Origin: an uncultured bacterium
Lineage (GTDB): Bacteria > Bacillota_I > Bacilli_A > RFN20 > CAG-826
Reading direction: 5' to 3'
NCBI GenBank assembly: GCA_949297055.1
Contig: CASFRI010000017.1
Location: forward strand, 1-32,935
DNA: 32,935 nucleotides
Below, piece by piece: positions 1 through 32,935 of this stretch. The notes beneath the pieces were generated by a model. The model saw nothing but the letters and a program-made list of their open reading frames with translations, was not told where the DNA came from and did no database searches. Positions within the stretch are counted from its first letter, which is position 1. Every line of letters begins with the position of its first letter. The translations under genes and the position numbers were made by a program.

Positions 1-690
1 AGGTTTTCTTTTAATAATAGAAAAATTACGTGGATATTTTTTAGCGTTTTCACGAATTTTAAGATAAGTGACAATTCTTCTTTCACCAAAGTTAAAAGGT
101 AAGGAAAAATTTAAGACATTTAAAACTTTTAAATTTAATATTTTAGCAATGCGATGTTCATCTTTTTCGTCTAATTCACTAGCCTTAGATTTTAGACTCA
201 TAAGTAATCCATCAACTTTTACGAAAGGTGCGAGTAATTCAAGTTCAATTTTAGTAGGCGCAAAGGCTCTTGCAGTCACAAGATCAAAACTTTCTCTAAG
301 ATTTTCATGTGCTAAGTTTTCAGCGCGTCCTAAATAAGTTTTTACATTCTTTAAATTTAAAGTTTCAACAACTAAATTGATAAAATGAATTTTTTTATGA
401 TTCGAATCGATCGCTACACCATTCATATCATTAAAAATAATAGCTAAAGGAATGAGAGGAAATCCACCACCTGAACCTACATCTAAAACAAATTTACCGT
501 TCAAATCCATATCTTTAAATGGATAAAGTGAATCATAAAAGTGTTTAATCAAGACTTCATTTTCTTCTCTTATAGCTGTGAGATTATATTTTTTATTTTC
601 TTCAATTAAAAGGTTAAAATAAGTAATAAAAGCTGATTCTTGCTCCTTATTAATAGAAGGAAATATTTCTTTTAAAAGTGAAAAATCCAT
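1..690 (-). CDS. rsmG: 16S rRNA (guanine-N7) methyltransferase RsmG, 3' end cut by window edge
   Basis: An open frame of 230 codons starts at the ATG at 690-688 and is still open at base 1. RsmG methylates G527 of 16S rRNA with S-adenosylmethionine. The family hallmarks are visible: YNLTAI at residues 35-40, the SAM loop VLDVGSGGGFP at 68-78, an ARAFAP segment, and the C-terminal YPRNFSIIKRKP, which matches the usual end of the family. Only a handful of codons should therefore be missing. The start overlaps the mnmG stop by one base (TGATG), and AGGTAGG lies 9-15 bases upstream, so translation is probably coupled to mnmG. The mnmG-rsmG (gidA-gidB) pairing is classical in bacteria. Confidence 0.93.
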   Translation of the reverse strand, partial: MDFSLLKEIFPSINKEQESAFITYFNLLIEENKKYNLTAIREENEVLIKHFYDSLYPFKDMDLNGKFVLDVGSGGGFPLIPLAIIFNDMNGVAIDSNHKKIHFINLVVETLNLKNVKTYLGRAENLAHENLRESFDLVTARAFAPTKIELELLAPFVKVDGLLMSLKSKASELDEKDEHRIAKILNLKVLNVLNFSLPFNFGERRIVTYLKIRENAKKYPRNFSIIKRKP

Positions 691-2570
691 CAGTGATTAC
701 CTACCTTTTTTAAAAAGATTAAAAGTCTATTGATATCGCTTGGATTTATTCCAGAGATGCGAGAAGCTTGAGCGAGACTAATAGGTCTAACTTTAGCGAG
801 TTTTTCCCTTGCTTCTAAGGCTAAACCATCGATGTTTTTATAATCTAAATCTTGAGGTAAGATAACACTTTCCAATTTCTTTAATTTAATAGCATCATGT
901 TCTTGCTTTTTTATGTAACCTTCATATTTAATTTTAACTTCAAGTTTAACGATAGAAAAAGGAAGCATATTCAAGGCTTTTAACTCTTCATTATTTTCTA
1001 CAATTTTTTCTAGTGAAACATCTTTTCTTCTAATAAGCTCTAATGCATTTACTCCGTGCGTCAAAGGCTCATAGTTTAATGAAATTAAATATTCATTTAA
1101 CCAAATATCTTTTGGTCCAAAATGCAATTTAGTTAATATAGTATAAGCTTTATTAATTTTATTTTCTTCTTCTTTAAAAGTAGCGTATCTTTTCTCGCTT
1201 ATTAAACCTAATTTATAACCATATTCTGTTAATCTAGTATCTGCGTTATCGTGCCTTAGCAAAAGTCGATATTCCGCACGGCTCGACAAAAGTCGATACG
1301 GTTCACTTATACCTTTAGTAACTAAATCATCGATCATAACACCAATATAAGACTCATCGCGTCCTAAGATAAATGGTTCTTCGTTTTTAATTTTTAAAGC
1401 TGCGTTTATTCCAGCCATGAGCCCAAGCCCTGCTGCTTCTTCATAACCAGACGTTCCAGCAATTTGACCAGCTATATATAAGCCATCATATTTTTTTGTT
1501 TCTAAAGTCTTTTTTAGTTCCAAAGGTGAAAGCGCGTCATATTCGATTGCATAAGCATATTTTAATATTTCAGCTTTCTCTAATCCTGGTAAAGAATGGA
1601 CCATATCAACTTGAACTTTTTCGCACATCGAAGTAGCGAATCCTTGTAAATAAATAGAATGTAAATCGTGGCCTTCTGGTTCTAAAAATAATTGGTGCCT
1701 TTCGTGACTTGGAAATTGGACAACTTTCGCTTCAATTGAAGGACAATATCTTGGACCAATGCCTTTAACATTTCCGCTATATAAAGCAGTTTCATTTAGA
1801 TGTTCATTGATGATATCGTGTGTCTTTTTTGTCGTATAAATTAAATAACATGGATATTGTTCGTCAATCGGAATAAAAGTATTAGTTTCATAAGAGAACG
1901 CTAATGGTTCGTCCGTGCCTAATTCTATTTTAGCTCTGCTAAAATCGATAGACTCTTTTTTAATTCTAGGTGGAGTTCCAGTTTTTAATCGAATTATTTC
2001 AAGTCCCATTTCTTTAAGACAATGAGAAATTTCTTTAACTGTCTTTTCTCCATCAGGCCCACCTTCATGGCGATGAAGTCCGACTAAAATTTCTGCATTC
2101 GCATAAGTACCTAACGCTAAAATTGTCGCGTTCGAATAAAATTTTCTTCCATCGTTTAAGATGACACCTAAAACTTTATGTTCATCATAAATTAATTCAG
2201 TGACCGCTCCGTCTAGATAAGTAAGATTTTCTTGTTTCATTATCTTATCTTGCATAATTTTACGATATAAAGCACGATCATTTTGCGAACGAAGCGCCCA
2301 TACACCAGGTCCTTTCCCACGGTTGAGCATTTTCATTTGCATGTAACGATCATCCGCACTCTTAGCCATTTCGCCACCTAAAGCGTCAATTTCTCTGACG
2401 ACGATACCTTTTGCGGAACCACCAATTGAAGGATTACAAGGCATATTTGCTACATTATTAAAATTTAAAGAAATTAGCAAAGTCTTCAAGCCCATACGAG
2501 CAGAAGCAAGACTTGCTTCAATTCCTGCATGTCCTCCCCCGACGACGATAATATCAAATTTATTTTCCAT
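690..2570 (-). CDS. mnmG: tRNA uridine-5-carboxymethylaminomethyl modification enzyme MnmG (GidA)
   Basis: This 626-aa protein has normal family length. MnmG is the FAD-binding subunit that, with MnmE, installs the cmnm5 group on U34 of certain tRNAs. The N-terminal dinucleotide fold GGGHAG is at residues 11-16. The signature GPGVWALRSQNDR is at 87-99, the second signature AGTSGYEEAAGLGLMAG lies in the middle region, and the C-terminal helical part ends with ISGINPSDINRLL. The two conserved cysteines are present, in CNPSIGG (Cys45) and RYCPSIE. The ATG overlaps the sufB stop (TAATG) and its own stop overlaps the rsmG start. This places it inside a suf-mnmG-rsmG transcription unit, which is less common than the mnmE-mnmG-rsmG order. 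Confidence 0.98.
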   Translation of the reverse strand: MENKFDIIVVGGGHAGIEASLASARMGLKTLLISLNFNNVANMPCNPSIGGSAKGIVVREIDALGGEMAKSADDRYMQMKMLNRGKGPGVWALRSQNDRALYRKIMQDKIMKQENLTYLDGAVTELIYDEHKVLGVILNDGRKFYSNATILALGTYANAEILVGLHRHEGGPDGEKTVKEISHCLKEMGLEIIRLKTGTPPRIKKESIDFSRAKIELGTDEPLAFSYETNTFIPIDEQYPCYLIYTTKKTHDIINEHLNETALYSGNVKGIGPRYCPSIEAKVVQFPSHERHQLFLEPEGHDLHSIYLQGFATSMCEKVQVDMVHSLPGLEKAEILKYAYAIEYDALSPLELKKTLETKKYDGLYIAGQIAGTSGYEEAAGLGLMAGINAALKIKNEEPFILGRDESYIGVMIDDLVTKGISEPYRLLSSRAEYRLLLRHDNADTRLTEYGYKLGLISEKRYATFKEEENKINKAYTILTKLHFGPKDIWLNEYLISLNYEPLTHGVNALELIRRKDVSLEKIVENNEELKALNMLPFSIVKLEVKIKYEGYIKKQEHDAIKLKKLESVILPQDLDYKNIDGLALEAREKLAKVRPISLAQASRISGINPSDINRLLIFLKKVGNH

Positions 2571-3973
2571 TAACCGACGCTGCCTTCCATATCAAGTTTA
2601 ATTAACTGATTTAGTTCGACCGCATATTCCATCGGTAGTTCCTTTGAAAAAGGTTCAATAAATCCCATGACAATCATTTCTTTAGCTTGTTCTTCATTTA
2701 TTCCACGTGACATAAGATAAAAGAGTTGTTCTTCATTAATTTTTGAAACAGTAGCTTCATGTTCAATATAACTACTGCCATTACCCATTTCATTTTTCGG
2801 TAAAGTATCTGATTTAGAAATGTCATTAAGAATTAAAGTATCACATTTAACACTAGCTTTCGAATGATGCGCACCTTTCATAATTCTTACTGTTCCACGA
2901 TAATTAGAAGTTCCACCATTCTTTACAATAGTTTTAGAGATGATAGTAGAAGAAGTATAAGGTGCTTCATGAATCATTCTCGCGCCAGCATCTTGATATT
3001 GTTCTTTACTCGCTACAGCGACTGATATGCAAGTTCCTTTCGCACCTTTACCTCTTAAAACACAAGCCGGATATTTCATATTGACACTGCTACCAATATT
3101 GCCATCGATCCATTCCATCAAAGCGTTTTCATAACATAATGCTCTTTTAGTCACCAAATTAACAATATTTCTAGACCAATTTTGCACAGTTGAATATCGG
3201 CATCTGGCATTTTTATGAACAAATATCTCTACCACTGCCGCATGTAAACTTTCTTTTGAATAAACTGGGGCAGTACATCCTTCAACATAATGCACATCCG
3301 CACCTTCATCGACTATGATAAGCGTTCTTTCGAACTGCCCCATCTTCTCTTGATTGATACGGAAATATGATTGTAATGGTTTTTCTAATTTAACGCCTTT
3401 AGGAACGTAGATAAAAGAACCACCTGACCACACCGCTCCATTTAAAGCAGCAAACTTATTATCACTATATGGTACTAAAGTACCAAAGTATTTTTTTACT
3501 AATTCAGGGCAGACTTTTAATGCTTGATCAGTCGATAGGAAAATGACACCTTTTTCATCGATTTCAGTAAGCATGTTATGATAGACCACTTCCGATTCAT
3601 ATTGTGCACTAACGCCAGCGAGAAATTTTTGTTCCGCTTCAGGTATACCTAAACGATCAAAAGTATGTTTGATAGTAGCAGGTACTTCTTCCCAGGTATG
3701 ACCTTCTTTTTCAGAAGTTCTAATGAAATAAGTATAGGAATCAAAATCTAAATTTGATAAATCTGGCCCAAATTTCGGTAAAGGCATAGCTTTAAAAGCG
3801 CGATAAGATTTAAGACGATATTCAAGCATCCAGTCAGGTTCATTTTTTAATTTTGAAATAGTTTTTACTACTTCTTCATTTAATCCAACGCCAGTAGACG
3901 TGACAGGTTTTACATCGTCATTAAACCCATAGGCATAAACTTCATCTTTTTTATTCTTAACATCATTTGCCAT
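2570..3973 (-). CDS. sufB: Fe-S cluster assembly scaffold protein SufB
   Basis: SufB is the main scaffold subunit of the SufBC2D complex, on which sulfur from SufS/SufU and iron are built into a cluster. The sequence closely follows Firmicute SufB from YAYGF near the N-terminus to the end [20 protein letters not shown]. It includes [12 protein letters not shown], the conserved Cys in [10 protein letters not shown] (Cys377), the YIEHEA segment and FYLMSRGI. I chose the ATG at 3973 (467 aa). A TTG three codons upstream sits only 3 nt after the GGAGG at 3990-3986 and is too close, while the ATG has 12 nt. The gene overlaps sufU by 11 nt and mnmG by 1 nt. Confidence 0.97.
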
Positions 3974-4403
3974 CTTGTTCAATGGCCTCCTTTAGAGCAT
4001 TCCAACCAATTGTCGCGCATTTGATACGAGCGGCTTGTTTATGAGTATTTTTAAATGCATTAGCCTCATCGAGAATGTCACTATCGAAAGGTTTTTCAAA
4101 AATCATATTGAAATATGATTCTAAAATGTTTTTTGCTTCTTCGATTGTTTTGCCAATTACTAAATCGCACATAATATCAGTTGAACTCGCTGTAATAGTG
4201 CACGCTACACCATCAAATAATGCATTCTTAACAACATTACCTTCTATTTCAATATAAAGAGTAATATCATCAATACAATTTTCTGAATCCTTATGAATTT
4301 GAATGTAACTAGACAAGTCATTTGGCACCTTACGGTGTCTTGGATTAGAAAAGTGATCCATGATAATGGATCTCATCATATGTTCATCAAGAGAAATAGG
4401 CAT
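3963..4403 (-). CDS. sufU: SufU-type sulfur-transfer / iron-sulfur assembly protein
   Basis: This 146-aa IscU-fold protein is of the SufU type, which in Firmicutes is a zinc-dependent sulfurtransferase taking persulfide from SufS. The N-terminus contains the usual [10 protein letters not shown]. The residues known as zinc ligands in SufU are all here: Cys43 and Asp45 in ENCIDD, Cys68 in DGVACTIT, and Cys129 in [10 protein letters not shown]. Two otherwise conserved glycines are changed: CGD reads CID, and the Gly before the second Cys is Ala. The gene overlaps sufS by 17 nt and sufB by 11 nt, so it is part of the same polycistron. The call is firm; the substitutions are reported as a separate finding. 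Confidence 0.95.
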
Positions 4404-5625
4404 CTAAAAATCCCTCACTTCCATCTAATGCTAAGCAAAGAGCATCAATTTCTTCTTTCATATTATAAAACGCTAAAGAGATGCGCACAGTTGCTAAAGA
4501 GTGAAGATGATCAATTAATATTTTAGCGCAGTGTTGACCACTTCTTGTCGCAATTCCTTTAGAATTTAAATAAGTTGATAAATCTTGGGCGAACACATCC
4601 TTTATGTTTATAGTAATAATCGCACCTTCTGCATTCTCATTATAAATAATGATATTTTTAACTTTCTTCAATTTACTTATAGCATAATGTCGTAATTCGC
4701 TTTCACGCCTTTCAATATTTGTAATACCGTAATCATTAATAAAATCAATCGCGGCTCCCAAAGCAAATATTCCTTCAAGATTTAATGTCCCGGCTTCAAG
4801 TCTTTCTGGTGCACTTAAATAACGTACATCACCACAAGCTAAAAATTTGGCATTCATACCACCACCTGAAAGAAGTGGATCCATCTTATCTAATAATTCT
4901 TTTTTACCATAAATGACACCCAAGCCAGTTGGACCATACATCTTATGCGCACTGAAAGCTAAAAAATCACAATCAATATCTATAACATCTGTTTTCATAT
5001 GCGGCACAGATTGAGCCCCATCTACGACAAAAAATGCTTTAAATTCGTGGCAAATGCGGGCCATTTCTTTAACTTCGCTCTTAAAGCCTAAGACATTTGT
5101 CACATGAGCAACACTGACAATTTTTGTTTTATTAGTAATAACTTTTTTTAAATTGTTTGCAGTTATTCTACCTTCTTCATCTAAAGGAATATAAACAATT
5201 TTAGCCTTCTTTATTTCAGCAATTTTAAACCAAGGTAATACATTAGAAGCATGTTCTGCTTCATCGATGATAATTTCATCTCCTTCTTCAACATATTTTA
5301 ATAAGCCATAAGCAATAATGTTAATTGACATTGACGCACCAGCGGTAAAAACAATTTCTTCAGGTTTTTTAGCATTGATAAAGTTAGCAACTTTTTCTCT
5401 AACACTATAGACATAGTTATCCATATTAAAGCAAAGATCATAATCACCTCTATGCGAATTAGAAGTTTTATTAAAATAGTAATCCTTAATAGCGTCAAAA
5501 ACTTGATAAGGTTTAAATGTTGTCGAAGCATTGTCTAAAAAGATAAGGGGTGAACCTTGCATAAGCTTATCTTTATCTAACATTGGAAAATTTGATCTAA
5601 TTTCATCGATATCCATCTTTTTCAT
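4387..5625 (-). CDS. sufS: Group II cysteine desulfurase SufS
   Basis: This 412-aa PLP enzyme converts cysteine to alanine and hands persulfide sulfur to SufU. The PLP Schiff-base lysine is Lys228 in FSAHKMYGPTGLG, and the PLP-binding VDGAQSVPH is at 201-209. The persulfide-carrying cysteine is Cys366 in RSGQHCAKIL, where the family usually has RAGHHCA. NASTT near residue 32 and RLEAGTLN near 275 are also typical. The ATG at 5625 overlaps the sufD stop as ATGA, with GAGG 8 nt upstream; an inner Met4 is possible but has no better site. It is translationally coupled on both sides. Confidence 0.97.
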   Translation of the reverse strand: MKKMDIDEIRSNFPMLDKDKLMQGSPLIFLDNASTTFKPYQVFDAIKDYYFNKTSNSHRGDYDLCFNMDNYVYSVREKVANFINAKKPEEIVFTAGASMSINIIAYGLLKYVEEGDEIIIDEAEHASNVLPWFKIAEIKKAKIVYIPLDEEGRITANNLKKVITNKTKIVSVAHVTNVLGFKSEVKEMARICHEFKAFFVVDGAQSVPHMKTDVIDIDCDFLAFSAHKMYGPTGLGVIYGKKELLDKMDPLLSGGGMNAKFLACGDVRYLSAPERLEAGTLNLEGIFALGAAIDFINDYGITNIERRESELRHYAISKLKKVKNIIIYNENAEGAIITINIKDVFAQDLSTYLNSKGIATRSGQHCAKILIDHLHSLATVRISLAFYNMKEEIDALCLALDGSEGFLDAYFS

Positions 5626-6344
5626 AAAATTTTCCTCAAAGAAAATAAAATATTTTCTTTTACTTTTTCATCTTCAATTTCACTAATAGCACCATGTAGA
5701 TGAGCAAGAGTTAATAATAGCTTAGCTTCATCTTCTTCAACGCCACGAGAAGTAAGATAAAACAAGGCGTTTTCATCGACTGAACCAACACTTGCGGAAT
5801 GCATAGCTTTAACATCGTCACAATCGATTGATAAAATTGGGTCCGCGCGACCAAAAGAATCGTCGTCGTAAACGATAATTTTTGCGACTTGTGAGACGCT
5901 AGCCTTATAGGCTTTTTCATAAATTTTACCAACACCAGAAAATCTAAGTTTTCCGCCTTTAAGCGAAACACCTAAATTAGTCATTGAAGCTTTAGCAAAT
6001 TTATTAAGATTAAAGGAAACGTCAATATTTTTGTTATCATTTTCCTTTGCTACGCTTGCTAAAGTCCAATCTAAAGTTGAATCAATTTCACTTAGTTCAA
6101 TATTAGCGTTTAAATTTAATAAACCATCGCTTAAATCAAAGATAGTAACGTGCATATAAGCACCTTCTTTAAGCTCGCCATTAAAAGATAAATCTTTTAC
6201 TTCTCCATTTAAGACAATAATTAATCGGAGAATGGAATTTTTTTCTAAACTGAAATTAAGATTAGAAAACTTTAAAGGACTAATATAAGTTAAGACCTTT
6301 TTTTCGTTTTGCTTTACTATCAATCTAGAATTAGTGTTACTCAT
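5622..6344 (-). CDS. sufD: Short SufD subunit of the SufBCD scaffold
   Basis: SufD pairs with SufB and binds SufC. The C-terminal half is diagnostic: DPILSIDCDDVKAMHSASVG, then LFYLTSRGVEEDEAKLLL, with the conserved His182. The protein is only about 240 aa, whereas SufD of E. coli and Bacillus has over 400. The N-terminal domain is missing and only a compact beta-helix core plus the C-terminal helices remain. I chose the ATG at 6344, which overlaps the sufC stop by 8 nt; a GTG at 6377 would overlap sufC by 41 nt and add a basic, unfamiliar leader. It sits between sufC and sufS in the Bacillus gene order C-D-S-U-B. Confidence 0.88.
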   Translation of the reverse strand: MSNTNSRLIVKQNEKKVLTYISPLKFSNLNFSLEKNSILRLIIVLNGEVKDLSFNGELKEGAYMHVTIFDLSDGLLNLNANIELSEIDSTLDWTLASVAKENDNKNIDVSFNLNKFAKASMTNLGVSLKGGKLRFSGVGKIYEKAYKASVSQVAKIIVYDDDSFGRADPILSIDCDDVKAMHSASVGSVDENALFYLTSRGVEEDEAKLLLTLAHLHGAISEIEDEKVKENILFSLRKIL

Positions 6345-7173
6345 TTTTTTCTTTAGCCCTATTCTTTTTAATCGCACAACTACCTAAGGAAATAATTTTA
6401 GGTTTGACTTCATCACCTTTCTTTAATGAAATACCATATTCTTCTTCTAACCATCCGTAGCCTTCAGCGTCAATTTTTTCGACATAACTTTTATCACCTT
6501 CAAAGACAATTCGTCCGTCAACAATGATGACAACTTTGGTTGGTTTCACGATTTCATAAAGTCTAGCGTAATGCGAAATAATTAAAATTCCTTTGCCTGC
6601 ACTTTGCTCTTTTTTAAGTGCTTTCGCAACATAGTTAATAGCGTCTACATCTAAACCACTATCGATTTCATCAACAAGATTAAAAAGTGGATTTAAGATA
6701 CGCATTTGCATTATTTCGTTTTTCTTCTTTTCTCCACCGCTAAAACCTTCATTAAGCGAACGATTAACCATATCAAAAGGAAAATTAACTTCCTTAGTGG
6801 CATTATTAAGTAATTTGTAAAATTCTGATAATGAAATAGGTTTATCTCTTCTAGCGTTAATAGCAGATCTTAAAAAATCGGCAGTTGGAACTCCTGGCAC
6901 TTCCACTGGCATTTGCATTGCTAAGAAAATTCCAAGTTTCGATCTTTCTGAAGAATTTAATTTTAAGATGTCTTGACCATCTAATAAAATTTCACCTTCG
7001 TCGACGTGATATCTAGGATGACCCATGATAGTCATTAGAAGAGTTGATTTACCATGCCCATTCGGGCCAAATAAAGCAATAGTGTCTCCTTGATTTAAGG
7101 TAAGGTCAATTCCTTTTAAGATGGCCTTCCCATCGATTGATACGTGCAGGTTTTTAATTGTTAATGTATGCAT
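6337..7173 (-). CDS. sufC: Fe-S assembly ATPase SufC
   Basis: SufC is the ABC-type ATPase of the SufBC2D scaffold. With the ATG at 7173 the protein has 278 aa. Walker A is GPNGHGKS (36-43), the SufC-type signature is FSGGEKKKNE (144-153), Walker B and the D-loop read LVDEIDSGLD (167-175), and the switch His is 201. MQMPVEVPGV in the Q-loop region is typical of SufC. The C-terminus carries about 25 extra lysine-rich residues. GAGGTGG lies just upstream of the ATG; an in-frame GTG at 7182 would fall inside that site and is rejected. It is the first gene of the operon, but I could not assign its promoter with confidence in 7174-7359. Confidence 0.97.
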   Translation of the reverse strand: MHTLTIKNLHVSIDGKAILKGIDLTLNQGDTIALFGPNGHGKSTLLMTIMGHPRYHVDEGEILLDGQDILKLNSSERSKLGIFLAMQMPVEVPGVPTADFLRSAINARRDKPISLSEFYKLLNNATKEVNFPFDMVNRSLNEGFSGGEKKKNEIMQMRILNPLFNLVDEIDSGLDVDAINYVAKALKKEQSAGKGILIISHYARLYEIVKPTKVVIIVDGRIVFEGDKSYVEKIDAEGYGWLEEEYGISLKKGDEVKPKIISLGSCAIKKNRAKEKNE

Positions 7174-7293
7174 AATTCCCACCTCGCGTGATTTATATTT
7201 TATATAATCGCTAATGATTTTACCACTGAGACGATAAAAAAGTATATAAATAGTGTTGAGGCGTTATTTATAAATAAGGACTAAAAATTCTAA

Positions 7294-7322
7294 TTGATAT
7301 TTATATTTAAGATGTATAAAAT
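7294..7322 (+). promoter_or_regulatory. Sigma-A-type promoter for the foldase-like lipoprotein pair
   Basis: TTGATA at 7294-7299 is followed after 17 nt by TAAAAT at 7317-7322; an overlapping TATAAA at 7315-7320 is preceded by TG. It lies 37 nt upstream of the ATG at 7360, with the strong ribosome binding site AAGGAGG at 7342-7348 between them. It is in the divergent region between sufC and the lipoprotein genes. No terminator or riboswitch is apparent in this gap. Confidence 0.6.
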
Positions 7323-7359
7323 AAAATACGCTATGCATACGAAGGAGGAATAATAGTAT

Positions 7360-9189
7360 ATGAAAAAAAGCAAGCTTAGTTTCGGCCTCGCTTTTACACT
7401 CTTACCACTCGTCGCGGTATCAGCGTGTTCTCCAGCAGTAACTCCTAACGATAAAAACATCGTTTCTTTTACTGATCCAAATGGTAACACTGTCGATATC
7501 CCAACCGATGATATTTATGCAAACTACAAAGTCGACAAAAATGGCGTCGAAAAATTTTATAATGCCTTAGTCGAAGTCGTAGTTCGTAACGAGATGAACA
7601 AAGAAGAATATGCGGATACAAAAGCGCATTGTGAATCTTTAGCCCGCAACCGTGTCGAAGGTTCAAAAGAACAAGCGCAAAGTAACGCAGAGGCAAATGG
7701 TACATCTTATGATGAAGAATTCGAAAGCATCTTGGATTCCAACAATTGTGAGGATGAAGAAGAATTATTCGACCTATACACTTATCAAGAAATGACAAGT
7801 GCTCTTGAAGACGAATGGTTCTCCACTGAAAAACTTTCTGAATTACTCGTCGCAAACGAAGGTTATTTTGCAACGGAAGTCCCTTATCACGTTCGCCATA
7901 TCTTAGTGAATGTTACTGCTTCCATTCCAGAAGGATTATCCATTTCTACTTCGCCATTCACTTCACAAGAAATTACATCTTCTGAAGCGGCTAAATTATC
8001 GAACGTCGTTTCCGCGTTAGTAAGCGGTAATGAATCATTTGGTACGATTGCTTATCGTTATAGTGATGATTCAAGTGGTGATACTTCCAGCCGTAACAAT
8101 TATGGTGATGTTGGTATCATGGGTCGTTCGACTTCGTTCGTCAACGAATTTAAATTAGGTCTTTATACCTACGATTTACTCTATCAAAACGATGCGACAC
8201 GTAGTCAAACACTCGAAACTGCTTTAGGTTTAGATGAAATTTATCCAGATGATGAAATCGCTACTGAATTTACAAATATGGGTTTAGATGATATTGGTAC
8301 TATCCCATATGGTGCAATTCTTAAACTTGGCCAAGTCGCTAATATTGAAACTTCCGATAACGGCGCACCAGTTAATAATGGCGTTACTTTATACTATCCA
8401 CGAAACATCCTCTTCAATAAATATTTCAACAAACACAACGTTTCCATTATCACACCAAATGATGTCACTATTTCTGATGTCGATGCAAGTGGCCGTCTTA
8501 CATCTAGCGAAGACTTCACCGGTACCTTAAATATGAATTATGTCAACAACTCAAAAGGACGTTTCCATCAAATTGCTGCTTTGGATAATCAATATGCTTT
8601 ATGTGATGAACAAGGTAATGTTATCTTAGCCGTCCGTGCTGGCAGCGGTTATGAAGGCGTACATTTCATGGTCGTACAACGTAATTACTTAGACGAAGTT
8701 GTTAACGAAGTCACTTTACAAGAATATTACACGACCGCTATTCCAGGAGAAGAAGCTTATCCTACTACCGAAGATGGTCAAGATAAAGCGACTTACGTCA
8801 ACTTCATCCGTGGTAATAATACAACTTACAATACACGTGCTAGCCAAGTAAGAGAAGCTATCATGTCTTATAATCCTTACATTACTGATGATATGTATTG
8901 GTCATTATTTGAAGAACAAAATGTCGTAATTCACGATGAAACCTTAGCGACCAAGATCGATGAATATCTTGAAACTCGTAAATTAGATGAAACATTCAAT
9001 CGTGATGAAACATTCGAAGATTCTTGGGATGCTTACATTGATTTACTTAAAATTCAACAACAACTTCGTGGTGTCAATGATGATGGCGAACCAGTCAGAT
9101 TAATTTCTGAAACATGTGCTGTTAAATTCCAAGAAGATCCTAACTCACCAGCCTTTGCTGAAGGAGGTATTTGTTATTATGCGCAATAA
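7360..9189 (+). CDS. PrsA-like foldase lipoprotein (parvulin-type peptidyl-prolyl isomerase)
   Basis: This 609-aa exported lipoprotein has a basic N-terminus, a hydrophobic segment and a lipobox VSAC with lipidated Cys23. A SurA/PrsA-like helical N-domain (about 40-165) is followed by a recognisable parvulin core: VRHILVNV at 178-185, FGTIAYRYSDD at 227-237 and YGDVGIMGRST at 248-258, matching the family's HILV, YSDD and GDLG elements. The part after about residue 330 is a long extension not found in PrsA of Bacillus (under 300 aa). The likely role is folding of exported proteins on the outer face of the membrane. AAGGAGG precedes the ATG. Codons ending in C (gtc, ttc, aac) are more frequent than in the neighbours, which suggests high expression. 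It overlaps the next gene by 11 nt. Confidence 0.82.
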   Translation: MKKSKLSFGLAFTLLPLVAVSACSPAVTPNDKNIVSFTDPNGNTVDIPTDDIYANYKVDKNGVEKFYNALVEVVVRNEMNKEEYADTKAHCESLARNRVEGSKEQAQSNAEANGTSYDEEFESILDSNNCEDEEELFDLYTYQEMTSALEDEWFSTEKLSELLVANEGYFATEVPYHVRHILVNVTASIPEGLSISTSPFTSQEITSSEAAKLSNVVSALVSGNESFGTIAYRYSDDSSGDTSSRNNYGDVGIMGRSTSFVNEFKLGLYTYDLLYQNDATRSQTLETALGLDEIYPDDEIATEFTNMGLDDIGTIPYGAILKLGQVANIETSDNGAPVNNGVTLYYPRNILFNKYFNKHNVSIITPNDVTISDVDASGRLTSSEDFTGTLNMNYVNNSKGRFHQIAALDNQYALCDEQGNVILAVRAGSGYEGVHFMVVQRNYLDEVVNEVTLQEYYTTAIPGEEAYPTTEDGQDKATYVNFIRGNNTTYNTRASQVREAIMSYNPYITDDMYWSLFEEQNVVIHDETLATKIDEYLETRKLDETFNRDETFEDSWDAYIDLLKIQQQLRGVNDDGEPVRLISETCAVKFQEDPNSPAFAEGGICYYAQ

Positions 9190-10879
9190 GAAATTATTTA
9201 TCTTTGCTGCTCTAGCAGGCGTCGTCTTAACTGGTTGTTCTGAAATAAAAGCACATCCAGGTGATTACGATGATCCTATCTTAAATAATCAAGATGGTAC
9301 AAAAGTTGATGTTGTTAACAACATCGCAAGCGTCGTCTACGATGCACTTGATGATGCAGGTACAACAAACGAACAAGTGCTTAAAACCTTGAAAATCGCA
9401 CTTGCTGAATCAATCTTTGGTACCCCTGAAGAACTCGAAGCTGCTCATACTGGTGGCGCAAGTAGCGATGCATTTAAAACATTAAAAGAATCTCATGCTT
9501 ATTACACTGAAGATATCGAAGAAACTTTATCTGATGCTGATAAGAATGCTTATTCCTTCTGGCGTTTAGAACAATTACTGGCTGAAGTTAAAGACCGTAT
9601 TCTCGATGCATTCTATGGTCTCATCATCGGCGGTGATTATAGTGATGATTCTTTATTTAGTGAAGAAAAATTCGCTAATTTCATTCGCAGTGAACTTTAC
9701 GTCGTTGAAGACCCTGCTACCGAACAATTCCCCACTACTTTCTATGAAGATGTTTTAATTACTCCAAGCAAGACTTATGAAACTATCGCAACTTGGGGTA
9801 TCCACATCGATTATTATGAAGATTATATTAGACGTGTTATCATTCCTGATATTTACGTCGACTTATTAGCGGAACAATATCTCTTCGATGAAAACTATTC
9901 ATCTTTAGGTAGAAGTTACGCGCGTAAAGTTAATTACATCGCTATTACCTCCAACGATGAATTCGCAAACGCTGCTCCTTATTTAATGCTTAACTTCATC
10001 GAACAAAACATCTTAGCGGATGAGGCTACAGCTGAAACTGCTAATTTAGAAATACTCGCTAATGCTTGGAGAGGTTACGAAGAAGATTATCTTGAAGGCG
10101 GAAATGAAACTGAACTATTAAATCTTTCTCTCGGTGCTGGTTCATTCCAATCCAAAACGACACGTGCTGAACACGGTTCTATCTCCTATTATAGCGGCAC
10201 GCAATATGGTAACATTTTAGATGATTACGATTTAATCTACGAAAATGATCCGCAAAAGAATGATCAAACTGTCGAATCTGATTTCACAAATTCCTATGCT
10301 TATACGATTGAAAAAGGTCTCGAACTTAAGACGAGAACGATGCGTACTACCGATTATACGACGGATGGTTGGTTCATTCAAAATGGTGGTTTATCAACTT
10401 TACCTTCTTGGATTAGAACAAGATTATTCAATATCGGTGTCGCTAACGCCATCGATGATATTACCGATGAAAAAGATACCTCAGTAGAAGAAGCTGACCG
10501 TGTCACTTCTAACTTCGTCCGTAAAATTAATGGTTACTACTACTTATTACCACAAACGACACAAAGTGGTAGTGAAGATGTCGACTTCTTACTTTACGAC
10601 AATGATTCTAAAACTTATTACATCATTCAAATTGAAGAAGCTGTTTCATCTTCTAAACTTAATCGTAATTCCCAAAATAATTACACCAACATCCATAACG
10701 ATCATGGTGAATATATGGAAGAAGTTGCAAGAAACATCGCTGAAACTATGGCAGAAGGCGGTAGTTATGATGATCAAGCTATCCTCTTCTACTTCGAAAA
10801 TATGGATTTACAATATTATGATGAAGATCTCTACGATTACTTCGTCGAAACTTTCCCAGATTTATTCGAAGACGATTAA
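9179..10879 (+). CDS. Foldase-like lipoprotein paralog without a recognisable parvulin motif
   Basis: This 567-aa lipoprotein begins at the ATG at 9179, which has GGAGG shortly upstream and gives a proper signal peptide with lipobox LTGC (Cys20). An upstream in-frame ATG at 9116 would bury that signal and is rejected. It resembles the preceding gene: a DG-T-VDV segment after the lipobox, an acidic helical N-domain, and an ILDDYDLIYENDPQKNDQT stretch matching YTYDLLYQNDATRSQT of the first protein. No HILV, YSDD or GDLG element can be found where the parvulin core should be. It may be a non-catalytic chaperone-like partner. It overlaps the first gene by 11 nt and is followed by a terminator, so the two form a bicistron. 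Confidence 0.72.
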   Translation: MRNKKLFIFAALAGVVLTGCSEIKAHPGDYDDPILNNQDGTKVDVVNNIASVVYDALDDAGTTNEQVLKTLKIALAESIFGTPEELEAAHTGGASSDAFKTLKESHAYYTEDIEETLSDADKNAYSFWRLEQLLAEVKDRILDAFYGLIIGGDYSDDSLFSEEKFANFIRSELYVVEDPATEQFPTTFYEDVLITPSKTYETIATWGIHIDYYEDYIRRVIIPDIYVDLLAEQYLFDENYSSLGRSYARKVNYIAITSNDEFANAAPYLMLNFIEQNILADEATAETANLEILANAWRGYEEDYLEGGNETELLNLSLGAGSFQSKTTRAEHGSISYYSGTQYGNILDDYDLIYENDPQKNDQTVESDFTNSYAYTIEKGLELKTRTMRTTDYTTDGWFIQNGGLSTLPSWIRTRLFNIGVANAIDDITDEKDTSVEEADRVTSNFVRKINGYYYLLPQTTQSGSEDVDFLLYDNDSKTYYIIQIEEAVSSSKLNRNSQNNYTNIHNDHGEYMEEVARNIAETMAEGGSYDDQAILFYFENMDLQYYDEDLYDYFVETFPDLFEDD

Positions 10880-10904
10880 TTATTAACGTATTTACAAAAA
10901 TGAT

Positions 10905-10940
10905 GAGGCTAGAATAAAACTAGCCTCTTTTCTTTATTTT
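10905..10940 (+). terminator. Intrinsic terminator of the lipoprotein bicistron
   Basis: GAGGCTAG (10905-10912) and CTAGCCTC (10920-10927) form a perfect 8-bp stem around a 7-nt A-rich loop, followed by a T-rich run to 10940. It begins 26 nt after the upstream stop codon. Confidence 0.9.
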
Positions 10941-10945
10941 AGGAG

Positions 10946-10951
10946 TATAAT
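10946..10951 (+). promoter_or_regulatory. Possible -10 box for the HIT gene
   Basis: TATAAT stands 31 nt before the HIT ATG, directly after the terminator. No good -35 box is visible at the right distance, so the call rests on the -10 match and position only. Confidence 0.35.
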
Positions 10952-10982
10952 TATATTATCAAATATAAAGGAGAAATAACTT

Positions 10983-11405
10983 ATGGCTGAATATGACACG
11001 AATTGCATTTTTTGTCAAATTGTACAAGGTAAAATTAACGCATATAAAATCTATGAAGATAATCAAGTTCTTGCTTTCTTAGATACGAATCCTAAATCGA
11101 TGGGTCATGCCTTAGTCATTCCAAAAGCTCATCACAATAACTTTCTTACTACACCAAAAGAAACTATGCATAAAGTTTATGATGTAGCCCAAAAGATAGG
11201 TCAAGCCGATATGAATGGTTTAGGTGCGGTTGGTATTAATATTCTTACAAATTGCTATGAACCGGCTGGTCAAAGTGTCATGCACTTCCACGTCCACGTC
11301 ATCCCACGTTACCTTACAGGTGAACGTTATCAAATCGACATGAAAGAATGTCTCGATGATAAAAATTTACCAGCAATAATTAAAGTTATAAAAGATAATT
11401 TATAA
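10983..11405 (+). CDS. hit: HIT-family nucleotide hydrolase/transferase
   Basis: This 140-aa protein has the normal length of bacterial HIT (histidine triad) proteins of the Hint/HinT type, which hydrolyse nucleoside phosphoramidates or acyl-AMP. The triad HFHVHVIP is at 101-108. The N-terminal CIFC (8-11) with His50 forms the zinc site seen in many members. The substrate segments YEDNQVLAFLD and GHALVIPKAHH are typical. AAAGGAG lies 9 nt before the ATG. It is transcribed alone, between a terminator and a convergent gene that ends 4 nt away. Confidence 0.96.
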   Translation: MAEYDTNCIFCQIVQGKINAYKIYEDNQVLAFLDTNPKSMGHALVIPKAHHNNFLTTPKETMHKVYDVAQKIGQADMNGLGAVGINILTNCYEPAGQSVMHFHVHVIPRYLTGERYQIDMKECLDDKNLPAIIKVIKDNL

Positions 11406-11409
11406 GTAA

Positions 11410-12348
11410 TTATTTTTTAATTTTTTTAGGTTGATAAAAACTACGATCATCGAACGCTAAAATGCGTTGTGACCATTCACCGCCCTTCACATCGTGGAGG
11501 GCTTTTTCAACCATCTCAAGTTTGGCATCCAAATCATCGATCATATTGAGCACTAAAGCTTCTTTTATCATTGGCTCCACTGGTGAACCATATTCTTTTT
11601 TGCCGTGATGAGCGAGAATAAGATGTTCTAAAACAAGACGAACTTCGTCGTTCACTTTTAATTCCTTACATTTCTTTGATATAAGCGCATGCGCGATGCT
11701 AATATGGCCAATTAAACGTCCTTCATTCGTATATTTTGCAATAATTGGACCAGATAATTCGATAACTTTACCTAAGTCATGCAAAATTGTGCCACTTAAT
11801 AAAATATCGCTATCTAACGTTGGATATAAAATTAATAAGCTCTTCGCAAGACGCACCATATGTACACTATGGACAAGTAAACCGCCTGCGAATTCGTGAT
11901 GGTTTTTAGTCGCTGCTGGAAAATTGATAAATTTTTCACGATATTCATCTAAAAGCGACTTGACGATGAGGTGATAATCTTCATCCTTAATTAGGTTAAT
12001 GGATTCATCTAATTCCTTCTCTAAGGCTTTAAAATCGTAATTTGGGCGAGGAATATAATCTTCGATACGATAATCATCTTGTAAGACGTTCATAAGTTTA
12101 TAAATTTTTAATTGCATTTGGTCACGATATAAATAAGTTGTGCCATCTACACGAACAACTTTTCCTACTTCCGCGACTTGATAATCGCCAGGTTCAACTT
12201 CCCATTTTTTTGCTTCTATCGTCCCGCTTTTATCTTGCAAAGTAATAGAAAGATAAGGTGAGCCATTAGAGTTAACACCTCGGACGACATTCGTCACTAA
12301 AAATTTTTCGCCATAAATTTCTTCATTCGATTCATAATCTTTAATCAT
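11410..12348 (-). CDS. yhaM: YhaM-like 3'-5' exoribonuclease (OB fold + HD domain)
   Basis: This 312-aa protein is close to Bacillus YhaM (about 314 aa). An N-terminal OB-fold nucleic-acid-binding domain (about 12-95, with SITLQDKSGTIEAKKWE) precedes a metal-dependent HD phosphohydrolase domain. HD residues include His160 in GLLVHSVHM, His190-Asp191 in TILHDLGK, the LAHHGKKEYGSP stretch (about 245-255), and an Asp in NMIDDLDAK. YhaM degrades RNA, and DNA in vitro, from the 3' end. The start overlaps the upstream RecX-like gene by 8 nt, so it is the last gene of a minus-strand operon with that protein and the glycosyltransferase. No clear terminator follows. Confidence 0.93.
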   Translation of the reverse strand: MIKDYESNEEIYGEKFLVTNVVRGVNSNGSPYLSITLQDKSGTIEAKKWEVEPGDYQVAEVGKVVRVDGTTYLYRDQMQLKIYKLMNVLQDDYRIEDYIPRPNYDFKALEKELDESINLIKDEDYHLIVKSLLDEYREKFINFPAATKNHHEFAGGLLVHSVHMVRLAKSLLILYPTLDSDILLSGTILHDLGKVIELSGPIIAKYTNEGRLIGHISIAHALISKKCKELKVNDEVRLVLEHLILAHHGKKEYGSPVEPMIKEALVLNMIDDLDAKLEMVEKALHDVKGGEWSQRILAFDDRSFYQPKKIKK

Positions 12349-13126
12349 TGAAATATTCCTCCATCAATTGGTGTATTACTTTTTGGTTATAACCTAAGCG
12401 CCTCATCGAGCGGTAAAATTTTTGTTTGTCTCCTTTGGCTCTTCTTAATAGTTTCGTTGCATCAAGACGTGCTTGATCGATATTTACTTCTTGCTCAAAT
12501 TTAATATGTGAGAGTTCTTCATCCACTAAATATATTTTAAAGCCAGAATTTATTAATGAATTACGTATTTTATATTTCGCAAGTGAACCATATTTATCAA
12601 ATTTTAATTTAAGGGTTTTAATTTGCTTTCTTAAATTTTCTTTTTCAATCTCTTCATCGAATGGAAAATTAGAATCGTTAAAAAAGAGAAATTTATCTGC
12701 TAGTTTCTTTTCACATTGTTTATATGAATAACCTTTAGATAAATAATAATTTAAATATTCTTCCCTTAAAGTTTTGTCGTCGAATAAATGTCTTTTATAA
12801 TCTAATTCAAACATGATTTTTTTAATCTGTTCGTCATTTAAACCTTCTTTTTTCTTTAATCGTTCTTTAAAGTATGATTTAGAAACTTTATATTTACTTA
12901 AATATTTTATGTACTTTTTTAAATCGAGATAATTTTTTGTTTCTAACTTAATTTTTTTAATTTCAAAAGGCGACAAAATTTTATGGACGTAAAGACGGAA
13001 ATTCAATGAAGTTTCTTCGTCACAAATAAAGTTTTGGCCATCGCTTAAATAGACAATATTTGTCTCTTTTTTCCGCTTAATCGCCACTATTTCGATATTA
13101 CCAGTTCTTTTTAATCGCTCGTCCAT
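12341..13126 (-). CDS. recX: RecX-like regulatory protein
   Basis: This 261-aa protein is rich in Lys and has the repeated three-helix pattern of RecX, which binds and restrains RecA filaments. Supporting segments are the central IKKIMFELDYKRHLFDDKT, followed by YYLSKGYSYKQCEKKL, and the C-terminal FYRSMRRLGYNQKVIHQLM, which resembles the RecX 'RRGF...I...L' repeats. The N-terminal region (about 10-60) looks like the beta-strand leader of longer Firmicute RecX proteins. Overall it is divergent, so the call is by helix-repeat pattern and length and not by a single strong motif. AGGAAGG precedes the ATG. It overlaps the glycosyltransferase gene by 29 nt and yhaM by 8 nt. No recA is in the window. 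Confidence 0.75.
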   Translation of the reverse strand: MDERLKRTGNIEIVAIKRKKETNIVYLSDGQNFICDEETSLNFRLYVHKILSPFEIKKIKLETKNYLDLKKYIKYLSKYKVSKSYFKERLKKKEGLNDEQIKKIMFELDYKRHLFDDKTLREEYLNYYLSKGYSYKQCEKKLADKFLFFNDSNFPFDEEIEKENLRKQIKTLKLKFDKYGSLAKYKIRNSLINSGFKIYLVDEELSHIKFEQEVNIDQARLDATKLLRRAKGDKQKFYRSMRRLGYNQKVIHQLMEEYFND

Positions 13127-14282
13127 AGACCTTCCTAATGCGTTCGTAAAATTTTTCTATCGAATAATCATCCATCTTCTTGAAAGCTTCATCTTTCATC
13201 TTTTCTAAATCTAACTTATCCATTTTTAAAATCATTTCTAACTTTTTAATGAAATCATCTTCATCGTAGAAAAAGAAACCATTTTTCCCACTTTCGATAA
13301 GATCATATAAATTATCATCATATCTAGCTAAGACGATACGACGCGCGGCCATAGCTTCTAGATAAGTTAAGCCTTGCGTTTCCGAAGTGGAAGCAGAAAC
13401 GTAAATATCGCTTAGATTATAATAGAAACCTACTTCTTCATTTGGAACTTTACCTAAGAATAATATTTCTTTTTCTAAGCCATAATTTTTACTCATCGTT
13501 TTTAATTCTTCTTCGTGCGGACCACTACCGACGATCAAAAGTTTCATTTTTTCTAAAGGATGTAATTTACGATACTTCGCATAATTTGAGATGACGACAT
13601 CTACGCTTTTAGCTTTATCAACTCTTCCTAAGCAAAGTAATACTTTCGTATCTTTATCAATGCCTAATTGCTCTTTTTTCTTTAATAACGCTGATGCGTC
13701 TTGATTTTCAGGTAAGAAACGATGAAAATCGATACCAGTAGGAATAATATTAATGTAAGCATTAACACCTATTTCACGCAAATAATTTTTAATTTTAGCT
13801 GACGGGGTAATAAATTCATCAGCCATATCAGCGATAACTCCCACGAACCACCTAATAGCGTTTTTAGCGACACGATCGAAATGACCTTTGAAGAAATCGC
13901 TAAAATAATAAGTATAATCTTCGTATTGAGTGTGATAAGTGTAAACAGCGGGCACATGTAATAAATAAGAAATGATACGGCCAAAAAATCCAACTCCTAA
14001 ATCAGATTGAACATGTAAAACATCCGGTTTAAATTTTTTGATGAATGTAGTTACTTTTGAATGATAAAACCAAGTAAAGCGATAATTGAACATATTTTTC
14101 ATCACGAGTCCTGGAATACGTACGATATCTTTTTCGTAAGTAATTTCATTACTAAATGGATTAGTCGTCACAATTAAAACTTCGTGACCATGTTCCTCAA
14201 AAGTTTTTTTCATGTATAAAGTAGACGTCGCGACGCCATTTATTTCAGGTGGATAAGTATCAGTAAAGACGACGATACGCAT
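13098..14282 (-). CDS. GT4 glycosyltransferase, probable diacylglycerol glucosyltransferase
   Basis: This 394-aa retaining GT-B glycosyltransferase resembles the 1,2-diacylglycerol 3-glucosyltransferases that make membrane glycolipids in acholeplasmas and other Firmicutes. Key elements are the N-terminal FTDTYPPEINGVATS (6-20), HVQSDLGVGFFGR (90-102), TYHTQYEDY (115-123), IPTGIDFHRF (180-189), the sugar-nucleotide part GRVDKAKSVD (219-228), and the EX7E motif from Glu301 to Glu309. The acceptor is inferred from overall resemblance. The adjacent UPF0104 membrane protein, 8 nt upstream in the operon, fits a glycolipid role. TAGGAGA precedes the ATG. It could instead be another GT4 lipid or polysaccharide transferase. 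Confidence 0.85.
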   Translation of the reverse strand: MRIVVFTDTYPPEINGVATSTLYMKKTFEEHGHEVLIVTTNPFSNEITYEKDIVRIPGLVMKNMFNYRFTWFYHSKVTTFIKKFKPDVLHVQSDLGVGFFGRIISYLLHVPAVYTYHTQYEDYTYYFSDFFKGHFDRVAKNAIRWFVGVIADMADEFITPSAKIKNYLREIGVNAYINIIPTGIDFHRFLPENQDASALLKKKEQLGIDKDTKVLLCLGRVDKAKSVDVVISNYAKYRKLHPLEKMKLLIVGSGPHEEELKTMSKNYGLEKEILFLGKVPNEEVGFYYNLSDIYVSASTSETQGLTYLEAMAARRIVLARYDDNLYDLIESGKNGFFFYDEDDFIKKLEMILKMDKLDLEKMKDEAFKKMDDYSIEKFYERIRKVYGRAIKKNW

Positions 14283-14290
14283 AATCTCTC

Positions 14291-15772
14291 CTATAATTTG
14301 TTATCGATATCGATTTCAGTAAAACTATTTTGCTTGCTAGCTTTTTTTACTTCTTTAATCTTATCTTTTCTCGTATCGACAAAATAAGCATCATCTTGGA
14401 AATTGATGATGAGCGAATTTTCATCCTCAATATTTTCCGAGGGAACTTTTCTTCTTCTCAAATGCAATTTTTCTTGTAAAGCACGCCTTGAAAGTTGCGA
14501 AGTTTCATATTGCTTATTAGAAGAAAGACGACGTTCTTCAAATGTGCGAAGTTGTAATTCCAAATAAGTTTGGCGAATTTCTTTTTTGTTCGTTTCCGCT
14601 TCGCTTGGACTCGCGCGATAGAAAGCTGTAAATAAACCAGCGAACAATAATGGCACTGTATACAAAGAGAAACGCCAAATGATGAGCGAAGCATTCGTAA
14701 CTGCCTGAGTAGTGTAAAAACCAGCACCAGGATTTCCATCGTTATAAAACATGACGGAGAAGAAAATTTCTGAAATACCAGCCGTACCAGGAAGAGGCCA
14801 AAAGCCCGTGCACATTTGATGATAACTTGACATAAAGCAAGCGTCAAAGAATGAATTAATATTTGTATTATTTAAACCATCTAACGCTAAACCAGCGAAG
14901 TAAGGAATACAATATTTCGTTGTCATCATAAGGAAAGTACAAATGATAATTAAGAGCATAAAAGGAATATTAGATTGAAGACGTCTTAATTCAATTTTGA
15001 AGTTTTCCACTTGAATTCTAAGTGATTCTCTCGTCTTTTCAGGATGCTTAACAATGTGTAATTTTGCAAATAAATTAACACCATGTTTCATAATAAAATT
15101 ATGAATATGACGATTATAAGACATTAAGAACAAAAGGCCAATTAAAGAGATATTAATAATAAATCCAATGATTGCTAAAGGCCAAACTGGAATTAAGACA
15201 CCATTTAAAGAAAACGAACCAATCGAACTAATTAAATCGTATTTGAAAATGAATGATAAAATGCCATAAAGAATCAAAACGATTTGATAGGTAATAAAAG
15301 ACATGACCATGATACTTGCAGCGTTAGAAATAGGCACGCCTTGCTTAGAAAGAGTACGAGTTTGGAAAATTTGTTCCCCAGTTCCAGCAGGTAAGACGCC
15401 ATCGTAAAACATGCCCACTAATTTGTTAGCCATCGCTTGTCTAAATTTATATTTTCTCGTATAAAGTCTTGCATAACAAAAGACGATGAATGAATCGATA
15501 AGATAATGAAAAAATACAACCGCAGCAATGACTATAATCCATCGCCAATCCGTACTTGTGAATGCATTGACGACATCGAAGAATGTATTATATAAAGTTA
15601 AAGCTAAAGAAGCAGCAGTAAGAAGTAATATAATGATGATATAAAAAGCATATTTTGCGACAGGAGAAACACGTTTTTTCTTACGATTTTCTTCCCCTTC
15701 TTTTAAAGCTTCTTCAATCTCGGGATCCAAAGTTTCTTCTTCGTTTTTTGTTTCTATATTTTCTTTTTTCAT
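14291..15772 (-). CDS. UPF0104 / LPG-synthase-type flippase-like membrane protein
   Basis: This protein has about 493 aa with seven or eight membrane helices between residues 40 and 370. It belongs to the membrane-domain family shared with MprF (lysylphosphatidylglycerol synthase TM region). Two family motifs are clear: LPAGTGEQIFQTRTLSKQGV and WPLPGTAGISEIFFSVMF. There is no cytosolic aminoacyl-transfer domain; instead the N-terminus is strongly acidic and the last ~120 residues are charged and soluble. Such stand-alone proteins often sit beside glycolipid glycosyltransferases and are thought to move lipids across the membrane. The chosen ATG is at 15772; a GTG at 15781 is possible. Neither has a strong ribosome binding site. 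Confidence 0.86.
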   Translation of the reverse strand: MKKENIETKNEEETLDPEIEEALKEGEENRKKKRVSPVAKYAFYIIIILLLTAASLALTLYNTFFDVVNAFTSTDWRWIIVIAAVVFFHYLIDSFIVFCYARLYTRKYKFRQAMANKLVGMFYDGVLPAGTGEQIFQTRTLSKQGVPISNAASIMVMSFITYQIVLILYGILSFIFKYDLISSIGSFSLNGVLIPVWPLAIIGFIINISLIGLLFLMSYNRHIHNFIMKHGVNLFAKLHIVKHPEKTRESLRIQVENFKIELRRLQSNIPFMLLIIICTFLMMTTKYCIPYFAGLALDGLNNTNINSFFDACFMSSYHQMCTGFWPLPGTAGISEIFFSVMFYNDGNPGAGFYTTQAVTNASLIIWRFSLYTVPLLFAGLFTAFYRASPSEAETNKKEIRQTYLELQLRTFEERRLSSNKQYETSQLSRRALQEKLHLRRRKVPSENIEDENSLIINFQDDAYFVDTRKDKIKEVKKASKQNSFTEIDIDNKL

Positions 15773-15789
15773 TTGAAGCACTTTCTACT

Positions 15790-16395
15790 CTAGAAAAGAT
15801 GACGGTCTTCCCCTTCCGCGTCTTGAATAGCTCTTACAACTGGCACGATAGCGAGAGGAAATAAAACTAAAACGATAAATCTTAAAATGTAAGTCCAAGA
15901 AGTGCCACTTACAAAATTCAAGTAACCAAAAAGAATAATGAAGACGTAAGCGAACACGGTCGTGATGCTTAAGGTTAAGACGATCGTCGCGATATTATTA
16001 AAAACTTCGATACCAAATAAGAAGATAAAGACAAGCATAACTAAATATGAAATTGATACAAGTAAAGCAAACACAAAACTTGTAATAGCAATTGGATTTA
16101 AAATAGAAAAGGCAAGTACGCCGTAATAAACAGTCAAATAAACGAACGCTCCAATCATCACTAACATGATGATAGATGAGGCTAAGGTGATACCAAATTG
16201 TTCATTTTTAGCAAAATAAAACAAAAGACCAGCAACAATTAAAAGTATCGAAGCGACGTAAGAAAAATAACTAAATATGCTTGCGTTCGTACCATAGATT
16301 GAAGAAATGATACCATCAACTAAAAGTAATGCCCCTACGATGATAGGGAATATTATTCCTAGTAGACGTGCTTTTGAATTCTTAATTAGATGCAT
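15790..16395 (-). CDS. Unknown membrane protein, about six helices
   Basis: This 201-aa, almost wholly hydrophobic protein has about six predicted membrane segments, separated by short loops, and a short charged C-terminus (DAEGEDRHLF). I recognise no family. AAGAGG lies 6 nt before the ATG at 16395. It is the first gene of the minus-strand operon leading to the UPF0104 protein, the glycosyltransferase, recX and yhaM, with only 17 nt to the next start. A role in the envelope with its neighbours is an inference from position. Confidence 0.8.
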   Translation of the reverse strand: MHLIKNSKARLLGIIFPIIVGALLLVDGIISSIYGTNASIFSYFSYVASILLIVAGLLFYFAKNEQFGITLASSIIMLVMIGAFVYLTVYYGVLAFSILNPIAITSFVFALLVSISYLVMLVFIFLFGIEVFNNIATIVLTLSITTVFAYVFIILFGYLNFVSGTSWTYILRFIVLVLFPLAIVPVVRAIQDAEGEDRHLF

Positions 16396-16443
16396 GATTT
16401 TGCCTCTTATTTAATTTAACAAATTAACATTACTTTTGCAATG

Positions 16444-16471
16444 TTGCATAATTTAATTATTAAGGTAAAAT
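16444..16471 (+). promoter_or_regulatory. Promoter of the ABC exporter; implies a leaderless mRNA
   Basis: TTGCAT at 16444-16449 and TAAAAT at 16466-16471 are 16 nt apart. The ATG at 16479 begins 7 nt after the -10 box, so the expected transcription start falls on or next to the start codon. No ribosome binding site would be in the transcript. Confidence 0.5.
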
Positions 16472-16478
16472 TTATGCA

Positions 16479-18263
16479 ATGAAAGACTACTTAAAATTCG
16501 TTGGAAATATTTTAAAAGAACATAAAGGACGATATGCCTTATGTTTTATCTTCCAATTTATCGCTGTTTTTTTCACTCTTCTTTCTACCTTTCTTTCGAA
16601 AATATTAATCGATTGTTTAAATGGTGATATTACAAATGTTGAACTCACTGGTGTGGTCGAACAAGTAATCGTCAACATTTTAGGTGGAGCAGATTTTCTT
16701 CAAAACAATTATTGGATTTTTTCAATCATCATCTTTACAGTTGGTTTAGCCATCTCTTCTATTAATGTTGTAAGAGCCTTGACTAATGCTTCTGTCACCG
16801 TCGGTATTTCAAAGAAAATGCGCGTCATGCTATTTGATCACATCCAGAGGATGCCTTTTTCTAAAATTCGTTCTTTTCAATCGGGTGATTTAATTCAAAC
16901 TTGTACACGTGATGAACATATTTTAAGACGTTTTGCAGTGCAAGAAACTTTACTAATTACTTACACTTTATTTTTGATTATAATTTCTTTTCTTTTATTG
17001 CTATCAATCAATTGGATTATCGCTCTTACAAGCGTCGCTATTTTGCCAATCTTATTTATCTATTCTTTCTTCGTCATCAAAGTTGTAAGAAAAAGGTATC
17101 GAGCGACGGATGATTCAGAAGGATTATTAACTTCTAAAATTGAAGAAAATATTTCCGCAGTTAGATTAGTGAAAGCTTACAACAATGAAAATTATGAAAT
17201 TGATGATTTTAATCGTTACCTTAAAGATTATCGTAAAAAATTTATTTCTTGGAGACTAATGTCATCTTTATATTTTGCTACGAGTGACATATTAGTGTTC
17301 GGACAAATTACTTTCACGACTGTGTTATCTTTATATCTAACTTTAATAGGCCAAGTATCGGTTGGAACATTTGTCATTTCATTTACTTTCGTCAATCTAA
17401 TGGTTTGGCCAGTTAGAGATGTCGCCTCAACTTTATCAAATCTTGCTCGAGCGTTCGTAAGTGTCGATCGTATGAACCTAATTTTAAAAGAAAAGAAAGA
17501 AGATACTTTAAATGGAAATAAACCTGTCATTGATGGAACTATAAAATTTGATCACGTCTATTTTTCTTATGAAGATAATAAACCAATTTTAAAAGATATA
17601 TCCTTAGATATAAAAGCTGGTGAAACTATCGCTATTATGGGTCGAACAGGCGCAGGTAAATCGACTTTTGCCCAGCTCTTAGCTAGACTATATGACGTAA
17701 ATCAAGGTCACATTTATTTAGGTAAAGAAGATATCACTAACATTCAAAAAGATTATTTAAGACATCACGTCGCTATCGTCTTACAAGAGCCATTTTTATT
17801 TTCTAAGACTATCGAAGATAATTTAAGACTCGCAAATGATTGTTTAAGTAAAGAAAAGATGATCGAAGCCACAAGCATCGCTAATATTGATGAGACAATT
17901 ATAGGCTTTGAAAAAGGCTATCTTACCCCAGTTGGAGAAAAAGGTGTAACTTTATCAGGTGGACAAAAGCAAAGACTTGCTATCGCTAGAACTTTACTCA
18001 CAAATGCTCCTATTTTAATTTTCGATGATTCATTAAGTGCTTTAGATACTGAAACTGATTTAAAAATTAGAAGCAATTTGAAAAGAAGAGCCAATAAACG
18101 TACAACAATTATTATTACTCACCGTGTCGCTACCGCAAAAGACGCGGACCGCATCGTAGTGCTTAATGAAGGTCAAATTGAAGCTTTAGGTACTCACGAA
18201 CAACTTCTAAAACAAGAAGGATTATATAAAAGAATTTATCAAATTCAGACGAGGATGGTGTAA
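16479..18263 (+). CDS. Heterodimeric ABC exporter, subunit with degenerate ATP site
   Basis: This 594-aa half transporter has six membrane helices (about 20-310) fused to a nucleotide-binding domain. Walker A is GRTGAGKS (388-395), the signature is LSGGQ (492-496), Walker B is ILIFDD with Asp517 where the catalytic Glu normally stands, and the H-loop His is 548. The Glu-to-Asp change is typical of the regulatory subunit of heterodimeric multidrug/lipid exporters such as BmrC or TM287. Its partner begins 2 nt after its stop. The substrate cannot be read from the sequence; drugs, lipids or peptides are possible. Confidence 0.93.
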   Translation: MKDYLKFVGNILKEHKGRYALCFIFQFIAVFFTLLSTFLSKILIDCLNGDITNVELTGVVEQVIVNILGGADFLQNNYWIFSIIIFTVGLAISSINVVRALTNASVTVGISKKMRVMLFDHIQRMPFSKIRSFQSGDLIQTCTRDEHILRRFAVQETLLITYTLFLIIISFLLLLSINWIIALTSVAILPILFIYSFFVIKVVRKRYRATDDSEGLLTSKIEENISAVRLVKAYNNENYEIDDFNRYLKDYRKKFISWRLMSSLYFATSDILVFGQITFTTVLSLYLTLIGQVSVGTFVISFTFVNLMVWPVRDVASTLSNLARAFVSVDRMNLILKEKKEDTLNGNKPVIDGTIKFDHVYFSYEDNKPILKDISLDIKAGETIAIMGRTGAGKSTFAQLLARLYDVNQGHIYLGKEDITNIQKDYLRHHVAIVLQEPFLFSKTIEDNLRLANDCLSKEKMIEATSIANIDETIIGFEKGYLTPVGEKGVTLSGGQKQRLAIARTLLTNAPILIFDDSLSALDTETDLKIRSNLKRRANKRTTIIITHRVATAKDADRIVVLNEGQIEALGTHEQLLKQEGLYKRIYQIQTRMV

Positions 18264-18265
18264 TT

Positions 18266-20203
18266 ATGGCCTTTGCCTTTGAAGAAGAAGCATTACCGAA
18301 AAAATTGAACTTCTACGTTTGGAGAAGAATTTTAAAATATGCTTTAAGAAGGTGGAAATTAATTTTATTGTTACTTCTTTGCATTATTATCGTTACCTTC
18401 TATGATAGTGCATTTATTCCTTTGATGAATAAAGCCGCTATTGATAGCGTAGAAAATAACTTAACTGCAGACTTCACTTCTTTTCTTATTCCTGTCGATA
18501 TTTATGGTATCAAATTTAGTGTAACTTACTGGGGTTACGTCTTCATCTTAATTGGAGGCATCTTTTTAAGATCAATCGCTATTTTATTCAATTTCTTTTT
18601 GATGAATTACATCGCTATGTGCATCGTCATGGATTTAAGAAGTGATGGCTATAAGCGTATTCAAGAACTATCATTCTCTTATTTTGATCGCACTCCAAGT
18701 GGCTGGCTCATCGCTCGTTTACAAAACGATGCTTCTAGCATTGGTGATCTTTTATCACATGGCTTAACGAATATGATTTGGATAGCTTTTGAAATTATTT
18801 TCACTTTAATTACAATGTTTACCGTCTCATGGCAAATGTCGCTTGTAATTTTTATTACTGTTCCTTTCATCATGATTATTTCTCCAATTTTTGAATTAAA
18901 AATTTTAAAGAAACATCGTCTAGCTAGAAGTGCTTATTCTAACTTTGTTAGATGGCTAGCGGAATGTATCGCTGGAGCGATGACTATCAAAACTTTAGCA
19001 ATTGAAAATCAAGTAGAAAAAGAAGCCATTGAGGTAACTGAAGATATTCGCAAAAAAATGTTCGCAGGTCGCAAAGTTAATGCTTTCTTTCAACCTTCTA
19101 TTTCCTTGCTTTCAAGTCTCGCTACTGCGTTAGTGATAACTTTTGGAATTTATGTCTTTAACGCAAATGAATCAAGTTACATCATTTCTATTTCCACCTT
19201 AGTGTTAGCCCTAGGCTTCGTTTCTAAAATTTATTCGCCTCTACAATCGTTTTTTGAAATATTTGCTGAATTTATGTCCGAACAAGCTTCTGCTGAAAAA
19301 TTATTAAATTTGATCGACACTAAACCATCTATTGAAGATAGTGATGAAGTCATAAAAAAATATGGAACATTATTTTCTCCCAAAAAAGAAAATTATGAAT
19401 TGATAGAAGGACATATTAAATTTGATCACGTATCTTTTTCTTATTTACCAGAAATTGAAGTTATTCACGATTTAAATATCGATGTTCCTAAAGGTACTTC
19501 ATTAGCGATCGTAGGAGAAACAGGAAGCGGTAAATCGACGCTTGTCTCCTTATTAGCGAGATTTTATGAACCGACGCATGGAAGCATCTTAATCGATGGC
19601 AAAGATTATCGTACACGTTCTATTGGCTGGTTACGTACAAATATCGGTTTTGTCCAGCAAAATCCCTTCATTTTCCGTGGTTCTTTCAAAGATAATATCG
19701 CTTATGGAAAACTTGACGCAACTATAGAAGAAATAAGAAAAGCCGCGATGCTTGTCGATATCGATTCATTCATCATGTCATTTAAAGATGGCTATGATCA
19801 CTTGCTAGAAGATGGTGGGAATGAATTATCCACTGGTCAAAAACAACTGATATCTTTTGCAAGAGCCATCATTAGAAATCCTCGCATCATGATTTTAGAT
19901 GAGGCTACTTCAAGCGTCGATACGGAAACTGAACTTACTATTCAAAGTGCATTTAATATGATTTTAAAAGGAAGAACTTCACTTATTATCGCGCATCGCT
20001 TATCGACCATCGTAAATGCAGATCGTATCTTAGTGATGAAAGATGGTGTAATTGTAGAGGATGGAAATCATCATTCATTAATGCGAAAGAAAGGTTATTA
20101 TCATCGCTTATATATGAATCAATTTAAAGAACTTACTATCGATGAACAAATATCGACTTATGAAGCTCAAATTGAAGGTATGAAATTAGATAATAAAATT
20201 TAA
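18266..20203 (+). CDS. Heterodimeric ABC exporter, catalytic subunit
   Basis: This 645-aa half transporter has six membrane helices (about 30-340) and a nucleotide-binding domain with Walker A GETGSGKS (417-424), Walker B IMILDE with the catalytic Glu546, and H-loop His577. Its signature reads LSTGQ (521-525) instead of LSGGQ. This fits the scheme in which its signature faces the degenerate site of the partner while its own Walker motifs pair with the partner's intact LSGGQ. It starts 2 nt after the first subunit. Its TAA shares bases with the stop of the convergent gene at 20200. Confidence 0.94.
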   Translation: MAFAFEEEALPKKLNFYVWRRILKYALRRWKLILLLLLCIIIVTFYDSAFIPLMNKAAIDSVENNLTADFTSFLIPVDIYGIKFSVTYWGYVFILIGGIFLRSIAILFNFFLMNYIAMCIVMDLRSDGYKRIQELSFSYFDRTPSGWLIARLQNDASSIGDLLSHGLTNMIWIAFEIIFTLITMFTVSWQMSLVIFITVPFIMIISPIFELKILKKHRLARSAYSNFVRWLAECIAGAMTIKTLAIENQVEKEAIEVTEDIRKKMFAGRKVNAFFQPSISLLSSLATALVITFGIYVFNANESSYIISISTLVLALGFVSKIYSPLQSFFEIFAEFMSEQASAEKLLNLIDTKPSIEDSDEVIKKYGTLFSPKKENYELIEGHIKFDHVSFSYLPEIEVIHDLNIDVPKGTSLAIVGETGSGKSTLVSLLARFYEPTHGSILIDGKDYRTRSIGWLRTNIGFVQQNPFIFRGSFKDNIAYGKLDATIEEIRKAAMLVDIDSFIMSFKDGYDHLLEDGGNELSTGQKQLISFARAIIRNPRIMILDEATSSVDTETELTIQSAFNMILKGRTSLIIAHRLSTIVNADRILVMKDGVIVEDGNHHSLMRKKGYYHRLYMNQFKELTIDEQISTYEAQIEGMKLDNKI

Positions 20204-20679
20204 TTTTCAGGATGAGTGACAAAAATAGCTTTTAAGAAAAGTAAAATCGCACTTAAAAGTAATAAACAAGAAGAAATAATTGGACCAAATGACATAGTAA
20301 TATTTGTTCCTGCAAGCCCTTGCATCGAAAGAGCAATTTGGCGAGTGAAAATAATTAAGATGCCTGCGACTAAATAAATAAGAGCGATAATTAAGTCGTT
20401 ACGCAATTTATCGCTAAGTAAGAAAGCACAAATACCTCCTAAAAGAGGTAAGACCCAAAAAATAAGTAAAACAACATTGAAATTAAATGGTTCCATAACT
20501 GTCACTGATTCGACTGTGCCACCAAAAATTAATAAATAAGAGGCGATGTAGACGTTTTGACCATAGTCAACGTACATGACGCCTGGCAAAAACATTAATA
20601 ATGTAGAGATGACTCCGATGACGCCAAAAACAGTCATAGCAATTTTTTTCTTTTTATCGTCAATAGTTATCTTTTTCAT
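20200..20679 (-). CDS. Unknown four-helix membrane protein
   Basis: This 159-aa protein has a Lys-rich N-terminus (MKKITIDDKKKKIA) and four hydrophobic segments at roughly 13-32, 68-88, 94-112 and 130-150, giving both ends in the cytoplasm. I do not recognise the family. AAAGGA lies 10 nt before the ATG. It follows the metallophosphoesterase gene by 24 nt on the same strand, so it is probably the last gene of the hydrolase-phosphoesterase unit. Its stop overlaps the convergent ABC transporter stop. Confidence 0.78.
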   Translation of the reverse strand: MKKITIDDKKKKIAMTVFGVIGVISTLLMFLPGVMYVDYGQNVYIASYLLIFGGTVESVTVMEPFNFNVVLLIFWVLPLLGGICAFLLSDKLRNDLIIALIYLVAGILIIFTRQIALSMQGLAGTNITMSFGPIISSCLLLLSAILLFLKAIFVTHPEN

Positions 20680-20703
20680 AATTCATACATCCTTTCTTTT
20701 ATT

Positions 20704-21573
20704 TTACACACTTTTCAAAGTGACGTGAACAATTTCAGGAGGACAACGATATCGAATTTGAAATTGATTACTCATCCCAATTCCAGCACTTAAAAATAAA
20801 GTAGAACTATGTTCTTCATAAGTTTCTACATACATCCCTCTAGTGTAATGTGGAAATAAGCCCTGCCCCATAATAACGGGCACTCCAATCCCTACCATAT
20901 TAATTTGTCCCCCATGCGTATGGCCAGAGAAGACGTAATCGAATTTGTATTTCGTATAAGTTGGCATGAATTCAGGACGATGAGATAGCAAAATGTTAAT
21001 AGCGTTATCATTCATCGGATCTTTTTTTAACATTTCATCTAAGAAAGGCGAAACATCATCGATATCGATATTATCATTTATTTTTTCTCGATATGGATCA
21101 TGGATTCCATATATTTGTAATAAAGAATTATTGATTGTTAACGTAACACAATCATCTTCTAAAATATAAACATCATTTTCTAATAACAAATTTGTTAATC
21201 CTTCAAACATAGGGGAATAATATTCATGATTCCCACGGACGTAAATGATAGGAATTTCGCCAAAAGAATTTAACATTAAATCTATACGATTTAAATCATT
21301 TTCATCGCTAAATTGATCAATTAAATCACCAGTAAGAAAGACAATATCTTTATCGACACTTTCAATCATTTCGATAATATTACCATTTGGATAAGTTAGA
21401 TCGTGATTATGAAAATCTGAAAGATGTAAGATGTTTATATCTTCTTTCACCAAGGGATGATTTACTACGTAATTTGTCACTAATAAAGTGTCATCGTGCC
21501 CCAGCCCAAATGATAAGAAGACGCTTCCTACGACGATTAAAAAGATTGATAAAACGCGAAGAAATATTTTCAT
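20704..21573 (-). CDS. Membrane-anchored metallophosphoesterase
   Basis: This calcineurin-like phosphoesterase of about 289 aa has one N-terminal membrane anchor. The full metal-binding set is visible (numbering from the chosen Met): DFHNH at about 53-57, GDLID at 82-86, GNHE at 114-117, SHRPE at 197-201 and GHTHGGQ at 217-223. It resembles the YkuE/YaeI group, some members of which act on lipid-linked or UDP-sugar pyrophosphates; the substrate here is unknown. I chose the ATG at 21573, which overlaps the hydrolase stop as TAATG with AGAAGG 12 nt upstream. The ATG at 21585 directly abuts that site and cannot use it. Confidence 0.9.
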   Translation of the reverse strand: MKIFLRVLSIFLIVVGSVFLSFGLGHDDTLLVTNYVVNHPLVKEDINILHLSDFHNHDLTYPNGNIIEMIESVDKDIVFLTGDLIDQFSDENDLNRIDLMLNSFGEIPIIYVRGNHEYYSPMFEGLTNLLLENDVYILEDDCVTLTINNSLLQIYGIHDPYREKINDNIDIDDVSPFLDEMLKKDPMNDNAINILLSHRPEFMPTYTKYKFDYVFSGHTHGGQINMVGIGVPVIMGQGLFPHYTRGMYVETYEEHSSTLFLSAGIGMSNQFQIRYRCPPEIVHVTLKSV

Positions 21574-22541
21574 TATTTTAACCATCCTTCTAGTTTATTA
21601 ACGTCAATCTGGCAAGCTTTTTTCCAATCAATTGTTTTTATTTTTGAAGCACGTGCTTCATTAGTTAATAAAGATACATCGTGGATGTCATTAATTAAGA
21701 TATCTTGTGCTTCTTTTGTTAAATATGGATTATGATAACTTTCTTTTTCGATGAAATATTTTACATTATTAAATTCTTTTAATTTAGCAATATTTTTATA
21801 AGCATAACGAACGTTAACGACATCGTCTTTTTCTCCGTGTATTATTTTAAAAATAATATTTTGATTTTTTTCCATAATTTTTGAAACACTTGTGAATAGA
21901 AAGTAAGGATGAATAAACATTTGTTTCAATAATAAAAGTAAGGCAACAAAACTATTTTTCTTACCGACGAAATCAAATAAAAATCTTTCATCATTAAAAG
22001 GAGAAAAAGCAACTACTTCTTTTACTTTATTTTTAGGAAAAATTAATAAACCGGTAATGATAGAATAAGCCCCATAAGAATGACCAAGTAAGGTAATTTT
22101 TTTATCTTTTAAATTAGGCTCAACTTTTAAAAAATTGAAATAAATATCTTTCAATATGATGGCTCCTTGACTCAAACTCTTAAAGTTTTTGCCTCCGCTT
22201 AAGCCCATTCCATACATATCAAAAGTTAAAACAATATAACCCATTTCGCATAAACAATTAATTAAGGAAGTGTACGCTAAATGGCCCGCCCCAATTCCGT
22301 GAGCGAACATTAGATAACCTTTATCTTTTTTCTTTCCTTCATATTTTGCAGCAAGAACACTAATACTTTTATAAGGAAAAGTAAAATAAGTTACGTTCAA
22401 ATTAGGATAATCGCTTGCATCTTCATAAACAAAATCACTGACGTAATCAAATCTAGGTAAATTTAACGATATTAAAATCATCAAAGCGATAATTAGTAAT
22501 GGAATAAGTAAAAGTAAAAACCATAAATAAATCATAATCAT
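21573..22541 (-). CDS. Membrane-anchored alpha/beta-hydrolase (serine hydrolase)
   Basis: This 322-aa protein has one N-terminal membrane helix (about 5-28) and an alpha/beta-hydrolase domain. The oxyanion region FAHGIGAG is at 79-86, the nucleophile elbow GHSYG has Ser155, the acid is probably Asp239 or Asp240 in GEKDDVVN, and the base is His270 in ESYHNPYL. It may be a lipase, esterase or thioesterase; the active site probably works at the membrane surface. Two ATGs (22541 and 22535) are close together and neither has a ribosome binding site. A -10-like TATAAT ends 5 nt before the first. It is coupled to the phosphoesterase by TAATG. Confidence 0.88.
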   Translation of the reverse strand: MIMIYLWFLLLLIPLLIIALMILISLNLPRFDYVSDFVYEDASDYPNLNVTYFTFPYKSISVLAAKYEGKKKDKGYLMFAHGIGAGHLAYTSLINCLCEMGYIVLTFDMYGMGLSGGKNFKSLSQGAIILKDIYFNFLKVEPNLKDKKITLLGHSYGAYSIITGLLIFPKNKVKEVVAFSPFNDERFLFDFVGKKNSFVALLLLLKQMFIHPYFLFTSVSKIMEKNQNIIFKIIHGEKDDVVNVRYAYKNIAKLKEFNNVKYFIEKESYHNPYLTKEAQDILINDIHDVSLLTNEARASKIKTIDWKKACQIDVNKLEGWLK

Positions 22542-22546
22542 TAAGT

Positions 22547-22577
22547 ATTATAACGTTATTAAGAGAATAAAAAGCAA
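22547..22577 (-). promoter_or_regulatory. Promoter of the alpha/beta-hydrolase gene, near-leaderless
   Basis: On the minus strand TTGCTT (22577-22572) and TATAAT (22552-22547) are 19 nt apart. The ATG at 22541 is 5 nt and the ATG at 22535 is 11 nt after the -10 box, leaving almost no 5' leader. The -35 spacing is longer than ideal. Confidence 0.45.
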
Positions 22578-22581
22578 TGAT

Positions 22582-22610
22582 TTTTATTCTTTTCTATTTT
22601 AGTTTATAAT
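22582..22610 (+). promoter_or_regulatory. Promoter of the membrane acyltransferase gene, leaderless
   Basis: A perfect TATAAT at 22605-22610 stands 8 nt before the ATG at 22619. The -35 region is weak (TTTTAT at 22582-22587). No ribosome binding site lies between the -10 box and the ATG. Confidence 0.5.
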
Positions 22611-22618
22611 TTTTTACG

Positions 22619-23548
22619 ATGGAAAATATTTTAATTAATAAAATTGCAAGAACTTATCCTAAAGTCAAAAAGAGAGTTTTTGAAATCGACTTCTTACGCG
22701 GCTTATGTATTCTTTTAATGATTTTAGATCACTTCTTTTACGATTGGTGTGTTTTAATGCCTTATATCTTTGGCCCAATAGAACAACCTACTTGGCTTGT
22801 AGAATTACATAACTTTGCTTATTTTTGGTGGACTTGGGATGTTAGATATATCACACGTTTTATCGTCGTTGCACTATTTTTCTTTTTAAGCGGTATATCT
22901 ACTTCCTTTTCTCGCTCCAACATCAAAAGAGGAAGTATTTATTTCACCATCGGTGTTTTAATTTCTTGCATTACTTTCGATATTAGTCAAATAAATCCAA
23001 ACATACAAATTGCTATGATTGTTAATACTATATTTACTTTCGGACTCGCTACTTTAATATTTGGTATATTTGAATATTTATTCAAAAAAATTATTAAAAA
23101 CAAATTAGCGTTCACTATGACCTGTGTTTTATTAGGCTTAGCTATTGTTATTGCAGGTTATACAAGCCCAACATTTTTCAACAACTCAGCAAGTTTAAAC
23201 GAATTAAACTTTTCCAACTTAATGACTGCAATATTTGGTTATGGTAGATTTGATAATCAAGCTGATTATATGCCTTTATTTCCTTATCTTGGCTTCATAT
23301 TTTTAGGTGCAGCATTCGCATCCATTTTTTATGTTAAAAAGAAATCATTAATGCAACCACTATTTGATAAATTTAATCATCGCCCTAAAGATAATCTCGA
23401 TTATATTGTTTGGCTTCCTATTAAAATTGGAAAAGGTGTTTGCGTCGTTGGAAGATATGCTTTTTTAACTTACATCATCCATCAAGCCGTCTTGATTATA
23501 ATTTCTTCTATCATCATGCTTTCATTAGGGTATAGTTTTAATATATGA
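22619..23548 (+). CDS. DUF1624 / HGSNAT-type membrane acyltransferase
   Basis: This 309-aa polytopic protein has about seven or eight membrane segments. The family hallmark EIDFLRGLCILLMILDHFFY (about 22-41) identifies it with bacterial proteins related to heparan-alpha-glucosaminide N-acetyltransferase, which carry an acetyl group across the membrane onto sugars. The His in the LDHFF segment is likely functional. It is divergent from the alpha/beta-hydrolase and ends inside the start of the acyl-CoA synthetase-like gene (ATGA overlap), so the two products are made together. A substrate cannot be assigned; sugar or glycolipid acylation is an inference from the family. Confidence 0.87.
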   Translation: MENILINKIARTYPKVKKRVFEIDFLRGLCILLMILDHFFYDWCVLMPYIFGPIEQPTWLVELHNFAYFWWTWDVRYITRFIVVALFFFLSGISTSFSRSNIKRGSIYFTIGVLISCITFDISQINPNIQIAMIVNTIFTFGLATLIFGIFEYLFKKIIKNKLAFTMTCVLLGLAIVIAGYTSPTFFNNSASLNELNFSNLMTAIFGYGRFDNQADYMPLFPYLGFIFLGAAFASIFYVKKKSLMQPLFDKFNHRPKDNLDYIVWLPIKIGKGVCVVGRYAFLTYIIHQAVLIIISSIIMLSLGYSFNI

Positions 23549-25164
23549 GAAAAAATTATGAATTAACGTTGTATCAAGCCTTAAGACGGACGGCTAATAA
23601 ATATCCTAAATACCGTGCCTTAAATTTTGAAGGACAATTTATTTCATATCGCACTCTTATTAATAAGGTTGATTTATATGCTTCAAACATTAAAAAATAT
23701 CAATTAGATAAAAAGGGTGTCATCACTTTATGTTTACCTAATATTCCTGATGCAATTTATTTGCTTTACGCCTTCAATAAATTAGGGGTGAAATTAAGTT
23801 TAGTCCATCCTTTGATGAATCCAAGCATCTTAAAAAAGACGATGGAAAAAACTTCTTCACGCGTCGTTTTCGTCTTAGACACTATGTATTTAAAATTTAA
23901 ACATTTAGAAGATGATGAAAAATATAAAATTGAAATTATTCCATGCATCGTAAAGAAAGATTTAAATGTAATTAAATCATTAGGCTATAAATTAATTAAT
24001 AAACATCATTTAAAATATAAAATCCCCTTATCGACTCTAAATTTTTCCAAAGGAAAAATATTACCTACTCTAATCGATGATGATATTTATAGTGAGCGAT
24101 TTTATTTACAATCCGGTGGCACTTCAGGTGAGTCAAAAACTATCGCTTTAAGCAATTTAAACATAAATGCGAATGTTCGTTTTTTCTTCGATAGGCTTTC
24201 TTTAGATACACCTAAAAATAAATATATGCTTGCAGTCTTACCGATGTTTCATGCTTTTGGCTTATGTATGGGGATCCATGTAGCGTTATATTTCGGTGGC
24301 TGCGATATGTTAATGCCTAAATTTTCTAGTAAGAAAACAATTAAATTGATGAAGCAAAAACATCTTTCCTTCATCATCGGTATTCCCCTACTTTACTTAA
24401 AACTTATCAAAGATAAACATTTTGATGGAAGACATTTAAAATCACTTAACGTCTGCTTTGTTGGCGGTGATTTCTGCGATGAAAAAATTATCGAAACTTT
24501 CAATAAAACATGCGCAAAGCACCACTCGATGTGTCGTTTATACGTTGGTTATGGTTTGACTGAAGCAAGCGGTGTCGTCTCTTTAAACACTCACTTAGAA
24601 CATAAAGAAGGCACAGTAGGTAAACTTTTAGATAATATCGATGTTCTTATTAAAGATGTAAGTTTAGATAAGATATTAACTGATGAAGAAGATGGTGAAA
24701 TTTATCTTAGTGGCAAAACTTTGATGAACCATTATTTAGATGACGCAAACGACGATGCTTTTATCATTTATGAAGGGAAAAAATATTTTGATACTGGTGA
24801 TTTTGGTCACGTGACAAAAGACCGCTTCTTAGTTTTCAAACAAAGAGTAAAAAACATTATTAAAGTCAAAGGCATTAACGTTTTCCCACAAGAAATAGAA
24901 CGGGTTTTAAAAGAGCATGATGCAATCTGTGATTGTAAAGCTATCGGCGTTCAAGATGATGAATTTTCGCATAAAATTGTCCTCTTCGTCGTCTTAAATA
25001 AGAAATCGAATAAAACGATCGATGAAAAAGAAATTAGATTGCTCGTCGATGAAAAATGTGGAAGATATTCTTCCCCTCACATCATTAAATTTATCGATAA
25101 ACTACCTTACACGAACATTGGAAAAGTTGACGTCTTAAAACTTGAAGAGATGTTAAAAGATTAA
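23545..25164 (+). CDS. AMP-forming acyl-CoA synthetase-like ligase
   Basis: This 539-aa protein belongs to the ANL (acyl/aryl-CoA synthetase, luciferase, NRPS A-domain) superfamily. Motifs are the P-loop QSGGTSGESKTI (189-200), PMFHAFG (233-239), YVGYGLTE (333-340), the ATP-binding YFDTGD (414-419), the hinge QRVKNIIKVKGINVFPQEIE (433-452), and the catalytic Lys527 in NIGKVD. It should activate a carboxylic acid, probably a fatty acid, to an acyl-adenylate. The ATGA overlap with the membrane acyltransferase suggests it supplies an activated acyl group for that enzyme or works on the same lipid. Carboxylate specificity is not readable. Confidence 0.92.
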   Translation: MRKNYELTLYQALRRTANKYPKYRALNFEGQFISYRTLINKVDLYASNIKKYQLDKKGVITLCLPNIPDAIYLLYAFNKLGVKLSLVHPLMNPSILKKTMEKTSSRVVFVLDTMYLKFKHLEDDEKYKIEIIPCIVKKDLNVIKSLGYKLINKHHLKYKIPLSTLNFSKGKILPTLIDDDIYSERFYLQSGGTSGESKTIALSNLNINANVRFFFDRLSLDTPKNKYMLAVLPMFHAFGLCMGIHVALYFGGCDMLMPKFSSKKTIKLMKQKHLSFIIGIPLLYLKLIKDKHFDGRHLKSLNVCFVGGDFCDEKIIETFNKTCAKHHSMCRLYVGYGLTEASGVVSLNTHLEHKEGTVGKLLDNIDVLIKDVSLDKILTDEEDGEIYLSGKTLMNHYLDDANDDAFIIYEGKKYFDTGDFGHVTKDRFLVFKQRVKNIIKVKGINVFPQEIERVLKEHDAICDCKAIGVQDDEFSHKIVLFVVLNKKSNKTIDEKEIRLLVDEKCGRYSSPHIIKFIDKLPYTNIGKVDVLKLEEMLKD

Positions 25165-25272
25165 TTCTTTATTTTTTAAAATTCCATATTTTTAGACTTT
25201 TTTCATAATGCTTTTTAAATTTTACTTGACTTATTAATAGTTAAATACCTCCAATAAATATTGTACAAAAGT

Positions 25273-25324
25273 TGAGATGATTTAGTAACGATTTTATCTT
25301 TAGATAAACAATATAATTATCTCA
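25273..25324. terminator. Nested hairpin in the convergent gap, possible two-way terminator
   Basis: The 216-nt gap 25165-25380 separates convergent genes. TGAGATGATT (25273-25282) can pair with AATTATCTCA (25315-25324) with one G-U pair. Inside it TTTATC and GATAAA form a second 6-bp stem with a 4-nt loop. Short T-rich tails lie on both sides. The stems are A+T-rich, so stability is modest. Nothing else is seen in this gap. Confidence 0.3.
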
Positions 25325-25380
25325 CCTTAGTTTTTAGATTAAATTTACGACTTTAGATTGACACTATCATCATTTTTGGT

Positions 25381-26856
25381 TCATGAAGAATGATGAATAA
25401 AGTCATAATCTACATATGGGAACGTGGTCGTTCCAATATTTCTTATTTTTAAAGTCGCATCATGAAAGAAATAATTGTTCTCTTCGTTCGTAGCCACTAA
25501 CATGTCAAAAGATATTTCGTTAACATCATCATTTGAGTCATAACTAATATTTAAAAATACCGTTGTGACATCGTAAATATCTAACTTTCCTTTCAATAAA
25601 GGATATGTTGGATCTAAACCTACGAGACGATGTTCAAATGGATCTAATCCACCCTTAACTCTTATATTTTCTTTTGATGATCCAATAAGCGCTTTATCAA
25701 AATGAATCGGATTGAAAGAATAAATGTTGCTAGCGATAGGTTCATTGCTCGTTGCTCTTAAAATATTATTTTCAACATCGACCATGAATAAGCCCAAATC
25801 TTCTTGGTAAGAATAAACTTCTAGATAATCGACGTTAACTCCTTCTAATGCAATACCATCTTCACTGACGTACATGACATATTTTTCTTCATTGTTATAT
25901 CCTATTCCAATGTCGATAGTGTAATTTTTACAATTTAGAGTGTTAATAATATCTAATGCTCGGTAAGATTCCTCATCGGAACTTGGTAGAATCATTCTTC
26001 TTGGGGCTCTAGTTAAATATTTTGAAACAAATTTACAATCTATTAATTCAACTTCTTCACCAAAGCCTTCCAGTTCATTTAAAGAACCATTCTCATTTAA
26101 AGTGATGGAAAGTTCATCGATAGGAAAATCTAATACATCGGAACTTAATAAATTTTTTAATAAGTCGTAATAATCGACGAAAGTTTCGCTAAATTGAATA
26201 TTAATTTCATTTAAGGAGACAATATTAATCATATCCGCAGTTACATTAGAAAATGGAGAAATGATGACATCATCAAAATAAGAAATTCCATCCACTGGTG
26301 CATCCACTATTTCATTATTGTTATCGATGTAGTTGTAGGCTAATAGTCCATTTTCATCTTTAAAATAAGACTCGTAATTAAAAATTAAATAAGGACTATA
26401 TGAAACATCACCAAGGTAAGAAAAATATTGCCCATATTTTGATTTATCGACAACCTTTTCAAAATAGTAATAATCAATGCTGGATTTTTCTTTAGCGAAT
26501 CCTTTAATTGATAAATTATTTTTTAAGGTATCTAAAATAATTTCTTTACTAGGATAAACTTGAATAGCAATTTCATCTTTTGCATTACCGTTTTCAGCCG
26601 TGATAGTTACTTCGCCAACACCATAAGTTTTTAAAATGCCAAATTCATCGATGGATGCGATGGATGGATTAGAGGTCGACCATTTAATTAAAGCATTAGT
26701 GGGTTCGCTAGAAGCTTTTAAATATAAAACGCTACCTTGTTCAATTCTTTCATTTTCTTCCACACCTAAAATATCGATGTTTTTAACTTCAAAGGTTGTC
26801 GTACAAGAAGTAACAAGTGTCAATAAACATAAGAAAATAGATAATTTCTTGCTCAT
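25381..26856 (-). CDS. Lipoprotein with a BIG2 domain
   Basis: This 491-aa exported lipoprotein has lipobox LVTSC with Cys18. Residues about 23-103 form a bacterial Ig-like group 2 (BIG2) domain, recognisable by IKWSTSNPSIASIDEFGILK followed by GVGEVTITAENG, a module common in surface and adhesion proteins. The remaining ~390 residues are beta-rich, acidic and not recognised. The ATG overlaps the stop of the upstream lipoprotein gene (ATGA), with GGAGA just inside that gene's last codons. It is the last gene of the exported-protein operon that begins at 30426. A surface binding role is an inference from the domain. Confidence 0.83.
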   Translation of the reverse strand: MSKKLSIFLCLLTLVTSCTTTFEVKNIDILGVEENERIEQGSVLYLKASSEPTNALIKWSTSNPSIASIDEFGILKTYGVGEVTITAENGNAKDEIAIQVYPSKEIILDTLKNNLSIKGFAKEKSSIDYYYFEKVVDKSKYGQYFSYLGDVSYSPYLIFNYESYFKDENGLLAYNYIDNNNEIVDAPVDGISYFDDVIISPFSNVTADMINIVSLNEINIQFSETFVDYYDLLKNLLSSDVLDFPIDELSITLNENGSLNELEGFGEEVELIDCKFVSKYLTRAPRRMILPSSDEESYRALDIINTLNCKNYTIDIGIGYNNEEKYVMYVSEDGIALEGVNVDYLEVYSYQEDLGLFMVDVENNILRATSNEPIASNIYSFNPIHFDKALIGSSKENIRVKGGLDPFEHRLVGLDPTYPLLKGKLDIYDVTTVFLNISYDSNDDVNEISFDMLVATNEENNYFFHDATLKIRNIGTTTFPYVDYDFIHHSS

Positions 26857-27569
26857 AAGATTAAATCTCCATTCGCATCAAACTTTGGTAGATCAATCGA
26901 ACTTTCAAAGGTTATGAGATGTTCTTCTATAGCGTTTTCTTTTTCTATCTTATATGAAATTAAATTGTAATCATCAAAAACATAAGTGTAACTTGTCATA
27001 AACGTTTCTATTCGATAGATACCTTCATCAATATCGAAGAATGTTTCTACGTTACTAACTGCATTTTTTAAAACATAGATTAGATTATCTAATGTTTCAT
27101 TTAATCTCACGTAATATCTAGAAATATAAGGTACGGCTGTTTCCTCTAATTTTTCATTGAAAGCGATATTAAATGATTCTTCATCGGAGCAGATTTTTTC
27201 ATCTTTAAAAGTTTCTACTATTTTACTGTCTTTATAAAAACGTTGAAAAGCAAAAATACGTTCTAAAATTAAAGGACTTTTTTCATACAAATAGACGTGT
27301 GATTCATTGTTATTCGCTAAAGTAATTTCATGATAAATTTGTTCTTGCTCATCATAAGAAGCTCTGACTTCCCCAACTAAAGAATTGTTCTCGTAATATT
27401 TACTATTGATTGTAATCGAAGATGGGTTAACTTTATCTACGATATCACCTTTTATAATTTCTAATTTACTTATGGCTAAATCGATAGGATCACTATTAGT
27501 TTCAAAAGTATTACATCCCACGATTGTAGTAAGAGAAAATAACGTCAATAAAAGTGATACTTTTTTCAT
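26853..27569 (-). CDS. Lipoprotein of unknown function
   Basis: This 238-aa protein has an N-terminal signal and lipobox IVGC (Cys19). The mature part is mostly beta-strand by residue pattern with many Glu/Asp and Tyr and no motif I can name. Its general layout (alternating hydrophobic and charged stretches, a conserved-looking ASYDEQEQIYHEITLAN segment) recalls small surface beta-sandwich lipoproteins. GAGG lies about 10 nt before the ATG. It sits 11 nt after the preceding small lipoprotein gene and overlaps the BIG2 lipoprotein by 4 nt. Confidence 0.75.
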   Translation of the reverse strand: MKKVSLLLTLFSLTTIVGCNTFETNSDPIDLAISKLEIIKGDIVDKVNPSSITINSKYYENNSLVGEVRASYDEQEQIYHEITLANNNESHVYLYEKSPLILERIFAFQRFYKDSKIVETFKDEKICSDEESFNIAFNEKLEETAVPYISRYYVRLNETLDNLIYVLKNAVSNVETFFDIDEGIYRIETFMTSYTYVFDDYNLISYKIEKENAIEEHLITFESSIDLPKFDANGDLIL

Positions 27570-27580
27570 TCGTTATTACC

Positions 27581-28051
27581 TCAAAGATGCTTCAAAGCAT
27601 CGTGATTAATATTTAAATAATCACATGTCTCTAATAAAATTTCATATTCTTCATCAGTTAAATCATAATGTAGATAGTTTTTCTCTACTGGACAAGAAAC
27701 GTAAAAAATTTGAAATCCATCTATATCAAGAGGTATATCTTTGTTACTTCCAAAACGATAAAACAAAATATCTTTCATAATTGGAAGAGGACAAGGATAG
27801 AACTTTTGTAAGTACAATATTTCAGTATAAAACGTACTAGCAGAATAATAACCATTTCGATATGTTAAAGCCGTTTCAACCATCCCATTATATTCCCAAA
27901 CGAAAAGTCGACCTCTCATAGAATCGTAATATAAAGAATAATCAATATCTTCATAATGTCTTTCACCAAATATACCAGGCGAGCCCATCGCTTGAGAACA
28001 AGAAACAGTCATTACTAAAAATAAAGGTAATAAAAACTTAGGAGATTTCAT
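27581..28051 (-). CDS. Small lipoprotein of unknown function
   Basis: This 156-aa protein has a short hydrophobic signal ending MTVSC (Cys18). The -3 residue is Thr, which is less usual than Leu or Val but acceptable. The mature region has many Tyr and no family I know. The start overlaps the stop of the two-module hydrolase gene (ATGA). Its GGAGG is built from the Gly-Gly codons near the end of that gene, about 10 nt before the ATG, so translation is tightly coupled. It is the second gene of the operon. Confidence 0.72.
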   Translation of the reverse strand: MKSPKFLLPLFLVMTVSCSQAMGSPGIFGERHYEDIDYSLYYDSMRGRLFVWEYNGMVETALTYRNGYYSASTFYTEILYLQKFYPCPLPIMKDILFYRFGSNKDIPLDIDGFQIFYVSCPVEKNYLHYDLTDEEYEILLETCDYLNINHDALKHL

Positions 28052-30426
28052 TGTCTATTGCCTCCTATAATTGTTGTTGTTTTAACAGCATAGAAACCGA
28101 CAAAAACAGAATAATTGTGAGAACCTTGAACACCAAAATCATCATAAACAATATCATATTCTTGAGCACAATTTTTAGGATCATAAATTACTTGTCCATC
28201 GCCATCTAAATTAGTGGGAATTCCGCTTTGGCCTAATTTATGAGACCAAGTTCCATCTGCGTTTTGCCGATAAAAATGATAATCTGGATGAAGTATATTG
28301 TTGTCAAACACCAAAGCAATTTTATAAAATCCTGATGGGCATTCTTCATATTTTTCTATTGGTAAAATTGAGTATGAATAATCTGACGCTCTATCAAATA
28401 AACAATCTTCTAACTCATCAGGAGTCGCTAGTTTTAAATTAACATTATTACATAAAAAATCTAATCCAACTTTCGAATTCAAAGCATAATTATAACAATT
28501 TAGTTGCAAAGCAGAATCATCATTCCATAACTCTGGAATAAATGGTAATTCGCTATCACCTGTCGGCATGTAATTTTCAACATCGTAAAAGGCAACATTT
28601 CCAATACATATTCTTCCTCTGTTATTGTTATTACTTGGCGTGATGTTAGTTTTTGCATAGATTCTTATGTGACTGGTGGGTTCATTAAATTTAATGCTAA
28701 AAAAATCAGGATTATTTCTATCTCTAGTCAAATTAGTCTCATCTGAAAGCAGATCTAATTTGGTAATCCAAGCACCATTTTTGTATTCTTGTAAAACCGC
28801 TAAGCCATTTGTATTGTCTAATTGCTCGGTTGAAAAATCTCGCCAATGAGCCAATTCGATATCAAGTTGAATAATTGGTGTATCAAATAAATATTCTATG
28901 TAGGCTTCATCGAAACCTTTTCTAATTGGAGACAAAACAATAAATTCATTATGAATATAGCCCGCTCTAAGTCTTCTTGTCGTGAAAGAAAAATTAGAAA
29001 GATTATGTTCAGCTACAATTTCACTACTACTATATGCATCTGGAAAGTTATATTCATTTGGAGCAATATTTGGTAGCCTAAAATATTCTGTTGGCATAGT
29101 GAGATTCAATGCAGATATACGATCTTCTATTGCTTTTAGGCTTCCTAGTGTGCCACCAGAGTCAATCTTTTTATGTTCAGCATGAACGAATATTTTATAA
29201 TTTCTTTGTTTCAACTTCTCTTGCAAATTTTTCCACTCTGAAATGCTTAATGTATATGAGGTTCGTGATAGATGAACTTCTCTTTCTTCCCCAGTATAAC
29301 TAACATCACTTACAAGTTCTAAAACAAAATAAACTTCATATGTATCTCGGCTATACCAATTTTCCTTGAATAAAGAGTCCCAATAAATAGTTGGTGCCAT
29401 GTCAATATAATTATTACGAATTTGAACATTCCTTGGGGATATATATGTGCAAGCACACACGCCACCATCGCTATCGCCGAGTCTACGATAATTAAATGAA
29501 TGGCGATGTAGAGTGTTAGGAAAATCTAAGGAAACAGCATAGTAAATTGCATTCGATTCAAAATTATCTAATGAAATATGAGACAAAGTCTTGCCTGTGG
29601 ATTCTTCTCTCCAACCTGTATGAACGTAAATATCATTTAAATTTTCATCATAATCACAAGCAATCATGGCATGATATTTTTTATCTTCTACTGGGCCATA
29701 CCTTGCGACAATTAAAACTGGTTTTCCTTCCTTTAATTTTTCTATTGTAAATGTGTCTGCATTAGCTTCGTCTTGGTAATTTATTTCAACATTTAAAGTA
29801 GATGAATTTAATAAATTAAAATAATTGTCAATTAATGAAGGAATCATTTTAGGCATTACACCGAAGTCAAGCGAATTAACATTCAGATTGGTTTTTAAAA
29901 AATTAATACCTTGATCGATTAATTTTAAATGAAAATAAGTATTTTTGTTTTGGCTAATAAAATCAAGATATTCTTCGCCCGTAAGATTTTTTACATCTTC
30001 GTCTGATTCAAAAAGTATGCCTGGCGATTCTGTGTCCATTTGCGGTGAAGATAATGATGACGAAAAAATGGATTTTTTGTCGAAATTTTCAGGAATAATG
30101 TCATCATTCCAATATGAATCGTAGTAAGATAAGAGCATTCCAATAGCTACATAAGTGCAAGAATTAAAAACGTTATTGCCAAAATTTGTTCTTAAATTTT
30201 TAAAATATAGAGGAGCATAATTATTTTTCAAAAAAATGTTTTCTTCGTTCTCACATGAATTAAAGATATCATCTGCTTCAGCAGTTCCTAATTTTGATCT
30301 AGATAAGATACCATAATCTACATTGTAGTTTGCATACGAAACAAAGGAAGATGACGTCAACAATAAACAAGAAGATAAAAAACATATTAGACAATTATTT
30401 TGTTTCCATTTTTTAGCTTTGAACAT
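28048..30426 (-). CDS. Large exported protein with two cysteine-hydrolase-like modules
   Basis: This 792-aa protein starts at the ATG at 30426 and has an N-terminal basic and hydrophobic signal (CLICFLSSCLLLTSS). Module 1 (about 75-300) looks like a C39-like papain-fold peptidase: NSCTYVAIGMLLSYYDSYW with Cys90, and KKYHAMIACDYD with His252 followed by DIYVHTGW. A middle part (about 490-620) reads as a beta-sandwich, discoidin-like binding region. Module 2 (about 640-780) starts with LNCYNYAL (Cys644) and carries DYHFYRQNADGTWSHK with His717 and His729. This resembles an NlpC/P60- or CHAP-like Cys/His arrangement I have seen in Firmicute exported proteins. Substrates may be peptides, cell-wall peptides or glycoproteins. 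It leads an operon of three lipoproteins. Alternative: only one module is active. Confidence 0.72.
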   Translation of the reverse strand: MFKAKKWKQNNCLICFLSSCLLLTSSSFVSYANYNVDYGILSRSKLGTAEADDIFNSCENEENIFLKNNYAPLYFKNLRTNFGNNVFNSCTYVAIGMLLSYYDSYWNDDIIPENFDKKSIFSSSLSSPQMDTESPGILFESDEDVKNLTGEEYLDFISQNKNTYFHLKLIDQGINFLKTNLNVNSLDFGVMPKMIPSLIDNYFNLLNSSTLNVEINYQDEANADTFTIEKLKEGKPVLIVARYGPVEDKKYHAMIACDYDENLNDIYVHTGWREESTGKTLSHISLDNFESNAIYYAVSLDFPNTLHRHSFNYRRLGDSDGGVCACTYISPRNVQIRNNYIDMAPTIYWDSLFKENWYSRDTYEVYFVLELVSDVSYTGEEREVHLSRTSYTLSISEWKNLQEKLKQRNYKIFVHAEHKKIDSGGTLGSLKAIEDRISALNLTMPTEYFRLPNIAPNEYNFPDAYSSSEIVAEHNLSNFSFTTRRLRAGYIHNEFIVLSPIRKGFDEAYIEYLFDTPIIQLDIELAHWRDFSTEQLDNTNGLAVLQEYKNGAWITKLDLLSDETNLTRDRNNPDFFSIKFNEPTSHIRIYAKTNITPSNNNNRGRICIGNVAFYDVENYMPTGDSELPFIPELWNDDSALQLNCYNYALNSKVGLDFLCNNVNLKLATPDELEDCLFDRASDYSYSILPIEKYEECPSGFYKIALVFDNNILHPDYHFYRQNADGTWSHKLGQSGIPTNLDGDGQVIYDPKNCAQEYDIVYDDFGVQGSHNYSVFVGFYAVKTTTIIGGNRQ

Positions 30427-30433
30427 ATTTTTA

Positions 30434-30462
30434 ATTATCGCATGCAATGAGGAGCTTATCAA
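30434..30462 (-). promoter_or_regulatory. Promoter of the exported hydrolase/lipoprotein operon; leaderless
   Basis: On the minus strand TTGATA (30462-30457) and GATAAT (30439-30434) are exactly 17 nt apart, with TGC before the -10 giving an extended TGnGATAAT. Seven nt separate the -10 box from the ATG at 30426 and no ribosome binding site is present. An in-frame TTG at 30462 is simply the start of the -35 box. Confidence 0.72.
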
Positions 30463-30695
30463 GATACCATTAGTTATTTGATACCGTTCGTTAACTTACA
30501 AACTCATTACAACAAATAGATAATTAATAGCGCTTTTAAGAGTTGTTTATGCAACTTTTTATTCAATGAACTAAATCACTTCTAAAAAATTAAAGAGTTA
30601 ACTTGACGTAGCGATATTTGATTCGCTTAATTCTAAAGTATGGTATTAACAAAAGCTGTTAAAAGACGTATATCATCATCAAACATCATCGCTAT
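30463..30695. other. Gene-free A+T-rich spacer
   Basis: No supported gene was found here. A 5-bp inverted repeat with a T-run lies at 30541-30560 and a TTGACG at 30603-30608 lacks a clear -10. A 27-codon open frame at 30640-30723 has no ribosome binding site and is not called. Confidence 0.6.
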
Positions 30696-31919
30696 CTACA
30701 ATAACGATACTGGGATTAAATAGCAGTCTCGATTAATTGGGGTGATAGAATCACTCATACATATGACTAAGCCAGGTTTGACTTTCAATTTAAATTTATT
30801 TAAAACGGAGAAATTTTTATCTGGTTTATTTGGTTCTTTGCTCTTTTTAATTTCAATCGGATAAATTGCATCTGCAGTAACAATCAACAAATCAATCTCT
30901 TTTTTATCTATGTCTCGATAATAGTATAGGTTATTAATAGGCTTTCCACTATTATAGTAACTTTTAACTATTTCACTCACGACGTAAGTTTCTAAAATAG
31001 CCCCATCCATATTCCCAGACTCTAAGGTTTCGGCATTAGGCCAACGGCATAAATAACTAGCGAGCCCTGTATCCATGAAATATAGTTTAGGAGTTTTTAC
31101 GAGCCTATTAGTAATATTTGAATGATACGGATGAAGGATGAAAATAACTCCACTTCTTTCTAAGATAGTTATCCAAGACTTAATCGTAGGAGAAGAAACA
31201 CCAATTTGTTTGGAAATCTCATCGTACTTAAGTTCTTGACCTGTTCTAGCGGCAATAAAAACTAAAAAATCATAAAATTCGTTTAGTTTTCCAACTTGTG
31301 ATAAATCTTTGATATCACGTTCAAGATAGGTATTTATGTAATCGCTGTAATATTTTTCTTTATCCACATCACTAGCGATAATTTTAGGCATCCCACCTTT
31401 GAAGATTAATTCATATATCTCGTTCGTATTACGATATTTATAAGGAACTTTTTTAAGGAAATCTACATCAGGATTAAACGTGCCATAATTTCTTTTTTCT
31501 ATTTCTTGTTTAGATAAAGAGGACAATTCAAAGATAGCAACTCTTCCCGCTAAAGATTCGGAAATATCTTTCATCATCAAAAATTTTTGCGAGCCTGTAA
31601 GCCAAAATAAACCATTAGGATTTTTCCCTTCGTAAGATAATTTATCCACTATATCTTTTATTTTTTCTAGGATGGAAGGAACTTTTTGAAATTCATCGAT
31701 TAAGATAGGAGGGCTATATGTTTCGAAAAATAAAGAAGGATCTTCTATCGCTAATTTTCTCGCTAATCTATCATCAAAACTAACATATTTTCTATTCTGT
31801 TCTTTGATATGATTTAACAAAGTGGTTTTACCAACTTGGCGTTGTCCGCAAACCATTATAACAGGATACTTTTTACTATTTTCTAAAATTATTTGTTCAA
31901 TATTTCTGTCAATATACAT
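30696..31919 (-). CDS. AAA ATPase with DUF4143 C-terminal domain
   Basis: This 407-aa protein of the AAA_14/DUF4143 family is common as a stand-alone accessory ATPase of unknown biological role. Walker A is GQRQVGKTT (25-33), Walker B is ILIDEFQKV (72-80), sensor 1 is WLTGSQKF (106-113), and a likely arginine finger lies in ESLAGRV (Arg126). The C-terminal DUF4143 part holds a nuclease-like pattern EIDLLIVTADAIYPIEIKKS, with Asp and a Glu-x-Lys pair as in PD-(D/E)xK folds. GGGAGG stands 7 nt before the ATG, a strong site unlike the leaderless genes nearby. It appears monocistronic and sits in an accessory-looking segment. Confidence 0.93.
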   Translation of the reverse strand: MYIDRNIEQIILENSKKYPVIMVCGQRQVGKTTLLNHIKEQNRKYVSFDDRLARKLAIEDPSLFFETYSPPILIDEFQKVPSILEKIKDIVDKLSYEGKNPNGLFWLTGSQKFLMMKDISESLAGRVAIFELSSLSKQEIEKRNYGTFNPDVDFLKKVPYKYRNTNEIYELIFKGGMPKIIASDVDKEKYYSDYINTYLERDIKDLSQVGKLNEFYDFLVFIAARTGQELKYDEISKQIGVSSPTIKSWITILERSGVIFILHPYHSNITNRLVKTPKLYFMDTGLASYLCRWPNAETLESGNMDGAILETYVVSEIVKSYYNSGKPINNLYYYRDIDKKEIDLLIVTADAIYPIEIKKSKEPNKPDKNFSVLNKFKLKVKPGLVICMSDSITPINRDCYLIPVSLL

Positions 31920-32027
31920 GTAAATTCCTCCCGAGAAATATAAAGTCTAATTTTATTTTACTCGGAATTATTCAATTATCAATATCAAAACTTAATCAGC
32001 ATCCCTAAAAGATTCCCACCTAGATAT

Positions 32028-32065
32028 GTACGAATATTCGAACATCGTGTGCGAAAATTCGAACA
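32028..32065. repeat. Two 17-nt direct repeats with 21-bp period
   Basis: GTACGAATATTCGAACA (32028-32044) and GTGCGAAAATTCGAACA (32049-32065) match at 15 of 17 positions and are 4 nt apart. The repeat period of 21 bp is two helical turns, as in binding sites for a dimeric or paired regulator. The first copy contains the perfect palindrome CGAATATTCG. They lie 109-146 nt upstream of the ATPase gene on the minus strand. Nothing else is recognised in the gap 31920-32164. Confidence 0.55.
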
Positions 32066-32164
32066 GTTACTTTAAATATTGCTTATTGGATATTTACATC
32101 CAAATGAAAAAGAAATCGTTTTAGCAAAAAAGTATTAAATATTAATTAATATTTTCAAGTATTT

Positions 32165-32620
32165 TTATATTTCCTTATAATACATTCTTGTTAATTTACC
32201 ATCTAATTCTTCAATATCTCCATAATAAATAAAATCCATTTTCTCATATAAATTTGTATGGTCAGTCACTAAATAAACTTTATTAATTCCTTTATTTTTT
32301 AAGTCACTAATTAATTTATTAATTAAACTTCTAGCAATACCTTTATTTCGATATTCCTTCGTAACATATAAAGCACAAATGTTAGGATATAAATCTTTCC
32401 TTTTATGAAAGTCGTTTTGAATTAAACCTATTCCTCCAATTATTTCTTCTTTATTATTTAGAGCTAAATACCATTTTGGATAAGCAATATCATTATTTAA
32501 TGAATCTAACATACTTTTATAATACTCATCTTCACTAATTTTCCATTTATCACTAAACCACAGCGCGGCTTTTTTAATTAAATTTAAATCGTTATTAATT
32601 AAAATAATTTTGTATTCCAT
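32165..32620 (-). CDS. GNAT-family N-acetyltransferase
   Basis: This 151-aa protein has the acetyl-CoA-binding segment YVTKEYRNKGIARSL, with the motif RNKGIA at 91-96, preceded by the strand NICALYV and followed by a typical helix and VYLVTDHTNLYEKMDF strand-helix. The length is normal for single-domain GNAT enzymes. The acceptor is unknown. Codon use is even more A+T-rich than in the central genes, suggesting recent acquisition. No ribosome binding site is visible before the ATG at 32620; a weak TATTAA ends 9 nt upstream, so it may be another leaderless gene. Confidence 0.9.
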   Translation of the reverse strand: MEYKIILINNDLNLIKKAALWFSDKWKISEDEYYKSMLDSLNNDIAYPKWYLALNNKEEIIGGIGLIQNDFHKRKDLYPNICALYVTKEYRNKGIARSLINKLISDLKNKGINKVYLVTDHTNLYEKMDFIYYGDIEELDGKLTRMYYKEI

Positions 32621-32654
32621 AAAATTAGTTTAATAAAGTATTAAAAATAATGCT

Positions 32655-32888
32655 ATGTTAAATATATTAGATAAACTAAGTATTAATGTCGAAACAATAG
32701 AAGATTATAAAGATATCGAAAATTTATAGCAAAACAATTAAAGAAAACATATCGATAGAATATTATAAAATTCTTTCGAGTATACATTCTTTATTAGGTA
32801 CGAACAAAATGGGGGTAAAAATTATAAACCTATAAGAAACAACAAACCTAAGCAATTATCTTTATTCAAAATCTTTGATTTTGATTAA
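32655..32888 (+). pseudogene. Possible decayed coding remnant
   Basis: In the 315-nt region without a gene (32621-32935), one plus-strand frame starts at an ATG (32655) as MLNILDKLSINVETIEDYKD and stops at 32727-32729. After two further in-frame stops it continues, still in frame, as coding-looking text ending NYKPIRNNKPKQLSLFKIFD and TAA at 32886-32888. The composition looks protein-like but I recognise no family, and chance cannot be excluded in such A+T-rich DNA. The rest of the region to 32935 shows nothing. Confidence 0.25.
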
Positions 32889-32935
32889 CAAAATTAATTA
32901 AAAAAATGTTCAAATAAATTCACATAAAAACGGTC

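What the first reader, a model, noticed from the sequence alone, without database searches (positions are those of the whole stretch)
25381..30462. Four-gene operon of a two-module exported cysteine hydrolase and three lipoproteins
Seen: four minus-strand genes, all with export signals; gaps or overlaps are ATGA, 11 nt, ATGA. The first product has two separate Cys/His pairs (Cys90/His252 and Cys644/His717) around a beta-rich middle region. The three followers carry lipobox Cys residues and one has a BIG2 domain. Known: C39-like and NlpC/P60- or CHAP-like folds use Cys/His catalysis, and BIG2 domains occur in surface proteins. Inference: a co-made surface system in which a secreted enzyme acts with anchored lipoproteins, for example as receptors, inhibitors or immunity proteins. 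I know of no named system with this make-up.
Basis: partly seen in the sequence, partly recalled or inferred. Interest (0 to 1): 0.72.

Follow-up and report, generated by a model that had tools for sequence, protein, structure and literature searches.

The report
Modular secreted protease with guard lipoproteins
A wall-less gut bacterium carries an operon for an exported two-headed cysteine protease followed by three membrane-anchored proteins; relatives and a phage show that such proteases usually come with a small anchored partner that matches one protease module and is kept after the protease is lost, as expected of an inhibitor or immunity protein.

Summary
The four-gene operon is real (792-804 aa exported enzyme, then lipoproteins lp1, lp2, lp3). 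The enzyme has a papain-like module A (Cys90/His252/His269), a carbohydrate-binding-like beta-sandwich B, and a module C (Cys644/His717/His729; related to Pfam DUF7689). The whole operon has a diverged second copy in the same wall-less genome. Of 73 such enzyme genes, 46 have a lipoprotein gene directly beside them, against 54 of 822 background genes. Partner families sort strictly by presence of module C. In one set the match is module by module: trypsin head + B has lipoprotein X; trypsin head + B + C has X and lp1; a phage with trypsin head + B + C has one lp1-X fusion. Two congeners keep lp1-lp2-lp3 without any enzyme, one through a clean 4.4-kb deletion that gave lp1 a new in-frame lipoprotein signal; lp1 also forms orphan tandem arrays. 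Best reading: an exported head-swapping protease family, partly phage-borne, with cognate lipoprotein inhibitors (immunity). Inhibition and target are inferred, not shown. lp1 most likely guards against module C; roles of lp2 and lp3 are open. A host-directed or receptor-type reading is not excluded.

The parts
28048..30462 (-). exported two-module cysteine protease (804 aa from TTG; 792 aa from ATG at 30426); signal peptide, module A, Ig/FN3-like stretch, module B, module C
   Evidence: ORF; model pLDDT 85.3, pTM 0.71; conserved catalytic residues
29521..30267 (-). module A, papain-like cysteine protease (Cys90, His252, His269 in 792-aa numbering)
   Evidence: VIA-align Z 10.6 to phytochelatin synthase Alr0975 and 9.1 to a C. 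rodentium CdiA-CT; NF045837 Mplas_Cys_pep matched by 26 of 43 members of A5
28576..29082 (-). module B, beta-sandwich like reelin / CBM29 / CBM8; shared with trypsin-, subtilisin- and C39-headed relatives
   Evidence: Z 10-12; heads
28078..28572 (-). module C, putative cysteine hydrolase (Cys644, His717, His729), related to Pfam DUF7689
   Evidence: 21-member alignment A7; DUF7689 in 5 of 21 and above cut-off in L059
27581..28051 (-). lp1: 156-aa lipoprotein, proposed inhibitor/immunity protein for module C
   Evidence: found beside C-containing enzymes or as orphan only; paired with an enzyme in a phage; family motif lipobox Cys, W52, Q82, C87, P121
26853..27569 (-). lp2: 238-aa lipoprotein, genus-restricted, role unknown
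   Evidence: second copy and two enzyme-less congener copies
25381..26856 (-). lp3: 491-aa lipoprotein with an N-terminal BIG2-like domain, role unknown
   Evidence: Big_2; trio in congeners
25183..31840 (.). accessory segment absent from congener G075 (empty site with 5 bp between the flanking matches); holds the operon and most of the next gene, a DUF4143 ATPase
   Evidence: blastn of L133 against the window

Best explanation
The first gene makes an exported modular protease: a papain-like head (A), a binding module (B) and a second putative cysteine hydrolase module (C). The lipoproteins are its cognate surface-anchored inhibitors, that is immunity proteins: lp1 most likely binds and blocks module C; lp2 and/or lp3 may guard against module A or act on the substrate. 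The producer lacks peptidoglycan synthesis genes, so its exposed lipoproteins would otherwise be open to its own protease and to that of neighbours. Enzyme-partner pairs move between strains and phages, heads and partners are swapped, and strains that lose the enzyme keep the lipoproteins. SHOWN by sequence: the operon and its second copy, conserved catalytic residues, papain-like fold of A, enrichment of lipoprotein neighbours, sorting of partners by module, the lp1/X and C/trypsin correspondence, orphan trio and arrays, phage carriage. INFERRED: proteolysis, inhibition, the protective role, and a target on related or competing wall-less bacteria (a host target is possible too).
For: Conserved Cys/His in 28/28 A and 26/26 C modules; A papain-like. 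Neighbour enrichment 46/73 against 54/822, Fisher p 3e-30; against other exported genes 8/173, p 1e-22. Ten partner families over 45 loci, none shared between C-containing and C-lacking enzymes; 0 of 20,000 label shuffles as clean, also within Bacilli alone. L050 = trypsin + B with lipoprotein X only; L059 = trypsin + B + C with X upstream and lp1 downstream; phage PV036447 = trypsin + B + C with an lp1-X fusion 14 nt downstream. Congener G057: 4.36-kb deletion, flanks 88-89 % identical, removes the enzyme and fuses the signal/lipobox of the upstream BIG2 lipoprotein in frame to mature lp1; dN/dS of lp1/lp2/lp3 0.16/0.13/0.20. G033 keeps the trio; neither has an enzyme match even at E 1. lp1 orphans, incl. 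arrays of four. Profile of the other large C-partner family has BLIP, BamE and the T6SS immunity protein BtiO among its PDB hits, weakly (E 0.01-0.3). No PBP or SEDS gene in this genome.
Against: No biochemical or complex-structure evidence. The lp1 model is poor (pLDDT 53) and lp1 has no PDB or Pfam relative. Partner families are mutually unrelated by profile comparison, so the shared role rests on position and sorting. Which module lp2 and lp3 serve, if any, is unknown. At least one subtilisin-headed B protein (L037:2972-5539) has no lipoprotein neighbour. dN/dS between two genomes cannot separate the time before and after the loss. MAG contigs end near some loci (G033). Loci are related, so permutation counts are not probabilities.
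Confidence: 0.65

Rival explanations
1. Host-directed protease system: the enzyme cleaves host proteins such as immunoglobulins or mucins, and the lipoproteins capture substrate or hold the enzyme at the surface, in the manner of the mycoplasma MIB-MIP pair.
For: Module A resembles the mycoplasma putative cysteine peptidase family NF045837; mycoplasma CysP cleaves IgG (PMC8593674; whether CysP belongs to NF045837 was not tested); B is CBM-like; most carriers are gut or rumen bacteria.
Against: Lipoproteins persist without the enzyme in two congeners and as orphan arrays; partners match single catalytic modules; phage cargo.
Confidence: 0.15
2. Nutrient scavenging: the enzyme digests proteins or peptides (or muropeptides) outside the cell and the lipoproteins bind the products for uptake.
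For: Reduced genome of 1.06 Mb; exported hydrolase plus lipoproteins.
Against: No transporter genes in the operon or its second copy; partner families differ with the catalytic module; carriage by phages.
Confidence: 0.1
3. Phage lysis or superinfection cassette spread into bacterial chromosomes: the enzyme is endolysin-like and the lipoprotein protects the lysogen.
For: In PV036447 and IMGVR_UViG_3300013382_000213 the pair lies between holin and recombinase genes.
Against: Signal peptides, large modular proteases, chromosomal operon among ordinary genes; the host clade mostly lacks cell-wall synthesis.
Confidence: 0.06

Closest known systems
Staphopain/staphostatin, SpeB/Spi and the Bacteroides C10 protease/Bfi pairs (PMC2873492)
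   Same: Exported papain-like cysteine protease with a small inhibitor gene directly adjacent and in the same operon; Bfi1B and Bfi4 have lipoprotein signals.
   Different: Two catalytic modules plus a binding module; several lipoproteins; partners sorted by module; orphan arrays and phage carriage. No relation of lp1 to staphostatin or Spi was found.
Polymorphic toxin / immunity systems, incl. papain-like and NlpC/P60 toxin domains (PMC3482391), and the papain-like Cpe1/Cpi1 pair (PMC12136450)
   Same: Swappable catalytic domains, adjacent cognate partner, orphan partners, tandem partner arrays, accessory location.
   Different: Plain signal peptide with no toxin-delivery leader; catalytic variation lies at the N-terminal head on a shared B module; partners are lipoproteins, which that survey found for only one immunity family (Imm65).
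S. aureus EsaD/EsaG and TspA/TsaI, and streptococcal TipC strings (PMC9484751)
   Same: Strings of non-identical immunity genes, orphan immunity in strains without the toxin; TipC has a lipoprotein signal.
   Different: Type VII secretion; no relation to these proteins was seen.
NCBIfam NF045837 Mplas_Cys_pep and Pfam DUF7689
   Same: Module A is a remote relative of the first, module C of the second.
   Different: The window protein scores below the curated cut-off of NF045837 (25.8 against 45) and shows no DUF7689 match by itself.

Membership tests
Papain-like (clan CA) cysteine peptidases, module A | papain-like fold with Cys on a helix, His on a strand, then Asn/His | tested here: met
   Z 10.6 over 173 residues to 2bu3; Cys90 28/28, His252 28/28, His or Asn269 27/27 aligned residues
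NF045837 Mplas_Cys_pep | score above the curated cut-off of 45 bits | tested here: not met
   25.8 bits for the window protein, 38.7 for its paralog
Pfam Peptidase_C39_2 | score above gathering cut-off | tested here: not met
   15 bits against 24; relative L019 passes with 31.2
Pfam DUF7689, module C | score above gathering cut-off | tested here: inconclusive
   no match for the window protein itself; 5 of 21 module C members match (best 6.8e-6) and L059 is above cut-off
NlpC/P60, module C | Pfam NlpC/P60 match | tested here: not met
   none among 21 members at E 1
NlpC/P60, module C | NlpC/P60-like fold with Cys-His-polar triad | tested here: inconclusive
   order Cys644-His717-His729 with helix then strands; module C was not folded and searched alone
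Protease-inhibitor operon (staphopain/staphostatin type) | small inhibitor gene adjacent and co-directional | tested here: met
   small lipoprotein gene adjacent and co-directional
Protease-inhibitor operon (staphopain/staphostatin type) | partner inhibits the protease | not testable with these tools
   needs an assay
Staphostatin / Spi inhibitor families | sequence relation of the partner | tested here: inconclusive
   no Pfam or PDB match for the lp1 profile; no usable lp1 fold
Polymorphic toxin/immunity system | orphan and tandem immunity genes | tested here: met
Polymorphic toxin/immunity system | swappable catalytic domain on a shared carrier, partner following the domain | tested here: met
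Polymorphic toxin/immunity system | recognised delivery leader (WXG/LXG, PAAR, CdiA, Rhs) | tested here: not met
   only a signal peptide and no such Pfam domain
Polymorphic toxin/immunity system | enzyme harms sensitive bacteria and the partner protects | not testable with these tools
   needs an experiment

The most novel reading that the evidence does not exclude
Wall-less gut Bacilli and their temperate phages wage contact-independent surface warfare with signal-peptide-exported, head-swapping proteases. Each catalytic module (papain-like A, trypsin-like head, module C) has its own lipoprotein antidote, fused or split in step with the enzyme, and strains hold antidote collections without the enzyme.
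Probability: 0.4. Interest if true: 0.82.

Novelty: new variant of a known kind. Interest (0 to 1): 0.68.

Why it matters
If true, it is a family of exported proteases in wall-less, mostly uncultured gut bacteria in which the modular make-up of the enzyme can be read from its lipoprotein partners. It would assign a role to several unrelated lipoprotein families without annotation, propose a function for DUF7689-type domains, show phages as carriers, and give matched and mismatched pairs (C with lp1, trypsin head with X) that can be tested directly.

Tried and rejected
Receptor or anchor role as the main reading: judged less likely because lipoproteins outlive the enzyme. One common partner fold: lp1 against the BLIP/BamE-like family gave no match, nor did any other pair of partner families. 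lp1 structure: pLDDT 53, not searched. Module C by PDB sequence profile: only short matches to designed 'Cake' propellers, taken as chance. Rfam and PADLOC gave nothing for the operon, PHROGs nothing above E 0.001 for module C; plasmid records no match. The whole-model fold search was filled by module B; the absence of a named fold for C is untested.

Full report
OBSERVATION. The four genes lie as described. Gene borders are ATGA overlap, 11 nt, ATGA overlap. Own-genome search found a full second copy of the operon on contig C8: enzyme 44 %, lp1 37 %, lp2 26 %, lp3 31 % identical, same order, plus an upstream 634-aa BIG2 lipoprotein. A third protein on C15 shares module B only.

ENZYME. Alignment of nine full-length relatives and a 43-member set define module A (about 54-302), B (449-617) and C (about 620-783). 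The AlphaFold2 model has pLDDT 85. A is papain-like: Z 10.6 to phytochelatin synthase, 9.1 to the C. rodentium CdiA-CT toxin. B is a beta-sandwich of the reelin/CBM29/CBM8 type, Z 10-12. The Cys and His of A are invariant in 28 of 28, those of C in 26 of 26; the third residue is His or Asn in A and mostly His in C. A resembles NF045837, a mycoplasma putative cysteine peptidase, below its cut-off. C resembles DUF7689, above cut-off in relative L059. C was not folded alone; its NlpC/P60-like residue order (Cys, His, and His 12 residues later) is suggestive only and the comparison is from memory.

B is a carrier for many heads: trypsin-like (L050, E 1e-7), subtilisin-like (L029, L037, and a second protein of the phage, E 1e-22 to 1e-28), other C39-like (L019).

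NEIGHBOURS. The enzyme family occurs in 34 of 146 genomes of the bacterial family and in 66 loci of named genomes, mostly gut and rumen Bacilli and Clostridia. Of 73 non-redundant enzyme genes 46 have a lipoprotein gene adjacent on the same strand within 100 nt, against 54 of 822 other genes in the same loci (p 3e-30) and 8 of 173 other exported genes (p 1e-22). Several of the rest have a lipoprotein missed by the crude lipobox rule or by the choice of ORF start. Clustering the partners gave ten families with two or more loci. Families c1 (BamE/BLIP-like), c3 (= lp1), c6 and c15 occur only with C-containing enzymes; c2, c4, c7, c13, c14, c17 only with enzymes that have A but not C. No shuffle of 20,000 was as clean, over all loci, within Bacilli, or outside Bacilli. 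Taxonomy does not explain it: c1 serves C modules in Bacilli, Clostridia, a Chloroflexi and a Treponema record. The c1 profile finds beta-lactamase inhibitory protein, BamE and the T6SS immunity protein BtiO in PDB, all weakly (E 0.01-0.3).

MODULE MATCHING. L050 encodes trypsin head + B and one lipoprotein, X. L059 encodes trypsin head + B + C, with X upstream and lp1 downstream. Phage PV036447 (Anaeroplasmataceae phage NatCom_34063, human faeces) encodes trypsin head + B + C, 57 % identical to L059, and 14 nt later one lipoprotein in which an lp1 domain (37 % identical to that of L059) is fused to X (E about 1e-10). The natural reading is one partner domain per catalytic module: lp1 for C, X for the trypsin head. 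A related phage contig (L138) has at the same place, between holin and recombinases, a lipoprotein and an A + B enzyme whose frame is broken.

ORPHANS. Of four congeneric genomes only this one has the enzyme. G057 carries lp1-lp2-lp3 in the place of the C8 copy: the flanks are 88-89 % identical and 4.36 kb are missing, which removes the whole enzyme and most of the upstream BIG2 lipoprotein and joins that protein's signal peptide and lipobox in frame to mature lp1. All three lipoprotein genes are open, with dN/dS 0.13-0.20. G033 has the trio at another place near a contig end, with no enzyme upstream in the 178 bases left. In other genera lp1 stands alone or in arrays of up to four (L123, L124), among housekeeping genes, and once close to a c1-type orphan (L127). 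lp1 occurs in 13 of 224 genomes of the family. The window operon sits in a segment absent from G075, whose flanking matches are 5 bp apart.

CELL SURFACE. The genome (97.85 % complete) has no penicillin-binding transpeptidase and no FtsW/RodA gene; 72 of 76 family genomes lack the transpeptidase, while 10 of 14 control genomes ring. Peptidoglycan-deficient families are known in related orders of Bacilli (PMC10868615). An exported protease would therefore meet exposed lipoproteins on self and kin.

MECHANISM. Shown: anatomy, conservation, enrichment, sorting, module matching, orphan retention, phage carriage. Inferred: hydrolysis of proteins, block of module C by lp1, protection of the surface of producer and bystanders. 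The precedents are the staphostatin/Spi/Bfi inhibitors (PMC2873492), orphan immunity strings (PMC9484751), orphan rfab1 (PMC8406203) and the papain-like toxin Cpe1 with Cpi1 (PMC12136450). In the 2012 survey of polymorphic toxins only one immunity family looked like a lipoprotein (PMC3482391). Target: related bacteria fits the orphan pattern; a host target is not excluded and the two can coexist.

LIMITS. No activity or complex was tested; lp1 fold unknown; lp2 and lp3 are genus-restricted and their roles open; many loci come from MAGs; counts treat related loci as separate.

Noticed in passing
window 30696-31919: DUF4143 ATPase beside the operon matches the PADLOC candidate defence family PDC-S01 (E 3e-101); most of it lies in the segment absent from G075.
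   Followed up: partly
L142 23120-25633 (PV036447.1 43119-45632): The same phage has a second exported B-module protein, subtilisin-headed, among tail genes.
   Followed up: partly
L120 3790-4842 and 8326-9375: Orphan lp1 flanked by two exported C39-like-looking proteins of about 350 aa, each beside an ABC transporter-like gene.
   Followed up: no
L005 9386-12723: Third own-genome relative: 765-aa protein with module B, another papain-like-looking head and a C-terminal 'NCSHFAIEIWN' motif, between a lipoprotein and a membrane protein gene.
   Followed up: partly
L127 5430-7059: Orphan lp1 and orphan BamE/BLIP-like lipoprotein sit together around an XRE-type regulator, with a subtilase-like protein next to them; looks like a small immunity island.
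   Followed up: partly
L117 6086-8928 against L004: dS of the lipoprotein trio (0.22-0.34) is about half that of flanking housekeeping genes (0.57-0.79), which hints at recent transfer or recombination between congeners.
   Followed up: no
L035 8152-9865: Three near-identical tandem lipoproteins behind one full-length enzyme; relatives in L036 as a pair.
   Followed up: partly
L138 5830-7665: Phage-borne A + B enzyme is broken into two frames while its lipoprotein neighbour stays open.
   Followed up: no
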